From Leifsonia sp. 466MF (GTDB lineage: Bacteria > Actinomycetota > Actinomycetes > Actinomycetales > Microbacteriaceae), in assembly GCF_900100265.1 (NCBI RefSeq), contig NZ_LT629696.1, positions 2,728,001 through 2,792,000 on the forward strand: a stretch of DNA of 64,000 nucleotides, written 5' to 3'. Positions 1 to 64,000 of the stretch are shown in pieces. Position numbers and translations under genes: made by a program. Every line of letters begins with the position of its first letter. The first letter of the stretch is position 1. The notes under the pieces are model-generated. The model worked only from the letters and a program-made list of their open reading frames with translations, had not been told where the DNA came from and made no database searches.

Positions 1-109
1 CGACGACGACCAGTCGCCACCGCGGGTCGGTCTGCGCCAGGACGCTCTCCACGGCGGCGCGGAACAGGCCCGGGTCACCGTAGAACGGCATCATGATGTC
101 GATCGTCAC
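1..109 (-). CDS. GT2 family glycosyltransferase, N-terminal fragment (runs off left edge)
   Basis: The reverse strand from a GTG at 109 reads into a typical GT2 N-terminus: a short beta strand (TIDIMMPFYGDP) followed by the helix FRAAVESVLAQ and a second strand (WRLVVV), the start of the GT-A nucleotide-sugar fold. Only about 36 residues are inside the window, so donor and acceptor are unknown. A GAAAG run lies about 10 nt upstream of the GTG. It is divergent from the flippase-like gene to its right and belongs by position to the polysaccharide locus. Confidence 0.6.
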   Translation of the reverse strand, partial: MTIDIMMPFYGDPGLFRAAVESVLAQTDPRWRLVVV

Positions 110-138
110 TGCGTAATGGCTTTCGTCGTAGGGTAAGC

Positions 139-1524
139 GTGCCGCGCGCCGCGGTCGACCTCCATCCTTTCATGTGCTCAGGGGAGCCACCCATCACCGC
201 TTTCGAACCGCTGAACGAACCCATTCCCGATCCCGAGGAGCCGGGGGCCCCTCGATCCGCCCGGTCGTCGGTCGTCCTGATCCTCGCCGCGACCGCGATC
301 TCGGGGGTTGCGGGGTACGTGGTGACCTGGCGCGTCTACACGGAGGCGGGCGCCGCGGGCTACGGCGTCTTCTCGGTGTTCTGGTCCGCGCTCTTCCTCG
401 TGGTGGGCGTGCTGTTCGGGCTCCAGCAGGAGGCGACGCGGGCGACGGCACATACGGAGAGGGAGCGCGCCGCGAACACAGAGCGGCATGCCACGGTATC
501 CGCCGCTCGCACGCGCTCGACGTCCCTCTGGATCTTCGCCGCGGCCGCGGCGCTGCTGGTGGGTCTGCTGGTGCTCGCGACGAGCCCGCTCTGGGCGGTC
601 CCGAGCCTGGGCGCCCAGAACGCCGGGCTGGCCTGGTTCGTGGCGGCGGGGGCTGCGCTGAACTGCGTCGTCGCGGCGGCATCCGGCGTCATGGCGGGGA
701 GCGGGATGTGGCGCCAGCTGGCCGCCACCGTCGCGCTGGACGGCATCCTCCGGGTGGTCGGCGTGACCGCCGTCCTGAGCGTGACAGACGACATCGTGCC
801 GCTCGCGATCGCGGTGATCGCGCCCTTCCCGCTGTCTCTCGCGATCGTCTTCCTCAGCGCACCGCGTGCCCTCGTGGCGAACGCACGCGTGCCGATCGCC
901 GCTCGCGAGCTGGTCGTCAACACGGGCCGGACGATGCTCGCCGCGTCGGCCACGGCCGTCCTGATCAACGGCTTCCCGCTCGTCCTCTCGTTCTTCGCCG
1001 GGCCGGACAACCATGCGCAGCTCGGGTCGCTCGTGCTCGCCGTCACGCTCACGCGGGCGCCGATCCTGGTGCCGCTCACCGCGCTGTCGAGCTTCCTGGT
1101 GAGCCGCTTCTCGCACCATCCGGAGCGCACGGGCCGGACGGTCGCGTACCTCCTGCTGCTGATCGCCGCCGTCATCGCCGTGCTCTGCGCGGCGGCCTGG
1201 CTGTGGGGTGAGCCGGTGATGCGGTTCGTGTTCGGCCCGCAGTTCGACCTCGACGCCGGCGTGCTCGCCGCTCTGATCGCCTCGTCAGGCCTCATCGGAG
1301 GTCTTTTCGTGAGCGGCTCGGCGGTTCTCGCACGCAACCTGCACGGGCTCTACGCCGCGGGCTGGGTGGCGGCGTCGCTCGTCACGCTGGCGCTGCTGTT
1401 CCTACCGCTCCCGCTCCCCCAGCGCGCCGCGCTCGCCCTGGCCGCCGGCCCGGCGGTCGGACTCGCCACGCACCTCGTGGCGCTGCGGATGCTGGGCGGA
1501 TCGCGGTCGACCGCGCTGGCCTGA
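139..1524 (+). CDS. Polysaccharide flippase-like membrane protein (Wzx/MurJ/MATE superfamily)
   Basis: A 461-residue protein built almost entirely of hydrophobic helices (about 12) after a roughly 35-residue proline-rich cytoplasmic N-terminus. Length, helix number and two-half organisation resemble lipid-linked oligosaccharide flippases of the MOP superfamily. The neighbouring glycosyltransferases support a role in moving lipid-linked sugar units across the membrane, although the locus also has a Wzm/Wzt exporter, so it may serve a different polymer or modification. The start is uncertain: GTG at 139 (a TAGGGT box ends 4 nt before it) or ATG at 172, which lacks a visible ribosome site. Confidence 0.65.
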   Translation: MPRAAVDLHPFMCSGEPPITAFEPLNEPIPDPEEPGAPRSARSSVVLILAATAISGVAGYVVTWRVYTEAGAAGYGVFSVFWSALFLVVGVLFGLQQEATRATAHTERERAANTERHATVSAARTRSTSLWIFAAAAALLVGLLVLATSPLWAVPSLGAQNAGLAWFVAAGAALNCVVAAASGVMAGSGMWRQLAATVALDGILRVVGVTAVLSVTDDIVPLAIAVIAPFPLSLAIVFLSAPRALVANARVPIAARELVVNTGRTMLAASATAVLINGFPLVLSFFAGPDNHAQLGSLVLAVTLTRAPILVPLTALSSFLVSRFSHHPERTGRTVAYLLLLIAAVIAVLCAAAWLWGEPVMRFVFGPQFDLDAGVLAALIASSGLIGGLFVSGSAVLARNLHGLYAAGWVAASLVTLALLFLPLPLPQRAALALAAGPAVGLATHLVALRMLGGSRSTALA

Positions 1525-1533
1525 TGGCCTCGG

Positions 1534-1547
1534 CCGACGGGCGTCGG
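1534..1547. terminator. Small stem-loop after the flippase gene
   Basis: CCGAC and GTCGG (1534-1538 and 1543-1547) form a 5-bp GC stem with a 4-nt loop just after the stop codon at 1524. There is no T-run, so termination is only a possibility. Confidence 0.25.
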
Positions 1548-1656
1548 TGTCGGTCTGTAGCGGGATCGCTAGACGTGCATCCGGGCCGATCATGACGCGA
1601 TCGCGGGTGTGAATCCCCTATGGTGTTGATGTGCAACCTGGGCGTACGGCGGTGAC

Positions 1657-3252
1657 ATGACGGTCCTCCAGCGACGAGCCGGCGGCACGGATGAGACGGA
1701 TCTCGTGACCGATCGACAGGAACCCGCCGCCCGGACGCGCCTCCCGGTACGCGCCTTCCTTGTGTCGTGGGCCCTCCTGAGCCTTCTCTGCATCTGCTGG
1801 AGCTTCGCCACCCCGATCTCCGGTTCGCCCGACGAGCCCGCCCACATCGTGCGAGCGGCCAGCGTCGTGCGCGGCGAATGGGTCGGCACCCCGAGCCCAG
1901 TGGGGAACGTCGTGACCGTTCCCGCCTACATCGCCCGGTCGCAGGCCGTCACGTGCTTCGCCTTCCACCCCGCCGTCGACGCCGACTGCGGCATCCAGGA
2001 ACCCGCCGACCCGGACGCCGACACGCGGTCGACCACCAGCGCCGGCCTCTACAACCCGCTCTACTACCTCGCCGTCGGATGGCCGACGCTCGTCGTCCAC
2101 GACACGGGCGGCATCTACGCCATGCGTGCGGTCAGCGCCCTCCTGACGGCGCTGTTCCTGGCCCTCGCCTTCGCGGTCACCACGACGCTGCCGCACCGGC
2201 GCCTCGCGATGCTCTCGTACGCCCTGGCGATCACGCCGATGATGCTGTTCCTCGGCGGCACGGTCAACCCCAACAGCCTGGAGGCGGCCGCGACTCTCGC
2301 GGTCTTCGTGGCGATGCTCGCGATCGCGTTCGATCGGACCGCCGCCGGATTGCGCTCCAACCTGTGGGTCGTCGGCGCCGGAATCGCCGTGGCGGTGAAC
2401 GCTCGCGGACTCTCTCCCCTGTGGCTGGTGGTCGCCCTCGGCGTCCCCCTCGTGCTGATCCCCGGGCCACGCCTGCTCGCACTCCTGCGCCGCCCGGCCA
2501 CGATCGTCACCATGGCGGTCTCCGCGCTCTTCGTCATCGGGGCGCTCGCCTGGACCCTCGGCTCCAACTCGCTGGCCAACGCCATCGTGAAGCCGGATGA
2601 GGCCCTCCAGTTCCCGGGCGTCGGCGCGTCGCCGCTGACCGGCTTCCTTCGCGTCCTCACCGGCACAGTGGGCTACGGTCAGGGCCTCGTCGGCCTCTTC
2701 GGCTGGCTGGACACTCCGGCGCCGGACGTCGTCGTGTATCTCTACGGCGCGGGGATCGCCGCTTTGGTCGTCGCGGCGCTTCTCGTCCTCCGCGGGCGGC
2801 GGCTTCTGGCCTTCGCCATCCTCCTCGCGGCCTTCCTGCTGCTGCCGGCAATCGTGCAGGCTGCCTACATCCACGGCGGGGGCCTCATCTGGCAGGGCCG
2901 TTACAACCTGCCGCTGTTCCTCTGCCTCATCGTGGGCGCCGCCGCGTTCCTCGGCCCGCGTGTCGAGCTGGTCGCCCCGACGACCATGCGGCGCCTCATC
3001 CTGCTCGTGTCCGTCCTCGCCGTCGGCGCGCAGTGGTGGGCGTTCGAGGCCACATTGCGCCGCTACGCGGTCGGCGGCAACGGCACCCTCCGGCTGTTCC
3101 TTCTCGGAGATGCGCCGTGGTCACCGCCCGGCGGGAACCTGCTGTGGCTGATCCTGAGCGCGGTGCTGATCGCCGCCTCCGGCGTGCTCCTCGCCGTGGC
3201 GACGTGGCCTCGCCGGGAGGCGGAGGTCGCCGTCGCGCCAGCCGTCCGGTGA
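1657..3252 (+). CDS. DUF2142-type polytopic membrane protein
   Basis: A 531-residue protein with about 11 transmembrane helices. After the first helix comes an extracytoplasmic segment starting SPDEPAH (residues 57-63), the hallmark of DUF2142 proteins, which sit in surface-polysaccharide loci and resemble GT-C type glycosyltransferases that use polyprenyl-phosphate sugars. The Asp-Glu pair in the first loop is in the position of GT-C catalytic acids. The sugar is unknown. A GGCGGTGAC ribosome site precedes the ATG. Its last 132 nt overlap the convergent gene on the other strand; its own last helix lies within that overlap, so this C-terminus looks genuine. Confidence 0.7.
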   Translation: MTVLQRRAGGTDETDLVTDRQEPAARTRLPVRAFLVSWALLSLLCICWSFATPISGSPDEPAHIVRAASVVRGEWVGTPSPVGNVVTVPAYIARSQAVTCFAFHPAVDADCGIQEPADPDADTRSTTSAGLYNPLYYLAVGWPTLVVHDTGGIYAMRAVSALLTALFLALAFAVTTTLPHRRLAMLSYALAITPMMLFLGGTVNPNSLEAAATLAVFVAMLAIAFDRTAAGLRSNLWVVGAGIAVAVNARGLSPLWLVVALGVPLVLIPGPRLLALLRRPATIVTMAVSALFVIGALAWTLGSNSLANAIVKPDEALQFPGVGASPLTGFLRVLTGTVGYGQGLVGLFGWLDTPAPDVVVYLYGAGIAALVVAALLVLRGRRLLAFAILLAAFLLLPAIVQAAYIHGGGLIWQGRYNLPLFLCLIVGAAAFLGPRVELVAPTTMRRLILLVSVLAVGAQWWAFEATLRRYAVGGNGTLRLFLLGDAPWSPPGGNLLWLILSAVLIAASGVLLAVATWPRREAEVAVAPAVR

Positions 3253-4542
3253 ACGCCGGCCGAGGGCGGCGGACAGGTAGACGGCGATCAGCGCGATGAA
3301 CAGCGCCAGCAGCGAAAGCCCGTACCGCTCGCTGAGCGGGGTGTAGTAGCCGACCGTCACGCGGGTGAAGAACGCCAGCCCGGGGCCGAGGAGCAGGGTC
3401 ACAGCGAGGAGGCTCGAAGCGAGCACGAGGTTGCGTCCGCCCCAGAACCGATAGCCGACGATCAGTCCGACCAGCGATCCGATGGTGAGCACGACGAGTG
3501 CGCTGGAGACGGCGAGCCCGAACGCCCCGGAGAAGCTGACCGGACCGCCGACCGTCGTGAGGAACCGGAACGCCTCCGTGACGAGGGCGCGCGGCGACAG
3601 CTCCTGTCGCACGGTGTCGACGCCGGGAGAGGTCGACGGCAGGGTGAGAGCCGCTCGCAGCGCCAGCCAGCCGACCTGCGCGCACAGCGCGAGAATGACC
3701 GCCGCGATCGCCGAGAGCGAGCGCCCGTCGGTGAGGATCCGGGCCAGACGGTTGTTCCGCAGCGGGCGGTCTGCGGTCGAGCGCTCGACGATCACTCCCA
3801 CCAGCAGTGCAAGTCCGACGGCGCCCACCGCCGCCAGGTTCTGGACCTTGAGCAGCACGGCGACGATGGCGGCGACCGGGAACAGCAGGATCGCGGGCCG
3901 CCGGCGTCGCCACGCCCACACTCCGAGACAGCCGAGCCAGGCGCCGACGGCCAGCGAGGGCGCGTCCGTGCTGATGTACGTGGTCGACCAGTACGCCGCG
4001 GGGGTCGCGATCACCACGAGCCCGGCGACCAGGCCGTAGAGCGGGTCGACGCGGAGCAGCCGGATGAGGAGCCAGACCCCCACGGTCCCGAGCGCGAGCC
4101 AGAAAGCCCCCACCAGTCGCCCGGCGTGGACGAGATCCATCCCGGTCCACACGAACGGCTGGGCCAGCGCCCACGTGACGGCGAAATAGACGGGTGTGTA
4201 GATGTCGGCGCCGGTGTGACCCGCGTACGGGTAGAGGGAGTCCTTGTCGAAGTCGGTGCCGCGGCACGACTGGACGACGATCGTGTACTCCTGAACGCCC
4301 AGGCAGGCCAGCGCCTGCCGTGCGACGTCGCCGGTCTCCTCACCGTTCCGGACGACACCCTCGGTCGGCACCTTGGCCAGGTAGTCGACGTAGACGTACT
4401 CGTCGTAGGGCGACAGGGCCCGCGCGTGAGAGTTCTGCCAGGCGACGAAGCCCGCGCTCGCCACGATCAGGATCAGGATCGGAGCGATCACTCCCCTGAG
4501 CACACTCAACGCTCGCGACACGACACTCCGTGAGCCAGGCAC
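3121..4542 (-). CDS. Polytopic membrane protein, probable GT-C-like glycosyltransferase
   Basis: A 473-residue protein with an N-terminal signal-anchor helix, a loop containing SPYDEYVYVDYLAKVP (an acidic motif placed like SPDEP in the neighbouring DUF2142 protein), and about ten further helices. It has no cytoplasmic nucleotide-sugar domain, so a polyprenyl-phosphate donor is the likeliest if it is an enzyme. The final about 43 residues are hydrophilic, rich in Arg, Gln and His, and read antisense to the end of the DUF2142 gene; they follow the last helix and look like a tail created by absence of an earlier stop. Function is inferred from topology and neighbours only. Confidence 0.55.
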   Translation of the reverse strand: MPGSRSVVSRALSVLRGVIAPILILIVASAGFVAWQNSHARALSPYDEYVYVDYLAKVPTEGVVRNGEETGDVARQALACLGVQEYTIVVQSCRGTDFDKDSLYPYAGHTGADIYTPVYFAVTWALAQPFVWTGMDLVHAGRLVGAFWLALGTVGVWLLIRLLRVDPLYGLVAGLVVIATPAAYWSTTYISTDAPSLAVGAWLGCLGVWAWRRRRPAILLFPVAAIVAVLLKVQNLAAVGAVGLALLVGVIVERSTADRPLRNNRLARILTDGRSLSAIAAVILALCAQVGWLALRAALTLPSTSPGVDTVRQELSPRALVTEAFRFLTTVGGPVSFSGAFGLAVSSALVVLTIGSLVGLIVGYRFWGGRNLVLASSLLAVTLLLGPGLAFFTRVTVGYYTPLSERYGLSLLALFIALIAVYLSAALGRRSPDGWRDGDLRLPARPRRHGEEHAGGGDQHRAQDQPQQVPAGR

Positions 4543-4657
4543 AGGCTCCGCCCTTCCCCTCCAGCTGGGCGCGGTGCGTTTCGACCTCCCGCGCCGGCGG
4601 CGATCGACCGCCCGGACATCGTATCAGCGCAGATCTCGCCGACTCCGCGCGACGGGC

Positions 4658-5632
4658 TCAGGCGGGCTGCAGCAGGTCGCGGACGATGTCCGCGTTGCCA
4701 CGGCTCGCGAACCGCGCGTAGCCGCCGCGTGCGGCCAGTCGCAGCACGGTCGGAGCACGCAGGACGCGCGCAGCGGGCATGGCCGCACGTGCGGTCTCGA
4801 ACTCCCGCTTCCGTCTGGCGAGCTCCAACGCATCCTGCGGGATGCGCTCCCCCAGCGCTTCGAGCCGGGTCACGAGGACCTGGGCGCGCCGCGCGAGGCC
4901 GCGGTTGCGGTCGCCGCGAGCCTGCAGGACGCGCGCCGCCTTGCCGCGCAGTGTCGGGTCGGCGACACCGATCTGGTTCGAACCGTGGCGCCGGTAGTCG
5001 GTCAGCGGCTCCTCGATCAGGTCGGCGCCCGAGAGTGCCGCCGCGATGATCGCCAGCCACTCGTCGTGCACCCACTCCTCGGGGAACGGGAGCGCCGCCT
5101 CCAGCAGCTCCCTCCGGAAGACCACCGTCGCGCCCGTGGCCAGGTTGCGGCGCAGGTAGATCCGGAACGCATCCCCGGCATGGATGCCGTCGCGGTCGGC
5201 CCGCGACACCTCGAGCGACTCGAAGAGCGTCGTCCCCGCCGGCCGGCCCACGCCGTCGATCAGCCGCGCGTCGGTGTGGAGGAACAGGAGCGACGGGTCG
5301 TCGGCGAAGCGCGCGGCCATCCGCTCGAGCTTGTCGGGCATCCACACGTCGTCCTGGTCGCTCAGCGCGATCAGGTCTCCGTGCGTGGCCGTGACCGCCT
5401 GCTCGAAGTTGCGGACCACGCCCAGGGCGACCTCATTGCGCAGGATTCGGGCGTCCGGGAAGCCGGCGAGCGCCGTCTCCGCGACGGCGATCGTCGTGTC
5501 GGCCGAACCGTCGTCCGAGACGACGATCTCGGCCGCGGGTCGCGTCTGCGCCCGGATCGACCGAAGCTGGGTGTCGAGGAAGGCCGCGCCGTTGTACGTG
5601 CACAGCGCGACCGAGACCGACGGCCCGGTCAC
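4658..5632 (-). CDS. GT2 family glycosyltransferase (rhamnosyltransferase-like)
   Basis: A 324-residue cytoplasmic GT-A enzyme. The N-terminal strand VALCTYNG, the acidic SDDGSADT motif (residues 39-46) and the SDQDDVW motif (91-97), which supplies the metal-binding acids, are those of GT2 enzymes that add rhamnose or related sugars to surface glycans. The C-terminal third is helical and basic. Its ATG overlaps the stop of the upstream 825-residue enzyme by four bases (ATGA, 5629-5632), so the two are translationally coupled and probably act on one glycan. Linkage and acceptor cannot be read from the sequence. Confidence 0.85.
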   Translation of the reverse strand: MTGPSVSVALCTYNGAAFLDTQLRSIRAQTRPAAEIVVSDDGSADTTIAVAETALAGFPDARILRNEVALGVVRNFEQAVTATHGDLIALSDQDDVWMPDKLERMAARFADDPSLLFLHTDARLIDGVGRPAGTTLFESLEVSRADRDGIHAGDAFRIYLRRNLATGATVVFRRELLEAALPFPEEWVHDEWLAIIAAALSGADLIEEPLTDYRRHGSNQIGVADPTLRGKAARVLQARGDRNRGLARRAQVLVTRLEALGERIPQDALELARRKREFETARAAMPAARVLRAPTVLRLAARGGYARFASRGNADIVRDLLQPA

Positions 5633-8106
5633 AGCGACCGCTTGACCCGGCTGGTGATCTTCTTCGCGACGACCTTCGGACCGCCGTTGCTCAGGTAGTG
5701 GAAGAAGAGCCCGACGTCGTGGCGGATGCCGTGCTTCTTGCGGCGCGCAGGGCGCCCGGCGACCGGACGCGCCGACCGCACTGCACCGCTCTCGACGAGG
5801 TCCGGCGCGTGCCGGGCGTCGGAGACGAACGCGGTGAGCGGACGCAGCACGTTCTCCCAGAAGTACCGCTCGCGCACGCGACGGATGTTGCGCTTCGCGG
5901 CCTTCACGAACGCCTCGTCGTAGAGGATCTTCTCCAGCGCATCGCGCAGGGCGGCGACATCACCGGACGGGACGACGATGCCGAGCTTCTCCTCGCGTAC
6001 GAGGTCGGCGAAGTGGTCGCCCTCGGTGACCACCATGGGCAGCTCGGCCCAGAGATAGTCGAGGATGCGCGTCCGGAACGAGAAGGTCGTCTCGATGTGG
6101 GCGAAGTGCGTGCTGACGCCCGCATCCGCCTCCGTGAGGTAGTTCTGCCGGTCGGCGTAGTCGACCCACGAGTCGTTGAAGAACACCGCGCTGTCGAGCA
6201 CGCCGAGCTCGCGGGCGAGCGCCCGCGACTCCGCGACGATGCCCATCTCGGGGACACCGGGATGCGGGTGCTTGGTGCCCTGGAAGAACAGCCGGACGTC
6301 GGGGTGCGTCTCGTTCAGTGCGGCGACAGCCCGGATCAGGGACGTCGGATCGAACCAGTTGTAGAGCCCGCCGCTCCAGAGCAGCACCTTGTCGTCGACG
6401 CCGATGCCCGGGCGGACGCCCTTGAGCACTTCGCGCTCGTGCCGCGGCGGCGTGCTGGAGAGTCCGAACGGGACGACGTCGATGAGCCGCTCGAGGTCGG
6501 GGTCGGTCTCGTAGACGGACGGGTTGATGCGGCCGAGGGCCGCCAGCTGGCCGAGGTAGAAGTGGCGCTGGCGCTCCGACGCGCACAGGAAGAAGTCGCC
6601 GCGCTCGAGCTGCTCGTTGAGGACGTCCGTCGCGTCGCCGACCTGCTTCTTCCACTGCGCCGCGCCGAGCTCGCGGCCCTGCTCCAGCTGCTCCAGGTGC
6701 ATGGGGTCGTAGATGTCGGCGACGATGATCTTGTCGGTGGTGCGGATGCTGTCGAACAGCGCCATCGCCAGGCCCTGGAAGACGATGACGTCGGCCTCGC
6801 GCTCGAACGGCTTCATCGCGCGGTCGTCTCCGGGGCGGACATGCGCGACGCGGAACGGCGCGGAGACCGGCTCGACGCCGGCGAGCGAGACCAGGGTGAC
6901 CTCGTTGTCGGCGGAGAGCGCCTCGGCCATGTGCCAGGCCCGGATGGCGGGACCGGCCATCTTCTCCCCGATGGGGTCGCCCGTGATGATCAGCACGCGG
7001 GTCACCTGCGGCGGCTCGGTGACGGCGAACGCGGTCGCGAGCTTGTCGTAGCCCTCGAGGTAATGGTCGTTCTGGAACGACGGTGCGTCCGTCTCGCCGA
7101 ACAGCGACCACAGTCGCGCGTCCGAGACGACCCGCGACGCCTGGATCTCGCGCCGCGACTCGGCCAGCGACGGAAGGGTCTCGACGAACTGGTCGATCGC
7201 GAAGACGCCGGCCAGGGTCTCGCGCGACACCTCCTGCGTCGGCGCGTCGTCGATCCCCCGACGGAGGTCGAAGGAGGCGGAGTCGAGGTCGCCCTTGGCG
7301 ACCGCGCGTCGGACCGCCAGCGCGAGCGTTGCGGGGAGCGCGTCGGCGAGCGCCTCATCCCCGAGGTTCTTGTACTGCGTGTACAGCGCGTTGCGCTCCA
7401 GCAGGTAGGTCTCTTTGAACGCCCCGAACTTGCTCATCGAGGCGTGGTGCTTGTGGTACGCGAGCGAACCCGGCTCGTAGACGTAGCGCCAGCCGCGCAG
7501 GTTGAGCCGCCAGCCCAGGTCGACGTCCTCGAAGAACATGAAGTAGCGCTCGTCGAATCCGCCCAGCGCGTCGTAGACGTCGCGGCGGACGAACATCGCC
7601 GACCCGGTACCGAACAGCACGTCGGCGGGCTCGTCCGCGCTGGAGGGCACCGGTTGGGCGGTGAGCGGCTTGTAGCCCTGACCGAACCAGGTCAGCGCCG
7701 AGCCGATGTAGTCCACCAGCTCGCCGTCCCAGTCGAGCACCTTGCTCGCGACGGCGCCGATCGCGCTGCTCTCGCCGAAGCGCTCGACGGCGGCCGCGAT
7801 CCATCGCGCATCCGGGCGGGCGTCGTTGTTGAGGAACGCGACGATGTCGCCGGAGGACGACCGCACGCCGAGGTTGCACCCACCGGCGAAGCCGAGGTTC
7901 TTCTTCGAGACGACCAGCGTGATCCCCTCGATCGCGCGCAGCCGCTCGGCGCTGTCGTCCCCCGAACCGTTCTCGACGACGACGATCTCGAGGCGCTCGG
8001 CGGGCCAGTCCTGCTCACGCAGATGACGGATCGCCTGGAGGGTGTCGTCGGTCCCGCGGAAGTTCACGAGAACGACGGAGACGACGCCGGGACGGAGGTT
8101 CGGCAT
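5629..8106 (-). CDS. Bifunctional GT2-GT4 glycosyltransferase
   Basis: An 825-residue fusion. Residues about 8-300 are a GT2 domain: VVLVNFRG strand, VVVENGSGDDS nucleotide-binding motif, LNNDARPD, and the FEDVDLGWRL motif with the probable catalytic acids. From about residue 366 a second, GT4 (GT-B fold) domain begins with VLIITGDPIGEKMAGPAIRA and continues to a C-terminal donor-binding half containing SFRTRILDYLWAELP. The GT4 half is closely similar to the separate GT4 protein encoded at 17795-19168. One polypeptide therefore probably adds two successive sugars. It is first in a two-gene minus-strand operon with the downstream GT2 gene. Confidence 0.85.
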   Translation of the reverse strand: MPNLRPGVVSVVLVNFRGTDDTLQAIRHLREQDWPAERLEIVVVENGSGDDSAERLRAIEGITLVVSKKNLGFAGGCNLGVRSSSGDIVAFLNNDARPDARWIAAAVERFGESSAIGAVASKVLDWDGELVDYIGSALTWFGQGYKPLTAQPVPSSADEPADVLFGTGSAMFVRRDVYDALGGFDERYFMFFEDVDLGWRLNLRGWRYVYEPGSLAYHKHHASMSKFGAFKETYLLERNALYTQYKNLGDEALADALPATLALAVRRAVAKGDLDSASFDLRRGIDDAPTQEVSRETLAGVFAIDQFVETLPSLAESRREIQASRVVSDARLWSLFGETDAPSFQNDHYLEGYDKLATAFAVTEPPQVTRVLIITGDPIGEKMAGPAIRAWHMAEALSADNEVTLVSLAGVEPVSAPFRVAHVRPGDDRAMKPFEREADVIVFQGLAMALFDSIRTTDKIIVADIYDPMHLEQLEQGRELGAAQWKKQVGDATDVLNEQLERGDFFLCASERQRHFYLGQLAALGRINPSVYETDPDLERLIDVVPFGLSSTPPRHEREVLKGVRPGIGVDDKVLLWSGGLYNWFDPTSLIRAVAALNETHPDVRLFFQGTKHPHPGVPEMGIVAESRALARELGVLDSAVFFNDSWVDYADRQNYLTEADAGVSTHFAHIETTFSFRTRILDYLWAELPMVVTEGDHFADLVREEKLGIVVPSGDVAALRDALEKILYDEAFVKAAKRNIRRVRERYFWENVLRPLTAFVSDARHAPDLVESGAVRSARPVAGRPARRKKHGIRHDVGLFFHYLSNGGPKVVAKKITSRVKRSL

Positions 8107-8178
8107 AGAGGCCTTCCTGTTCGCTTGCGGAAACCGATCTTAGCAATCGGCCCCTCGGCGACGGCTGCGCCGCGACTG

Positions 8179-10176
8179 TCAGCGGACGGTCACGGAGCGA
8201 CAGCCCATCTGAGTGAACCCGGTGCTCGTCTGCACACAGACCGAGTACGTGCCCGGAGGCCGCGGGATCGTCACGTCGAACCCGTGGTAGGGCCCGGCGC
8301 CCGGATACAGGTTGTTGAACCAGCTCAGCGGCAGGTTCGCCTTCGCGGCCGCCCCGGCGCCGCTCACATCGATCCAGACGTAGGACGGAACGCTGCGCTG
8401 CGTGAGGTCGACGGCCCAGCCGTGCACCCGGAGACCGCCCGGCACCGCTTCGACGCCGTCGAGCGAACCGGAGTCGGACTGCGTCACCGTGACCGTCTTG
8501 CAGCCGAGGAGCTGTGTGCCGCCGACCCCGTAGACGCAGACCTGGTGCGTGCCCTTGGTCGCGGGCAGGAAGAGATCGAATCCGTTGCCTGTACCGATTC
8601 CGGGGAGGAGGTTGGGCAGCCAGCTCAGGCTCTTGTTCGTCTTGTACGGACCGCCGGCGCCGTCGACGTTGACCCACAGGTACGACTGGCTTGGCGACGT
8701 GTAGTCCGCGGACCACCCACTGATCTGCACCCCTCCGGGCACCGCTGCTGCCGAGTCGAACGACCCGGTGCCGCGAGGCACCGTGAGGGTGACACTGCGG
8801 ATGAGCACGTTCTGCGTCCCGTAGACGCCGTAGACGTCGAACTTGTGGGCGCCCGGCGACGCGGGCACTGTCACGTCGAAGCCGTGCGCGGTGCCAGAGC
8901 CCGGGTAGTAGGTGTTCAGCCAGTTGGTCGGGTTGCCCGCCTTGTACGGACCGCCCTGCCCGTCGACGTTCACCCAGATGTAGGCCGGCGCCGTGGTGGC
9001 GAAGTCGACGGCCCAACCGGTCAGGCGCGCTCCGCCCCAGGTCGCCGTCGCCGTGTCCAGGCTGCCCGAGCCGTACGGCACGGTGACGTACTTGCAGCCG
9101 AGGAGCGAGTTCGCGGACCCGCGGACGTTGTAGACGCAGATCTGGTGATCGCCCGGTGCCGCCTGGATCAGCTCCGAGAAGCCGTGGTTCGGGCCGTAGC
9201 CGGGGAACATGGCGTTGAACCAGCTCAGCGGCTTGTCGGCCTTCGACGGGCCGCCCTGCCCGTCGACGTTCACCCAGATGTACGAGGATGCCGTGGTCGA
9301 CGGGTCGTAGGACCAACCGCTGATCTGGATGCCCTTGTAGGTGCCGACCGCGCTGTCGAACGAGCCGTAGTGCGGCGCGGTGGTCGAGCCGAACCAGTCG
9401 GTGTACATGCGGAAGAAGTTGCGGTTTCCGTAGGCCGAGCATCCATCGCCTGTGCCGTAGAGGTTCGCGAGAGCTGCCGCATTGGGCGTGTACGGCGTGT
9501 AGTAGTAGAGCGCCGCGGTCGCGGCGTTCTGGATCTGGACCGCCTTGGTGCCGCAGGCCGCGTTCGGGCTGTACTGGATGTTCGCGACGCCTCCGACCGG
9601 GATCCAGGTGAAGAAGTTGCTGGTGCCCGCCGGGTTTCCGTAGCGCTTGAACTGCCACGCGGCCTTGTAGACCTGGTTGTAGAAGCCGAAGTACTCCGAG
9701 TCGCACGGCGCGGTGTCAGGGCAGGCGTACCCCATTGCGATCTGGTAACGGGAGGCGGTCGGCGCGGTCGAGGAGACGAGCCCCTGCTCCTTCTCGAGGG
9801 TGACCAGGATCGCCTTGGCGCTGATGCTGCACGCCTGCTGGACCTTGAAGATGATCTGGGCGGCCGACTCGTTCGATGCGCCGCTGTACGCCCGGCACAT
9901 CGGGTCAGCGCCACGGCTGTACGTGCTCTGCGTGTAGCTCTTCAGACAGGTGTACCCCGACTGGCAGCTCGGCACGCGGGAGTTGAGGAACGACTGGATC
10001 TCGGCGGTCGTCATCGCGGCCGGATCGTAGAAGTTCTCATCGCTGATGATGTAGCCCGGCTGGAAGTCGCTTCCGCTCGCAGCCTCGGCCGACGGAGCCG
10101 GCAGCAGCTGGGTCACCGGAACGAGCACGGCGACGGCGAGCAGCAGCGTCCCGAGGATGGAGAGGACTCGCTTCAT
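8179..10176 (-). CDS. Secreted protein with four C-terminal beta-type repeats
   Basis: The start is ATG at 10176, because from there the protein opens with a clear signal peptide (MKRVLSILG, a hydrophobic core, then APSAEA near residue 32); translation further upstream is low-complexity. The mature protein has an N-terminal domain (about 35-265) with several Cys residues and EKEQGLV, of a type found in actinobacterial secreted proteins sometimes labelled hemagglutinin. Four tandem repeats of about 98 residues follow (about 268-665), each with the pattern GSxD, GW(S/A)xD, (Y/I)xWVNVDG, PGxGxxHGF, CVYxV, LLGC. No sortase motif is seen. It is probably wall-associated and may bind glycan; catalytic activity cannot be assigned. 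Confidence 0.75.
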   Translation of the reverse strand: MKRVLSILGTLLLAVAVLVPVTQLLPAPSAEAASGSDFQPGYIISDENFYDPAAMTTAEIQSFLNSRVPSCQSGYTCLKSYTQSTYSRGADPMCRAYSGASNESAAQIIFKVQQACSISAKAILVTLEKEQGLVSSTAPTASRYQIAMGYACPDTAPCDSEYFGFYNQVYKAAWQFKRYGNPAGTSNFFTWIPVGGVANIQYSPNAACGTKAVQIQNAATAALYYYTPYTPNAAALANLYGTGDGCSAYGNRNFFRMYTDWFGSTTAPHYGSFDSAVGTYKGIQISGWSYDPSTTASSYIWVNVDGQGGPSKADKPLSWFNAMFPGYGPNHGFSELIQAAPGDHQICVYNVRGSANSLLGCKYVTVPYGSGSLDTATATWGGARLTGWAVDFATTAPAYIWVNVDGQGGPYKAGNPTNWLNTYYPGSGTAHGFDVTVPASPGAHKFDVYGVYGTQNVLIRSVTLTVPRGTGSFDSAAAVPGGVQISGWSADYTSPSQSYLWVNVDGAGGPYKTNKSLSWLPNLLPGIGTGNGFDLFLPATKGTHQVCVYGVGGTQLLGCKTVTVTQSDSGSLDGVEAVPGGLRVHGWAVDLTQRSVPSYVWIDVSGAGAAAKANLPLSWFNNLYPGAGPYHGFDVTIPRPPGTYSVCVQTSTGFTQMGCRSVTVR
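8182..9375 (-). repeat. Four coding tandem repeats (about 295 bp each)
   Basis: The 3' 1.2 kb of the secreted-protein gene consists of four diverged tandem units encoding about 98 residues each. All carry the GW-D, WVNVDG, HGF and VTV landmarks at matching positions. The last unit is the most diverged (WIDVSGAG in place of WVNVDGQG). Confidence 0.8.
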
Positions 10177-10341
10177 GGTTGGGGGTTCCCTGGTCGGCGG
10201 GAGCGCTCCCCAGCGCACTATCGCGGCGCCGGGCGGCCCGGATGCACCGGGTCGGCGGGCGCATCCGCCCCCAGAGTACGTCAGCTCTCGGCGCTTTCCC
10301 AGCATTTGAGCGGGTTGTCGCGCTCCGTTGACTGCCCCTCT

Positions 10342-10372
10342 TTGAGGGTCACGGAGGCTGCCCTCGTAAGAT
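10342..10372 (+). promoter_or_regulatory. Candidate promoter for the 10.4-19.2 kb plus-strand run
   Basis: TTGAGG (10342-10347) and TAAGAT (10367-10372) are separated by 19 nt, 36 nt before the ATG at 10409. The spacer is slightly long. This 232-bp divergent gap (10177-10408) must also hold the promoter of the secreted-protein gene, which I could not locate. Confidence 0.4.
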
Positions 10373-10408
10373 GGCAGCGGCATACGCACGGCAGAGAGAA
10401 CGGTTCCG

Positions 10409-10645
10409 ATGGCTTCCACCACTTCCCGTCCATCCACGGAGGACGAGCTGGCCGCCGCCCGGCGGGAGATCCGCGCGCTGCGCGCCGAGCTCGCGTCCAA
10501 CGCGCCAACGATCGACGACCTCCGGCGTCAGGTGACGGCGGCCGAGGAGCAGGCGGAGCGCTATAGGAAGCAGGTCACCGCGATGCGCTCGTCGATGTCG
10601 TGGCGCATCACCAAGCCGCTCCGCATGCTCGCGCGCCGAGGCTGA
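10409..10645 (+). CDS. Coiled-coil miniprotein with SxSWRxTxPLR tail
   Basis: A 78-residue protein: residues about 10-58 form a charged heptad-rich coiled coil (DELAAARREIRALRAEL), and 61-78 form a basic amphipathic tail containing SSMSWRITKPLR. The same tail motif (SSSWRVTAPLR) ends the GT4 encoded at 17795-19168, and coiled coil plus basic tail also ends the GT2 at 13539-14660. It may be an assembly or membrane-interface peptide for the glycosyltransferases encoded downstream; I know of no assigned function. It is the first gene of the plus-strand run, 3 nt before the next start. Confidence 0.6.
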   Translation: MASTTSRPSTEDELAAARREIRALRAELASNAPTIDDLRRQVTAAEEQAERYRKQVTAMRSSMSWRITKPLRMLARRG

Positions 10646-10648
10646 CGG

Positions 10649-11473
10649 GTGGCCGGAAACCGCGCCTCCGAGCGCGTCCTCGATCTCGTCCGCCGCGATG
10701 TCACCGTCGAGCGCGGACCCGCCCGGCCGCCCGCCGGCGACCGCATCGCGATCGTCGCCAGCTGGGGCACCGACGCCCGGGTGAGCCGTTCGCTCAGCGA
10801 ACTCGTCCGCGCGCTCGACCAGGCCGGGTACCCGTCCATCGTGGTGCGCGCCTCCGACGACCACGCCCCCCTGCGCTGGCCGACCGCCCTGCCCGAGTCG
10901 ACGATCGTGGTGCGGAAGCCGAACATCGGCTACGACTTCGGTTCCTGGGCCGTCGGCCTCGACCGGTTCCGCTCCGTCGCGAAGCGCCGCAATGTGATCC
11001 TCGTGAACGATTCCATGCTCGGCCCGTTCGCACCGCTGGACGGCATGATCGACTCCTTCGAGGGCACCGGCGCCGACGTCTGGGGCGCCACGAACACGCG
11101 GCAGATCGTGCCGCACCTGCAGAGCTACCTGCTCGGCTTCCACGGGGGCGTGCTCGCCGACCCGGCGATCCGGCAGTTCTGGCGCAACATCAAGCACCTC
11201 GACGACAAGACCAGCATCATCGGCGACTACGAGCTGGGCTTCAGCCGCCTCCTGCGAGCGGAAGGTCTGACCTCCCGTGCGTGGTTCGACTCGGAGCGCG
11301 TCGTCTCCCCCACCGACAACCCGGTCATCACCGGGTGGCGGCGACTGGTCGAGCTCGGATTCCCGTTCGTCAAGCGGGAACTGGTGCGCGACCCCTCCGT
11401 CACGCCGGACGCCCGTCTGGCCCCCGATATCATCCGCGAACGGTTCGGCGCCGACGTCGGCGAGTGGCTGTGA
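10649..11473 (+). CDS. RgpF-like rhamnan/polysaccharide synthesis protein
   Basis: A 274-residue protein resembling the RgpF family, named after a streptococcal rhamnan biosynthesis gene. Landmarks are the N-terminal IAIVASWG strand, NIGYDFGSW with the conserved Gly-Tyr-Asp-Phe, ILVNDSMLGPF and GFHGGV. These proteins are thought to act as glycosyltransferases or partner proteins in rhamnose-polymer assembly. It starts at GTG 10649, three bases after the coiled-coil gene, and its TGA overlaps the first possible GTG of the next gene. The next gene carries a second RgpF-type domain. Confidence 0.75.
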   Translation: MAGNRASERVLDLVRRDVTVERGPARPPAGDRIAIVASWGTDARVSRSLSELVRALDQAGYPSIVVRASDDHAPLRWPTALPESTIVVRKPNIGYDFGSWAVGLDRFRSVAKRRNVILVNDSMLGPFAPLDGMIDSFEGTGADVWGATNTRQIVPHLQSYLLGFHGGVLADPAIRQFWRNIKHLDDKTSIIGDYELGFSRLLRAEGLTSRAWFDSERVVSPTDNPVITGWRRLVELGFPFVKRELVRDPSVTPDARLAPDIIRERFGADVGEWL

Positions 11474-11493
11474 GCGGCCAGGAAGGAACGCCC

Positions 11494-13530
11494 GTGGCAT
11501 CCAGAGGACGGCAGATCCGCCGCAACATCAGCGCAGCGTTCCAGATCGCCGCGAGCGGCATCGCGCCGCGCGAGACGGTCATCCCGCCGCAGCCGCACCC
11601 GGCGGACCACGCGGCCTGGGTGGACCGCCGCACCGGGAAGCTGCGGCCGACGCTGCCCGACGCCTGGGCCTCGCGGTACGAGTACCCGGCGGCACCCGCC
11701 CGCATCGGCGTGCTGATGCACGTCTTCTACACGGATCTGGTTCCCGAGCTGTGCGAACAGCTGCGGAACATCCCCGTGCCGTTCGACCTCATCGTCACCA
11801 ACGCGAGCGGCGAGGAGCTGGACCTCCCCCTGGAGGACGTTCCGCTGGCCGGCCACGTCGCCGTGCTGCCCGTCGCGAATCACGGCCGCGACATCCTGCC
11901 GATGATCGAGGTCGTCAACGCCGGACTCCTCGACCCGTACGAGCTGGTCCTCAAGGTGCATACGAAGAAGAGCACCTGGCGGGAGGAGCACGCCGAGTTG
12001 TCCGGCACGGGCGACGACTGGCGTTCCTCTCTCTACGGCACCGTGCTCGGCTCGGCCGACAACGTGCAGACCGTGCTCGGCGCTTTCGCGGAGGACCCGA
12101 GCATCGGGATCGTCACCGCGGACGAGGACATCGTCGGCACGGAGTTCTGGGGCGGCGACCTGGAGCGGACGCGGGCACTCATGCGCCGCCTCCAGCTCTC
12201 GGTCAGCGAGCACGACCTCCGCTTCGCCTCCGGCTCGGTGTACTGGATCCGCGGCTTCCTGCTCCAGGGGCTGCGCGCGTTCGCCATGGATGCGGAGGAC
12301 TTCGAGCCCGAGGCCGGTCAGGTCGACGGGACGACCGCACACGCGGTCGAGCGAGCGCTCGGGCTGGTGACGCTCGAGGCGGGCTACCGGATCACCGGCC
12401 GCGGAACCGTCGATGCCCCCGCCGACGACAGCTGGCGGCACTTCGAGCTGGACGCCGACCGCACTCCGCGCGCCCGCGTCATCCCCTTCTACCTGCCGCA
12501 GTTCCACACGTTCCCCGAGAACGACCAGTGGTGGGGACCGGGCTTCACCGAGTGGTCGAACGTCACGGCGGCTCGGCCCGTCTTCGAAGGGCACAACCAG
12601 CCGCTGCTCCCGTCGGAGCTGGGCTTCTACGACCTCTCGGTGGAGGGTGTGCGAGACCGGCAGTACGACCTCGCCCGGTCCGCCGGCATCGAGGGTTTCA
12701 TGTACTACTACTACTGGTTCTCCGGGAAGAAGCTCATGGACCTCCCGGTGGAGCGGCTGCACGCGGCAGACAGGGACCAGCCGTTCTGCCTGATGTGGGC
12801 CAACGAGAACTGGTCGCGCCGGTGGGACGGCAGCGAGTCCAGCATCCTCATCGCCCAGGACTACGACCAGGTGCCGGCGGAGCAGTTCATCGAGGACGTC
12901 ATGCATCTGCTCCTCGATCCGCGGTACATCCGCGTCGACGGCAAGCCGCTGGTGGCCGTGTACAAGATCGCCCAGCTGCCCGACTTCCCGAAGACGCTGC
13001 AGCGCTGGCGGGAGCGCGCCGTCGAGGAGGGCCTGCCCGGCCTCCACATCGCGACCGTCGACGTCGGGCGCGAGATGGACGGCATCGACGGAGCCCTCTC
13101 GGACTACGGGATCGACGCCTTCCTGGAGTTCGCTCCGCACAACCGCCGCTGGACCACCGTCGACCTGGAGAAGCTCGACCGTTTCGACCCGCGCTTCGAG
13201 GGTCACGTGCTCAGCTATCCCGAGATGGCGGTCACCTCGGAGCTCGTCCTCCGCGAGCCCGTCGAGGAGGAGCGGTACCCGGGCGTGATGGTCAATTTCG
13301 ACAACACGGCGCGCCGCCAGTGGCGTCCCGACCTCTGGTATGGTTCCAATCCGTACACGTTCCGGCGCTGGTTGAACTCGGCCATCTCCGCCGTCGCCGA
13401 CCGTGAACCCGAACATCGCATCGTCTTCGTGAACGCATGGAACGAGTGGGCGGAGTCTGCTGTGCTCGAACCGTCGCAGCGCTTCGGCCGGACGTTCCTG
13501 CTCGCCGTGAAGGATGCGCTCCTCAGGTAA
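11494..13530 (+). CDS. RgpF-like / WbsX (GH99-like) two-domain polysaccharide protein
   Basis: A 678-residue protein. The N-terminal half (about 60-320) resembles RgpF (NHGRDILPM, LKVHTKKS, ASGSVYWIR). The C-terminal half from about 326 is a WbsX/GH99-like domain with FYLPQFHTFPEND, WWGPGFTEWSNV, FMYYYYWFSGK, WANENWSRRWDG and VNAWNEWAE; its acids are spaced as in O-antigen-locus WbsX proteins. It is probably a glycan-modifying or glycosyltransferase enzyme acting in the cytoplasm. GTG at 11494 is chosen because GGAAGGA lies 6 nt upstream; the alternative GTG at 11470 overlaps the previous stop. Confidence 0.75.
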   Translation: MASRGRQIRRNISAAFQIAASGIAPRETVIPPQPHPADHAAWVDRRTGKLRPTLPDAWASRYEYPAAPARIGVLMHVFYTDLVPELCEQLRNIPVPFDLIVTNASGEELDLPLEDVPLAGHVAVLPVANHGRDILPMIEVVNAGLLDPYELVLKVHTKKSTWREEHAELSGTGDDWRSSLYGTVLGSADNVQTVLGAFAEDPSIGIVTADEDIVGTEFWGGDLERTRALMRRLQLSVSEHDLRFASGSVYWIRGFLLQGLRAFAMDAEDFEPEAGQVDGTTAHAVERALGLVTLEAGYRITGRGTVDAPADDSWRHFELDADRTPRARVIPFYLPQFHTFPENDQWWGPGFTEWSNVTAARPVFEGHNQPLLPSELGFYDLSVEGVRDRQYDLARSAGIEGFMYYYYWFSGKKLMDLPVERLHAADRDQPFCLMWANENWSRRWDGSESSILIAQDYDQVPAEQFIEDVMHLLLDPRYIRVDGKPLVAVYKIAQLPDFPKTLQRWRERAVEEGLPGLHIATVDVGREMDGIDGALSDYGIDAFLEFAPHNRRWTTVDLEKLDRFDPRFEGHVLSYPEMAVTSELVLREPVEEERYPGVMVNFDNTARRQWRPDLWYGSNPYTFRRWLNSAISAVADREPEHRIVFVNAWNEWAESAVLEPSQRFGRTFLLAVKDALLR

Positions 13531-13538
13531 GGAAACCC

Positions 13539-14660
13539 GTGAAACTCGCTATGACGGTGATGGTCCGCGATGAGGCGGACATCATCCGGCCGATGATCGA
13601 GCACCATCTCGATCAAGGGGTCGACGTCCTGATCGTGACGGACAACGGCTCCGTCGACGGCACCGCGGAGATCCTCGGCGAGTTCGCCGAGCGCGGCCTG
13701 ATCGACCTGCGCCACGATCCCGTGCAGCGCAAGCAGCAGAGCTCCGTCGTGACGGGCATGGCGCGCGACGCCGCCACCCGGTACGGCGCGGACTGGGTCG
13801 TCAATGCCGACGCCGACGAGTTCTGGGTCACCCGCGACCCGGCGCTCACGCTCAAGCAGGCGTTCGAGCACATCGATCCGGCGCTCCGCGCATTCACCGT
13901 CCCGGTCGTGGACATGACCGGACCGGCCGCACTGGCCGGCACCGGCCTCCAGCGGCTGATCTACCGCGACGAGCGGACGGTCGAGCAGCTGAACGCCGTC
14001 GGCCTCCACGCCCACTCCACGCCGGACGCCGTGCACGTCGGCGACCCCGACATCGAGGTCGCGCAGGGCAACCACTTCGTCAACCTCGAGAGCGCGGGCG
14101 AGCCCGACCCCGCCTACGCGGTGGAGGTGCTCCACTTCCCGTGGCGGTCGTGGCGGCAGTTCGCGCACAAGGTCGAGAACGCCGGGCGCGCGTACGAGAG
14201 CAACCCGGAGCTCACGCCGAGTCCGAACCATCACGGGATGCGCGACTACCGCCGTCTTCGCGCCGGTACTCTGCTGGCGTCCTACCTGGTGCGCAATCCG
14301 ACCGCCGAGGAGATCGAGCGCGGGCTCGCCGACGGCTCCTTCCGTCTCGAGCGGCGCATCGCGGACCGCTGGCCATCGCCCGTCGCCGACGAGCTCGTGG
14401 ACGAGCAGGCGTACGCGCAGGAGTACGCCTACGGCCGGGAGCTCGGTGCGATGGAGCTGCGCATCCGCGAGCTGGAGCGCCAGGGCGTGCGCGAGCGCGA
14501 CATGATCTTCGACCTGAGCGATCAGGTCGGCGCCCTCAACGCGCATATCGCCGAGCTCTCCACGGCGGTGACGGAGGCCCGGCAGCGGGCCGACGAACGG
14601 CTCTCGGCCAAGGTCGCACGGGTCGTCCGGCAGCGCTCCAGCCGCCGCGACCACGCCTGA
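13539..14660 (+). CDS. GT2-type glycosyltransferase with C-terminal coiled coil
   Basis: A 373-residue protein. MTVMVRDEADIIRPMIEHH, TDNGSVDGT and NADADEFW mark a GT2 enzyme of the Glyco_tranf_2_4 type, where the DADEFW acids hold the metal. From about residue 300 the chain becomes a long coiled coil (ELRIRELERQ and following) ending in a basic SSRRDHA tail. GTG at 13539 is chosen because GGAAA lies 4-8 nt upstream and the conserved strand starts immediately after. It is 8 nt downstream of the RgpF-WbsX gene. Donor and acceptor are unknown. Confidence 0.75.
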   Translation: MKLAMTVMVRDEADIIRPMIEHHLDQGVDVLIVTDNGSVDGTAEILGEFAERGLIDLRHDPVQRKQQSSVVTGMARDAATRYGADWVVNADADEFWVTRDPALTLKQAFEHIDPALRAFTVPVVDMTGPAALAGTGLQRLIYRDERTVEQLNAVGLHAHSTPDAVHVGDPDIEVAQGNHFVNLESAGEPDPAYAVEVLHFPWRSWRQFAHKVENAGRAYESNPELTPSPNHHGMRDYRRLRAGTLLASYLVRNPTAEEIERGLADGSFRLERRIADRWPSPVADELVDEQAYAQEYAYGRELGAMELRIRELERQGVRERDMIFDLSDQVGALNAHIAELSTAVTEARQRADERLSAKVARVVRQRSSRRDHA

Positions 14661-14714
14661 TTCCACCGTCCCGGGCACTCAGGCGGCGCACGGCCGGGTC
14701 CGGGAGCGGCCGAC

Positions 14715-14720
14715 TATACT
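14715..14720 (+). promoter_or_regulatory. Possible -10 box before the exporter genes
   Basis: TATACT lies 35 nt before the ATG of the ABC permease in the only sizeable gap (94 nt) of the plus-strand run. No convincing -35 box is found. It could provide extra transcription of wzm-wzt. Confidence 0.35.
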
Positions 14721-14754
14721 TGCGAGGTCCCCCGCCCCCGACGAAAAGAAGTGC

Positions 14755-15657
14755 ATGTCAGCCCAGGCGCGATTCGAGGCTCTCTCCCGCCAGAAACTGG
14801 CGCCGGTCGGAGCCGCCTCGCCCACCGGCCGACGGTCGATCGCCGCGTTGAAGGAGATTTTCTCGCACCGCGAGATGCTCTCGCTGCTCGTCCGCCGCGA
14901 CCTGAAGTCCCGCTACAAGGACAGCGCCCTCGGGTTCGTCTGGACCCTGATCCGTCCGCTGACGCAGCTGTTCATCTACTACATCGTCATCGGCAAGTTC
15001 CTGTCGGCCGAGCGCGGCATCCCCGAGTTCGCGGTCTACGTCTTCACCGGCCTGACGGCCTACGGCCTCCTCAGCGAGATCATCGGAGGCGGCACCGCGT
15101 CGATCGTGGGCAACGCCGGACTGATCAAGAAGGTGTACCTCCCCCGCGAGGTGTTCCCGCTGGCGAGCGTCGGATCCGCGCTGTTCAACTTCGCCATCCA
15201 GCTCGGGATCCTGCTGATCTTCACAGCGATCCTCGGCTCCTTCCCGTGGTCGCCCGACTTCTTCTACTTCTTCCCGGCGCTGCTGGTGCTGCTGGTCTAC
15301 GGCACGGCCTTCGCCCTGCTGCTCTCCGCCCTCAACGTCTACCTGCGCGACATCCAGTACCTCGTCGAGGTGCTGCTGCTCCTCCTGCTGTGGGCCTCCC
15401 CGATCGTCTACTCGTGGAGCATGGTGAAGGGCATCCTCGGCCCGGGTCTCGCGCTCGAGATCTACACCGACAACCCGATCACGCTGGCGGTCCTCGGCTT
15501 CCAGAAGGCGTTCTGGATGGGCGGCCAGGCGACCGCGGAGTACCCCGCCGGCCTCGCTCTGCGCCTCGGCATCGCCTTCGTCATCGGTCTGGTGCTGCTG
15601 GTGTCCTTCCAGCGGGTCTTCCAGCGCCTTCAGGGCAACTTCGCGCAGGCTCTCTAG
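14755..15657 (+). CDS. wzm: ABC-2 type polysaccharide exporter permease
   Basis: A 300-residue inner-membrane protein with a cytoplasmic amphipathic N-terminus (REMLSLLVRRDLKSRYKDS) and six transmembrane helices, the layout of Wzm/TagG/RfbD permeases that export lipid-linked surface polymers. LGFVWTLIRPL and the Pro-rich ASPIVYSW segment fit the family. The ATPase partner Wzt starts 10 nt downstream. The pair should move the finished undecaprenyl-linked polymer to the outer face before transfer to the wall. Confidence 0.9.
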   Translation: MSAQARFEALSRQKLAPVGAASPTGRRSIAALKEIFSHREMLSLLVRRDLKSRYKDSALGFVWTLIRPLTQLFIYYIVIGKFLSAERGIPEFAVYVFTGLTAYGLLSEIIGGGTASIVGNAGLIKKVYLPREVFPLASVGSALFNFAIQLGILLIFTAILGSFPWSPDFFYFFPALLVLLVYGTAFALLLSALNVYLRDIQYLVEVLLLLLLWASPIVYSWSMVKGILGPGLALEIYTDNPITLAVLGFQKAFWMGGQATAEYPAGLALRLGIAFVIGLVLLVSFQRVFQRLQGNFAQAL

Positions 15658-15667
15658 GAAGCACGGT

Positions 15668-16906
15668 ATGACGGACAAACTCACCACCCGCCCGGAGCCC
15701 CGCACCGCGGAGAGCTCGCCGGAGATCGTCGTCATCGACGACGTCTCCAAGCGCTTCGTGCTGCGCAAGGACAACTCGCTCAAGGAGCGCCTCGTCGCCT
15801 TCGGCCGCGGCCGGAAGCACCGCGAGGAGTTCTGGGCGCTCCGCAACGTCTCGGCGACCATCACCGCCGGTCACACCGTCGCCCTGATCGGTCACAACGG
15901 CTCCGGCAAGTCGACGCTGCTCAAGGTCATCGGCGGCATCGTCGACCCGACGAGCGGCACCGTCAGCCGGCGCGGCCGCATCGCGGCGCTGCTGGAGCTG
16001 GGGGCCGGGTTCCACCCCGACCTGACCGGCCGCGAGAACGTCTACCTCAACGCCTCGATCATGGGGCTGAGCCGCGCCGAGACCGAGGCCCGGTTCGACG
16101 ACATAGTGGCGTTCTCAGGCATCGGCGACTTCATCGACACGCAGGTGAAGTTCTACTCTTCCGGCATGTACGTCCGTCTGGCCTTCGCCGTCGCCGTGCA
16201 CACCGACCCCGACCTGCTGCTCGTCGACGAGGTCCTCGCTGTCGGCGACGAGGCGTTCCAGCGCAAGTGCCTCGACAAGATCCGCTCGTTCCAGGAGGAG
16301 GGGCGCACCATCATCCTGGTGACGCACACCCTCAGCCAGGTGATCGAGCTGGCCGACCGCGCCATCCTCCTCAACCAGGGCGAGATCGTGTTCGACGGGG
16401 AGCCGCGTGACGCGGTGTCCCAGTTCCGCGACATCCTCGAGGAGCGCCGCGTGACGGAGGTCGACGCCAACGGCCGTCTGACGGCCCCGGAGCGCGAGGC
16501 CCGCATCAACGTCGTCTCCGCGAAGCCGGACGGCAAGACCGTGGGCTCCCCGCTGGAGCGCGACGACGACCTCCTCATCACGATGCAGATCGACCACTAC
16601 CAGCCCGTCGAGGGCTGGACCTGCGGCGTCCAGATCGACAACGCCATGGGCCAGGTCGTTCTGGGCACCTCGACGCCGCGCGCCGGGACGGAGCTGCCCG
16701 CGTCGAGTGGTCCGCAGACCCTGCAGCTGCGGTTGCAGCGGCCGCAGTTCGGCCCGGGCAAGTACTTCGTCAACGTGTCCCTGATGGACCCGACGGGCCG
16801 CCACTTCGCCGACCTCCCCCAGGCGACGAGCTTCGATGTCGCTCAGGACCCGTCGACAGTGGGGATGCTGTACGCCAAGCCGACCTTCTCGATCGTCGAC
16901 GACTGA
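15668..16906 (+). CDS. wzt: Polysaccharide ABC exporter ATPase with C-terminal glycan-recognition domain
   Basis: A 412-residue protein. The nucleotide-binding domain has Walker A GHNGSGKST (about 76-84), an atypical signature YSSGMYVRLAFA (the usual Wzt/TagH form) and Walker B LLLVDEVLAVGD (about 182-193), with the switch His in THTLSQ. Residues about 270-412 form an extra beta-rich domain of the kind that in O9a-type Wzt proteins recognises the capped non-reducing end of the chain. That suggests that the polymer exported here carries a terminal modification. It is paired with the upstream permease. Confidence 0.9.
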   Translation: MTDKLTTRPEPRTAESSPEIVVIDDVSKRFVLRKDNSLKERLVAFGRGRKHREEFWALRNVSATITAGHTVALIGHNGSGKSTLLKVIGGIVDPTSGTVSRRGRIAALLELGAGFHPDLTGRENVYLNASIMGLSRAETEARFDDIVAFSGIGDFIDTQVKFYSSGMYVRLAFAVAVHTDPDLLLVDEVLAVGDEAFQRKCLDKIRSFQEEGRTIILVTHTLSQVIELADRAILLNQGEIVFDGEPRDAVSQFRDILEERRVTEVDANGRLTAPEREARINVVSAKPDGKTVGSPLERDDDLLITMQIDHYQPVEGWTCGVQIDNAMGQVVLGTSTPRAGTELPASSGPQTLQLRLQRPQFGPGKYFVNVSLMDPTGRHFADLPQATSFDVAQDPSTVGMLYAKPTFSIVDD

Positions 16907-16920
16907 GGCCCTGCGCTGAG

Positions 16921-17778
16921 ATGCCCGGAGCCGACTCCCCCTCCGTCCTGATCGTCACCGTCACCCACAACACCGGCGAGGTGCTGCGCGCATTCCTGCG
17001 CTCGGCACGGACGGCGACCGCCGAGCCCGCCGAGATCGTCGTCGTCGACAACGCCTCGGCCGACGCGACCGTCGAGCGGGAGGCGTGCGCCGAGTTCGGC
17101 GCGGAGTTCCTGGCCCTCGACGAGAACCTGGGCTACGGCGGCGGGATCGAGGAGGGCGTCCGGCACGGATCGCCCGACGCGGAGTTCCTGGTCATCGCCA
17201 ATCCGGACGTCGAGTTCTCCCCCGGATCGGTGGACGAGCTGGTGCGTGTGCTGCGCGAACGGCCGGCCGCGGGCTCCGCCGGGCCGCGCATCCTCAACGT
17301 CGACGGCACCGTGTACCCGTCCGCCCGGAGCCTCCCCTCGCTCCGCACGGGGGTCGGTCACGCGATCTTCGGCCGCATCTGGCCCGGCAACCCGTGGACG
17401 AGACGCTACCGCGGGGTCGACTACGAGAGCGACGCGGTTCGCCCGGTCGGCTGGCTCTCCGGCGCCTGCTTGGTCGTGCGCCGCGACGCCTACGAGCAGA
17501 TCGGCGGTTTCGACACCTCGTACTTCATGTACTTCGAGGACGTCGACCTGGGCGCCCGCCTCAGCAAGGCCGCCTGGGCCAACCTCTACGCGCCGACCGC
17601 GAGCGTCGTGCACACCGGGGCCCACTCGACGAGCACCGCCTCCCGACGTATGGAGGCCGTCCACCACGAGAGCGCGTACCGCTACCTGTCGCGAAAATAC
17701 ACCGGCTGGTACCTGCTGCCCGTTCGCGTGGTCCTGTGGGTCGGCCTGCGCGTCCGGCAGTGGTGGGTCACCCGATGA
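16921..17778 (+). CDS. GT2 family glycosyltransferase
   Basis: A 285-residue enzyme with VTVTHNTGEVLRAFL, VVVDNASADAT, an IANPDVEF motif supplying the metal-binding acids and FMYFEDVDLGARL near the catalytic centre. This arrangement is typical of rhamnosyl- and galactofuranosyl-type GT2 enzymes of actinobacterial wall polymers. It starts 14 nt after wzt and is followed 16 nt later by a GT4 gene, so the three are probably cotranscribed. Sugar specificity is not evident. Confidence 0.85.
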   Translation: MPGADSPSVLIVTVTHNTGEVLRAFLRSARTATAEPAEIVVVDNASADATVEREACAEFGAEFLALDENLGYGGGIEEGVRHGSPDAEFLVIANPDVEFSPGSVDELVRVLRERPAAGSAGPRILNVDGTVYPSARSLPSLRTGVGHAIFGRIWPGNPWTRRYRGVDYESDAVRPVGWLSGACLVVRRDAYEQIGGFDTSYFMYFEDVDLGARLSKAAWANLYAPTASVVHTGAHSTSTASRRMEAVHHESAYRYLSRKYTGWYLLPVRVVLWVGLRVRQWWVTR

Positions 17779-17794
17779 GAGGAACGACCGACTG

Positions 17795-19168
17795 ATGGAG
17801 AATCGCGCGAAACGCATCCTCATCGTGACACCGGACACGATCGGCGAGCGGATGGCGGGTCCGGCCATCCGGGCGTGGCACGTCGCCCAGGCGCTCAGCG
17901 CCGTCGGAGAGGTACGGCTCGCCTCAACGGTCGGCGCTACGGTCACCTCGCCCGAGTTCACCATCGTCCACGCCGGACAGGACGCCCTGAAGCCCCACGC
18001 GGAATGGGCGGACGTCGTGATCATCCAGGGCCACATCCTCCGCACGCACACCTGGCTGAAGGCCATGGACGTGCTGATCGTCGCGGACATCTACGACCCC
18101 GTGCACCTCGAGTGGCTGGAGCAGGGCCGCGACCTCCCCGAGGCCGACTACTACGCTTCCTCCGTCGACTCCGTCGAGGTCATGAACGACCAGATCGAGC
18201 GCGCCGACTTCATGGTCTGCGCCTCCGAGAAGCAGCGCGACTTCTGGCTCGGCCAGCTCGCGGCGATGACCCGGGTGAACCCGGCCACGTACGCGGCCGA
18301 CCCGACCCTCCGGAATCTGCTCGATGTCGCGCCGTTCGGCATCCAGGACGCCCCGCCCGTGCAGAAGGCCCACGGCATCCGCGGCGTCGTCGACGGCATC
18401 GGAGCGGACGACAAGGTCATCCTGTGGGGTGGTGGCGTCTACAACTGGTTCGACCCGCTCACGCTGATCTCGGCGGTCGGCCGGCTGGCGAAGGACCACC
18501 CCGAGGTTCGGCTGTTCTTCCTCGGTGTGAAGCACCCGAACCCGGACGTGCCGCAGATGGAGATGGAGCGCGCAGCGCGCCGCCTCTCCGACGAGCTCGG
18601 CCTGACCGACTCCGTGGTCTTCTTCAACGAGACCTGGGTGCCCTACGACCAGCGCGCCGACTTCCTGCTCGATGCCGACCTCGGCGTGAGCACCCACCTC
18701 GAGCACATCGAGACGGCCTACAGCTTCCGCACCCGGGTGCTCGATTACTGGTGGGCGGGCCTGCCTGTCGTCGCCACCGACGGGGACACCTTCGCGCCGC
18801 TCATCCGCGACAACGGGCTGGGACGCGTCGTGCCGCCGCAGGACGTGGAGGCGCTGGAGGCCGCGCTCGGCGAGGTGCTGTTCGACGACGCGGAGCGAGA
18901 GCGGATCCGCGAGAACGTCCGGGCGTTCGCCGGCCGGATGCACTGGTCGACCACCCTGGAACCGCTGGTGCGCTATGTCCGTGCCCCCTACCCGGCGGCG
19001 GACCGCGTCCGCGGGGTCATCTCCCAGCGCAACCAGATCACCGCCGACCTGCGGAAGCGCATCGCGGGCATGGAGTCGAGCTCGTCGTGGCGGGTCACCG
19101 CTCCCCTGCGCTTGGCCGGCGAGTGGGTTGCCCGCCTCCGTGGGCGGGCGCCCGAACGGCCCGAATAG
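17795..19168 (+). CDS. GT4 family glycosyltransferase, paralogue of the GT4 half of the 825-aa fusion
   Basis: A 457-residue GT-B fold enzyme. ATG at 17795 opens directly on the conserved N-terminal strand (RILIVTPDTIGERMAGPAIR). DIYDPVHLEWLEQGRD, CASEKQRDFWLGQLAA and SFRTRVLDYWWAGLP match the GT4 half of the protein at 5629-8106 motif for motif, so the two share an ancestor. The C-terminus adds SSSWRVTAPLR, also found in the coiled-coil miniprotein. AGAGGAACGA upstream is a plausible ribosome site. It is the last gene of the plus-strand run. Confidence 0.85.
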   Translation: MENRAKRILIVTPDTIGERMAGPAIRAWHVAQALSAVGEVRLASTVGATVTSPEFTIVHAGQDALKPHAEWADVVIIQGHILRTHTWLKAMDVLIVADIYDPVHLEWLEQGRDLPEADYYASSVDSVEVMNDQIERADFMVCASEKQRDFWLGQLAAMTRVNPATYAADPTLRNLLDVAPFGIQDAPPVQKAHGIRGVVDGIGADDKVILWGGGVYNWFDPLTLISAVGRLAKDHPEVRLFFLGVKHPNPDVPQMEMERAARRLSDELGLTDSVVFFNETWVPYDQRADFLLDADLGVSTHLEHIETAYSFRTRVLDYWWAGLPVVATDGDTFAPLIRDNGLGRVVPPQDVEALEAALGEVLFDDAERERIRENVRAFAGRMHWSTTLEPLVRYVRAPYPAADRVRGVISQRNQITADLRKRIAGMESSSSWRVTAPLRLAGEWVARLRGRAPERPE

Positions 19169-19182
19169 GCCGGTCGGGCCGT
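19156..19182. terminator. Bidirectional terminator between the GT4 gene and rmlA
   Basis: ACGGCCCGA (19156-19164) and TCGGGCCGT (19174-19182) form a perfect 9-bp stem with a 9-nt loop, spanning the GT4 stop codon and lying between two convergent genes. A 6-bp stem (CCTGAG/CTCAGG) follows at 19188-19203. There is no long T-run. Confidence 0.6.
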
Positions 19183-19198
19183 TACCGCCTGAGCAGGC

Positions 19199-20068
19199 TC
19201 AGGACTCCGCGGCGAGCAGCGCCATGATGTACGTGCCGTAGCCGCTCTTCACGAGCGGCTTGGCCAGCTCGGCGAGCTGCTCGTCGTCGATCCACCCGGC
19301 ACGCCAGGCGATCTCCTCGATGCAGCCGACCTTGAAACCCTGGCGGTCCTCGATCACGCGCACGTACTCGGACGCCTGCATCATCGACTCGAATGTGCCG
19401 GTGTCGAGCCACGCCGTGCCGCGGTCGAGCACCTGCACCTGCAGCTTCGAGGCGTTGAGGTAGCGCTCGTTGACGGTCGAGATCTCCAGCTCGCCACGTG
19501 CGCTCGGGGTGATCGTCTTGGCGATCTCCACCACCGAGTTGTCGTAGAAGTAGAGGCCGGGGACCGCGTAGTTGCTCTTCGGCGAGGTCGGCTTCTCCTC
19601 GATGGAGAGCGCGGTGAAGCTGTCGTCGAACTCGACGACTCCGTATGCCCTCGGGTTGCTCACGTGGTACGCGAAGATCAGCGCGCCGTCGATGTCGTTG
19701 TGGTTGCGCAGCGACGAGCCGAGGCCGGCGCCGTGGAAGATGTTGTCGCCGAGCACCAGCGCGACGGACTCGTCGCCGATGAACTCCTCGCCGATGATGA
19801 AGGCCTGCGCAAGGCCGTCCGGCGACGGCTGGACCGCGTACTCGAGCCGGATGCCGAGCGACGACCCGTCGCCGAGCAGTGCCTGGAACTGCTCGTTGTA
19901 CTCCGGCGTCGTGATGATGAGGATCTCGCGGATGCCCGCCATCATCAGCGTCGACAGCGGGTAGTAGATCATCGGCTTGTCGTAGATCGGCATCAGCTGC
20001 TTCGAGATGCCCTTGGTGATCGGCCAGAGCCGCGTGCCGGATCCGCCGGCGAGGATGATTCCGCGCAT
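19199..20068 (-). CDS. rmlA: Glucose-1-phosphate thymidylyltransferase
   Basis: A 289-residue enzyme making dTDP-glucose from dTTP and glucose-1-phosphate, the first step of dTDP-L-rhamnose synthesis. The N-terminal nucleotide-binding motif GGSGTRLWP with the following [11 protein letters not shown] is diagnostic. VLGDNIFHG holds the metal-binding Asp, and [13 protein letters not shown] and TGTFESM are further family landmarks. Length equals the usual 285-295. GGGAGG lies 9 nt before the ATG, and the gene follows rmlC by 3 nt, so the two form one unit. Confidence 0.97.
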
Positions 20069-20071
20069 GGG

Positions 20072-20695
20072 TTACTTGCCTCCCTGGTTCGCTGCCTGGT
20101 CGAGTGACGCGTAGAAGGCGCGTGCGGCCTCCCACGTCGGGAGGAGTCCCGCCTCGGCGGCCTCGTGGAGGCCGGGGGCGTCGGTGTCCTTCGGGGAGAG
20201 CAGGGGCTCGCCCGCCTCGTCCGGGAAGCGCAGGGCGATGTCAGCGTCGAGCGGGTTGATGCCGTGCTCGCGGGTCGGGTTGTACGTGTCGGTGACGAGG
20301 TAGCTGACGGTCGCGCCCTCCGTGAGTGCGACGAAGCAGTGCCCGAGACCCTCGGCCACGTAGATCGCGCGGCGGTCGACGTCGTCGAGCAGGACGCTGT
20401 CCCACTTCCCGAATGTCGGAGACCCGACGCGGATGTCGATGACGAAGTCGAGGACCGCGCCTTTGGGGGCGGTGACGTACTTCGCCTGGCTCGGCGGGAT
20501 GTCCGCGAAGTGGATGCCGCGCACCGAACCGCGCTTGGAGACCGAGCTGTTGGCCTGGCGCAGGTTCAGGGGGTGCCCGACCGCCTCCTCCAGCCGATCG
20601 AAGCGGTACCACTCGAAGAAGACGCCGCGGTCGTCCGCATGCTGCTGCGGCGTCACTTCGTAGGCGTCAGGGATGGAGAGCTCGCGGATTTGCAC
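20072..20695 (-). CDS. rmlC: dTDP-4-dehydrorhamnose 3,5-epimerase
   Basis: A 207-residue cupin enzyme, third step of dTDP-L-rhamnose synthesis. RGVFFEWYRFD, the SVRGIHF motif with the catalytic His, the substrate-site segment KGAVLDFVIDIR and the YNPTREHGINPLD stretch with the catalytic Tyr match RmlC. The start is GTG at 20695; it overlaps the end of the upstream glycosyltransferase by 29 nt, implying coupled translation. The C-terminal about 25 residues are a variable tail. Confidence 0.95.
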   Translation of the reverse strand: MQIRELSIPDAYEVTPQQHADDRGVFFEWYRFDRLEEAVGHPLNLRQANSSVSKRGSVRGIHFADIPPSQAKYVTAPKGAVLDFVIDIRVGSPTFGKWDSVLLDDVDRRAIYVAEGLGHCFVALTEGATVSYLVTDTYNPTREHGINPLDADIALRFPDEAGEPLLSPKDTDAPGLHEAAEAGLLPTWEAARAFYASLDQAANQGGK

Positions 20696-23600
20696 CCGAG
20701 GAGTCTAGCAAGGGCCTCCTGAGCACCCGCGCCGTCTCGCGGGCGGCCTCGATCAGGACGTCCGCGCGGGCACCGAACGAGTGCTGCTGCCGGATACTCT
20801 CGACGATGCCGACCATCGCCTCCCGGTCGGGCCAGCCGGCGTCCGAGCCGATCAGCCCGCGCAGCTCGTCCACCGAGGTGTAGGCGCGGGCAGCACCCCC
20901 GAAGATCTCGAGGCCGTCGATCGGATCGGTCACGACGCGCGCCCCACTCGCGACCGCGTCGAACAAGCGGTTGGAGAGGAATCCCTCCGCCGCCATGTCG
21001 TGCCAGTGGTCGTTGAGCACGATCCGTGCGCTGGCGTAGGCGGCGGAGGCCCGGTCGTTGTCCAGGAACTCCGCCCGGATGTGCGACGGATCGATGAACC
21101 GCTCCCAGCCGTCGCCGTACACCGCCAGGTCGGCGCCCGCCTCGACGGCGTCGCGGACGACCGGGCGGAACACGTTGCGCGTCTTCCCGACGAAGAGCAC
21201 GTCGGAGGCCAGCGCGGGGTCCGACCGCTCCGGGCTGAAGCGGGCAGGCGAAGTGGCCTGCAGCAGAGGGCGCACGGGGACCGCCGACAGCGCATCCATC
21301 CGCTCCGCCCAGCGCGGCCCGGCGGCGAAGACCAGGTCGTAGCTCTCGATCTCGTCGAGCGTCACGAGCTCGGGGTGGCTGATGACCCAGAGGATGTTGA
21401 CGGCCGCCGGATTGGTCGGCAGCCGGTACAGCCCGCGCAGCGCGATCGACACGTCGTCGAGGTGGTCGGAGTCCGGCCGCACCATCGACTCCCGGGTGTC
21501 GATGACGACCTGCTGCCCGCGCTCGCGCAGGGCCGCGGCGAGGTCCTCCGCGAAGTAGGTGTCTCCCCAGACGCGCCCTTCCGGACCGAGGGGCGCGCCG
21601 CTGCGGATCGACCAGCGGAGCGCACGGGAGGCGTCGGCCGGCCCCTGCTCGGCCTCACGCACCAGGATCGGCCGAGCGCGGCGCGCCACGTCGTCGAAGT
21701 CGTTGCGCACGATGCGGCGCCGCAGATCCGGCACCGGATCGCCCGCGAGGCCGACGAGGGCGAGGCCGGCATGCCCGTACACCGCCGACGGCGTCGGCTC
21801 GACCAGGCTCTCGCTCGGCACCCCGCTCCAGGCCGAACGGCTGGAGGGCGATGCGGCCAGCCGACGGCTGTCGGCGTCGGCGATCTCGGCGCGAGCGCGC
21901 AGGGCGACGACGGCGCCGCTCCCGACGCTGGCCCGGGCGAGCGCGACGTCGGCCGGGGCTCCGGGCGCGAACCCGTCGAACACGGCGAGGTCGACGAGCA
22001 CCGCCGGAGAGACGACCACCCGCGCGGGCAGGGACTCGCCCGCGGGCAGGTCGGCGGGGAGGTGCCCCTCGAACAGCCGGAGCGGCGGGGCGCCGCGTGA
22101 GGCGAAGACCGCTCCGGCGTCGACGACGGTCCCCGACTCCCGTACGATCACGGGCTGGACGAACGCGGCGCCGGTCGAGACCGCAACGCGCAGCAGTTCC
22201 GCGGCCGCGTCGTCGCCCAGCCGGACGGCGGGGTCGAGAAGGAGCGCGTGGCGCGTGGAGACCGTGGAGAGCAGGCGGTTGGCCTCCGACGCCCACGAGT
22301 CGCCGGATCCCCGGCTCGGGTCGACGGTCACGGTGGTCGACCCGGCGGTGCGATCGTCGGCACCGGCGGCGGGCCGGTACGGGACGGACTCGCTCGCGGG
22401 CACCGGTGCCTCGACCTCGACGAGCCGGGCGCTCCGCCCGAGGCGGTCGCCGAGCGCCGCGGCGACAGCGTCGACGACCTCGGCGAAGGGACGGCCGAGT
22501 GCTGCGGGCGCCGCCCACTCCCCCGGTTCCTCGGCGAGCGCCTGCCGGGCGGCGGTCACGAGCGCCTCCCCGAGCACGTCCGGTCGCGCCTCGACCGCAC
22601 GGAGCCGCTCGTGGAGGCCGCCGCGCGCGCCGTCCACGTCGTTGGTGACGGACACGGACCCCGAGATCGCCAGGTCGAACGGCGGGTGGCTCGGGTGCGG
22701 GCTGGCCTGCAGGCTCAGGCCGACATCCACCTCCGAGAGCAGGGCGAAGTAGTCGTCGCGCGTCAGCACGCCGCGGTTGACCAGTACGGCGCCGTCGAGG
22801 TCGACATCGGGGCCGTCCTCACCGGCCATGACGAACGACGCCGGGATGCCCTCGGCGGCCATCCGACGGGAGGCGTACCGCAGGGCCGCGAGTCCGAGCC
22901 CGTACATGTTGCGCGGGCGCGCGGTGCGGCCGTAGAAGAAGATGCGCACGGTGTCCGCCCGGCGACGCGCCTCGGCCGTCTCCCGCAGGGCGTCGAGGTC
23001 GAAAGAGGGCGCGAACACGAAGGCCGGATCCACCTCGGGCGCTCCGCTGCGGGCGAGGTAGGCGGCGACCGGCGTCGAGTTCACCACGGGAGTGAACCCG
23101 GCCCGGTAGGTCGACTCGGCCACCGCGGAGTCCGTCGACCAGCCCACGAACCCCGGCTCGTAGTCCTGGATGAGGTAGACGACGTCGGACGCGTCGATCC
23201 GGCCCGTGCGCGCGGCGACATCCAGGGCGTGCGCGGTCCACCAGTGCGTCGCGACCCAGAGGTCGGACCGCGAGAACGTCGCGGAGTCGATCTCGTGGCC
23301 GGACACGATGGCGGCCTCGCCGATCCCGAACGCGTCGAGGCGCGCGCGGATCGCGTCCGCCTGGTCCGTCGGCTTGAGCAGCACGATCCGGACCGGCAGG
23401 CCGAGACGCCGGGCGAGGCCGGCGGTGAACTCGAGCGCCGTCTTCACCCCGGCGAAGATGCCGTCGGGATGCAGCTCGGGCAGCACCAGGTCGAGCGCGG
23501 CGTCGGCGTCGGCGATGGTGCAGTGCAGGAACGATTCCGAGAACGGCGTCAGCCCGCGATACGGCGACGACGGGCGGGCGGGCGCGGCCGGCGTCTCCTC

Positions 23601-23750
23601 GACGATGCCGGCGGGCTCCGGCGCGTCCTGAGCGCCCCGCTGCGCGTCGTACGCGGCGGCCGCGGCCCGCAGCGCCTGCCGCTTCGCGGGGTCGCGCAGG
23701 AAGTCGCGCGAGAGCGCGAGCATGTCCATCAGGTCGACGCGGCGGGTCAT
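20667..23750 (-). CDS. Large multidomain rhamnosyltransferase (WsaF-like plus CgeB-like)
   Basis: A 1027-residue protein from ATG 23750 (GGAGA just upstream; translation before it is unrelated low-complexity sequence). Residues about 60-400 resemble WsaF-type rhamnosyltransferases: ADADAALDLVLPELH, WWTAHALD, YLIQDYEPGF, FYGRTARPRNMYGLG and a C-terminal PPFDLAISGS donor loop. Residues about 420-660 resemble a degenerate GT2 domain without a clear acidic motif. Residues about 690-1020 are a CgeB/YkvP-type GT-B domain (DTYFAEDLAAALRERG, ILNDHWHDMAAEGFLSNRLF). It lies directly upstream of rmlC-rmlA, so dTDP-rhamnose is the likely donor for at least one domain. Confidence 0.75.
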   Translation of the reverse strand: MTRRVDLMDMLALSRDFLRDPAKRQALRAAAAAYDAQRGAQDAPEPAGIVEETPAAPARPSSPYRGLTPFSESFLHCTIADADAALDLVLPELHPDGIFAGVKTALEFTAGLARRLGLPVRIVLLKPTDQADAIRARLDAFGIGEAAIVSGHEIDSATFSRSDLWVATHWWTAHALDVAARTGRIDASDVVYLIQDYEPGFVGWSTDSAVAESTYRAGFTPVVNSTPVAAYLARSGAPEVDPAFVFAPSFDLDALRETAEARRRADTVRIFFYGRTARPRNMYGLGLAALRYASRRMAAEGIPASFVMAGEDGPDVDLDGAVLVNRGVLTRDDYFALLSEVDVGLSLQASPHPSHPPFDLAISGSVSVTNDVDGARGGLHERLRAVEARPDVLGEALVTAARQALAEEPGEWAAPAALGRPFAEVVDAVAAALGDRLGRSARLVEVEAPVPASESVPYRPAAGADDRTAGSTTVTVDPSRGSGDSWASEANRLLSTVSTRHALLLDPAVRLGDDAAAELLRVAVSTGAAFVQPVIVRESGTVVDAGAVFASRGAPPLRLFEGHLPADLPAGESLPARVVVSPAVLVDLAVFDGFAPGAPADVALARASVGSGAVVALRARAEIADADSRRLAASPSSRSAWSGVPSESLVEPTPSAVYGHAGLALVGLAGDPVPDLRRRIVRNDFDDVARRARPILVREAEQGPADASRALRWSIRSGAPLGPEGRVWGDTYFAEDLAAALRERGQQVVIDTRESMVRPDSDHLDDVSIALRGLYRLPTNPAAVNILWVISHPELVTLDEIESYDLVFAAGPRWAERMDALSAVPVRPLLQATSPARFSPERSDPALASDVLFVGKTRNVFRPVVRDAVEAGADLAVYGDGWERFIDPSHIRAEFLDNDRASAAYASARIVLNDHWHDMAAEGFLSNRLFDAVASGARVVTDPIDGLEIFGGAARAYTSVDELRGLIGSDAGWPDREAMVGIVESIRQQHSFGARADVLIEAARETARVLRRPLLDSSGANPRALHP

Positions 23751-23812
23751 CGGTCTCCAAGTCGTCGTGGGGGTGCGCTGCAGAGTCTCAGGTGGCCCGG
23801 GAACACTTTCGC

Positions 23813-23818
23813 TAGGAT
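23813..23818 (+). promoter_or_regulatory. Candidate -10 box for rmlB-rmlD operon
   Basis: TAGGAT lies 39 nt before the rmlB ATG, and an AGGAGAAGG ribosome site lies between them. No clear -35 is seen. The gap (23751-23857) is divergent, so it also has to serve the large rhamnosyltransferase gene. Confidence 0.4.
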
Positions 23819-23857
23819 TGCTCGCGACCATCGTAGGAGAAGGCACCCAACATCCCC

Positions 23858-24847
23858 ATGAAGATTCTCGTCACCGGCGGCGCCGGTTTCATCGGCTCCA
23901 ACTTCGTCCGTCGCACCCTGCAGGATGCCTACCCGGGCCTGGAGGGCGCCGAGGTGGTCGTGCTCGACGCGCTCACGTACTCCGGCAACCTCGCCAACCT
24001 GGCGTCGGTGGCCGACTCGCCCCGCTACACCTTCGTGAAGGGCGACATCCGCGACGGCGGCCTGCTCGACGAGCTGTTCCCCACGGTGGATGCGGTGGTC
24101 CACTTCGCGGCGGAGTCGCACGTCGACCGCTCGGTGCGCGACGCCTCCATCTTCGTCGAGACCAACGTGCTCGGCACCCAGCAGCTGCTCGACGCGGGGC
24201 TGCGCAACAACCTCAAGCGCTTCGTGCACGTCTCGACCGACGAGGTCTACGGCTCGATCGCCGAGGGCTCGTGGGCGGAGGACCGCCCGCTCGAGCCCAA
24301 CTCGCCGTACTCGGCGTCGAAGGCCGGAAGCGACCTGCTCGCGCGCAGCTACTTCCGCACGCACGGGCTGAACCTCTCGATCACGCGCTGCTCGAACAAC
24401 TACGGGCCCTACCACTTCCCCGAGAAGGTCATCCCGCTGTTCGTCACGAATCTGATCGACGACAAGCACGTCCCGCTCTACGGCGAGGGCAACAACATCC
24501 GCGACTGGCTGCACGTCGACGACCACACCCGCGGCATCGCGATGGTGCTCGTGAACGGCCGCGCGGGCGAGATCTACAACATCGGCGGCGGCACCGAGCT
24601 CACCAACAAGGAGCTCACCCAGCTGCTGCTCGACGCCACCGGCAAGGACTGGTCGTACGTCGACCGCGTCGCCGACCGGCTCGGCCACGACCTCCGCTAC
24701 TCGGTCGACATCTCCAAGATCCAGTCCGAGCTCGGCTACGAGCCGCTGGTGCCGTTCCAGCAGGGTCTCGCCGACGTGGTGCAGTGGTACCGCGACAACC
24801 GCGCGTGGTGGGAGCCGCTGAAGGCCCGCGCCGCGCTCGACAACTGA
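23858..24847 (+). CDS. rmlB: dTDP-glucose 4,6-dehydratase
   Basis: A 329-residue extended short-chain dehydrogenase, second step of dTDP-L-rhamnose synthesis. GGAGFIGSNF is the NAD-binding glycine motif, DALTYSGNLANL the adenosine-binding segment, VHFAAESHVDRS and HVSTDEVYGS the active-site region (with the DE catalytic pair), and PYSASKAGSD the YxxxK catalytic pair. CSNNYGPYHFPEKVIPL is a family hallmark. The TGA overlaps the rmlD ATG by one base (TGATG). Confidence 0.97.
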   Translation: MKILVTGGAGFIGSNFVRRTLQDAYPGLEGAEVVVLDALTYSGNLANLASVADSPRYTFVKGDIRDGGLLDELFPTVDAVVHFAAESHVDRSVRDASIFVETNVLGTQQLLDAGLRNNLKRFVHVSTDEVYGSIAEGSWAEDRPLEPNSPYSASKAGSDLLARSYFRTHGLNLSITRCSNNYGPYHFPEKVIPLFVTNLIDDKHVPLYGEGNNIRDWLHVDDHTRGIAMVLVNGRAGEIYNIGGGTELTNKELTQLLLDATGKDWSYVDRVADRLGHDLRYSVDISKIQSELGYEPLVPFQQGLADVVQWYRDNRAWWEPLKARAALDN

Positions 24848-25695
24848 TGCGCATCCTCATCGCCGGCGCGGCCGGGATGCTCGGTCAGGACCTGCAGAAG
24901 GCTCTGGCCGGTCGTGACGTCACGGCGCTGTCCCGTGCCGACCTCGATGTCACCGACCGTGACGCCGTGCTGGCGGCCGCCGCCGGCCACGACGTGATCG
25001 TCAACGCCTCCGCCTACACCAAGGTGGACGACGCCGAGACGCACGAGGACGACGCCTACGCCATCAACGCGCTGGGCACCGAGAACCTGGCGGTCGCCGC
25101 CGCACGCAACGGCGCACGGTTCGTCACGGTCTCGACCGACTACGTCTTCGACGGCCACGCTACGGAGCCGTACGCCGAGGACACACCGCGCGACCCGATC
25201 AACGCCTACGGCCGCACGAAGGCCGCGGGCGAGGAGCTCGCACTCGCGGCGCATCCCGACGGCACATTCGTCGTGCGCACCGCCTGGCTCTACGGGGCCG
25301 GCGGCCCGAACTTCGCCAAGACGATGGTGAAGCTCGCGGGCAGCCACGAGACCGTCAGCGTTGTCGACGACCAGCTCGGCCAGCCGACGTGGACCGGCGA
25401 CCTCGCCGCGCAGATCGTCGCGCTCCTCGACAGCGACGCCCCGGCGGGGGTGTACCACGGCACGAACTCGGGTCAGACGAGCTGGTACGGGTTCGCCCGT
25501 GCGGTCTTCGCCCAGGCCGGACTCGACCCGGAGCGCGTGAAGCCCACCGACAGCTCGACCTTCGTCCGGCCGGCTCCGCGTCCCTCGTACTCGGTGCTCG
25601 CCCACGACGGCTGGGCCCGTGCCGGCCTCGCCCCCCTGCGTCCGTGGGAGGACGCCCTCGCCGCGGCGACGGCAGAAGGCCTCTTCGCGGAATGA
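24847..25695 (+). CDS. rmlD: dTDP-4-dehydrorhamnose reductase
   Basis: A 282-residue SDR protein that reduces dTDP-4-keto-L-rhamnose to dTDP-L-rhamnose, the last step. GAAGMLGQDL is the NAD(P)-binding motif, NASAYTKVDDAE and STDYVFDG are typical, and NAYGRTKAAGE carries the catalytic YxxxK. It starts on the base shared with the rmlB stop and ends in ATGA overlapping the next gene, so rmlB-rmlD-GT4 form a tightly coupled operon. Confidence 0.96.
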   Translation: MRILIAGAAGMLGQDLQKALAGRDVTALSRADLDVTDRDAVLAAAAGHDVIVNASAYTKVDDAETHEDDAYAINALGTENLAVAAARNGARFVTVSTDYVFDGHATEPYAEDTPRDPINAYGRTKAAGEELALAAHPDGTFVVRTAWLYGAGGPNFAKTMVKLAGSHETVSVVDDQLGQPTWTGDLAAQIVALLDSDAPAGVYHGTNSGQTSWYGFARAVFAQAGLDPERVKPTDSSTFVRPAPRPSYSVLAHDGWARAGLAPLRPWEDALAAATAEGLFAE

Positions 25696-26840
25696 CCACT
25701 CTCCGTGTGATCGTCGACGAGCTCGTCGGAGACGAGCCCGGCGGCGCGCGCCGGTACACGGAGGAGCTGACCCGTCAGCTGATCGCCACGGCGCCGCGCG
25801 ACTGCGTCGTCGAGGCCGTCATCTCGAACGTGAGCGACGAGCAGGTGCAGGCGGTCCGCGACCGCCTGCCGGGCGTCGCGGCGGTCACGCGCCTGCCTCT
25901 CGCCCGGCGGGAGCTGGCCCTGGCCTGGCAGTCGGGCCTCTCGGTGGGCGGCCCACCCGGGATGCTGCACGCTCCGACCCTCCTCGCGCCGCTGCGGAAG
26001 CACGTGCAGCTGGACACCCCGCAGCAGATCGCGGTCACCATCCACGACACCCTGGCGTGGACGCATCCCGAATCGCTCGGCTCCGCCGCGACGATCTGGA
26101 CCAAGACGATGGCGAAACGAGCCAGGAAGCACGCGGACGCGATCGTCGTTCCGACCCACGCCGTCGCCGACCGGCTCGGCGACTTCCTCGACTTCGGCGA
26201 TCGCATCCGCGTCATCGGCGGGGCTCCCGCGACCGCTCTGCGCCTGCCGCCGGACGCCGACGAGCGCGCGGAGCGCCTCGGCCTCCCCGAGCGCTACGCG
26301 TTCACACTGGGGACGGTCGAGCCGCGAAAAGGGATCGCTCCCCTGATCCGCGCCATCGCCCGACCCGAGGCACAGGGCATCCCCCTCCTGATCGCCGGCC
26401 GCGACCGCGTCGGCGAGCGCTCCGCGACCGGGGTCGCCGCAGCGGCCGGGCTTCCGGAGGACCGCGTGCGGCCGCTCGGCCGTCTCGACGACGGAGACCT
26501 TGCCGTCGCCCTCGACCGCGCCACCCTCTTCGTGTACCCGAGCATCGCCGAAGGGTTCGGCCTCCCGATCGTCGAGGCGTTCAAGTTCGGTCTGCCCGTC
26601 ATCCACTCGGGCGACGCCGCCCTCGTCGAGGTCGCCGCGGGTGCGAGTGTCGTCGTCGAGCGTCCGGCACCGCGTGAGGACGACGAGCCCTATGCCGAGC
26701 GTCTCGCAGCCGCGATCGGCCGTGTGCTGTCAGACGCCGAGTTGAGCGCCCGACTGCGCGTGCTAGCCTCGGATCGCGCTCGCGCGTTCAGCTGGCGGGA
26801 TTCGGCAGAACGCGTCTGGCAGCTGCACGCCGACCTCTGA
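25692..26840 (+). CDS. GT4 family glycosyltransferase
   Basis: A 382-residue GT-B enzyme. The ATG at 25692 overlaps the rmlD stop (ATGA). The N-terminal half starts LRVIVDELVGDEPGGARRY; the C-terminal half has FTLGTVEPRKGI, LLIAGRDRVG and YPSIAEGFGLPIVEAFKFG with the EX7E donor-binding pair of GT4 enzymes. Coupling to rmlBD suggests it uses dTDP-rhamnose or extends the rhamnose-containing chain; this is inference from context. Confidence 0.85.
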   Translation: MTTLRVIVDELVGDEPGGARRYTEELTRQLIATAPRDCVVEAVISNVSDEQVQAVRDRLPGVAAVTRLPLARRELALAWQSGLSVGGPPGMLHAPTLLAPLRKHVQLDTPQQIAVTIHDTLAWTHPESLGSAATIWTKTMAKRARKHADAIVVPTHAVADRLGDFLDFGDRIRVIGGAPATALRLPPDADERAERLGLPERYAFTLGTVEPRKGIAPLIRAIARPEAQGIPLLIAGRDRVGERSATGVAAAAGLPEDRVRPLGRLDDGDLAVALDRATLFVYPSIAEGFGLPIVEAFKFGLPVIHSGDAALVEVAAGASVVVERPAPREDDEPYAERLAAAIGRVLSDAELSARLRVLASDRARAFSWRDSAERVWQLHADL

Positions 26841-26886
26841 GCGACGACCTCGCTCCGACCACTCCGTCGCACCTCCCCTTCTCCTC

Positions 26887-28104
26887 ATGCCAACTCCTTC
26901 CCTCCCATCCGCCCGGATGACGTCGCTCGACGGCCTGCGCGGCATCGCCGCACTGATCGTGCTCGCCCACCACGCCTCCCTGCTGAACCCGGCGATCTCC
27001 GGGGCGTACGTGCCGGTACCCGGGTCTTCCGGGCCGGCCGCCGGAAGCCTGGCCTGGTGGTTCACGTACACGCCGCTCAAGCTGTTCACCGCCGGCCCGG
27101 AGGCGGTGGTCGTGTTCTTCGTGCTCTCGGGATTCGTGCTGAGCCTGCCCGTGCTGTCTCCGCGGGCCTTCGACTGGATGGCGTACTACCCACGCCGGAT
27201 CGTCCGGATCGGACTTCCGGTGGTGTGCTCGCTGGTCTTCGCCGCGGCCCTCGCCCTGCTCGTCCCGCAGATCGTCGCCAACGCCATGAGCGGCTGGGTC
27301 GCCACGACCTCGGTACCAGACCTGAGCGTCGAGACGTTCATCGGCCAACTCGACCCCACCCGCACGTACCACCTGCTCAACAACCCGCTGTGGTCCATCT
27401 ACTGGGAGGTAGCCTTCTCGGTCATGCTGCCGCTCTTCCTCGGGCTGGCCGTCTGGCTGCGGCGGGTGTGGCCGCTCATCCTGCTCGTCGCCACCGCGAC
27501 CGTCTTCTTGGGCGTGGATTCCGGGGCGGACGGCCTGCGTTACCTCCCTCCATTCTTCCTCGGCGTCGTCGCGGCCGTGCTGCTCCCGCGCATCCGCCGC
27601 CTGGGCGCCACTGTCTCCGGCTGGCGTCTCGGCTGGGCGGTGTGGCTTCTCGCGCTGATCGGGTCCGCTCTGCTCCTGATCGCCCACTGGATGGTCGGGC
27701 CGGGGGTGGTGCCGCTCGCCCTCACCGCGCTCCAGCCGCTCGCCGCCCTCGGACTGCTGATCTGCTGCCTGGAATGGCGGCCGCTTGCGAGCCTGCTCTC
27801 TCACCAGCCGTTCCGCTGGGCCGGGAAGATCTCCTTCAGCCTGTACCTCGTGCACGTCCCGATCATCGTCACGCTGAGCTACGCCCTGCGCGACTGGGGG
27901 CCGACCAAGGTGGCCGCGCTCGCCATCCCGGTCGCGCTCATCGTCGGCACGCTGTTCTACCAGCTGGTCGAGAAGCGATCCCACACCCTGTCGAAGCTGT
28001 TCGGTGCCACGGTTGCTCGCGCCTTCGAGCGTCGCTCCGGCGAGGTCGCGGCGTCAGCGGAACCGACGGCGCCGGCCGAGCTACCGTCGCGCGCTTCGCG
28101 CTGA
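26887..28104 (+). CDS. Membrane acyltransferase, family 3 (OafA/YrhL type)
   Basis: A 405-residue protein with 10-11 transmembrane helices. TSLDGLRGIAALIVLAHH carries the RG and HH elements of the first helices, FFVLSGFVLSLP the FxxSGF motif, and SFSLYLVHVPI the conserved late motif. Such enzymes pass acetyl or other acyl groups from cytoplasmic acyl-CoA to sugars at the outer face. Its C-terminus overlaps that of a convergent paralogue by 24 nt. A likely role is O-acylation of the rhamnose-containing polymer. Confidence 0.85.
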   Translation: MPTPSLPSARMTSLDGLRGIAALIVLAHHASLLNPAISGAYVPVPGSSGPAAGSLAWWFTYTPLKLFTAGPEAVVVFFVLSGFVLSLPVLSPRAFDWMAYYPRRIVRIGLPVVCSLVFAAALALLVPQIVANAMSGWVATTSVPDLSVETFIGQLDPTRTYHLLNNPLWSIYWEVAFSVMLPLFLGLAVWLRRVWPLILLVATATVFLGVDSGADGLRYLPPFFLGVVAAVLLPRIRRLGATVSGWRLGWAVWLLALIGSALLLIAHWMVGPGVVPLALTALQPLAALGLLICCLEWRPLASLLSHQPFRWAGKISFSLYLVHVPIIVTLSYALRDWGPTKVAALAIPVALIVGTLFYQLVEKRSHTLSKLFGATVARAFERRSGEVAASAEPTAPAELPSRASR

Positions 28105-29367
28105 CCCGGCTTCGACCGCCCGGCCGCCGCCGGTCGCTTCGCCCTGGTCGCCGGACCGGCGCTCCTCGGCCTCCTCGTCGCGACCGAACCAGGTGCGGTA
28201 CCGGTCGGACGCCCAGTTGCCGACGGCCTTCGACCAGCCGTGGCTGCGCTTCTCGATCAGCCAGGTGAAACCGACGGCCACGAGGACCGCCACCGGGATG
28301 CCGAACAGCAGCGGGACGTACCAGGGCTCGTCCGCGAAGAGGTAGGTGCTGAAGATCAGGATCGGCACGTGGACGAGGTACAGGCTGAACGAGATGGTCC
28401 CAGTGAACTGCACGGGGCGCGTGTCGAGCACGGCGCGGAGCGGCTTCCAGCCGAGTGCCGCCACCACGAGCCCGGCCGCGGCGAGCGGCACCAGGCCCTT
28501 CAGCACCGGCTCGAGTTCGGGGATCTCGCCGACGTTCGGCCCGACCAGCCACGGAGCGATCAGGAGCAGCAGACTGGCCACGGTGAGCCCGGCCCACAGC
28601 GGGTGTCGATACCAGTGCGTGTTGATCCGGTCGGCGACGTTGCGCACCGCCTCGAGGCGGACCGCGATGACCGCGCCGACGAAGAACGCCGGGAGGTACT
28701 GCAGCGCACCGGAGTCCGCGTGCACGCCGAGGTAGGTGAGGGCGCACGCGGCGGCCAGGCCGCCCATCCACCACTTCCGCACGGCGAGGGCCGCCACCGC
28801 GAAGATCGGCAGGGCGAGCGAGAACAGCAGCTCCCAGCGAAGCGACCAGAGCGGGTTGTTGATCTGCCCGTCGCCGCCGAGGAGGTCCCACGCCTTGACG
28901 ATGTACTCCCAGCTGAAGTTCGGAGTGGAGGAGCTGCTCAGCCAGGTGCCCTTCGGCTGGGTGGACACCTGCGGGATGGCCATCACCCAGACGGCGGCCA
29001 GCACGACGGACGCCATGACCGGCACCAGGAGCCGGACGGCGCGGCGCGGGAAGTAGGCGAACCAGTCGAAGCCGCGGTGACGGATCACGGGAAGCGTGAC
29101 CACCAGCCCGGAGAGCACGAAGAAGACGATGACCGACTCGACACCGGCGGTCGCGAGCTTCAGCGGCGTGTAGCTGATCCACCACATCGCGGAGCCCGTC
29201 GGCGCGGATCCGGTGCCGGGCGCGCCCGGGAAGTCCGGGTTCGTGTACATGGCGTGGTGGAGCAGGACGACCACCGCGGCGATGCCGCGCAGACCGTCCA
29301 GCGCGGCCAAACGGCCGCCCGTCGTCTGTTTCGTCTTTTCTGCCACCGTTACACCTGTACCCGTCAT
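28081..29367 (-). CDS. Membrane acyltransferase, family 3, paralogue of the convergent neighbour
   Basis: A 428-residue polytopic protein of the same family and layout as the gene facing it: AALDGLRGIAAVVVLLHHA, then NPDFPGAPGTG, FFVLSGLVVTLP and SFSLYLVHVPILI. Both also share the LNNPLWS/INNPLWS stretch, so they arose by duplication, with inversion of one copy. The C-terminus has a longer charged tail (DEEAEERR). Start choice is uncertain; an in-frame GTG lies eight codons in. The acceptor is unknown. Confidence 0.85.
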   Translation of the reverse strand: MTGTGVTVAEKTKQTTGGRLAALDGLRGIAAVVVLLHHAMYTNPDFPGAPGTGSAPTGSAMWWISYTPLKLATAGVESVIVFFVLSGLVVTLPVIRHRGFDWFAYFPRRAVRLLVPVMASVVLAAVWVMAIPQVSTQPKGTWLSSSSTPNFSWEYIVKAWDLLGGDGQINNPLWSLRWELLFSLALPIFAVAALAVRKWWMGGLAAACALTYLGVHADSGALQYLPAFFVGAVIAVRLEAVRNVADRINTHWYRHPLWAGLTVASLLLLIAPWLVGPNVGEIPELEPVLKGLVPLAAAGLVVAALGWKPLRAVLDTRPVQFTGTISFSLYLVHVPILIFSTYLFADEPWYVPLLFGIPVAVLVAVGFTWLIEKRSHGWSKAVGNWASDRYRTWFGRDEEAEERRSGDQGEATGGGRAVEAGSARSARR

Positions 29368-29482
29368 AGGCGGGCGACGGTACCCATGCGCCCTGGGCAG
29401 TTCCTGTGACCCGTTCAGGGGTCAGCTGGATGCGAGAGAGCGGCCGTCCGCGTGGCGGCGCCGTCAGGCGCGAGGCGGCACC

Positions 29483-29488
29483 TAGCAT
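29483..29488 (+). promoter_or_regulatory. -10 box placing purE on a leaderless transcript
   Basis: TAGCAT is followed by 7 nt and then the ATG at 29496, the spacing expected when transcription begins at the start codon. No ribosome site precedes this ATG. Confidence 0.5.
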
Positions 29489-29495
29489 GTTCGCT

Positions 29496-29999
29496 ATGCC
29501 TGCATCCACGTCACCGCTGGTCTCCGTCGTCATGGGATCGGACTCCGACTGGACGGTCATGCAGGAGGCTTCGCGCCTGCTCACCGAGTTCGGCGTCGCG
29601 CACGAAGTCGAGGTCGTCTCGGCCCACCGGACGCCGGAGAAGATGATCGCGTTCGGCAAGGAGGCCGCCGGACGCGGCGTCCGGGTGATCATCGCCGGAG
29701 CGGGCGGCGCAGCTCACCTCCCGGGCATGCTGGCCGCGGTCACGACCCTCCCCGTCGTCGGCGTCCCGGTACCGCTCGCCCGTCTCGACGGGCTCGACTC
29801 CCTGCTCTCCATCGTCCAGATGCCCGCCGGGGTGCCGGTCGCCACCGTCTCCATCGGCGGCGCGCGCAACGCCGGACTCCTCGCCGTCAAGATCCTGGCC
29901 ACCTCCGACGACGCCCTCGCCGAGGCTCTCGCGCGCTTCGCCGCCGACCTCGAGGCGAGCGTCGAGCAGAAGAACCGGGCCCTGCAAGCCCAGCTGTGA
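29496..29999 (+). CDS. purE: N5-carboxyaminoimidazole ribonucleotide mutase
   Basis: A 167-residue enzyme that converts N5-CAIR to CAIR in purine synthesis. [39 protein letters not shown] and GVPV cover the substrate-phosphate, catalytic His and loop motifs; [15 protein letters not shown] closes the fold. Length fits the bacterial class I family. ATG 29496 is preferred over ATG 29487 because TAGCAT sits 7 nt upstream and no Shine-Dalgarno is visible. Its partner PurK lies 1.4 kb away on the opposite strand. Confidence 0.95.
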
Positions 30000-30009
30000 G
30001 AACCGCCCG

Positions 30010-31368
30010 ATGACGATCGCCACGCCGCTGCGCCACCCCGACGCCTCCTCGTCCCAGACGATGACGAAGCGGGGCTGGTGGCTGGTCACCATGAACATCC
30101 TGCTGCCCGGCTCCGCCCAGGTCGTCGCTGGAAACCGTGTCCTCGGCCGGGTCGGCGTGCTCGCCACCCTGCTGCTCTGGCTGCTCGGCATCGTGACGCT
30201 GGTCGTCTACCTGGTCTCGCCGTCGTCCATTTACACGCTGTTCACGCAGGCGGGCAGCCTGACCCTCGTCCAGACACTGCTGATCGTCTACACGGTGCTC
30301 TGGGTCGTGCTCACACTGGACACTCTGCGTCTCGTGCGCCTCATCCGCACCGCACCGAACGCCCGCGGCTGGATCGCCGCGTTCTCGGTGCTCGTCCTCG
30401 TCGGGCTCGCCTGCACCGCCGGCTACGCGTCGGTCGTCGCCGGGTCCGCCCGGGGTGCGCTCGGCGACATCTTCTCGGCAGGGCCGTCACAGCCTCCCGT
30501 CGACGGCCGCTACAACATCATGCTGCTCGGCGGCGACGCCGGCCCCGACCGCGACGGCCTGCGCCCGGACAGCATGTCCATCGTCAGCATCGACGCGAAC
30601 ACGGGTCAGGCCGTCACCATCGGCCTGCCACGCGACCTCGACCCCGTGCCGTTCCCGGCCTCGTCCCCGCTGCACGCCGAGTATCCGGACGGCTACGGCT
30701 ACAACGACCGCTGCGACGTGGACGTCTGCCAGCTCAACTCCATCTACACCGAGGTGGAGCTGTACAAGCCGGACCTGTACCCGAACGCGAAGAAGAACAA
30801 GAGCGAGCCGGGCATCGAGGCCATGCGCGACGCCCTCGAAGGTGCGACCGGCCTGAAGATCCAGTACTACGTCCTCATCGACATGCAGGGCTTCGCCGAC
30901 CTGATCGACGCCCTCGGCGGCGTCGACGTCACCGTCACGGACCGCGTGCCGATCGGCGGCGACGAGAACCTCAACGGCGTCGCCGAGTGGATCGAGCCGG
31001 GCAAGCGCCACCTCGACGGCTACCACGCCCAGTGGTACGCCCGCGCCCGCCACGGTTCCAGCGACTACGACCGCATGGCCCGTCAGCGGCAGCTGCAGGA
31101 CGCCATCCTGAAGCAGGTCAACCCGGTCAACGTGGTGTCGAAGTTCCAGGGCATCGCGACGGCCGGCGCGCAGGTGATGAAGACGGACATCCCGCAGTCG
31201 ATGCTCGGCTACTTCGTCGACCTGGGCATGAAGACGCGCAAGCTGCCCGTGCAACAGCTGGAGCTGGTGCCGCCGACGATCGACCCGACCGAGCCGGACT
31301 ATGCACAGATCCAGGAGCTGGTGCGCCAGGCGGTGAACCCCGCGACGGCGAAGCCGAAGGGGAGCTGA
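30010..31368 (+). CDS. LCP (LytR-CpsA-Psr) family wall-polymer transferase
   Basis: A 452-residue membrane protein with about four N-terminal hydrophobic segments (residues 20-150) and an extracytoplasmic LCP domain (about 165-440). Key residues are visible: MLLGGDAGPDRDG and RPDSM for metal and pyrophosphate binding, the LPRDL Arg, and the YARARHGSSDYDRMARQRQ arginine cluster. LCP enzymes move undecaprenyl-linked glycopolymers onto peptidoglycan, so this is a strong candidate for attaching the polymer made at 1-29 kb. It follows purE by 10 nt. Confidence 0.9.
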   Translation: MTIATPLRHPDASSSQTMTKRGWWLVTMNILLPGSAQVVAGNRVLGRVGVLATLLLWLLGIVTLVVYLVSPSSIYTLFTQAGSLTLVQTLLIVYTVLWVVLTLDTLRLVRLIRTAPNARGWIAAFSVLVLVGLACTAGYASVVAGSARGALGDIFSAGPSQPPVDGRYNIMLLGGDAGPDRDGLRPDSMSIVSIDANTGQAVTIGLPRDLDPVPFPASSPLHAEYPDGYGYNDRCDVDVCQLNSIYTEVELYKPDLYPNAKKNKSEPGIEAMRDALEGATGLKIQYYVLIDMQGFADLIDALGGVDVTVTDRVPIGGDENLNGVAEWIEPGKRHLDGYHAQWYARARHGSSDYDRMARQRQLQDAILKQVNPVNVVSKFQGIATAGAQVMKTDIPQSMLGYFVDLGMKTRKLPVQQLELVPPTIDPTEPDYAQIQELVRQAVNPATAKPKGS

Positions 31369-31410
31369 CCGGCGGCCCGCCGCCCCTCGGTTCAGCCCTG
31401 CACGGCCTGG

Positions 31411-32553
31411 TCAGCCCTCGAAGAACGCGGCCGCCGCGCGGGCCCGGTACACGACGTCCTCGATGTCCTCGCCGCCCACGACGGTCACGTGACCGACCTT
31501 GCGTCCGGGCCGCGGCTCCTTGCCGTAGCCGTGGAACTTGGCCTCGGGATGCGCGGCGAGCGCGGCCGGGTAGCGGTCCTGGAGGCTGCCTTCCGACGGA
31601 CCGCCGAGGATGTTCACCATGACCGACCAGTCGGCGCGCGGCTCCGTCGACCCGAGCGGAAGGTCGAGGACGGCTCGCAGGTGCTGCTCGAACTGGCTGG
31701 TGACGGCGCCCTCGATCGACCAGTGGCCGCTGTTGTGCGGCCGCATCGCCAGCTCGTTGATCAGCACCCGCCCATCCGTCGTCTCGAACAGCTCGACGGC
31801 GAGGACTCCGGTGACCCCGAGTCCGTCCGCCACGCGGCGGGCGATGTCGGCGGCGGCCTCCGCCACCCGGCCGGCTGCGCCTGGCGCCGGCGCGAGCACC
31901 TCGGCGCAGACGCCGTCGCGCTGCACGGTCTCGACGACCGGCCACGCCGCGATCTCCCCCGACGGACGGCGCGCAACGAGCTGTGCGAGCTCCCTCCGGA
32001 ACGGCACGAGCTCCTCGACCAGAAGCGCTCCGCCACGGCCGTCCTCGGCGAGCGCCAGGAACCAGTCGTCAGCCCCGCTCGCGTCCGACACCACGCGGAC
32101 GCCCTTGCCGTCGTAGCCGCCCCGCGCCGTCTTGACGACGGCCCGGCCGCCGTGATCGGCGAGGAAGGCGCCCAGCTCGTCCGCGGACTCCACCGCGGCC
32201 CAGTCCGGCACCGGCAGCCCCAGCTCGCTGAGCTTGGCCCGCATCTGCAGCTTGTCCTGCGCGTACAGGAGCGCGTCGGGTCCCGGGTGCACGGGGATGC
32301 CGCGGGACACCAGCTCGCGGAGGATCGCCTGCGGCACGTGCTCGTGGTCGAAGGTGATCACATCCACCGTCTCGGCGAACGCGAGCACGGTGTCGAGGTC
32401 GCGGTAGTCGCCGACGCCCGACGCGGCGATGTCGGCGCTCATGCCCTCCGCCTCCTCGAGCACGCGGATGTCGACCCCGAGCTCGATGGCCGGGGGGATC
32501 ATCATCCGTGCCAGCTGACCTCCGCCGATCACTCCGACGATGTGACTAGCCAT
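31411..32553 (-). CDS. purK: N5-carboxyaminoimidazole ribonucleotide synthase
   Basis: A 380-residue ATP-grasp enzyme that makes N5-CAIR from AIR, bicarbonate and ATP. ATG 32553 opens on VGVIGGGQLARM, the AIR-binding start, with AGGAG upstream. TARGGYDGKG is the ATP-grasp loop, LVEELVPFRRELAQ a central strand, and VLINELAMRPHNSGHWSIEG the metal-binding and substrate segment. It is convergent with the LCP gene and divergent from the GtrA-like gene; purE is on the other strand, so the pair is not an operon. Confidence 0.95.
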   Translation of the reverse strand: MASHIVGVIGGGQLARMMIPPAIELGVDIRVLEEAEGMSADIAASGVGDYRDLDTVLAFAETVDVITFDHEHVPQAILRELVSRGIPVHPGPDALLYAQDKLQMRAKLSELGLPVPDWAAVESADELGAFLADHGGRAVVKTARGGYDGKGVRVVSDASGADDWFLALAEDGRGGALLVEELVPFRRELAQLVARRPSGEIAAWPVVETVQRDGVCAEVLAPAPGAAGRVAEAAADIARRVADGLGVTGVLAVELFETTDGRVLINELAMRPHNSGHWSIEGAVTSQFEQHLRAVLDLPLGSTEPRADWSVMVNILGGPSEGSLQDRYPAALAAHPEAKFHGYGKEPRPGRKVGHVTVVGGEDIEDVVYRARAAAAFFEG

Positions 32554-32671
32554 GGACCATCCGCTCCTCTGATACTTTTCATGCTGGCCGGGAAGACTCA
32601 CAGGAACGCGAAACCTGGTCCGCGTACTGTGACGAACGTACTGACCATCTTCCCGCATCTCAGGCAGGGGC

Positions 32672-33250
32672 ATGACGACCGAGACCAGCACACCGGCGCG
32701 ACGCGCACGGCTCCTCCCGCAACTGATCAAGTTCGGCGCGGTCGGAGCCGTCGGCTTCGTGGTCAATCTGCTCGTGTTCAACGTGCTGATGCTCTTCGTG
32801 CTGGTGAACGTGCCGCACAAGACGCTCTTCTCGACGGCGATCGCGACACTGGTCGCCATCGGCACGAACTGGATCGGCAACCGCTACTGGGCTTTCTCCG
32901 GCAACCGCAACGAGAACGCCACGCGTGAGGGCATCGAGTTCTTCATCGTCAGCCTGGCGGGCATGGCCATCCCGCTCCTCTGCGTCTGGGTGTCGCACTA
33001 CCTGCTCGGCTACCAGAGCCTGCTCGCCGACAACATCTCCAACAACGTGGTCGGTCTCGCGCTCGGCACGGTGTTCCGGTTCGCCTTCTACCGCTGGTGG
33101 GTGTTCTCGCCCGACCGCGCGATCGCTCGCTCCGGCCGTCGTGCCACCGTCTCGGACAGCCGGCACGTGCCCGCCCGCGGCCGCGAGAAGGCGCCGATCA
33201 CCGGCTCGACCCTAGCGAGCGCCCCAGACCGTGGTCTCGTCGGAGACTGA
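32672..33250 (+). CDS. GtrA-like four-helix membrane protein
   Basis: A 192-residue protein with four transmembrane helices in residues about 18-140 and a basic cytoplasmic tail. LIKFGAVGAVGFVVNLLVFN, NRYWAFSG and FRFAFYRWWVF are typical of the GtrA family, thought to flip polyprenyl-phosphate-linked sugars. In a rhamnose-polymer background it may feed lipid-linked sugars to GT-C enzymes such as those at 1.6-4.5 kb. AGGCAGGGGC precedes the ATG. The last 39 nt overlap the convergent PH-domain gene. Confidence 0.85.
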   Translation: MTTETSTPARRARLLPQLIKFGAVGAVGFVVNLLVFNVLMLFVLVNVPHKTLFSTAIATLVAIGTNWIGNRYWAFSGNRNENATREGIEFFIVSLAGMAIPLLCVWVSHYLLGYQSLLADNISNNVVGLALGTVFRFAFYRWWVFSPDRAIARSGRRATVSDSRHVPARGREKAPITGSTLASAPDRGLVGD

Positions 33251-33760
33251 CTGCGCCTGCTGACGCCGCACGGCCACGACGGTCTGCGAGTGGTCCATCA
33301 GCTCGGACAACGCGCGCTGCACCTGGTCGGCCTTCGGCACATCCTTCAGGACGACGGGATGGTCGAGACCCGAGTTGATCAGCACATCGCCGGAGCGGAA
33401 CATACTCTGCAGCCACGTCCGCCGCACGCTCACGTCGTAGCCGCGGCTGTGCAGCAGCTCCTGGCGCACGCGCACGAAGAAGCCGTGCCGGATGATCAGA
33501 CGGCGATTGGTGATCGTGTAGCGGCGGCTCAGCCACGCCGCCAGCGGCAGGAGGAAGAGCAGGAGCACGACGGCGGCCGCGGCGGACCACAGCAGGACGA
33601 TCTCCCAGACCTCACCGACCCGGCCCGCGAGGTACCCGACCGCGCCGGCGGTCGCGATCAGCACGAGGCTCGGGAAGAACAGCCGGCGGGCGTTCGAACG
33701 CAGCCGGGCCACCACACGCTCGGGCGGCTGGGCGGGTATCCCGTCCGGGCTGCTGCTCAT
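33212..33760 (-). CDS. PH-domain (bPH2-type) membrane protein
   Basis: A 182-residue protein with two adjacent transmembrane helices (about 30-75) followed by a bacterial PH-like domain; SRRYTITNRRLIIRHGFF is the characteristic entry motif, then SGDVLINSG. The function of these proteins is unknown; a membrane scaffold or sensor is possible. It sits between the GtrA-like gene and birA, a neighbourhood I recall as conserved in other actinobacteria. Convergent 39-nt overlap with the GtrA-like gene. Confidence 0.75.
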   Translation of the reverse strand: MSSSPDGIPAQPPERVVARLRSNARRLFFPSLVLIATAGAVGYLAGRVGEVWEIVLLWSAAAAVVLLLFLLPLAAWLSRRYTITNRRLIIRHGFFVRVRQELLHSRGYDVSVRRTWLQSMFRSGDVLINSGLDHPVVLKDVPKADQVQRALSELMDHSQTVVAVRRQQAQSVSDETTVWGAR

Positions 33761-33766
33761 GCTCCA

Positions 33767-34528
33767 TTAATACCGCAGGTGCGTGACGTCGCCCGCCGCC
33801 ACAGCGGTGCGGCCCGCATCCGACTCCACGATCAGCCTCCCGCTCTCGTCGATGCCGACGGCGGTGCCGAGGAGGTCGTCGCCCGACGGCAGCTGCACGC
33901 GGACCGGCCGGCCGATGGTGTGGCAGGCCTCGGCGACCTCATCGCGCAGCGCGCTGCGGAGCGGATCGCCGTCGGCGGCCAGGAACTCGCGGTACAACGT
34001 CGTCAGCTGGATGAGGTAGGCCGAGAGCACCGCATCCGCGTCCACATCGTGCGCACCGGCGAGTGCCAGCGAGGTCGAGGTCTCGGTCGGGAGCTCGTCG
34101 CGCGTCTGCGTGAGGTTGACGCCGGCGCCGATCACCAGCCCCGACATCCCGGGCAGCAGTTCGGCGAGGATGCCGCACACCTTGTCGCCCTCGATGAGGA
34201 CGTCGTTGGGCCACTTGACCTGCACGCCGCCGGGGACGAACCGGCCGAGCGCGCGGCTCATCGCCAGGCCGCCGAGCAGCGGGAACCAGCCGAACGACTC
34301 CGGCGGCAGGCCGACAGGCTTGAGCAGAACGGAGATCGCCAGCGCTCTCCCGGGCGGCGTCACCCACACCCGACCGAGCCGGCCGCGACCTCCGGTCTGG
34401 TTGCCCGTGATCACCACCGCGAGGTCCGGGAGGTCGCCCGCCCGGGCACTCAGGACGTCGTTGGTGGAACCCGCCTCGGGGAGCACCTCGAGCACGGGGA
34501 CGATGGTTCGGCTGCGTCGGAAGTCCAC
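33767..34528 (-). CDS. birA: Biotin-[acetyl-CoA-carboxylase] ligase (no DNA-binding domain)
   Basis: A 253-residue class I biotin protein ligase. EAGSTNDVL, NQTGGRGRLGRVW (biotin/AMP loop), SVLLKP, VKWPNDVLI with the catalytic Lys and GVNLTQ are all present, and there is no N-terminal helix-turn-helix, so it is not a repressor. GTG 34528 is chosen because GAGAG lies about 9 nt upstream and homologous protein starts just before; upstream in-frame starts exist at 34546 and 34606. It should biotinylate the Lys in AMKM of the carboxylase alpha subunit encoded at 42-43.8 kb. Confidence 0.93.
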   Translation of the reverse strand: MDFRRSRTIVPVLEVLPEAGSTNDVLSARAGDLPDLAVVITGNQTGGRGRLGRVWVTPPGRALAISVLLKPVGLPPESFGWFPLLGGLAMSRALGRFVPGGVQVKWPNDVLIEGDKVCGILAELLPGMSGLVIGAGVNLTQTRDELPTETSTSLALAGAHDVDADAVLSAYLIQLTTLYREFLAADGDPLRSALRDEVAEACHTIGRPVRVQLPSGDDLLGTAVGIDESGRLIVESDAGRTAVAAGDVTHLRY

Positions 34529-34618
34529 GGGGTCAGTCTCTCGCACTGGGCCAGTCTGCCAGCGCAGACCGGTGGATTTGTAGGGTTTCGTCAACGGCAC
34601 GGCCATTCGGCTGGCCGG

Positions 34619-34624
34619 TAGAGT
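34619..34624 (+). promoter_or_regulatory. -10 box for a leaderless accD-type gene
   Basis: TAGAGT is followed by 7 nt and a GTG at 34632, in frame with the carboxylase gene. A transcript starting there would be leaderless and would begin at the second of two possible GTG codons. Confidence 0.5.
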
Positions 34625-36245
34625 GAACGACGTGACCGACACCGAACCTCGTCAGACCGATCAGCTCCCCGACCTGACCACCACCGCCGGCAAGCTCGCC
34701 GACCTGAAGGAACGGTTCCACGAGGCCGTCACCGCGAGCGGTCAGGCGGCGATCGAGAAGCAGCACGCCAAGGGCAAGCTGACCGCGCGCGAGCGCATCG
34801 ACCTCCTGCTCGACCAGGGCTCCTTCGTGGAGTTCGACGAGTTCGTCCGCCACCGCACCCACGCCTTCGGCATGGAGGCCAAGCGCCCGTACGGCGACGC
34901 GGTCGTCACCGGCGTCGGCACCATCCACGGCCGCAATGTCGCGGTGTTCAGCCAGGACTTCACCATCTTCGGCGGCTCCCTCGGCGAGGTGGCCGGCGAG
35001 AAGATCATCAAGGTCATGGACCACGCGCTCAAGACGGGCGTTCCGATGATCGGCATCCTCGACTCCGGCGGCGCCCGCATCCAGGAGGGCGTCGTCGCCC
35101 TCGGCAAGTACGGCGAGATCTTCCGCCGCAACACCGCGGCCTCCGGCGTCATTCCGCAGATCTCCATCGTGATGGGCCCGGCAGCCGGCGGCGCCGTGTA
35201 CTCCCCCGCCCTCACCGACTTCGTCATCATGGTCGACAAGTCCAGCCACATGTTCGTCACCGGCCCGGACGTCATCAAGACGGTCACCGGCGAGGACGTC
35301 GGCTTCGAGGAGCTCGGCGGCGCGCTGACCCACAACAAGGTCTCCGGCGTCGCCCACTACCTCGCCAGCGACGAGGAGGATGCGCTCGACTACGCGCGGA
35401 CCCTGCTCAGCTACCTGCCGCAGAACAACCTCGCCGAGCTGCCGACCTTCCAGGCCGAGCCGGAGCTCGAGATCACCGACGCCGATCGCCGGCTGAACAC
35501 GATCATCCCGGACTCCCCCAACCAGCCCTATGACGTGAAGACGATCATCGAGGGCGTGGTCGACGACGGCGAGTTCCTCGAGATCCAGCCGCTGTTCGCC
35601 CCCAACATCGTCATCGGGTTCGCCCGCGTCGAGGGCCGGTCGGTGGGCATCGTCGCGAACCAGCCGAGCGCGATGGCGGGCACACTGAACATCGACGCCG
35701 GCGAGAAGGCCTCCCGGTTCGTCCGCTTCTGCGACGCCTTCAGCATCCCGATCCTCACCCTGGTGGATGTGCCCGGCTACCTTCCCGGCACCGACCAGGA
35801 GTGGACGGGCGTGATCCGGCGCGGGGCGAAGCTGCTGTACGCGTACGCCGAGGCGACCGTGCCGCTCGTGACCATCATCACCCGCAAGGCGTACGGCGGT
35901 GCGTACATCGTCATGGGCTCCAAGCAGCTCGGCGCCGACATGAACCTCGCGTGGCCCACCGCCGAGATCGCGGTGATGGGCGGCCAGGGTGCCGTGAACA
36001 TCCTCTACCGCGGCGAGATCAAGCGCGCGGAGGAGGCCGGCGAGGATGTGGCGGCCGTCCGCACGAAGCTCGCCAACGAGTACACCTACAACGTCGCGAG
36101 CCCGTTCCTCGCGGCCGAGCGCGGCGAACTCGACGGCGTGATCGAGCCGGCGGCGACGCGCGTGTCGGTCATCAAGGCGCTGCGCGCGCTCCGCACCAAG
36201 CGGGCCACGCTGCCCCCGAAGAAGCACGGGAACATCCCGCTGTGA
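34623..36245 (+). CDS. Acyl-CoA carboxylase, carboxyltransferase (beta) subunit
   Basis: A 540-residue crotonase-fold carboxyltransferase that transfers CO2 from biotin to acetyl- or propionyl-Co[15 protein letters not shown], the first oxyanion region [14 protein letters not shown], and the C-terminal half with [27 protein letters not shown] and [14 protein letters not shown] are diagnostic of the AccD/PccB family, and length is typical. Acetyl versus propionyl preference cannot be fixed by eye. The true start may be GTG 34632 (leaderless) rather than 34623. The stop overlaps the epsilon gene (GTGA). It resembles mycobacterial accD5 in neighbourhood. Confidence 0.95.
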
Positions 36246-36490
36246 CCGGCCAGGAGGCCCAGAGCGGTGCGCCGCTCGATCCGTCGCAGCTGCGGTTCCT
36301 CACCCGCGGCGTGACCGCGGAGGAGATCGCGGCCGTCACCGCCGTCCTGACCGCCGCTGCCGCCGAGCAGGCGGCCGCCGGTCGGGAGGCCAGGGCCGAG
36401 CAGGGCCCGGATGCCTGGGCACGCACGCAGCGGAACCTGCGCGGCGAGCTCCGGCCCGGAGCGGGTGCCTGGCGGTCGTTCTCGGGCTGA
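36242..36490 (+). CDS. Acyl-CoA carboxylase epsilon subunit
   Basis: An 82-residue protein starting at the GTG that overlaps the carboxyltransferase stop (GTGA, 36242-36245). [20 protein letters not shown] and the C-terminal W-(N)[12 protein letters not shown] pattern match the small epsilon subunits that bridge alpha and beta subunits in actinobacterial acyl-CoA carboxylases. The middle is Ala/Glu-rich. Its presence supports an AccD5-type complex. Confidence 0.85.
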
Positions 36491-36670
36491 GATGTACCCC
36501 GATCCGGGCGTCCCCCGAGTAAGGGACACGCGGATTCTTCGGCATGTCCCGCGAACGGGGGTCGTGAGATGTCCCCCAGGTGTCCTCCAAAATGACGACT
36601 ATGTATTTTCTGAGAGCGCAGCCACTATAGATATTGCTAGGTGTCTCTCCTCGTGAGTCACACCGCCAAT

Positions 36671-36700
36671 CACTCGCCGACTAGGGTAAGCGGGCGAGTG
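36671..36700. other. Stem-loop 1 downstream of the epsilon gene
   Basis: CACTCGCC (36671-36678) pairs perfectly with GGCGAGTG (36693-36700); the 14-nt loop contains a TAGGGT hexamer. Confidence 0.6.
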
Positions 36701-36710
36701 CTTTGGGGGC

Positions 36711-36745
36711 GAGTCAGGGCGATATTCGGGTTGTCGCCCTGACTC
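36711..36745. other. Stem-loop 2, 12-bp perfect stem
   Basis: GAGTCAGGGCGA (36711-36722) pairs with TCGCCCTGACTC (36734-36745) around an 11-nt loop containing ATTCGGGT. The strongest hairpin of the gap; it is followed by GGGGTTTG, so it is not a classical T-tract terminator. Confidence 0.7.
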
Positions 36746-36757
36746 GGGGTTTGAAAA

Positions 36758-36790
36758 GGGGCCGACAATTCGGGTGTCGGCCCCTTTCTC
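36758..36790. terminator. Bidirectional terminator between the carboxylase and kinase genes
   Basis: GGGGCCGACA (36758-36767) pairs with TGTCGGCCCC (36775-36784) around ATTCGGG, with GAAAA before and TTTCTCC after. The A-run and T-run let it work for both convergent transcription units. Confidence 0.8.
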
Positions 36791-36846
36791 CTCGTTAAGG
36801 GCCGTTCTCCCCGTCACGGGCAGGGACGACCGAGCTCGGGCGAGAT

Positions 36847-37869
36847 TCAGCCGACCGGCCTGGGGATCTCCAGCCAGAGGTCGACCTCGTCGTCCTCCGA
36901 CTCCGCGCCAAGTGCATTCGCCGCGCCGTCGTCCGACATGCGCAGGCCCACAACGGTCACCGCGGTCTTCGACGACCGGGGTACGGTCCGGATGATCAGC
37001 TTGTCCGTCGTCGTCCCGCGGATGGCGTCCGCCAGCCGCCGGAGCACGGTCTCGAGCCCACGCTGGTCGATGTCGTCGATGCCGCCCTCGTCCAGCAGGC
37101 TGACGACGACGCCACGGCGGCGCGCATCCATCACCTCGCGACGGACATCGTCATTGAGCAGGCGGCGACCGCGGATCTCGTCGCGGATCGCGCCCTCGAG
37201 ATACCGGCACTCACGTCGCTCCGCCTCGGTGAGGTCTCCCCCGCGGCGGACGATCTCGGCGAGCATCGGAGCAGCGACCCGGTAGGTCTGGCGGAGCCGC
37301 AGCTGGCGCTCCATGACGTGCGCCTCCTGGGCAGCCTGCCACTCCGTCGCCTCGCGCTCGGCACGGGCGAACTGGAGGGCATCGCGGCCGGCTTTCGCGA
37401 GCGAGCCAGAGATCACGACGGCGACACCGACCCACACGACCGAGCCGATGACGCCGAGCCCCGCGAGCGCGCCGAGACCGGCCCAGACGACCGTCTGCAC
37501 GGCCAGGAAGGCGACGCCGGCCCACGCGACGATCTGCTGCCGCCGGACCGCGCAGATGGTCATCAGCGTGCCGACGGCGGCGACGTACCAGGTGGCGTAT
37601 CCGTTGTCCTTGGACGGATCCAGCTGGCTCGTGACGAGGATCGGGATGACGACGCAGACGGCGAGGTCGAAGGCGGCGAGCCAGAGCGGCATCTTGGTCG
37701 GGCTGGTGGGCCACAGGCTCATCACCGTCGCGACACCGTACAAGACCATCGCGACGACGATCGGGCCTGCCGTGCGCGGCATCCACAGCGACGACAGCGC
37801 GAGGAAGAGGTGATAGGCGGAGAAAAGAGCGCCGAGGATGAGGAAGAGGACGCGATTGAGGGTGATCAC
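36847..37869 (-). CDS. Kinase-like membrane protein lacking visible ATP-binding motifs
   Basis: A 340-residue protein with five to six N-terminal transmembrane helices (about 1-155), a coiled linker (ARAEREATEWQAAQEAHV) and a C-terminal domain (about 190-340) placed like a histidine-kinase catalytic region. No phosphoacceptor HD motif, N-box or DxGxG box is visible. Its ATG overlaps the stop of the true kinase gene (ATGA, 37866-37869), so it is cotranslated with it. It may be a regulatory partner or degenerate duplicate. Confidence 0.65.
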   Translation of the reverse strand: MITLNRVLFLILGALFSAYHLFLALSSLWMPRTAGPIVVAMVLYGVATVMSLWPTSPTKMPLWLAAFDLAVCVVIPILVTSQLDPSKDNGYATWYVAAVGTLMTICAVRRQQIVAWAGVAFLAVQTVVWAGLGALAGLGVIGSVVWVGVAVVISGSLAKAGRDALQFARAEREATEWQAAQEAHVMERQLRLRQTYRVAAPMLAEIVRRGGDLTEAERRECRYLEGAIRDEIRGRRLLNDDVRREVMDARRRGVVVSLLDEGGIDDIDQRGLETVLRRLADAIRGTTTDKLIIRTVPRSSKTAVTVVGLRMSDDGAANALGAESEDDEVDLWLEIPRPVG

Positions 37870-39191
37870 TCCGCCGCCTCCGTCTCTCGCGCCTCTCTCG
37901 GTGCGAAAGGACCCTGCTGGTCGAAGCGGGCCGCCCCGGGCGCCTGGGCGCCGACGGGCTGCGGTTCGGCGGACGGCCAGAGGATCGTGACGGTCGTGCC
38001 CTCGCCTGGTTCGGAGCGGATGTCCGCGCGACCGCCGACCTTGGCGAGACGGTCGCGGATGCTGATGCGCAGGCCGAGCCGCTCCGCCGGCACTTCCGCC
38101 TCGGTGAACCCGCGTCCGTCGTCGCCGACGATGATCTCGACCGTGGCCGCCGGTCCGCCACCGCGGATCGACAGGCCGCGGTGCACCTCCGGGCCGCCCG
38201 CGTGCTGCATGCTGTTCACCATCGCCTGGACCGCGGCCGAGTAGACCGCCTCGGCGACGTTCACAGGCAGCATGTGCACCTCGACGTCGCGCACCTCGAC
38301 CTCGAACGGCGATGAGAACGCGTTGGCGGAGGTCACGAGGCGCTCTGCGAGCTGGTTGAGGCCGACCAGGGACTGGTCCTCCGGCGTGGATGCCTCGGCT
38401 GCGTGCAGGTGCCCGATCGCGTCGGCGGCCATCGCCGCCGCGAGCTCCTTCTGCTCCGGTGTCCTCGCGGAAGCGGCCGAGAGCAGGGTCGTGAGCACGC
38501 TGTCGTGGACGATGGCGTCGACCTGCACGCGCTCGACCTCAGTCGCGTGCTGGCGGACCGCGGTGGCGTACCGGGCGAGCGCCTGGCTCTGGGCCGCATC
38601 CACCGCGCTCGACGCCTGGCGCATCATCGCGATGATCGCGAGGATGACGCCGCCGAGGATGATGGCGTAGATCGCGTCGAGCGCACCCAGCTCGAATCCG
38701 ACGCCGCCGCCGGCCGGAAGCGCCCGGACGACGCCGTAGGCGATGGGCGCGATGAACGTGTAGGCGATCGCGAGCCACAGCGGGTAGGCGACAGCCGCGA
38801 AGGCCGTGAAGACGGAACACAGGAACCACACCCACGGCTTGTCGGAGCTGAACGCACTCGGGTCGCGGACGAGCAGCGGCCAGGTGACGATCGCCGCGAG
38901 GTACAGAACCGACAGGACGCCCATCGCGATCTTCACCCCGCGCTGCACGACAGCGAGGATCACGGTGAGGGCGAGGCCGCCGAAGATCCCGATCATCCAG
39001 ACGGCGCCCCACGGCTCGCGGAGCGCGCTGAGCTGGCCGAGTGCCGTCGGGAGGGTCTGCAGACCGAAGACGAGCCCGAAGGCGGACACCGTGCGGTCGG
39101 CGATGCGCTCGATCCGCGCCCGGCTGAGGGGGTTGCGGGGCTTGGCCGGTTCGAGCGGCGCCCCGGGTCGAACCCCGCTAGGAGCGCTCAT
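37866..39191 (-). CDS. Sensor histidine kinase
   Basis: A 441-residue membrane kinase. About six transmembrane helices in residues 30-200, then a dimerisation segment with DAIVHDSVLTTLL (the HD pair of NarL-type kinases) and an HATPase domain with N-box VQAMVNSMQHAG, G1 box VGDDGRGF and G2 stretch ADIRSEPGEGTTV. The C-terminal about 35 residues are a Pro/Glu-rich tail. It overlaps the response-regulator gene by 14 nt and the kinase-like gene by 4 nt. No separate extracellular sensor domain, so the signal is probably membrane-linked. Confidence 0.88.
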   Translation of the reverse strand: MSAPSGVRPGAPLEPAKPRNPLSRARIERIADRTVSAFGLVFGLQTLPTALGQLSALREPWGAVWMIGIFGGLALTVILAVVQRGVKIAMGVLSVLYLAAIVTWPLLVRDPSAFSSDKPWVWFLCSVFTAFAAVAYPLWLAIAYTFIAPIAYGVVRALPAGGGVGFELGALDAIYAIILGGVILAIIAMMRQASSAVDAAQSQALARYATAVRQHATEVERVQVDAIVHDSVLTTLLSAASARTPEQKELAAAMAADAIGHLHAAEASTPEDQSLVGLNQLAERLVTSANAFSSPFEVEVRDVEVHMLPVNVAEAVYSAAVQAMVNSMQHAGGPEVHRGLSIRGGGPAATVEIIVGDDGRGFTEAEVPAERLGLRISIRDRLAKVGGRADIRSEPGEGTTVTILWPSAEPQPVGAQAPGAARFDQQGPFAPREARETEAAE

Positions 39192-39837
39192 TGCCTGTCT
39201 CGGGGTCGAGCCCGGGAAGGATGCCGTCCTCCACGGCGCGTCGGAGGAGGTCCACCTTCGTCGGCGCCGGCCGCCCGACTTCCACGTACTTGACGCGGAT
39301 GCGGTCGAGGTACTCGCGGGCGGTGGAGTTCGCGATGCCCAGCTGGGCGGCGACCGCCTTCAGAGGGAGGCCGGAGGCGTACAGGTGCAGGACGTCGCGT
39401 TCGCGTCGCCCGAGCTGCGCTTTGGCGAAGTCACTGTCGGCGTCGATCGCCGTCGCCCATTCGAGGTTGTTGAGGACGTCGCCTCGGGCCACCGTCGCGA
39501 TAGCGCTGATGACCGTCGTCGTGGGTGACGACTTAGGGATGACGCCTGCAGCTCCGGCGGCGAGCGCCTCGCGGACGCTGGCCACGCGATCGGCGATGCT
39601 GTGCACCAGCACTGCGGCCCCGGTCGCCTGGGCCCGCTTGACGTTGTCGGTCACCTTGGAGCCGTCGCCGAGCGACAGGTCGAGGACGACGACGTCGCAC
39701 TCCTGGGAGCCGAGCTGGGCGACGAAGTCGTCCACCGTCGGAGCGGTCAGGACCACGTCGTAGCCGGCGTCCTGGCAGGCCGCCTTCAGCCCGAGACGCA
39801 CGGACTCGTGATCGTCGACGATTGCCACCCGCACCAT
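39178..39837 (-). CDS. NarL/LuxR-type response regulator
   Basis: A 219-residue regulator. The receiver has VAIVDDHESVR (acidic pair), VVLDLSLGDG with the phosphoacceptor Asp, and VIPKSS with the conserved Lys. The C-terminal helix-turn-helix is LGRRERDVLHLYASGL and AAQLGIANSTAREYLDRI, NarL-like. ATG 39837 is preferred over ATGs at 39846 and 39864 because TACGAT lies 7 nt upstream and the receiver strand starts immediately. It is first in the regulator, kinase, kinase-like operon. Confidence 0.9.
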   Translation of the reverse strand: MVRVAIVDDHESVRLGLKAACQDAGYDVVLTAPTVDDFVAQLGSQECDVVVLDLSLGDGSKVTDNVKRAQATGAAVLVHSIADRVASVREALAAGAAGVIPKSSPTTTVISAIATVARGDVLNNLEWATAIDADSDFAKAQLGRRERDVLHLYASGLPLKAVAAQLGIANSTAREYLDRIRVKYVEVGRPAPTKVDLLRRAVEDGILPGLDPETGNERS

Positions 39838-39844
39838 GTTGACC

Positions 39845-39850
39845 ATCGTA
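39845..39850 (-). promoter_or_regulatory. -10 box for the signalling operon
   Basis: On the minus strand TACGAT is followed by 7 nt and then the ATG at 39837, again a leaderless arrangement. Confidence 0.45.
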
Positions 39851-39932
39851 GGGGGTGAATGCATGCGGAGGGTCGTCCGGACGTCAGCGCGTCCGTGTGG
39901 GCGCGTGTCGGTCGTCGACTCGCGCCCCGCGC

Positions 39933-39980
39933 GTCAGCCCGTCATCCCGTCAGCCCATCAGCCCATCAGCCCATCAGCGG
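39933..39980. repeat. 8-bp tandem repeat at the end of the RNA methyltransferase gene
   Basis: CAGCCCAT is repeated three times in tandem, with degenerate copies (CGTCAGCCC, GTCATCCC) to its left. The methyltransferase stop codon (39974-39976 on the minus strand) lies in the last copy. Confidence 0.7.
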
Positions 39981-41266
39981 GTGAGGGTGGCGACGGCTTC
40001 GACGTGGTGGGTGTTCGGGAAGAGGTCGAAAGCGCGCATCCCGCGCAGGTCGTAGCCGTGGCCGGCGAAGAAGGCGAGGTCGCGGGCGAGCGCGACGGGG
40101 TCGCAGGCAACGTAGACCACCTGGGCGGGCGAGAGGGAGGCGATCGCGTCGACGACCTCGCGGCCGGCCCCGGAGCGGGGCGGGTCGAGGATGACCGTCG
40201 CGGCGCGCAGCCGGGCGCGCTCCGCCGCCGACGCCTCTCCGGCGAGCCGGGTGACGTAGCGCTCGACGCGGTCGGTGATCGCCGAGGCGCCGACCCAGTC
40301 GGCGAGATTCTCGGCCGCGTCGTCCGTCGCGGCCTCGTCGCTCTCGACGGAGGTGATGCGGAGCGTCGAGCCGAAGCGGTCGCCGAGCGCGGCGGCGAGG
40401 AGGCCGACGCCGCCGTACAGGTCGAGGTTCGCCGCACGGGGGTCGAAGAGCGCCTCGTCGACCGCGGACTGCACGGCCTGTGTGAGGGTCTGGGCGGCGC
40501 CGCGGTGCACCTGCCAGAAGCCGCGAGCATCCAGCCGGAACTCGCGGTCGCCGACACGCTCGCGGATGGGGACCGGACGGCGCCGCGGTCGGACGTTCCG
40601 CCGTCCGGAGCGCACGGGCTTGTCGTTGACGAGCACGTGGGAGGCGCCGAGCCCGGTGGCGACGACGTCGACCGACTCGGCTCCGGGGAACTGCTGCCCG
40701 AACGGGGTGGCCTCCTGGACGGCGTCGGTCGCGAGGGGCAGGTCGGTGACCGGGATGACGGTGTGCGAGCGCTGCACGTACGGACCGAGGCGGCCGGCGC
40801 CGTCGACCTGCAGACGGACGCGGGTGCGCCATCCCGTGCCGTCGGCCGTTTCGCCCTCCACCGGCTCGACGCGGACCGGGGAGCCGTCGACCCCGGCTGC
40901 GGCGATCGCCTCGGGGGGCAGCTTGGCTGTGCGCTGCAGGGCGTCTTCGATCACGCGCCGCTTCAGCTCGCGCTGGTGGTCGAGCCGGATGTGCCCAAAC
41001 TCGGCGCCACCCGCACGCTCGGTTGGCCGGCGCTCGATGGCGGCGGCTCCCCACACGTGCGGTTGCCGTTCGGGCGCGGCCTCGACGACCTCGACGACCT
41101 CTCCGCGCCAGAAGCGCTCGTGGCTGGTGTCCGCGATGCGGACGCGAACACGCTCGCCCGGCATCGTGTCGGGCACGAAGACGACCCGGCCCTCGTGGCG
41201 TGCGACGAACACCCCGCCGTGGGCCACGTTGGTAATGTCGAGCTCGACCTCGTCCTTCTGGGGCAT
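39974..41266 (-). CDS. TRAM-domain class I RNA (uracil-5)-methyltransferase, TrmA/RlmD type
   Basis: A 430-residue enzyme from ATG 41266. An N-terminal TRAM domain (about 5-60: ELDITNVAHGGVFVARHEGR, ERVRVRI) is followed by a Rossmann methyltransferase: NLDLYGGVGLLAAAL (SAM-binding), VILDPPRSGAG, VYVACDPVALARDL with the catalytic Cys and HHVEAVATL with the general-base Glu. No N-terminal iron-sulfur cysteine cluster is seen. The target (tRNA or 23S rRNA uracil) is undetermined. It is divergent from maf with only 24 bp between. Confidence 0.88.
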   Translation of the reverse strand: MPQKDEVELDITNVAHGGVFVARHEGRVVFVPDTMPGERVRVRIADTSHERFWRGEVVEVVEAAPERQPHVWGAAAIERRPTERAGGAEFGHIRLDHQRELKRRVIEDALQRTAKLPPEAIAAAGVDGSPVRVEPVEGETADGTGWRTRVRLQVDGAGRLGPYVQRSHTVIPVTDLPLATDAVQEATPFGQQFPGAESVDVVATGLGASHVLVNDKPVRSGRRNVRPRRRPVPIRERVGDREFRLDARGFWQVHRGAAQTLTQAVQSAVDEALFDPRAANLDLYGGVGLLAAALGDRFGSTLRITSVESDEAATDDAAENLADWVGASAITDRVERYVTRLAGEASAAERARLRAATVILDPPRSGAGREVVDAIASLSPAQVVYVACDPVALARDLAFFAGHGYDLRGMRAFDLFPNTHHVEAVATLTR

Positions 41267-41290
41267 CCTTCGAGCATCCCACAGGTGACC

Positions 41291-41929
41291 ATGCGCCTCT
41301 ACCTCGCCTCCACCTCGCCCGCCCGCCTCGCGTTGCTGCGTGCCGCCGGCGTCGAGCCGGTGGTCGTTCCTTCGCACGTCGACGAACCGGCCGCTGTCGC
41401 CGCGGCGGAGGCCGAGCACGGTCCGCTGAGCGCCGACGCGATGGTCCAGCTGCTCGCGCGGCTGAAGGCGGAAGCGGTGCGCGGCACCCTAGACGGCGAG
41501 CCGATCGACGGGCTGATCCTGGGCGGCGACTCGGCCTTCGCGATCGACGGCGCGATCCACGGCAAGCCCCACCTCCCCGAGGTCGCCCGCGAGCGCTGGA
41601 TGCAGCAGCGCGGACGCACGGGCACCCTCCATTCCGGCCACTGGCTGATCGACCATCGCGACGGTCGGGAGAACGCCGCGGCCGGCGCGACCGCCGTCGC
41701 CTCCGTCACGTTCGCGGACGTCACGGATGACGAGATCGACGCCTACGTGGCGAGCGGCGAGCCGCTCGAGGTGGCGGGCTCCTTCACGATCGACAGTCTC
41801 GGCGGACCCTTCATCACCCGGGTGGACGGCGATCCGAGCACGGTGGTGGGCCTCTCCCTTTCGACGCTGCGAGAGCTCGTGCGCGAGCTCGGCGTGCCGT
41901 GGACATCGCTCTGGAACCGCGGTCGCTGA
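41291..41929 (+). CDS. maf: Maf-family nucleotide pyrophosphatase
   Basis: A 212-residue protein. YLASTSPARLALLRAAGV is the N-terminal phosphate-binding motif of Maf/YhdE proteins, followed by ARLKAEAV, ILGGDSAF with the catalytic Asp region, RTGTLHSGHW and GPFITRVDGDPSTVVGL. Maf enzymes hydrolyse non-canonical or modified nucleoside triphosphates. It precedes the carboxylase alpha gene by 94 bp, an association I recall from other actinobacteria. An alternative GTG lies two codons upstream. Confidence 0.93.
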   Translation: MRLYLASTSPARLALLRAAGVEPVVVPSHVDEPAAVAAAEAEHGPLSADAMVQLLARLKAEAVRGTLDGEPIDGLILGGDSAFAIDGAIHGKPHLPEVARERWMQQRGRTGTLHSGHWLIDHRDGRENAAAGATAVASVTFADVTDDEIDAYVASGEPLEVAGSFTIDSLGGPFITRVDGDPSTVVGLSLSTLRELVRELGVPWTSLWNRGR

Positions 41930-42009
41930 CGCAAGCCGTTGTAGGCTGCCGGAGTCTTCGGTCGCCCATTTTTGTGGGGATCGCCCAAATCCACTCCGAT
42001 TTCGAGCAA

Positions 42010-42015
42010 TAGGCT
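42010..42015 (+). promoter_or_regulatory. -10 box before the carboxylase alpha gene
   Basis: TAGGCT ends 8 nt before the GTG at 42024. The same stretch contains AGGGA, a possible weak ribosome site, so leaderless and led transcripts are both possible. The preceding 80 bp are AT-richer than average. Confidence 0.4.
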
Positions 42016-42023
42016 AGGGAACT

Positions 42024-43787
42024 GTGCCACGTATCACCAAGGTTTTGATCGCCAACCGCGGCGAGATCGCCGTCCGCGTCATCCGTGCGGCGAAGGACAG
42101 CGGGATCGCCTCCGTCGCCGTGTACGCGGACCAGGACCGGGACGCCCTCCACGTCCGCCTCGCCGACGAGGCCTACGCGCTGGACGGGACCACGAGCGCC
42201 GAGACGTACCTCGTCATCGACAAGCTCCTGTCGGTCGCGCGCCGCTCGGGTGCCGACGCCGTGCATCCGGGTTACGGCTTCCTCGCCGAGAACGCAGACT
42301 TCGCCCGCGCCGTCATCGACGCCGGGCTGACCTGGATCGGCCCGTCCCCGGAGGCCATCGAGCGCCTGGGCGACAAGGTCTCCGCACGTCATGTGGCCGA
42401 GAAGGTGGGGGCGCCGCTCGCCCCCGGAACGCTCAACCCCGTCAAGGACGCGGCCGAGGTGCTCGACTTCGTCGATGTCTACGGGCTTCCTGTCGCCATC
42501 AAGGCGGCGTTCGGGGGCGGTGGCCGCGGCCTGAAGGTCGCCCGCGCCCGCGAGGAAGTGGCGGAGCTGTTCGAGTCGGCCACGCGCGAGGCGATCGCCG
42601 CCTTCGGCCGGGGCGAGTGCTTCGTCGAGAAGTACCTCGACCAGCCGCGCCACGTCGAGACCCAGTGCCTCGCGGACGCCTACGGCAACGTCGTCGTCGT
42701 CTCCACACGCGACTGCTCGCTGCAGCGCCGGCACCAGAAGCTCGTCGAGGAGGCGCCCGCGCCGTTCCTCACCCCCGAGCAGACCGAGAAGCTCTACTCG
42801 TCGTCCAAGGCCATCCTCAAGGAGGTCGGTTATCAGGGCGCCGGGACGTGCGAGTTCCTCATCGGCAAGGACGGCACGGTCTCGTTCCTCGAGGTGAACA
42901 CGCGCCTCCAGGTCGAGCACTGCGTCTCGGAGGAGGTCACCGGCATCGACCTCGTCCGCGAGCAGTTCCGTCTCGCCGAGGGCGGCGAGCTCGACTACGA
43001 CGACCCGGCTCCCCGCGGCCACTCGTTCGAGTTCCGCATCAACGGTGAGGACGCCGGCCGCGGCTTCATCCCCTCCCCCGGGCCCGTGCATGTCTTCAAG
43101 GCCCCCAGCGGCCCCGGCGTCCGCGTCGACAGCGGCATCCAGGCGGGCGACGTGATCAGCGGCTCGTTCGACTCCATGCTGGCCAAGCTCATCGTGACCG
43201 GCGCCAGCCGCGAGGAGGCCCTCGAGCGCTCCCGCCGCGCGCTGGACGAGTTCGAGGTCGCGGGCCTTCCGACCGTCCTCCCCTTCCACCGCGCCATCGT
43301 GCGCGACCCCGCCTTCGCACCGCAGGACGGCGAGCCGTTCTCCGTCTACACGCGCTGGATCGAGACCGAGTGGGTCAACGAGATCGAGCCGTGGTCGGGC
43401 GAGCTCGGCGACCAGCCGGCCGCGGAGCGCCGCAGCAATGTGGTCGTCGAGGTCGAGGGCAAGCGCATCGAGGTCTCCCTCCCCGCGCGTCTCCTCAGTG
43501 GTGGTGCCGGCGAGCCGTCCGGTGCCCCCGCTCCGCGTCGCCGCGGCGCCGCGCACGCGGTGGACACCGCGACCGGCGACTCCGTCACCGCTCCGATGCA
43601 GGCCACCGTGGTGAAGGTCGCCGTCGCCGACGGCGACCCGGTCGTCAAGGGCGACCTGGTGCTGGTGCTCGAGGCCATGAAGATGGAGCAGCCGCTGACC
43701 GCCCACAAGGACGGCACCGTCTCCGGCATCAACGCGAGCGTCGGCGAGACCGTCTCGTCGGGCCACTTGCTGCTCAACATCGTCTGA
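42024..43787 (+). CDS. Acyl-CoA carboxylase alpha subunit (biotin carboxylase + BCCP)
   Basis: A 587-residue protein of the AccA3 type. The biotin carboxylase domain (about 1-450) has [27 protein letters not shown] (ATP-grasp loop), [17 protein letters not shown] and [12 protein letters not shown] linker of about 60 residues precedes the biotinyl domain (about 515-587) with [11 protein letters not shown], whose Lys (about 553) is the biotin site for the BirA encoded at 34 kb. It would pair with the beta and epsilon subunits at 34.6-36.5 kb to make malonyl- or methylmalonyl-CoA. The gene ends inside an 18-bp tandem repeat. Confidence 0.96.
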
Positions 43788-43846
43788 CACCACCGCATCG
43801 TCTGACACCACCGCATCGTCCGACACCACCGCATCGTCCGAGACCG
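43778..43846. repeat. 18-bp tandem repeat spanning the carboxylase alpha stop codon
   Basis: CATCGTCTGACACCACCG occurs twice exactly, a third time with one change (T to C, which removes an in-frame TGA) and a fourth time partly (43832-43846). The first unit holds the last codons and stop of the gene, so the 3' end has been reduplicated in frame downstream. Confidence 0.85.
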
Positions 43847-43905
43847 GCGTCCGCGTCGCGAGCCGCGCCATATCGCGCGCCCGACGCGCCGCCAACCATC
43901 TTCCG

Positions 43906-43950
43906 AAAGGGAGGAGCACCGCCGACATTCGGGCGGAAGCTCCTCCTTTT
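43906..43950. terminator. Terminator after carboxylase alpha / DUF559 gene (also part of repeat copy D)
   Basis: GGAGGAGC (43910-43917) pairs with GCTCCTCC (43939-43946), with an inner CCGCC/GGCGG stem (43919-43923, 43932-43936), and is followed by TTTT on the plus strand. It serves two convergent genes. Confidence 0.8.
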
Positions 43951-43990
43951 CGCGCGTCATCCCGCCGCCGCACGACGCAACTCCTCCCTT
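43907..43990 (-). repeat. Three-box element, copy D
   Basis: Read on the minus strand: box 1 AAGGGAGG begins at 43990, box 2 AAAAGGAGGA at 43950 (40 nt on), box 3 CCTCC begins at 43914. Box 1 lies inside the last codons of the DUF559 gene; boxes 2 and 3 form the terminator hairpin. Confidence 0.6.
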
Positions 43991-44814
43991 TCCAGCGACC
44001 CGAGCAACTCCTCGATGGTCGCCACCGTCGCGTCCGGGCTCCGAAGTACCTGACGCGCCGTCAGCCGCAACCTCGGCAGACCCTGCAGTGTCATGGCGAC
44101 ATCGCGGCGGCGATCGCGCTCGAACGCTTCGCAATCGGCGTGGAACTCGAATCCGTCGATCTCCAGATAGAGCACCCCATCCACCCGGGCATCGACGCGC
44201 CCGACTCCAGGGACGGCGAGCTGCTGCTCGACGATGTGACCGCGAGCCGTGAGACGCTGCCGGAGGAGGGACTCGACGCCGGAGTCCGAACCGGGCCGCG
44301 CACGTTCGGCGAGACGTCTGGACCGATGCGGTTCATCCGCGAACACCCGTCGCAGCCCGTGGCGTGTCACCTGGCCGGTAGAGATCGCCGTGTCGAGCAC
44401 CGCGATGGCGGTCTCGTCCTCTGCGCACCGCACGGCGCTGCGCAGACAATCGGCCAGCGAAACACGCCACACCTCGCTGTGCCGTTCTGCGCGACCCCAA
44501 TGACGGACCGTCCGGTCATCGGCGGCTCCTGCCCGTCCGGCGTGGGGAGGAACCAGCAGATGTGTCCGTTCGTCCTGGCCGCCCCACAATCCGTATGTGC
44601 GGGCGGCGGTGACACAGCAGAGGCGCCCGCCGGCCCGCAGGGCTGAAATGGCGGCGTCACCGATCCCGGGAAGGGCATAGCGACCGTTCCGCGGCCGCAG
44701 GAGGCGACCTTCGCGCACGGCGGCGGACAGGACGTGCCCCCGCGCCCCGGCCTCCTTCAATTGGCCGAGCGACGCTGCGCCACCGAGGCGAGTGAGTTCC
44801 GTCATCCAATCCAT
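43957..44814 (-). CDS. DUF559-type endonuclease-like protein with N-terminal winged-helix region
   Basis: A 285-residue protein. Residues about 1-95 resemble the AbiEi-like N-terminal winged-helix region (LTRLGGAASLGQLKEAG, RNGRYALPG). Residues about 185-275 resemble DUF559 and Vsr/restriction-like nucleases: GVESLLRQRLTARGH, VDARVDGVLYLEIDGFEFH with spaced Asp and Glu-x-Asp residues, and FERDRRRDVAM. Such genes are scattered singly in actinobacteria; biological function is unknown. ATG 44814 is used; ATG 44805 has better ribosome-site spacing (GGGGA 10 nt away). It is bracketed by inverted copies (D and A) of the three-box element. Confidence 0.7.
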   Translation of the reverse strand: MDWMTELTRLGGAASLGQLKEAGARGHVLSAAVREGRLLRPRNGRYALPGIGDAAISALRAGGRLCCVTAARTYGLWGGQDERTHLLVPPHAGRAGAADDRTVRHWGRAERHSEVWRVSLADCLRSAVRCAEDETAIAVLDTAISTGQVTRHGLRRVFADEPHRSRRLAERARPGSDSGVESLLRQRLTARGHIVEQQLAVPGVGRVDARVDGVLYLEIDGFEFHADCEAFERDRRRDVAMTLQGLPRLRLTARQVLRSPDATVATIEELLGSLEREELRRAAAG

Positions 44815-44920
44815 GTCCCCATACTGCGGAACGGCGGCTGCCGTCAGGACGGACAGGGGCGATCTGTGGAGAGATCCACTCGGGTGTCGATTGTGCACAC
44901 CGTGTGTCCCGCGGGACGGA

Positions 44921-45015
44921 AAGGGAGGAGATCGCAGCCGACACGCCGCCGGAACGCCACGAACGGAGGAGATGGGGACGGGAAACCCGCAGGAACTCCT
45001 CCGTTCCGCGGGCGG
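44921..45015 (+). repeat. Three-box element, copy A
   Basis: Box 1 AAGGGAGG at 44921, box 2 GAACGGAGGA at 44961 (40 nt on), box 3 CCTCCGTTCC at 44998 (27 nt after box 2). Box 2 with the next base and box 3 form an 11-bp perfect inverted repeat (GAACGGAGGAG/CTCCTCCGTTC). TGTCCCGCGGGACGGA precedes box 1, and GCGGGCGG follows box 3. It ends 15 bp from the antiporter stop codon. Confidence 0.65.
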
Positions 45016-45029
45016 CCCAGCGTCAGGCG

Positions 45030-46961
45030 TCAGCCGGTCGCCTCCGTGGGGTCGCCCTTCAGGTCGATGCTGATCTCGTCGGCGTCGAGGTTGCTCAGGG
45101 CGCCGGCGAGGACGTCGGCGCTGAACGCGCCGTCGTCGCGCGCATCGAGAAGGGCATCGCGCTGGGCCCGCAGCTGAGCGAGCCGCGCCCTCTTGTGCTC
45201 GGCGAACGCCTCGGGCGTGCGCTCGGTCGTCGTCGACACCGGGACGGTCTTCGCCGCGTCGTAGAGGAGTTCCATCAGCTTGCGCCGTTCCTGCCGCTCG
45301 GCCTCCGGGTCGGCCGCCGCGGGCTTGACGGCCTTCAGCACGAGCCCAAGGGTGCCGCCCTGGAGAAGTAGCGACCCCGTCGCTACGAGGAAGGCGATGA
45401 GCACGAGCACCGAGCGGCCCGGCGTGTTGTCGGGCAGCGACTGGGCGGCCGCGACGGTGACGGCGCCGCGCATCCCCGCCCACACCACGATCGTGCCCTC
45501 ACGCCACCCGAGCGGGGCTCCCGTGAAGTACTCGATGTCGGCCAGCAGTCGTCGGAGGCGCGTGCCGAAACGGGTCAGGTTCTCGACGGTCGGGATGCCG
45601 CGACGCGCGAGCAGGCGACGCCGTCGCTCGGCCTGCTTGGGCGAGAGGGGGCGTCGGCCAGCGGAGTCGCCGAAGACAGGGTCCGGGAACGCGGGGTCCG
45701 GGAATGTCGGATCGGGCACAACGGTCGCCGCGACGGCGGAGGACGCAGCGGGCGCAGGGTCGGGCGAGGTGTCCGCCGGCACGTCGGCACCCGATCCCGC
45801 GCCGGACTCGTCTCCGACCTCCCCCGCGGCCGCCGACGAGCCGGCCGCGAGCGCCCGCTGCTCCCCCGGTTTCGCGATGCGCTCGGCGATCCCCCGCCGC
45901 ACCGCCTCCGGATCGGTCAGGTGCTCCTGCAGCTGCTCCAGGCGCGGCCGAATCCGTTGCCTTCGCTTACTGCGCCGGGCCAGCAGAGCGAGCAGGGGCG
46001 CGACGAACGCGGCGCGCACCAGGATCGTGAGAAGGAGAGCGCCCGCAGCGATTCCGATGGCGGGCGCCACCCCGGAATGGTCCTCCTGCACGTCCTGCAC
46101 GATTCCGAACAGCTCCAGGCCCATCGTCAGGAAGATGAGCCCCTCGAGGATGAGCTCGACCGTCCGCCAGTTCTGCGCATCCGACAACCGGTGTTCCGGC
46201 GAGAGCACGCGCGGCGCGCGGCTGCCGGTCACGAGGCCGGCGACGACAGCGGCGACGAGGCCGGAGGCGCCGAGCGCCTCTGCCGGGATCGAGGCGAGGA
46301 ACGGCACGGTGAACGAGATGACGGTGTTGACCGTGGCGTCCTTCACGCGAGCACGGACGAGCAGGTTCAGCCAGCCGACCACCACGCCGAAGACGACGGC
46401 CACGAGCACCGAGTACACGAACGAGAGCGTGACCGCACCGACCGTGAACGACGCGCCGGCGGCGGCCACGGCTGCTCGCAGGAGCACGAGCGCGGTCGCG
46501 TCGTTCAGTAGGCTCTCACCCTCGAGGATGGCCACGACGCGCGGAGAGACGCCCGCCCGTTTGACGATCCCGGTGGCGACGGCGTCGGTCGGGCTGACGA
46601 TGGCACCGAGGGCGATCCCCCAGCCGAGACCCAGGCCCGGGATGACCCAGGCGAAGAACAGCCCGAGCAGCACGGAGCTCACGATCACGAGCAGGACGGA
46701 GAGCCCGCCGATCGCCCCGAACTCACGCCGGAAGTTCATGGCCGGCATGGACACGGACGCCGAGTAGAGCAGCGGTGGGAGCACCCCCGCGAGGATCCAC
46801 TCCGGTTCGAGCTCGATCGCCGGCACGAACGGCAACAGGCTCACCAGGATGCCGATGACCATCAGGATCAGGGGCGACGCGACGCCGAACCGCGGCCCGA
46901 ACGTCGTCGCCGCGGCGATGGTGAGCACCGCGAGCACTCCGATGACGAGCCCGACCTCCAT
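45030..46961 (-). CDS. CPA1 family Na+/H+ antiporter
   Basis: A 643-residue transporter. About 12 helices, with LPPLLYSASVSM, SPTDAVATGIVKRAGV, the ion-binding GESLLNDATALVLLR (Asn-Asp pair) and late WAGMRGAVTVAAAQSLP, define the NhaP/CPA1 family. A roughly 150-residue hydrophilic insertion (about 335-485) before the last helices includes repeated PDPxFPDPxF units rich in Pro and Asp. The C-terminal about 80 residues are cytoplasmic and charged. It exchanges Na+ (possibly K+) for H+ across the membrane and is probably monocistronic. Confidence 0.9.
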   Translation of the reverse strand: MEVGLVIGVLAVLTIAAATTFGPRFGVASPLILMVIGILVSLLPFVPAIELEPEWILAGVLPPLLYSASVSMPAMNFRREFGAIGGLSVLLVIVSSVLLGLFFAWVIPGLGLGWGIALGAIVSPTDAVATGIVKRAGVSPRVVAILEGESLLNDATALVLLRAAVAAAGASFTVGAVTLSFVYSVLVAVVFGVVVGWLNLLVRARVKDATVNTVISFTVPFLASIPAEALGASGLVAAVVAGLVTGSRAPRVLSPEHRLSDAQNWRTVELILEGLIFLTMGLELFGIVQDVQEDHSGVAPAIGIAAGALLLTILVRAAFVAPLLALLARRSKRRQRIRPRLEQLQEHLTDPEAVRRGIAERIAKPGEQRALAAGSSAAAGEVGDESGAGSGADVPADTSPDPAPAASSAVAATVVPDPTFPDPAFPDPVFGDSAGRRPLSPKQAERRRRLLARRGIPTVENLTRFGTRLRRLLADIEYFTGAPLGWREGTIVVWAGMRGAVTVAAAQSLPDNTPGRSVLVLIAFLVATGSLLLQGGTLGLVLKAVKPAAADPEAERQERRKLMELLYDAAKTVPVSTTTERTPEAFAEHKRARLAQLRAQRDALLDARDDGAFSADVLAGALSNLDADEISIDLKGDPTEATG

Positions 46962-46976
46962 CCCCCTGGCCTCCCG

Positions 46977-48410
46977 TCAGAGCACGATGTGCATCGCGCG
47001 CGCTGCGTCGGTGATCGAGCCGGAGAGGGACGGGTACACCGTGAACGCCCGGGCCACCTGATCCACCGTCAGACGCTGCTCGACGGCGAGCGCGAGCGGG
47101 AAGATCAGCTCGGATGCCCGTGGTGCCACGATGACGCCTCCGATCACCGTGCCGGACCCGGTGCGCGCGAACAGCTTCACGAAACCGTCGCGGATTCCGA
47201 GCATCTTGGCGCGCGGATTGGATTTGAGGGGCAGTTTGTAGATGTCGCCCTGGGCGATGCCCTCCTCGATCTGCTTCTGGCTCCAGCCGACCGTGGCGAT
47301 CTCGGGCTGGGTGAAGATGTTGGAGCTGACGTTGCGCAGCTCGATCGGGTTGACCGCGTCGCCCATCGCGTGGAAGACGGCGGTGCGGCCCTGCATCGAC
47401 GCGACCGAGGCGAGCGGCAGGGAGTCGGAGCAGTCGCCGGCGGCGTAGATGTTCGGGATGGACGTGCGCGCGACCCGGTTGACCCGGATGTTCCCCGAGT
47501 TGGTCACCTGCACCCCGGCCTCCTCGAGCCCGATGCCTGCGGTGTTCGGGACGGAGCCGACCGCCATGAGACAGTGCGAGCCCTCGATCGTGCGTCCGTC
47601 GGTGAGCGTGGCGACGACGCCGTCCTCGGTGCGGACGACCGACTCGGCACGCGACTTCGAGAGGACCTGCATGCCGTTCCGCTTGAAGACGTTCTCGATG
47701 ACGCGCGCGGCGTCGGCGTCCTCGCCCGGGAGCACCTGGTCGCGCGACGAGATCAGCGTCACCTTCGAGCCGAGCGCCGTGTACGCCGAGGCGAACTCCG
47801 CGCCGGTGACGCCCGAGCCGACCACGATGAGGTGCGACGGCACCGTCTGCAGGTCGTACAGCTGGGTCCAGGTGAGGATGCGCTCCCCGTCGGGCACGGC
47901 GGAGGGCAGCACGCGGGGCCGGGCGCCGACGGCGACGACGATCGTGTCCGCCTCCACCCGGTCGAAGTCGGTCCCCGCCTCCTTCGAGGTGGAGACGATG
48001 ATCGCGCTCGACCCGTCGAGCCGCCCCTCTCCGGTCACGATGCGGACGCCGGCGCGAACGAGCTCGGCCCGCATGTCCTCCGACTGCTGGCGCGCGAGGC
48101 CCATCAGCCGCTTGTTGACCGCGGCGAGGTTCACGGCGATCTCCGGACGCACCGGCTTGCCCGTCTCGCCGCGCGAGAAGAACTGGACACCGAGGTCGGC
48201 CGCCTCGGCGAGCGCATTGGTCGCCTCCGCGGTGGCGATGAGGCTCTTCGACGGCACGACGTCGGTGATGACGGCGGACCCGCCGACGCCGGAGCGCTCG
48301 ACGAGCGTGACATCGGCGCCGAGTTGCGCGCCCGCGAGCGCCGCCTCATAACCGCCGGGGCCGCCGCCGAGGACCGCGATGCGCTGTTTCCGCTCGAATT
48401 CGTACGCCAT
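46977..48410 (-). CDS. lpdA: LpdA-type NAD(P)H-quinone dehydrogenase (flavoprotein disulfide reductase family)
   Basis: A 477-residue FAD protein of the lipoamide-dehydrogenase fold. AVLGGGPGGYEAAL binds FAD, VVGSGVTGAEFASAY binds NAD(P)H, and IYAAGDCSDSLPLASVA is the second FAD motif. The redox disulfide is missing: the place of CxxxxC reads VGGSAVITDVVPSKSL. From memory, mycobacterial LpdA (Rv3303c) also lacks it and reduces quinones; that enzyme is also encoded near deoD and pmmB as here. ATG 48410 (GGAG 4-5 nt upstream) is preferred over 48419. Confidence 0.88.
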   Translation of the reverse strand: MAYEFERKQRIAVLGGGPGGYEAALAGAQLGADVTLVERSGVGGSAVITDVVPSKSLIATAEATNALAEAADLGVQFFSRGETGKPVRPEIAVNLAAVNKRLMGLARQQSEDMRAELVRAGVRIVTGEGRLDGSSAIIVSTSKEAGTDFDRVEADTIVVAVGARPRVLPSAVPDGERILTWTQLYDLQTVPSHLIVVGSGVTGAEFASAYTALGSKVTLISSRDQVLPGEDADAARVIENVFKRNGMQVLSKSRAESVVRTEDGVVATLTDGRTIEGSHCLMAVGSVPNTAGIGLEEAGVQVTNSGNIRVNRVARTSIPNIYAAGDCSDSLPLASVASMQGRTAVFHAMGDAVNPIELRNVSSNIFTQPEIATVGWSQKQIEEGIAQGDIYKLPLKSNPRAKMLGIRDGFVKLFARTGSGTVIGGVIVAPRASELIFPLALAVEQRLTVDQVARAFTVYPSLSGSITDAARAMHIVL

Positions 48411-48482
48411 ACGCTCCATTCTTCCGTATGGGGTGCACCGATGCGCATTCGGCTCCGAGCCTGTGGAAAGCCGGCCGCTCAG

Positions 48483-48488
48483 TAGAGT
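48483..48488 (+). promoter_or_regulatory. -10 box for a leaderless nucleoside phosphorylase transcript
   Basis: TAGAGT is followed by 6 nt and the ATG at 48495; no ribosome site lies between. Confidence 0.5.
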
Positions 48489-48494
48489 TGGCTC

Positions 48495-49328
48495 ATGCTG
48501 GAATCCATCACCAACCCGCTCGACGACCCCTCTGCCGACCCGTTCGAGGTCGCTCGGGAGGCCGCGGGCCAGCTCGCCGAGAAGACGGGCGTCGAGCGCC
48601 ATGACATCGCGCTCACGCTGGGCAGCGGCTGGGGCCGTGCCGCCGACCTGATCGGCGAGACCGTCGCCACCGTCCCCGCCACCGAGATCGTCGGCTTCAG
48701 CAAGCCGGCTCTCGAGGGCCACGTCGGAACGCTGCGCTCCATCCGACTGCCGAACGGCAAGCACGCACTGGTCATCGGCGCGCGCACCCACTATTACGAA
48801 GGGCACGGCGTGCGCCGGGTCGTCCACAGTGTCCGCACCGCCGCGGCCGCCGGAGCGACCACGATGGTGCTCACCAACGGTGCCGGCGGCATCAAGGAGC
48901 ACTGGAAGCCGGGAACGCCCGTCCTCATCTCCGACCACATCAACCTCACGGCGGACTCCCCGCTCGAGGGCGCCACCTTCATCGACCTCACCGACCTCTA
49001 CTCTCCGCGTCTCCGTGCGCTCGCCCGGACCATCGACCCCAGCCTCGACGAGGGCGTGTACACGCAGTTCCGCGGTCCGCACTACGAGACGCCGGCCGAG
49101 GTCCAGATGGCCAAGACCATCGGAGGCCACATCGTCGGGATGTCGACAGCGCTCGAGGCGATCGCCGCCCGCCAGGCCGGCATGGAGATCCTCGGGATGT
49201 CGCTCATCACCAACCTGGCGGCGGGCATCCAGAAGACGCCGCTCAGCCACCAGGAGGTCATCGACGCCGGTCGTGCCGCGGAGCCGGTGATCAGCGCCCT
49301 TCTCGCCCAGATCGTGGAGGCCCTGTGA
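48495..49328 (+). CDS. Purine-nucleoside phosphorylase (trimeric type)
   Basis: A 277-residue enzyme that splits purine (deoxy)ribonucleosides with phosphate to base and pentose-1-phosphate. ALTLGSGWG is the phosphate loop, RTHYYEGHG a ribose/phosphate motif, and MVLTNGAGGI the family signature; FRGPHYETPAEV and MSTALEAIAARQ complete the active site. Length fits the low-molecular-mass trimeric class (mycobacterial deoD/punA). Its stop overlaps the mutase start (GTGA). Confidence 0.94.
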   Translation: MLESITNPLDDPSADPFEVAREAAGQLAEKTGVERHDIALTLGSGWGRAADLIGETVATVPATEIVGFSKPALEGHVGTLRSIRLPNGKHALVIGARTHYYEGHGVRRVVHSVRTAAAAGATTMVLTNGAGGIKEHWKPGTPVLISDHINLTADSPLEGATFIDLTDLYSPRLRALARTIDPSLDEGVYTQFRGPHYETPAEVQMAKTIGGHIVGMSTALEAIAARQAGMEILGMSLITNLAAGIQKTPLSHQEVIDAGRAAEPVISALLAQIVEAL

Positions 49329-51046
49329 CCGACAACGCGACGTCCACGAAGAAGGACACCCCGGAGCTGCTCAGCGAGGCCCGCGCCTGGCTTGCGCAGG
49401 ACCCCGACCCGGAGACCCGTGACGAGCTGGATGCGCTCATCGTCGCCGCCGAGGCGGGCTCGGCCGAGGCGATCGCCGACCTGCACTCGCGGTTCGACGA
49501 GCGGCTCGCGTTCGGAACCGCCGGTCTGCGCGGCGCCATCGCCGCAGGCCCCAACCGCATGAACCGCGTGCTCGTGGCCCAGGCGGCCGCAGGATTCGCG
49601 CGCTGGCTTCTGGAGCACGCCGAGGGCGGAACGCCGTCGGTCGTGATCGGGTACGACGGACGCAAGAACTCCGACGTCTTCGCCCGCGACACCGCGGAAC
49701 TCATGGCCGGTGCGGGCATCCGCGCCGTGCTGCTCCCCCGCCTCCTGCCGACACCGGTGCTCGCGTTCGCGGTCCGGCACCTGGATGTGAGCGCCGGCGT
49801 CATGGTGACCGCCAGCCACAACCCGCCGAACGACAACGGGTACAAGGTCTACCTCGGCGGAGACGACCACGGCTCGCAGATCGTCTCGCCGGTCGACGCC
49901 GAGATCGCCGCGCACATCCTCGAGGTCGCTCAGGGCAGCGTGGCCGACCTGCCGCGCTCCGACCGCTACGAGATCGCCCCCGACGACGTGGAGCAGGCCT
50001 ACATCGACGCGACCGTCGCGGTGGCCGTCACGGACACCCCGCGTGACGCGGTGTCGTTCGTGTACACCGCGATGCACGGCGTCGGCTGGCGCACCGCACG
50101 CGAGGTGTTCGCGCGTGCCGGATTCGCCACCCCCACCCCGGTCACGGCGCAGATCGACCCGGATCCCGCCTTCCCGACCGTCGCCTTCCCGAACCCCGAG
50201 GAGCCGGGCGCGATGGACCTGTCGTTCCAGACCGCCCGTGACGCCGGGGCCGACCTGGTGATCGCGAACGATCCGGATGCCGACCGGCTCGCCGTCGCGG
50301 TGCCCGACCCGTCGAGTCCGGATGGATACCGACGGCTCTCCGGCAACGAGGTCGGCGCCCTGCTCGGCTGGCGCGCCGCCGAGATCGCTGTGGAGCGGGC
50401 GGATGAGCGCGGCGCCTTCGGGACGCTGGCCTGCTCGGTCGTCTCGTCGCCGGCCCTCGCCGCGGTCGCGCACGCGTACCGGCTCGACTTCGCCGACACC
50501 CTCACCGGGTTCAAGTGGGTGTCCCGCGCCCCCGGCCTCGTCTACGGCTACGAAGAGGCGCTGGGCTACCTGGTGAACCCCGACACCGTCCGCGACAAGG
50601 ACGGCATCTCGGCCGCCGTCGCCCTGCTCGATCTGGCGAACGGACTCGCCGCGGACGGCGCCACCATCGCCGGACACCTGGAGGCCTTCGCCGAGCGGTT
50701 CGGCTTCTTCGCGAGCGACCAGATCTCGCTACGGGTGACGGACCTTTCGCGCATCGGCGAGATCATGGCGGCGCTGCGGTCCACTCCGCCGAGCCATCTG
50801 GGCGAGGTGCGCGTGACGCAGATCGACGACCTGCGCGACGGATTCGGCGGACTGCCTCCGAGCGATGTGCTGCGCATCCTGCTGGAAGACGGCTCCCGCG
50901 TCATGGTCCGCCCGAGCGGCACGGAGCCCAAGCTGAAGATCTACATCGACGCATCGAGCGACGAGGGTACGGTCGAGCAGCGCCGGCAGACGGCGACCGA
51001 CCGGGTCGCCGCACTGGCCGAGGCGATGCGCCTGCTCGTCGCCTGA
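49325..51046 (+). CDS. Phosphosugar mutase (phosphomanno/phosphopentomutase-like)
   Basis: A 573-residue alpha-D-phosphohexomutase. FGTAGLRGAI opens the fold, TASHNPPNDNGYKVY carries the phosphoserine (about residue 164), NDPDADRLAVAV is the metal loop, GYEEALGYLV the sugar-binding loop and RPSGTEPKLKIY the phosphate-binding loop. The GFKWVS stretch and length resemble the PGM2-like subgroup, which includes phosphopentomutases. Translational coupling to the nucleoside phosphorylase (GTGA) favours conversion of ribose-1-phosphate to ribose-5-phosphate; the family is often annotated pmmB. Confidence 0.9.
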   Translation: MTDNATSTKKDTPELLSEARAWLAQDPDPETRDELDALIVAAEAGSAEAIADLHSRFDERLAFGTAGLRGAIAAGPNRMNRVLVAQAAAGFARWLLEHAEGGTPSVVIGYDGRKNSDVFARDTAELMAGAGIRAVLLPRLLPTPVLAFAVRHLDVSAGVMVTASHNPPNDNGYKVYLGGDDHGSQIVSPVDAEIAAHILEVAQGSVADLPRSDRYEIAPDDVEQAYIDATVAVAVTDTPRDAVSFVYTAMHGVGWRTAREVFARAGFATPTPVTAQIDPDPAFPTVAFPNPEEPGAMDLSFQTARDAGADLVIANDPDADRLAVAVPDPSSPDGYRRLSGNEVGALLGWRAAEIAVERADERGAFGTLACSVVSSPALAAVAHAYRLDFADTLTGFKWVSRAPGLVYGYEEALGYLVNPDTVRDKDGISAAVALLDLANGLAADGATIAGHLEAFAERFGFFASDQISLRVTDLSRIGEIMAALRSTPPSHLGEVRVTQIDDLRDGFGGLPPSDVLRILLEDGSRVMVRPSGTEPKLKIYIDASSDEGTVEQRRQTATDRVAALAEAMRLLVA

Positions 51047-51062
51047 TCCCGACGGTCCGGCG

Positions 51063-51084
51063 CGGCCCCGCCTTCGCGGGGCCG
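51063..51084. terminator. Bidirectional terminator
   Basis: CGGCCCCGC and GCGGGGCCG form a perfect 9-bp stem with a CTTC loop between the convergent mutase and MFS genes. There is no strong T-run; a smaller CCAGA/TCTGG stem follows at about 51087-51104. Confidence 0.75.
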
Positions 51085-51125
51085 TGCCAGACCAGCGGAT
51101 CTGGTTCAGACCCGCTCGACCCGCC

Positions 51126-52313
51126 TCAGACGGTCACCGCGCGCGGAGTCCGCGCCAGATAACCGACGACGAAGACGCCGAGCGCTCCCAGAGTGACCAG
51201 GGCTCCCGCCAGCGGCACGGCCACGGCCCCTCCCGCCGACAGGGCGAGCGCCCCGATCGGCGGCGCGATCGCGATCCCCACGTACATCGCCGTCGAGTAC
51301 CACGACAGCGCGAGAGCCGAGCTCTCCGGGTCGACGTGGACGAGGCGGTGCTGCACCGGGATGGCGATCGCGAACGCCGCGACGCCCCACAGCGCGAACA
51401 CGACGACGGACGCGACGAAGGACGCCTCGGCGAACGCGAGGACCACCAACATCACGGCTTGTCCGGCGAGGGCGACGATCGCGACGATCCTGCTGCCGAA
51501 GCGGTCGGTGAGCGGACCCGCGACCGAGTTGCCCGCGACTCCGGCGACGCCGTAGGCGAGCAGCAGGACGGCGAGCAGCGACCCGGAGCCGCCGGTCGAG
51601 GCATGGGTCACCGCCGCCGAGAAGATGTAGACGATGTTGAAGCCGGCGACCATGAGCAGCGTAGTTCCGAGCGGCGCCACGATACGGAGGTCGGCCAGCG
51701 GGGCCAGCCGCCGACGCAGGCTGACCGCCGGAGGCACGGGCGCGCCGCGAACGACGAGCGGGATCGCTACGACCAGCACCACGGCGATGCCGACGATGCA
51801 CCAGAGCGCGAAGCGCCAGCCCGCGACGCCGCCGAGGGCGGTGCCGAGGGGCGACCCGACCGCCGTGGCCAGCGTGAAGCCGGCTCCCACGATCGCGAGG
51901 GCCTGTCCTCGCTTGCCCGGCCGGGCGAGCGATGCCGCCGCCGCGGTGGCCGTTGGGACGAGGGCGGCACCGCCGAGGCCGGAGAAGGTGCGTCCGGCGA
52001 TGAACAGCGGGAGGTTCGGAGCAAGCGCCGAGGCGGCCGTCCCGATGGCGAAGACCGCGAGTCCGGCGGCCATGAGGGTCGCGCGCGGCACGCGCGGAAG
52101 GAGGATGGAGACGGCCGGTGCGGCGACCGCAACGACCAGCGAGTAGGTGGTGATCGACCAGCTGACCTGAGTCGCCGTCGCGCCGATGCTCTCGCCGACG
52201 CGCGGCAGGAGGCCCGCGATCACGAACGCGTTCGTGCCGACGACGAACAGGGCGAGGGCGAGCACCAGCAGGGCCGGAAGCGTCCTGCGGTATGATTGTT
52301 CGATGAACGTCAT
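51126..52313 (-). CDS. MFS transporter, drug-efflux type
   Basis: A 395-residue protein with 12 predicted helices. The N-terminal half has FVVGTNAFVIAGLLPRVGES and RTFSGLGGAALVPTA; LARPGKRGQALAIV resembles the loop motif of drug:H+ antiporters of the AraJ/Cmx type. It is divergent from an ArsR-type regulator with overlapping promoter and operator sequences, so expression is probably induced by a ligand of that regulator. The substrate is unknown. It starts 6 nt after a TACCGT -10 box, leaderless-type. Confidence 0.82.
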   Translation of the reverse strand: MTFIEQSYRRTLPALLVLALALFVVGTNAFVIAGLLPRVGESIGATATQVSWSITTYSLVVAVAAPAVSILLPRVPRATLMAAGLAVFAIGTAASALAPNLPLFIAGRTFSGLGGAALVPTATAAAASLARPGKRGQALAIVGAGFTLATAVGSPLGTALGGVAGWRFALWCIVGIAVVLVVAIPLVVRGAPVPPAVSLRRRLAPLADLRIVAPLGTTLLMVAGFNIVYIFSAAVTHASTGGSGSLLAVLLLAYGVAGVAGNSVAGPLTDRFGSRIVAIVALAGQAVMLVVLAFAEASFVASVVVFALWGVAAFAIAIPVQHRLVHVDPESSALALSWYSTAMYVGIAIAPPIGALALSAGGAVAVPLAGALVTLGALGVFVVGYLARTPRAVTV

Positions 52314-52354
52314 ACCATTACGGTACGACTATTGTTCGATGATTGTCAAACAAT
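52295..52354. promoter_or_regulatory. Candidate operators for the ArsR-type regulator
   Basis: ATTGTTCGATGA occurs twice as a direct repeat (52295-52306 and 52331-52342, 36 bp apart). The first lies in a GTTCGATGAAC palindrome, and the outer GGTATGA/TCATACC arms surround it; the second runs into ATTGTCAAACAAT (52342-52354), another imperfect palindrome. The sites cover the MFS promoter and the regulator start. Confidence 0.6.
52320..52349 (-). promoter_or_regulatory. Promoter of the MFS gene
   Basis: On the minus strand TTGACA (52349-52344) and TACCGT (52325-52320) are separated by 18 nt, and the ATG follows after 6 nt. The -35 box overlaps the second operator-like repeat. Confidence 0.65.
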
Positions 52355-52363
52355 TGTGGTGAG

Positions 52364-52666
52364 ATGACCGACTACCCCACGCCCGACATGGCCGATGTGC
52401 AGCTCGTGGATGTGCTGCGCGCCCTCGCCGACCCCATCCGGCTGCAGATCGTCCGGGTCCTCGCGGACGGCCGCCCGCATCCCAAGTCGATGACCGAGTG
52501 GGGCGTCGACATCCAGAAGTCGACCATGGCGCATCACTTCAAGACGCTGCGCGAGGCCGGTGTCACGCGCACGATCGTCTCCGGCCGCACGCACGAGATC
52601 CAGCTGCGTCGGGAGGAGCTGGACGACCGTTTCCCCGGGCTCGTCGAGGCCCTTCTGCAGGGCTGA
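52364..52666 (+). CDS. ArsR-type winged-helix transcriptional regulator
   Basis: A 100-residue DNA-binding protein. VDVLRALADPIRLQIVRVL is the ArsR/SmtB entry motif, MAHHFKTLREAGV the recognition helix and RTHEIQLRREEL the wing. No Cys cluster for metals is seen, so it probably senses something else. ATG 52364 is preferred on family length; an in-frame TTG at 52343, exactly 7 nt after TATTGT, would add seven residues and be leaderless. It likely represses the divergent MFS gene. Confidence 0.82.
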   Translation: MTDYPTPDMADVQLVDVLRALADPIRLQIVRVLADGRPHPKSMTEWGVDIQKSTMAHHFKTLREAGVTRTIVSGRTHEIQLRREELDDRFPGLVEALLQG

Positions 52667-52667
52667 G

Positions 52668-52940
52668 TCAGCCGAGCGCCTCGTCGAGCTTCCGCTCCAG
52701 CTCATCCAGGTCGAAGTAGTTCTCCACCACGATCACATCGGCGTTCGTGCGACCGATGCGGTCGACGAGCTCCGGCGAGGTGAGCACGACCTGCGCGTCG
52801 GACGCCGCCTCGGCGATGTTCGCCGCGTCGGAGGCTGTGACGTCCGCGTCGATCCCCAGCCGGTCGAGCACGCGCTCGGCGTTGACCTTGAGGATGCCGG
52901 ACGTGCCGACCCCGACGCCGCAGATCGCGACGATCTTCAC
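52668..52940 (-). CDS. PTS EIIB component (ascorbate/lactose-type fold)
   Basis: A 90-residue protein. IVAICGVGVGTSGILK carries the phosphocysteine (Cys7) and the following P-loop-like turn of small EIIB proteins of the ascorbate/galactitol group; VVLTSPELV continues the fold. Its ATG overlaps the EIIA stop (ATGA), and the gene is immediately after the ArsR-type gene on the other strand. No EIIC permease is present in the window, so the sugar is unknown. Confidence 0.78.
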   Translation of the reverse strand: MKIVAICGVGVGTSGILKVNAERVLDRLGIDADVTASDAANIAEAASDAQVVLTSPELVDRIGRTNADVIVVENYFDLDELERKLDEALG

Positions 52941-53395
52941 CGCGACGCCTCCTCGCTCAGCGTGAGGATGCGCTGCACGTCGGCCACGTCGGTCGCCGCG
53001 GCCAGGGCCGGGATCGCCTCCGGGTCGTTGAAGACGTTCGCCAGTTCGGCCACGCTCGTCACATGCGCCTCGGGCGTCGAGACGGCAAGGCCGAGGACCA
53101 CCGAGACCGGATCGTTGTGCGGGTGACCGAAGACCACCGGCTCGTCGAGGGTGACGACGGAGAGGCCGTCCGCGTTCACGTCGGGACCGGGTCGGGCGTG
53201 CGCCAGAGCGAGACCCGGCGCGATGACGATGTAGGCACCGAACTCCTCGATGACCTGGATCATGCGCTGCGCATAGCCCTGCTCCGTCGCTCCGGAGCGC
53301 GCCAGCGCCTGCCCTGCCAGCTCGACTGCTTCACGCCAGTCGGCGGCGTGCGCGCCGACGGTGATGGCGGAATCAGGCAGCGGTGGCAGTGACAT
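52937..53395 (-). CDS. PTS EIIA component (fructose/mannitol/ascorbate type)
   Basis: A 152-residue protein of the PtsN/FruA-type EIIA fold. IAPGLALAHARPG holds the phosphohistidine (His66), and EPVVFGHPHNDPVSVVLGLAV the second conserved His region. It would pass phosphate from HPr to the coupled EIIB. It lies 24 bp after the adenosine deaminase gene on the same strand and may be read from the nucleoside operon. Confidence 0.82.
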   Translation of the reverse strand: MSLPPLPDSAITVGAHAADWREAVELAGQALARSGATEQGYAQRMIQVIEEFGAYIVIAPGLALAHARPGPDVNADGLSVVTLDEPVVFGHPHNDPVSVVLGLAVSTPEAHVTSVAELANVFNDPEAIPALAAATDVADVQRILTLSEEASR

Positions 53396-53419
53396 ATCTT
53401 CAGCGTAACGCCCGAGGGG

Positions 53420-54538
53420 TTACGAACCCTCGAAACCTGCTGTGATGATCTCCGCGAGCTCTTCGCGCTCCTCCAGCGGGAGGAAGGATGCCGCCGCGGC
53501 GTTGAGCTGGAAGATCTCCAGGTCGGTGCGGTCGTAGGCGAACGCGTCGGCGAGGATGCTCAGCTCGCGGGTCAGGGTCGTGCCGCTCATCAGCCGGTTG
53601 TCGGTGTTGACGGTGACGCGGAAGCCCAGCTGGTAGAGCAGGTCGAACGGGTGGTCGAGGATGTCGTCGCCCCACGCGGCGATGGCGCCGGTCTGCAGGT
53701 TCGACGTCGGGCTCGTCTCGAGGGCGATCTCCCGATCCTTGACCCACTGCGAGAGCGTGCCGAGGGTGACATAGGTGTTCTCGTCGTCCTGGCGCTCCAC
53801 CGTGATGTCCTCGGCGAGACGCACGCCGTGGCCGAGGCGCAGAGCCCGGCCGTCGAGGAGGGCGCTGCGGATGCTCTCGAGGCCGTCGGCCTCGCCCGCG
53901 TGGACGGTCGCCGGGAAGAACTCCGACGCCAGGTAGTCGAAGGCAGCGCGATGGTTGGAGGCGGGGAACCCCGCCTCGGCACCGGCGATGTCGAAGCCGA
54001 CCACGCCGCGGTCGCGGTGGCGGACGGCGAGCTCGGCGATCTCGAGGCCGCGGTCGTTGTGGCGCATGGCGGTGACGAGCTGACCGATGCGGATGCGCCC
54101 CCCGGCGCCGCGGACGTCGGCGATGCCCTGCTCGATGCCCTCCTGGACCGCCTCGACGGTCTCGTCGAGGCTGAGGCCGCCGGACAGGTGCTGCTCGGGC
54201 GCCCAGCGGAGCTCGCCGTACACGACGCCGTCCGCCCCGAGGTCCTGGACCGACTCGCGGGCGACCCGCACGAGGCCCTCGCGGGACTGCATCACGGCCG
54301 TGGTCAGGTCGAAGGTCTTCAAGTACTCGACGAGCGAGCCGGAGTTCGACTTCTCGGCGAACCAGCGGCCCAGCTCGGTCGCATCCTGCGCCGGCAGCTC
54401 CAGCCCGATCTCCTGGCCCAGTTCGAGCACCGTCGCGGGCCGGAGGCCGCCGTCGAGGTGGTCGTGGAGGGAGACCTTCGGCAGCGGGCGGATCTCCGTG
54501 CCGTCGGCCAGCGTGTACTCGTTCCAGGCGTCGCTCAT
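53420..54538 (-). CDS. add: Adenosine deaminase
   Basis: A 372-residue zinc TIM-barrel enzyme converting (deoxy)adenosine to (deoxy)inosine. SLHDHLDGG (residues 24-31) gives two zinc ligands, VHAGEADG the third His and catalytic Glu, LGHGVRL the catalytic His, and NTDNRLMSGT the final zinc Asp. Length is normal. It follows deoA by 10 nt; the deoA stop lies within TAGGGT, 7 nt before the ATG, which could act as an internal -10 or, through AGGG, as a weak ribosome site. Inosine produced can go to the nucleoside phosphorylase. Confidence 0.95.
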   Translation of the reverse strand: MSDAWNEYTLADGTEIRPLPKVSLHDHLDGGLRPATVLELGQEIGLELPAQDATELGRWFAEKSNSGSLVEYLKTFDLTTAVMQSREGLVRVARESVQDLGADGVVYGELRWAPEQHLSGGLSLDETVEAVQEGIEQGIADVRGAGGRIRIGQLVTAMRHNDRGLEIAELAVRHRDRGVVGFDIAGAEAGFPASNHRAAFDYLASEFFPATVHAGEADGLESIRSALLDGRALRLGHGVRLAEDITVERQDDENTYVTLGTLSQWVKDREIALETSPTSNLQTGAIAAWGDDILDHPFDLLYQLGFRVTVNTDNRLMSGTTLTRELSILADAFAYDRTDLEIFQLNAAAASFLPLEEREELAEIITAGFEGS

Positions 54539-54548
54539 GAGTCCAACC

Positions 54549-55856
54549 CTAGGCGATGCGGTCGGCGATCAGCGGGCCGCGCTCGTACGCGGTGCCGGGG
54601 GCGGCGATCCGGTAGGCGCCCTCCAGAGCCTCGAGTGCGCGCTCGAACCGGGCGGGCTCGTCCGCCGACAGGGTGAACAGCGGCTGACCCGCCCGCACCT
54701 CGTCGCCGGGCTTCGCGTGCAGGTCGATCCCGGCCGCGTGCTGCACCGGGTCCTGCTTGCGCGCGCGTCCGGCGCCGAGCCGCCAGGCGGCGATGCCGAA
54801 GGGCAGCGCCTGCTGCTCGACGAGGATGCCGTCCTGCTCGGCGACGACGGTGTGCGTCTCCTTCGCGACAGGGAGGTCGGCATCCGGGTCGCCGCCCTGG
54901 GCGCGGATGACCTCGCGCCACTTGTCCATCGCCCGGCCGTCCTTGAGGGCCGCTTCGACGTCCTCGTCTGGGCGTCCGGCGAGGGTCAGCATCTCGCGCG
55001 CGAGCGCGACGGTTAGCTCGACGATGTCGGCCGGCCCGCCGCCGGCGAGCACCTCCACCGACTCGCGGACCTCGTTCGCGTTGCCGATCGCGAGGCCGAG
55101 CGGGACGTTCATGTCCGTCAGCAGTGCGGAGGTGGCGACGCCGGCATCCCGGCCGAGCTCGACCATCGTGCGGGCGAGTTCGCGCGAGCGCTCGATGTCC
55201 TTGAGGAAGGCGCCGGAGCCGAACTTGACGTCGAGCACCAGCGCGCCGGTGCCCTCGGCGATCTTCTTCGACATGATCGAGGAGGCGATCAGCGGGATGG
55301 CCTCGACCGTCCCGGTGATGTCGCGCAGTGCGTAGAGCTTTCCGTCCGCCGGAGCGAGGCCCGACCCGGCCGCGCAGATGACGCCGCCCTCGTTCCGGAG
55401 CTGCGCGAACATCTCCTCGTTGCTGAGGTTCGCACGCCAGCCCGGGATGCTCTCGAGCTTGTCGAGGGTGCCGCCGGTGTGACCGAGACCACGCCCGGAC
55501 AGCTGCGGCACGGCGACGCCGAAGGTCGCGACGAGCGGCATGAGCGGCAGCGTGATCTTGTCACCGACGCCGCCGGTGGAGTGCTTGTCGGCGGTCGGCT
55601 TGCCGAGGCCCGAGAAGTCCATCCGCTCGCCTGAGGCGATCATCGCGAGGGTGAGGTCCTTGATCTCGCGGCGCGTCATCCCGTTGAGGAAGATCGCCAT
55701 GGTCATCGCCGACATCTGCTCGTCGCCGACATAGCCGCGGGTGTACGCGTCGACGAGCCAGTCGATCTCGGCGGTGCTCAGCTCGCCGCGGTCGCGCTTG
55801 GTCCTGATCAGGTCGACGGCGTCGAACGCCTCGACCTCTCCTGCACGGTCGGTCAC
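54549..55856 (-). CDS. deoA: Thymidine phosphorylase
   Basis: A 435-residue enzyme that releases thymine and deoxyribose-1-phosphate. KHSTGGVGDK (residues 91-100) is the phosphate-binding signature, LSGRGLGHTGGTLDKLESI the pyrimidine-nucleoside phosphorylase motif, and SSIMSKKIAEGTGALVLDVK the second. The C-terminal alpha/beta region is intact. GTG 55856 has AGGAA 7 nt upstream. It sits between cdd and add, so pyrimidine and purine salvage are coregulated. Confidence 0.96.
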   Translation of the reverse strand: MTDRAGEVEAFDAVDLIRTKRDRGELSTAEIDWLVDAYTRGYVGDEQMSAMTMAIFLNGMTRREIKDLTLAMIASGERMDFSGLGKPTADKHSTGGVGDKITLPLMPLVATFGVAVPQLSGRGLGHTGGTLDKLESIPGWRANLSNEEMFAQLRNEGGVICAAGSGLAPADGKLYALRDITGTVEAIPLIASSIMSKKIAEGTGALVLDVKFGSGAFLKDIERSRELARTMVELGRDAGVATSALLTDMNVPLGLAIGNANEVRESVEVLAGGGPADIVELTVALAREMLTLAGRPDEDVEAALKDGRAMDKWREVIRAQGGDPDADLPVAKETHTVVAEQDGILVEQQALPFGIAAWRLGAGRARKQDPVQHAAGIDLHAKPGDEVRAGQPLFTLSADEPARFERALEALEGAYRIAAPGTAYERGPLIADRIA

Positions 55857-55872
55857 GAAGGTGTTCCTCTGT

Positions 55873-56310
55873 TCAGTCGTTGTCGTGCTCGGCCGCGTAG
55901 GCGGCGAGCTGGCGCGGCCCGAAAGCGTCGGGCAGCACCTGGTCGATGGTGCGGATGCCGGAGACCGTCTCGAGCAGCATCCCCTCCGCCGAGTGTTCGT
56001 AGAGCAACTGGCGGCAGCGGCCGCAGGGCATCAGGATGTCGCCGTCGCCGTTCACGCACGTGAACGCGACGAGGTGGCCGCCGCCGGTCATCGCGAGCGA
56101 CGAGACGAGCCCGCATTCGGCGCACAGCGTCACGCCGTAGCTGGCGTTCTCGACGTTGCAGCCGCTGACGATCCTGCCGTCGTCGACGAGCGCCGCCGCA
56201 CCGACCGGGAACTTGGAGTACGGGACGTACGCGTGCGACATGGCCTCTATCGCGGCGGACCGCAGCGCATCCCAGTCGATCGAATCGGGGTTCTGGTCCA
56301 CGGCGCTCAT
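55873..56310 (-). CDS. cdd: Cytidine deaminase
   Basis: A 145-residue tetramer-type enzyme converting (deoxy)cytidine to (deoxy)uridine. SKFPVGAAAL and SGCNVENASYG bind the nucleoside; CAECG supplies a zinc Cys (63) and the catalytic Glu (65), and MPCGRCRQLL gives the other two zinc Cys (96 and 99). The C-terminal LLPDAFGP-like segment (VLPDAFGP) is typical. The ATG overlaps the ABC permease stop (ATGA), so it is part of the nucleoside import operon. Confidence 0.96.
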   Translation of the reverse strand: MSAVDQNPDSIDWDALRSAAIEAMSHAYVPYSKFPVGAAALVDDGRIVSGCNVENASYGVTLCAECGLVSSLAMTGGGHLVAFTCVNGDGDILMPCGRCRQLLYEHSAEGMLLETVSGIRTIDQVLPDAFGPRQLAAYAAEHDND

Positions 56311-57599
56311 GACTTGATGTACGGCTTTCCGTCGGCAGCAGGAGCACGCGAGATGCCGACGAGGCCCGCCACGGCGAGGATCGTCACGACGTACGGCAGC
56401 ATCAGCATGAACTCGCTCGGGACCGGCGAGCCGATGGTGCTGAGCACGTTCTGCAGGTTCGTGGCGAAGCCGAAGAGCAGGGCGGCGAGCGTGGCCTTGA
56501 TGGGATCCCAACGGCCGAAGATCACGGCCGCGAGGGCGATGAAGCCCTGACCTGCGGTCATCTCCTTCGAGAACGCACCGACGGAGCCGAGCGTGTAGTA
56601 CGCGCCGCCGAGGCCCGCGATGGCGCCCGCGAGCGAGACGTTCCAGAACCGGGTGCTGTTGACCTTGATGCCGACGGTGTCCGCCGCCTCGGGGTGCTCG
56701 CCGACGGACCGGAGCCGGAGGCCCCAACGCGTCTTGAACAGGCCGAACCAGACCAGGAACACGGCGATGTACATGAGGTACTCGATGATCGACTGGTCGA
56801 ACAGCACCTTGCCGACGATCGGGATCTCGCTGAGCACCGGGATCGGCCAGTTCGGCAGGCGCGGCGGGTGGTTGAGCAGCTGCGGGTTGCCCGCGAGCAC
56901 CTTCGAGTAGAGGAAGCTCGTGAGACCGACGACGAGCACGTTGAGCACGACGCCGACGATCACCTGGTCGACGAGGTACTTGATCCCGAACGCGCCGAGC
57001 AGGAAGGACACCAGCACACCGGCGACCATCGCGGCGATGAGGCCGACGACCCAGCTGCCGGTGAGCGTCGCCGTCATGGCCGAGACGAACGCGCCGGCGA
57101 GCAGCTGGCCCTCGATGGCCACGTTCACCACGCCGCCGCGCTCGGAGACGACGCCGCCGAGCGCGCCGAAGACGAGCGGGACCGCGAGGCTGATGGTGCC
57201 GAGCAGGAGGCCCGTCACCGGAACCGGATACGGGCTGCCCGAGTCCGCCCAGGTCAGGAAGCCGAACATGAACAGAAGCGAGAAGACGATGACGACCCAG
57301 ATCGGCGTCCGGCGTGCCCGGTAGGAGAGGTACGCGCTCCACAGGGTGAGCGCGATCAGGAGGATGGTCACGACCGTGGTGGTGACGAAGCTGTCGACCG
57401 TCAGTGTGGGCAGACGGACGGCATCCGACTTCTCCGAGAAGCGGAACGTGCTCTCACCGTGCCGGGAGAACCCGAAGAACAGGATGAGGCTGACCAGCAC
57501 GAAGATGCCGAAAGCGATCGGCGCCTTCCAGGAGCGGATCTCCGCCTTCTCCAGGACGATCGGCGAGGAGTCGGGAACGACGGGGGCGGTGGTGCTCAC
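56307..57599 (-). CDS. BMP-type nucleoside ABC importer permease 2
   Basis: A 430-residue branched-chain-type permease with about ten helices. LVFGALGGVVSERGGVVNVAIEG is the hallmark of the YufQ/NupQ class of nucleoside permeases, and RSVGEHPEAADTVGI the loop that contacts the ATPase. GTG 57599 overlaps the upstream permease stop (GTGA) and has AGGAGG upstream. N-terminal about 100 residues contain two helices and a longer external loop than usual. It forms the pore with permease 1. Confidence 0.9.
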   Translation of the reverse strand: MSTTAPVVPDSSPIVLEKAEIRSWKAPIAFGIFVLVSLILFFGFSRHGESTFRFSEKSDAVRLPTLTVDSFVTTTVVTILLIALTLWSAYLSYRARRTPIWVVIVFSLLFMFGFLTWADSGSPYPVPVTGLLLGTISLAVPLVFGALGGVVSERGGVVNVAIEGQLLAGAFVSAMTATLTGSWVVGLIAAMVAGVLVSFLLGAFGIKYLVDQVIVGVVLNVLVVGLTSFLYSKVLAGNPQLLNHPPRLPNWPIPVLSEIPIVGKVLFDQSIIEYLMYIAVFLVWFGLFKTRWGLRLRSVGEHPEAADTVGIKVNSTRFWNVSLAGAIAGLGGAYYTLGSVGAFSKEMTAGQGFIALAAVIFGRWDPIKATLAALLFGFATNLQNVLSTIGSPVPSEFMLMLPYVVTILAVAGLVGISRAPAADGKPYIKS

Positions 57600-58894
57600 T
57601 TGGCCGCCACCTCCTTCGTGACGATGGGGCGCTGTCTCCGGGGAGTGCTCCCCGGAGCAGGCAGGCGGAAGATCGCGCGCACGAGCGGTGGCGCGGCGAC
57701 GAACAGGACGATGAGGGACTGCAGGATCAGGACGATGTCGATCGGGATGTCGTTCGCCGCCTGGATGGTGTACCCACCGGCCTTGAGGGCTCCGAAGAGG
57801 AGGCCGGCGATGAACACACCCCACGGACGCGACCGACCGAGCAGCGCGACCGTGATCGCGTCGAAGCCGATGCCCGCATCCACACCGGAGCTGATGCCCT
57901 GCGGGAAGACACCGAGCGCCTGGCTGGCGCCGGTGATGCCGATCAGTCCACCGGCGATGAGCATGGCGTAGACGTACACGTTCTTGACGTTGATGCCCGC
58001 GACGCGTGCGGCGTTCGGGTTCTCGCCCACCGCACGGAAGCGGAAGCCGAGGCTCGAGCGGTTGATCAGCCACCACACGAAGACCGTCGCGCCGATCACG
58101 AGCACGAAGGCCCAGGTGAGGTTGTACTGCGCACCGAGCAGCGGAGGGAAGATCGCGTTGGCGTGGACCGCCGGCGCCTTCGGGTTGTTCGACCCCGGCG
58201 CCTGCAGGAGCCCCTGCGTGCGGAGCATGTACGAGATCAGATAGAACGCGATGTAGTTGAGCATGATCGTGACGATCACCTCGTGCGCACCCGTCCGGGC
58301 TTTCAGCAGGCCGACGATCCCTGCCCAGATCGCTCCGCCGACGATGCCGGCGACGACGGCCAGCACCAGGTGGATGACCGGCGGCAGGTCGAACGAGAAA
58401 CCGACCCAGGCGGATGCGGCGGCGGCGATGAGGATCTGCCCCTGACCACCGATGTTGAACAGGCCGACGCGGAAGGCCAGCGCGACGCCGAGACCGCTGA
58501 CGATCAGCGGAGTGGCGAAGGTGAGCGTCTCGGTCAGCGGCCGGATGCCCGCGCTGAACGACGGCCGGCGGAAGTTGTAGATCGCGCCCTGGAACATCGA
58601 GACGTACGCGTCGGAGACCGACGTCCAGATGGCGGCGATCGTGTCACCGGGCCGGGCGAAGAAGTACCCCGCCGCGCGCTGCACCTCCGGGTCGGTGACC
58701 GCGATGAGGATGGCGCCGACGATGAGGGCGAGGACGACCGCGAGGATCGAGATGACCACGGGCCCGCTCATGATCTCGCGGACCGCCTGGTTCCAGCGCG
58801 AGGGCTCTTCGCCCGCTGGTGCGGGAGCCGGCGTGCCGGGCTCCACGGGCTGGGCCGACGCCACGGGCTGGCCGGGCGTGGGGGTCCCCGTCAT
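57596..58894 (-). CDS. BMP-type nucleoside ABC importer permease 1
   Basis: A 432-residue permease of the YufP/NupP class, with a Pro/Ala-rich cytoplasmic N-terminus of about 40 residues. FRVGLFNIGGQGQILIAA and FRAVGENPNAARVAGINV are the family landmarks, and HEVIVTIMLNYIA is typical of nucleoside permeases. It overlaps the ATPase gene by four bases (58891-58894) and permease 2 by four, so ATPase, permease 1, permease 2 and cdd are translationally coupled. Confidence 0.9.
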   Translation of the reverse strand: MTGTPTPGQPVASAQPVEPGTPAPAPAGEEPSRWNQAVREIMSGPVVISILAVVLALIVGAILIAVTDPEVQRAAGYFFARPGDTIAAIWTSVSDAYVSMFQGAIYNFRRPSFSAGIRPLTETLTFATPLIVSGLGVALAFRVGLFNIGGQGQILIAAAASAWVGFSFDLPPVIHLVLAVVAGIVGGAIWAGIVGLLKARTGAHEVIVTIMLNYIAFYLISYMLRTQGLLQAPGSNNPKAPAVHANAIFPPLLGAQYNLTWAFVLVIGATVFVWWLINRSSLGFRFRAVGENPNAARVAGINVKNVYVYAMLIAGGLIGITGASQALGVFPQGISSGVDAGIGFDAITVALLGRSRPWGVFIAGLLFGALKAGGYTIQAANDIPIDIVLILQSLIVLFVAAPPLVRAIFRLPAPGSTPRRQRPIVTKEVAAK

Positions 58895-60411
58895 GCTGCT
58901 GCTCCTGCCTGCTCCGGCGACTCGCCGGCCATCATGAGGCCGAGCACGTCGCGAGACGTGTTGCCCGGCACGATTCCTACGATTCCGCCGCGGTACATCA
59001 CGGCGATGCGGTCGGCGAGGGCGGCGACCTCGTCGAGCTCCGTCGACACCACGATCACCGGGATGCCGGCATCCCGGGTCTCGACGATGCGCTTGTGCAC
59101 GAACTCGATCGAGCCGACGTCCAGACCGCGGGTCGGCTGCGCCGCCACGAAGAGCCGCAGCTCGCGGCTGAGCTCGCGGGCGAGCACCACCTTCTGCGCG
59201 TTGCCGCCGGAGAGTCGGCCGACCTTCTCGTCGATGGACTGCGTGCGCACGTCGAACTCGCGCACCTTGTCCTCGGCGAACTGCTTCAGATAGGAGAACT
59301 GGATGTTGCCGGCCTTCACGAACGGGTCGCTCGTCGAGCGGTCGAGCATGAGGTTCTCCTGGATGGAGAACTCCCCCACCAGGCCGTCCTCGTTGCGGTC
59401 CTCCGGCACGAACCCGACACCCTCGTCGAGCACCTTGCGGACGCTGTGGCCCTGGATCGGCTTACCGTCGAGCAGGATCTCGCCCTGCACACGCGGCTGG
59501 AGGCCGATGATCGCCTCCGTCAGCTCCGTCTGGCCGTTGCCCTGAACGCCGGCGATCGCCAGGATCTCACCGGCGGCCACCTCGAAGCTCACGTTGTTCA
59601 CGACGATCTGCCCGATCGGGTCGATCACCGAGAGGTCCTTGACCACGAGCGCCGGGGCGCCGGGTGTCGCCGGCTTCTTGTCCACCGTGAGCGACACCGC
59701 GCGGCCGACCATCATCGACGCGAGCTCGACGTTGGTGGCGGTGGGCTGCGCCTCGCCGATCACCTTGCCGAGTCGGATGACGGTGATGCGGTCGGCGACC
59801 TCGCGCACCTCGCGCAGCTTGTGCGTGATGAAGACGATCGCGGTGCCCTGCTCCTTGAGCTGGCGCATGATCGCCATGAGCTCGTCGGTCTCCTGCGGCG
59901 TCAGCACGGCCGTCGGCTCGTCGAAGACGAGCACCTTGGCATCCTGCGACAGCGCCTTGATGATCTCCACGCGCTGCTGGACGCCCACCGGGAGGTCTTC
60001 GACCAGCGCATCCGGGTCGACGTCGAAGCCGAAGCGGGCGGAGATCTCGCGGACCTTGGCCCGAGCGGCGTTGAGGTCGAGACGGCCGCCGAACTTCGTC
60101 TGCTCGTGGCCGAGCATGACATTCTCGGCGACCGTGAAGACGGGGATGAGCATGAAGTGCTGGTGCACCATGCCGATGCCGGCCTTCATGGCGTCACCCG
60201 GGCCGGAGAAGTGCTGGACGACGTCGTCGAGCAGGATCTCGCCCTCGTCGGGCTGGTAGAACCCGTAGAGCACGTTCATGAGGGTGGACTTGCCTGCGCC
60301 GTTCTCGCCGAGCAGGCAGTGGATCTCACCGGGTTCGACGGTCAGATCGATGTGGTTGTTCGCGACCAGGGGACCGAACCGTTTGGTGATCCCGCGGAGT
60401 TCGAGCTTCAT
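58891..60411 (-). CDS. BMP-type nucleoside ABC importer ATPase (two ATPase domains)
   Basis: A 506-residue protein with tandem nucleotide-binding domains of the sugar/nucleoside class (RbsA/NupO-like). Domain 1 has Walker A GENGAGKST (about 37-45), DLPVGVQQRVEI as signature and VLVFDEPTAVL as Walker B. Domain 2 has the degenerate Walker A GVQGNGQTE, usual for this class, and an intact LSGGNAQKV signature. AGGAAA lies 9 nt before the ATG. It energises import of nucleosides bound by the BMP lipoprotein. Confidence 0.93.
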   Translation of the reverse strand: MKLELRGITKRFGPLVANNHIDLTVEPGEIHCLLGENGAGKSTLMNVLYGFYQPDEGEILLDDVVQHFSGPGDAMKAGIGMVHQHFMLIPVFTVAENVMLGHEQTKFGGRLDLNAARAKVREISARFGFDVDPDALVEDLPVGVQQRVEIIKALSQDAKVLVFDEPTAVLTPQETDELMAIMRQLKEQGTAIVFITHKLREVREVADRITVIRLGKVIGEAQPTATNVELASMMVGRAVSLTVDKKPATPGAPALVVKDLSVIDPIGQIVVNNVSFEVAAGEILAIAGVQGNGQTELTEAIIGLQPRVQGEILLDGKPIQGHSVRKVLDEGVGFVPEDRNEDGLVGEFSIQENLMLDRSTSDPFVKAGNIQFSYLKQFAEDKVREFDVRTQSIDEKVGRLSGGNAQKVVLARELSRELRLFVAAQPTRGLDVGSIEFVHKRIVETRDAGIPVIVVSTELDEVAALADRIAVMYRGGIVGIVPGNTSRDVLGLMMAGESPEQAGAAA

Positions 60412-60575
60412 TCGGGTGGGTTTCCTTCTCTACTCGCCCGGGGGGAGCGAAGAGCCTTTGTGAGGAGGGGGCACGCGGAACGGCTGGTGGCCTCGTCGCG
60501 CATCCTCAACCCTACCTTCCTGCGCAGATGTCAGTGTGTGCTCAGATGAGCGAGGAAGGCGGGGAGGGAACGGAA

Positions 60576-60605
60576 CGGGGAGGCCAGCCGTGGCTGACCT
60601 CCCCG
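60576..60605. terminator. Stem-loop between the BMP lipoprotein and ATPase genes
   Basis: CGGGGAGG (60576-60583) pairs with CCTCCCCG (60598-60605), with an inner AGCC/GGCT stem. It lies 20 bp after the lipoprotein stop in a 213-bp gap (60412-60624) within an otherwise overlapping operon, so it could lower downstream expression relative to the binding protein. Confidence 0.65.
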
Positions 60606-60624
60606 TCGAGCGTTCTCGTCGCTG

Positions 60625-61707
60625 TTACTGCTTGGGCGACGAGGGCGAGGTGACCTTGATCGAGCCGTCGATGATGCCGGCCTTGATCTTGTCGAGCTCA
60701 CCCTGCAGACCCGAGTCCACCTTCGACTCGAAGTCGTGGAACGGGGCGATGCCGACGCCGTCGTTCTTCAGCGTGCCCACGTACGGGGTGCTGTCGAACT
60801 TGTCCTTGGCGGCCTGGGTGACGACGTCGTTGGTCGCCGGCTTCATGCCCTTCATGACCGAGGTGAGGAGCAGGTCCTTCACGGTCGGGTCGGACTCGTA
60901 GACGTCGGCGTCGACACCGATCATCGCGATCGGCTTGCCGGAGTCCTTGATCGCCTGAGCGGCCGACTGGTAGATCGGTCCGCCGACCGGCATGATCACG
61001 TCGGCGTTCTGGTCGATGATGCCCTGAGCGGTGTTCTTCGCGGTCTCGTTGGCGTCGAAGCCACCGGTGAAGAGGCCGTTCTGCTTGTCGACATCCCAGC
61101 CGACGACCTTGACCGACTTGCCCTTCTGGTCGTTGAAGTACTTCACACCGTCGGCGAAGCCGTCCATGAAGATGGTGACCGTCGGGATCTGCATTCCGCC
61201 GAAGGTGCCGACGATGCCGGTCTTCGAGTAGCTGGCGGCGGCGTAGCCGGCCAGGAACGCGGCCTGGGCCGTGTCGAAGATGATCGGCTTGACGTTCTTC
61301 GCCTGGATCTCGTTGTCGTCGATGATCGCGAAGTTCACGTCCGGGTTGGCCTTCGCGGCCTTCTCGGTCGCGTCCTTGAGGAGGAAGCCGACCGTCACGA
61401 CGAGGTTGCAGTTGGCGTCGACCATGCTCTGGATGTTCGGAGCGAAGTCGTTCTCGCTCTTCGACTCCGCCTGCTTGTACTTCACGTCGAGCGACTTCGC
61501 GGCCTGCTGCAGACCCTCGTAGCCGAGCTGGTTGAACGAGTGGTCATCGAATCCACCGGAGTCGGAGACCATACAGGGCAGGAAGTCGCTCTTCGCGGCG
61601 CCACCGGACGAGCTGTCCGACGGGGCAGCCGAGCAGGCAGCGAGCAGCGACATGACGCCGACCGCCGCGAGGCCGAGGAGTCCGGCCTTTCGGGCTGTGA
61701 TTGACAA
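60625..61707 (-). CDS. BMP family nucleoside-binding lipoprotein
   Basis: A 360-residue lipoprotein. The signal peptide ends in the lipobox LLAAC (Cys25), followed by a Ser/Gly-rich linker and a periplasmic-binding fold: CMVSDSGGFDDHSFNQLGYE is the N-terminal motif of BMP/PnrA/TmpC proteins, DVNFAIIDDN, GGMQIPTVTIFMDGFADG and IGVDADVYES line the ligand cleft. It starts at TTG 61707 with GGAGGAA 5 nt upstream. Ligand is probably purine or mixed nucleosides, judging from cdd, deoA and add downstream. Confidence 0.92.
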   Translation of the reverse strand: MSITARKAGLLGLAAVGVMSLLAACSAAPSDSSSGGAAKSDFLPCMVSDSGGFDDHSFNQLGYEGLQQAAKSLDVKYKQAESKSENDFAPNIQSMVDANCNLVVTVGFLLKDATEKAAKANPDVNFAIIDDNEIQAKNVKPIIFDTAQAAFLAGYAAASYSKTGIVGTFGGMQIPTVTIFMDGFADGVKYFNDQKGKSVKVVGWDVDKQNGLFTGGFDANETAKNTAQGIIDQNADVIMPVGGPIYQSAAQAIKDSGKPIAMIGVDADVYESDPTVKDLLLTSVMKGMKPATNDVVTQAAKDKFDSTPYVGTLKNDGVGIAPFHDFESKVDSGLQGELDKIKAGIIDGSIKVTSPSSPKQ

Positions 61708-61814
61708 GGTTGTTCCTCCAAGATGCGTAGCCGCGCGGGTAATCGCAGGCTTCTGCGGTTCACGTTACCGAATGTGACGAACCACTCCGTTCGAAAATCC
61801 GGGTTCTTCATGCA

Positions 61815-61829
61815 AGCGTTACAAACGCT
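61815..61829. promoter_or_regulatory. Palindromic candidate operator upstream of the nucleoside operon
   Basis: AGCGTT-ACA-AACGCT is a perfect 6-3-6 palindrome about 108 bp before the lipoprotein start, in the only gap (61708-61885) that can hold the operon promoter. The size and symmetry suit a dimeric LacI- or GntR-type regulator; no such regulator gene is in the window. Confidence 0.5.
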
Positions 61830-61885
61830 CACCCGGTTGGCACGTGCTCATTCGAGCAGCCCGTCCCCCATTCGGGGAGGGGTAC

Positions 61886-63019
61886 TCAGAGCCAGCCGCG
61901 CCGCTTGAAGATGGTGTACAGCAGACCGCTCAGGCCGAGCATCGCGAGGACCGCGAGCGGGTATCCCAACGGCCAGGACAGCTCCGGCATGTGCGTGAAG
62001 TTCATGCCGTAGATGCCGGCGATGAGCGACGGCGCGAACAGGATGGCCGCCCACGAGGAGATCTTCTTGACCTCTTCGCCCTGCCGGTTGCTGGAGTGCG
62101 CCAACCGCGTCATCTCCTCGTTCTGCCGTTCGGAGACGAGGGTCGAGTTCACCGTCAGGATGTCGCGCAGCAGGTAGCGGAACCCGTCGACGCGCTCGTT
62201 GACCTGCGTGAGGTGGTCGGCGACGTCGCGGAGCCGGCGTTCGAGCTCCTGCGTCACGCCGTACTTCACGGAGCCGCGCTCGAGCGCCAGCATGACCGCC
62301 GAGAGGGGATGCGTCGCCCGCTGGAAGTCGATGACCTCCCGGGACAGCTCGTAGATGCGTCGGGAGACCAGGGCGTCCCCGCCGAACACCTGCGTCTCGA
62401 TCTCGTCGATGTCGTTGGCGAGACCCGCGACGACCGGGCTGTACGCATCCACGACCGCGTCGATGATCGCATAGAGGATGGCCTGCGGCCCGAGTGCGAG
62501 CAGCTCCGGCTCGCTCTCCATCCTCTGCCGGACGTGCGAGAGGTCCGGCGACTCGCTGTGGCGGACCGTGATGACGAAGTTGCGTCCGACGAAGAGGTGC
62601 AGCTCGCCGAAGTCGACCTCCTCCGGCACGTCCAGGTAGTTCGCCGCCTTGAGCACCACGAACAGGACGGTGTCGTAGCGCTCCAGCTTGGGGCGCTGGT
62701 GGGCGACGATGGCGTCCTCGATCGCCAGCGGGTGGAGGTTGAACTCCTCCGACAGCGACAGCAGCTCCTGCTCGCTCGGCCGGTAGAGGCCGATCCAGGC
62801 GACCCCACCCGGGGTGCGATCGAGCGCCGCGTAGGTCTCGGCGAGAGACGTCGGGGAGGCGACGCGGACGCCGTCGGCGTAGATCGCGCTGTCCACCATG
62901 CTGCGCCGACCCGAGGGCGTCTCGACCGGCGAGGTCGCGACGGCCGGAGAGGGAGGCTCGACCCGGCGGGTGCGCGTCACGAAGGGCATCGGGATGCCGC
63001 GTCGGTTCTGGTTGGCCAT
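61886..63019 (-). CDS. corA: CorA family Mg2+/Co2+ transporter
   Basis: A 377-residue protein with a large cytoplasmic N-terminal domain and two C-terminal helices. The pore signature YGMNF (about residue 336) ends the first helix, followed by MPELSWPLGYP, and the protein ends in a basic FKRRGWL tail. RRLRDVADHLTQVNERVDGF lies in the long stalk helix. GGAGGTGACTT is a strong ribosome site before the ATG. The N-terminal about 45 residues are a Pro/Thr-rich extension. Magnesium is the usual substrate of this family. Confidence 0.94.
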   Translation of the reverse strand: MANQNRRGIPMPFVTRTRRVEPPSPAVATSPVETPSGRRSMVDSAIYADGVRVASPTSLAETYAALDRTPGGVAWIGLYRPSEQELLSLSEEFNLHPLAIEDAIVAHQRPKLERYDTVLFVVLKAANYLDVPEEVDFGELHLFVGRNFVITVRHSESPDLSHVRQRMESEPELLALGPQAILYAIIDAVVDAYSPVVAGLANDIDEIETQVFGGDALVSRRIYELSREVIDFQRATHPLSAVMLALERGSVKYGVTQELERRLRDVADHLTQVNERVDGFRYLLRDILTVNSTLVSERQNEEMTRLAHSSNRQGEEVKKISSWAAILFAPSLIAGIYGMNFTHMPELSWPLGYPLAVLAMLGLSGLLYTIFKRRGWL

Positions 63020-63120
63020 AAGTCACCTCCGTGGTCCGGACGACGTCGAGTCGACACGAGTTCAGGACGGCCCGAGGGGCCACCTAACTGTACGCTCGCG
63101 AACCCTCCGGACGCTGGACA

Positions 63121-63203
63121 CGGAGGTCGCCCGCGCCTGGGCGCACGCCATCCACCTCCCTTTCGCGCCGATCCGCCGATCTCGCGACGGATACGCCTCC
63201 CTT
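63121..63203 (-). repeat. Three-box element, copy C
   Basis: On the minus strand: box 1 AAGGGAGG begins at 63203, box 2 AAAGGGAGGT at 63163 (40 nt on), box 3 CCTCCG begins at 63126 (27 nt after box 2). TGTCCCGCGCACGA precedes box 1, resembling the flank of copy A. Confidence 0.65.
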
Positions 63204-63228
63204 TCGTGCGCGGGACAGGCCGAGAGAG

Positions 63229-63325
63229 AAGGGAGGCGATCAGCACGCACTGCTCGGCGCGTCGCGAGGAACGGAGGACAGAGTGGGGCTCCGATGGCCG
63301 GCCGACCTCCGTTTCGGCGGGCGGA
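63229..63325 (+). repeat. Three-box element, copy B
   Basis: Box 1 AAGGGAGG at 63229, box 2 GAACGGAGGA at 63269 (40 nt on), box 3 CCTCCGTTTCGG at 63306 (27 nt after box 2), followed by CGGGCGG as in copy A. Confidence 0.65.
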
Positions 63326-63351
63326 CGGACGGCAGATCGAGCGCTCCGCCG

Positions 63352-64000
63352 TCACCGGACCGCCGTCGCGGTCACCGCGCTCAGGATCACGCGCTCGTAG
63401 TGGCGCGTCAGCTCGCCGCACACGACATCCCAGCTGCGTCCGAGCACGGCGCGGCGTCCGGCCTCCCCCATGCGGCGACGCAAGGCGCCGTCGCGGACGA
63501 GCATCGAGACGGCTGCGCGCAGGGCGCGGTCGTCCGACGGGCGGAATAGCAGTCCGTCCACGCCGTGCTCGACGAGGTCGATCGGGCCGCCCGCGCGCGG
63601 CGCGACCACCGGGAGCCCGGACGCGTGGGCCTCCTGAACCGTCTGGCCGAACGTCTCCTCGGATCCGGTGTGCGCGAAGACGTCGAAGGCGGCGTAGGCG
63701 GCGGCGAGATCCTCGCCGCCGAGCCGGCCGAGCCAGGTCACCGGGATGCCGCGGAGCTCGCGGGCGACGGCGTCGCGCGACGGGCCGTCCCCGACGATCG
63801 CGAGCGACACACTCCCGATCCCGCGGAGCGCGCGCAGCCGCTCCACCTGCTTCTCCGGGGCGATGCGGCCGACGTACCCGACGACGGTCTCGCCGTCCGG
63901 CGACAGGCGCTCCCGCAGAGCGGCCGCCGCCGACGTTCTCCTCTTATTGGGGTGGTACCGCACCAGGTCGACGCCGCGTCCCCAGCGGGCGACCCGCGTG
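63352..64000 (-). CDS. GT4 family glycosyltransferase, C-terminal part (runs off right edge)
   Basis: The last 215 or so residues of a GT-B enzyme, open to the window edge. WGRGVDLVRYHPNKR is the inter-domain segment of mannosyltransferase-like GT4 enzymes (MgtA/PimB type). VVGYVGRIAPEKQVERL, LAIVGDGPSRD and HTGSEETFGQTVQEAHASG with the EX7E pair bind the nucleotide sugar. The N-terminal acceptor domain lies outside the window. A mannosyl transfer to a lipid or glycan is possible, but specificity is not proven. Confidence 0.85.
   Translation of the reverse strand, partial: TRVARWGRGVDLVRYHPNKRRTSAAAALRERLSPDGETVVGYVGRIAPEKQVERLRALRGIGSVSLAIVGDGPSRDAVARELRGIPVTWLGRLGGEDLAAAYAAFDVFAHTGSEETFGQTVQEAHASGLPVVAPRAGGPIDLVEHGVDGLLFRPSDDRALRAAVSMLVRDGALRRRMGEAGRRAVLGRSWDVVCGELTRHYERVILSAVTATAVR

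Follow-up and report, generated by a model that had tools for sequence, protein, structure and literature searches.

Why should a nuclease gene in a bacterial chromosome lie between two inverted copies of a short repeated element? The question is raised by a 64,000-nucleotide stretch of DNA (the window) from a 4.14-Mb genome, labelled G000, in which a gene for a 285-residue protein (43957-44814, minus strand) stands between a gene for a biotin carboxylase/biotin-carrier protein on its left (42024-43787, plus) and one for a sodium/hydrogen exchanger on its right (45030-46961, minus), both fixed neighbours of the nuclease as judged by Pfam and synteny. Among named sequences, those closest to this gene come from Leifsonia. 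An earlier note on this DNA had described a DUF559-like endonuclease gene with inverted three-box elements at its ends, and had proposed that gene and ends may form a small mobile or self-maintaining cassette in which the nuclease acts on the element. Where the biotin carboxylase gene ends, tandem repeats of an 18-bp unit, CATCGTCTGACACCACCG, cover its stop codon and the bases just after it (43778-43845).

One half-element is present at each end of the gene. In half-element D (43899-43993, minus), box 1, GAAAGGGAGGAG (43981-43992, minus, exact), lies within the 3' end of the gene, followed by box 2, GAAAAGGAGGAG (43940-43951, minus, one mismatch), and by box 3, which is inverted relative to boxes 1 and 2 (43905-43916, plus, exact). 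Half-element A (44918-45012, plus) contains box 1 (44919-44930, plus, exact), a core, CGACACGCCG, recognised by eye between boxes 1 and 2 (44939-44948, plus), box 2, AACGGAGGAGAT (44962-44973, plus, one mismatch), and an inverted box 3 (44994-45005, minus; AACTCCTCCGTT on the plus strand, exact). Within each half, box 2 repeats box 1 in direct orientation at a distance of 41 bp, and box 3, some 43 bp beyond box 2, repeats it in inverted orientation. Exact copies of GAAAGGGAGGAG occur at 43905 (plus), 43981 (minus) and 44919 (plus); when up to two mismatches are allowed, the count is 13 where 4.29 would be expected, a number reached in none of 100 shuffles, and AACTCCTCCGTT has 9 matches against 2.79 expected (0/100 shuffles). 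R1, a covariance model for which 15 half-elements of G000 were used, D and A among them, recovers D with 74.9 bits (E 1.2e-16) and A with 74.8 bits (E 1.3e-16). The geometry read by the earlier note, with box 1 of D in the last codons of the gene, the first boxes of D and A facing inward and box 3 outermost, was borne out.

Boxes 2 and 3, with the sequence that separates them, could form a hairpin. Among the 15 halves, 25 compensating changes were counted against 13.9 after shuffling (0/500 as high); among 56 halves, 83 double changes were counted against 60.3 (0/500), in an alignment fitted to the structure, and 11 double-change pairs against 10.9 (387/500), a mixed picture for this larger set. 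The columns invariant in the 15 halves are those of the GGAGG/CCTCC boxes and two A residues. The core CGACACGCCG, or a near-identical sequence, was also seen by eye, with no statistic attached, in elements of a second family described below and beside the nucleases of two loci from other genera (L098 and L232).

The protein encoded between these elements is predicted with high confidence (pLDDT 93.8) to combine an AbiEi-like DNA-binding part with a Vsr/I-Bth0305I-like nuclease. Residues 1-173 resemble AbiEi antitoxins, with a winged helix at the N-terminus, and residues 174-276 form the nuclease domain, whose predicted structure has the fold of Vsr-like (EDxHD) endonucleases and is closest to that of I-Bth0305I, a homing endonuclease. 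Against Pfam, the protein scores 25.2 bits with PF18741 (MTES_1575), under the cut-off of 38.2, and 14.9 bits with DUF559 (PF04480), under the cut-off of 20.6; of the aligned homologues, 42/42 match PF18741 and 29/42 match DUF559 (E 0.01). A search of the protein against NCBIfam returned nothing, PADLOC reported the AbiEi part and a weak match to PDC-S37 (E 0.051), and members of the gene family are annotated as "AbiEi family antitoxin", "DUF559" or "very-short-patch-repair endonuclease". Seven residues, E181, D208, E218, D220, H225, D234 and D238, are invariant in 42/42 sequences and are candidates for a role in cleavage. The gene is under purifying selection, with a dN/dS of 0.14-0.19 in eight pairs of relatives, and evolves faster than the genes adjoining it. 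In collections of plasmids and phages there were distant relatives only, in two records and one record, respectively.

Homologues of the nuclease are present in 27 of the 28 genomes of the genus, several of which have two. In 24 of the 28, peptide motifs in the flanks place the nuclease beside the biotin carboxylase gene, the antiporter gene or both; the gene is inherited vertically, and on the constancy of its locus the proposal of a small mobile cassette was rejected for this genus. Nor did the genus genomes show any presence/absence polymorphism whose breakpoints lay at the outer boxes. In 13 genomes a nuclease adjoins a different gene, again by peptide motifs, an ORF beginning MTQDYRK... 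that we take to be msrB. Between such second-locus nucleases and the MTQDYRK... gene, a conserved block running from CAGCGAACTCACAG to TGACGGCGYCGCAGCCAGC was observed at seven loci (L078, L079, L080, L082 and L085-L087); it resembles a leader RNA, and in some of the nuclease genes it is read as the C-terminus.

The sequence of the bracketing element changes from one group of nucleases to another. At 29 further nuclease loci, R1 matched on both sides in 15, weakly on one side in 2 and not at all in 12; it matched on both sides in all three named Leifsonia loci. The loci without R1 ends have other boxes in their flanks. A second family, with the box AACTCCGGA and again the 41-bp spacing, flanks the nucleases of G025, G008 and G004 at an unchanged chromosomal locus, and a third, AATCTCC...GGAGATT, lies upstream of the msr-locus paralogues, which have an element on the 5' side only. 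In a tree of 36 nucleases, the 15 of R1 type all fall on one side of a single branch (100/96), and the msr-locus nucleases form a group of 12 (100/98). At the conserved locus the box sequence differs from one nuclease clade to another, and three families of repeat correspond to three types of nuclease. A plain local-alignment test of inverted flanks against random segments was passed by only 10 of 34 genus loci, all of them outside the msr-locus group.

In other genera, 39 loci were taken, of which 4 failed a score and coverage filter for near-complete genes, leaving 35 loci from 18 genomes of 18 genera. The reverse-complemented 5' flank of each gene was aligned to its own 3' flank, and in 24 of the 35 the match exceeded the 99th percentile of 1,190 swapped-flank pairs, a score exceeded by 0.6% of random 855-bp segments of G000; the remaining 11 failed. 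In direct orientation 21 of 35 passed, as is expected if the elements are palindromes. The bracketed arrangement is real, conserved and general in the family, and the suggestion that the gene and its inverted ends belong together was supported, in that the bracketing recurs, clades have their own elements and, as described below, repeat copy number follows the nuclease. At one locus of another genus (L107/L207, G055), the nuclease lies beside what appears to be the end of the same biotin carboxylase gene, with a different element on both sides. At three loci from three genera (L097, L098 and L106, in G036, G066 and G063), the nuclease adjoins a gene starting MRIDIVTIFPEFFSVLDVSLLG, presumably trmD, and this neighbourhood suggests a second old, fixed nuclease locus.

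The boxes of distant nucleases are also repeated within their genomes. In G056, whose nuclease is 34% identical to that of the window, 107 copies of the box CGGAAATGCAGGAG were counted with one mismatch allowed, against 0-28 in each of the 59 other genomes, and 0 copies of the reversed pattern; among the matches listed there are at least 27 box pairs, with spacings of 80 bp (22 pairs), 69 bp (4) and 92 bp (1). Two other genomes, G048 and G084, are also rich in this box and had no PF18741 match at E 1e-6, a model that proved insensitive as a probe, missing the window's own gene at the same threshold, and whose absences were therefore not used. A profile of the nuclease family found three nuclease genes in G048 (38% identity to the window nuclease), of which two are bracketed precisely by inverted boxes, and at E 1e-6 no nuclease in G084. 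The latter genome contains 25 CAGAAATGCAGGAG-like boxes on contigs C1 and C2, the ten pairs that were read lying 66-69 bp apart; these boxes may be a relic, or may belong to a diverged nuclease or to another enzyme.

Elements of the first family are dispersed through the source genome. R1 gave 63 full-length matches in G000 down to about 1e-4, and removal of 5 overlapping ones left 58 half-elements, a lower bound since some 150 of 11,525 first-look candidates were scored. Of these at least 58 halves, 42 form 21 head-to-head pairs and 16 are single. One pair has an inner gap of 924 bp and holds the nuclease gene. The inner gaps of the 20 gene-less pairs are 9, 9, 9, 9, 10, 18, 19, 19, 19, 20, 20, 20, 20, 20, 29, 29, 30, 40, 51 and 63 bp, which fit a period of 10.6 bp best (R 0.918; none of 20,000 jittered sets as high); the distinct gaps alone give R 0.88 at 10.5 bp. 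Duplication of a few parent pairs could explain some of the equal gaps but not the full ladder. Twelve inner gaps from other genomes were picked by eye among the matches listed, leaving aside tail-to-tail cases and, in G007, a gap of 151 bp. The window contains one such gene-less pair, its halves at 63111-63206 (minus, 58.3 bits) and 63226-63321 (plus, 66.6 bits) separated by an inner gap of 19 bp. At 22 sites the codon-phase signal (GC phase) is low within the elements, 0.01-0.24, against 0.27-0.63 in their flanks, and the elements of this family are therefore probably non-coding.

Comparison of top-ranking sites, among the matches listed, showed that family-1 elements occupy the loci of G000 in close relatives (7/8 in G020 and 11/12 in G010) and seldom do so in three distant species (0/6, 1/7 and 0/7). 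The comparison is able to see orthologous flanks, as 3 of the 20 distant sites have one within a 780-kb stretch amounting to 19% of the genome. The low sharing indicates turnover of the dispersed positions around a nuclease locus that stays in place. Six dispersed family-1 sites were compared between G000 and G020: four are shared, one has no matching flank and one has been lost in G020. This last site is the pair at 63111-63321; its reading as an insertion in G000 was rejected, because G010 has the element there, and the single family-1 polymorphism is hence a deletion in G020. No single gain or polarised insertion was seen among the element sites compared, nor, for family 1, an empty site with a clean insertion between G000 and G020. 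For three family-3 sites of G020 whose two flanks were both found, the corresponding stretch of G000 measures 12-58 bp instead of 157-171 bp, a difference that may be either gain or loss; at one of these three comparable sites a 7-bp repeat, GCTCGGC, lies by eye beside the family-3 copy and is single in G000.

This turnover bears directly on the possibility that the AbiEi-like part is a transcription regulator with the boxes as operators, both beside its own gene and throughout a regulon, the nuclease domain being incidental. The AbiEi-like N-terminal part, the phased inverted boxes, which would suit cooperative binding, and the element upstream of the gene all fit such a regulator. The dispersed sites, however, are not at conserved genes, only 1 of 20 in the three distant species being held in common with G000 by a comparison capable of detecting such loci, and this weakens the idea of a regulon. 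A regulator also does not account for the second copy of the element at the 3' end of the gene, or for a nuclease domain under purifying selection whose seven acidic and histidine residues are invariant in 42 sequences. We consider a regulator with its operators unlikely, if the best placed of the alternatives.

The number of repeats follows the type of nuclease. Copy numbers from the model searches are lower bounds, some 150 of thousands of candidates having been scored per genome; they include some overlapping matches (67 in G000, against 58 separate halves) and the copies in the nuclease flanks. Family 1 has 28-84 matches in the 15 genomes with an R1-ended nuclease and 0-26 in the other 13. 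A second model, R2, for which 8 nuclease flanks were drawn from five genomes, the downstream flank of L067 and the upstream flank of L069 being left out, has 20-64 matches in those five source genomes and 0-25 in the other 23. The third, R3, built from 9 nuclease flanks with L079, L080 and L081 left out, matches in 13 of 13 genomes with an msr-locus gene, one of these genes being a fragment, and in 1 of 15 without, namely G010 (8 matches). Two sister genomes about 95% identical in the flanks of their elements differ accordingly: G020, with the paralogue, has 46 R3 matches, and G000, without a gene there, has 0. Because the genomes of the genus are related, these counts are not independent and their p values are indicative only. 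There are exceptions: R2 has 25, 16, 15, 13 and 13 matches in G007, G001, G017, G002 and G006, whose nucleases have R1-type ends; R1 has 26 and 25 in G008 and G013, with family-2 ends; and six of the 13 msr-locus genomes have just 2-5 R3 matches. Exceptional repeats of this kind could be remnants of former nuclease types.

Two further observations concern individual genomes. In G026 the nuclease copies (G026:C1:3128072-3128904 and 3419923-3420341) appear to be broken by split frames or stops, and 36 family-1 and 4 family-3 matches persist. In G020, four family-3 matches within 516 bp (G020:C1:1552428-1552943) form a short tandem array like those of REPs.

An element set so distributed might instead consist of ordinary non-autonomous copies belonging to another transposase, with the nuclease gene caught long ago between two of them. 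The element pairs are MITE-like, many lie far from the nuclease, and G084 has boxes and no nuclease that was found. Chance capture, however, leaves unexplained why boxes at the same locus are specific to the nuclease clade, why three families track three nuclease types and why 24 of 35 loci in other genera are bracketed. Moreover, a search for Y1_Tnp (PF01797), the RAYT-type transposase domain and the sole transposase family searched for, found 0 genes in the 28 genus genomes at the tool's threshold, its controls being positive in 5 of 14, and a RAYT was rejected as mobiliser of the elements. The earlier note had held that elements common beside unrelated genes and showing no association with such nucleases would tell against its cassette; many unrelated genes do have elements beside them, yet the association of the elements with the nuclease family is strong. 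Mobilisation by another transposase is improbable.

A slightly poorer candidate still is a selfish nuclease of homing type, which would cut chromosomes lacking the element and propagate it as the break is repaired by copying, the gene itself being cargo. Its nuclease fold would recommend it, I-Bth0305I being the closest match, but the gene stays at one locus, and clean empty sites were not seen for family 1. The least credible account, in which the elements act only as RNA or as structure, whether as bidirectional terminators or as nucleoid sites with no connection to the nuclease, would draw on the box 2/box 3 hairpin and the non-coding character of the elements, but the window has no Rfam match at gathering scores, terminator and sigma-70 scans of 43700-45200 found nothing, and the association with the nuclease is left without explanation.

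We favour instead a partnership of nuclease and repeats. A single-copy, vertically inherited protein with AbiEi-like and Vsr-like parts would recognise short, helically phased boxes that lie in intergenic elements of palindromic form; the pair of half-elements beside its gene would serve as reference ends, and the dispersed head-to-head pairs would be non-autonomous units acted on in trans. The N-terminal part may bind the boxes on one face of the DNA, so that two inverted halves are brought together by the bound protein, and the Vsr-like domain may then nick or cut in or near the palindrome, after which repair or replication would copy or move the element, or maintain its palindromic form. 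What the analysis shows is the bracketing, the clade-specific boxes, a copy number that follows the nuclease, the turnover of positions, the phasing, the purifying selection and the predicted fold; that the nuclease binds, cuts and mobilises the elements we infer. Counting against the partnership are the lack of any polarised insertion, the boxes of G084, the exceptions in R1, R2 and R3 copy number, the one-sided elements of the msr-locus paralogues, the 11 of 35 loci of other genera that failed and the low pass rate of the plain alignment test in the genus.

If this partnership is correct, the habit of pairing a single-copy enzyme with dispersed palindromes arose more than once, a very common, unnamed gene would be given a use, and the question of what keeps enzyme-repeat partnerships alive can be put in a second system. 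Several natural box specificities with matching proteins also make protein-DNA recognition directly testable. It seems to us an even proposition that AbiEi-Vsr-like endonucleases underlie a second, independently evolved class of REP-type systems across the Microbacteriaceae, each maintaining and spreading its own phased palindromes in trans and changing box specificity along with them, a Vsr-like nuclease taking the role of the HUH transposase. The odds are equally balanced on mobilisation of the elements in trans by the nuclease described here. Within open-licence PubMed Central, no paper joined DUF559 with REP, AbiEi or an inverted repeat, and the two joining DUF559 with palindromes were unrelated by title.

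How does this arrangement compare with known systems? With the MITEs of DNA transposons it shares short, gene-less elements with inverted ends and one gene-bearing copy; unlike in MITEs, the gene-bearing copy is static within the genus and the inner gaps follow the turn of the DNA; for a target-site duplication there is one candidate, the 7-bp repeat beside a family-3 copy, and no clear case. Vsr goes together with Dcm, whereas the locus described here, unlike those of Vsr and other EDxHD nucleases (I-Bth0305I, NGO0050), has no adjoining Dcm methylase gene or intron, and its protein is fused to an AbiEi-like part and associated with dispersed palindromes. It differs from type IV toxin-antitoxin AbiEi in having no adjoining toxin gene, its Pfam-identified neighbours being the biotin carboxylase and the sodium/hydrogen exchanger. 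To our knowledge, REP sequences depend on one type of enzyme, the RAYT HUH transposase. In the enzyme's lack of a Y1/HUH domain the nuclease system departs from REP/RAYT, as it does in its longer elements (about 95 bp per half and 210 bp per pair) with three phased boxes, and in the invariant columns of the 15 halves, which include no GTAG or CGTC tag. The founding papers on RAYTs (PMC2817692) and REPINs (PMC3116915) describe a gene between two inverted REPs, co-evolution of the two, repeats present with the enzyme, and an enzyme that is single copy and changes faster than its neighbours. The system described here has the same habits: the nuclease gene lies between inverted palindromic repeats (in the window, at 15 of 29 genus loci and at 24 of 35 in other genera); the repeats are dispersed, intergenic and often in inverted doublets (42 of 58 halves in 21 pairs); the enzyme is single copy, vertically inherited and faster-changing than its neighbours; and the repeat co-varies with the enzyme and is present where the enzyme is, exceptions apart. 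Given the different enzyme and the absence of Y1_Tnp, the nuclease system works like REP/RAYT rather than being a member of it, and is probably a REP/RAYT-like partnership built on an unrelated enzyme.
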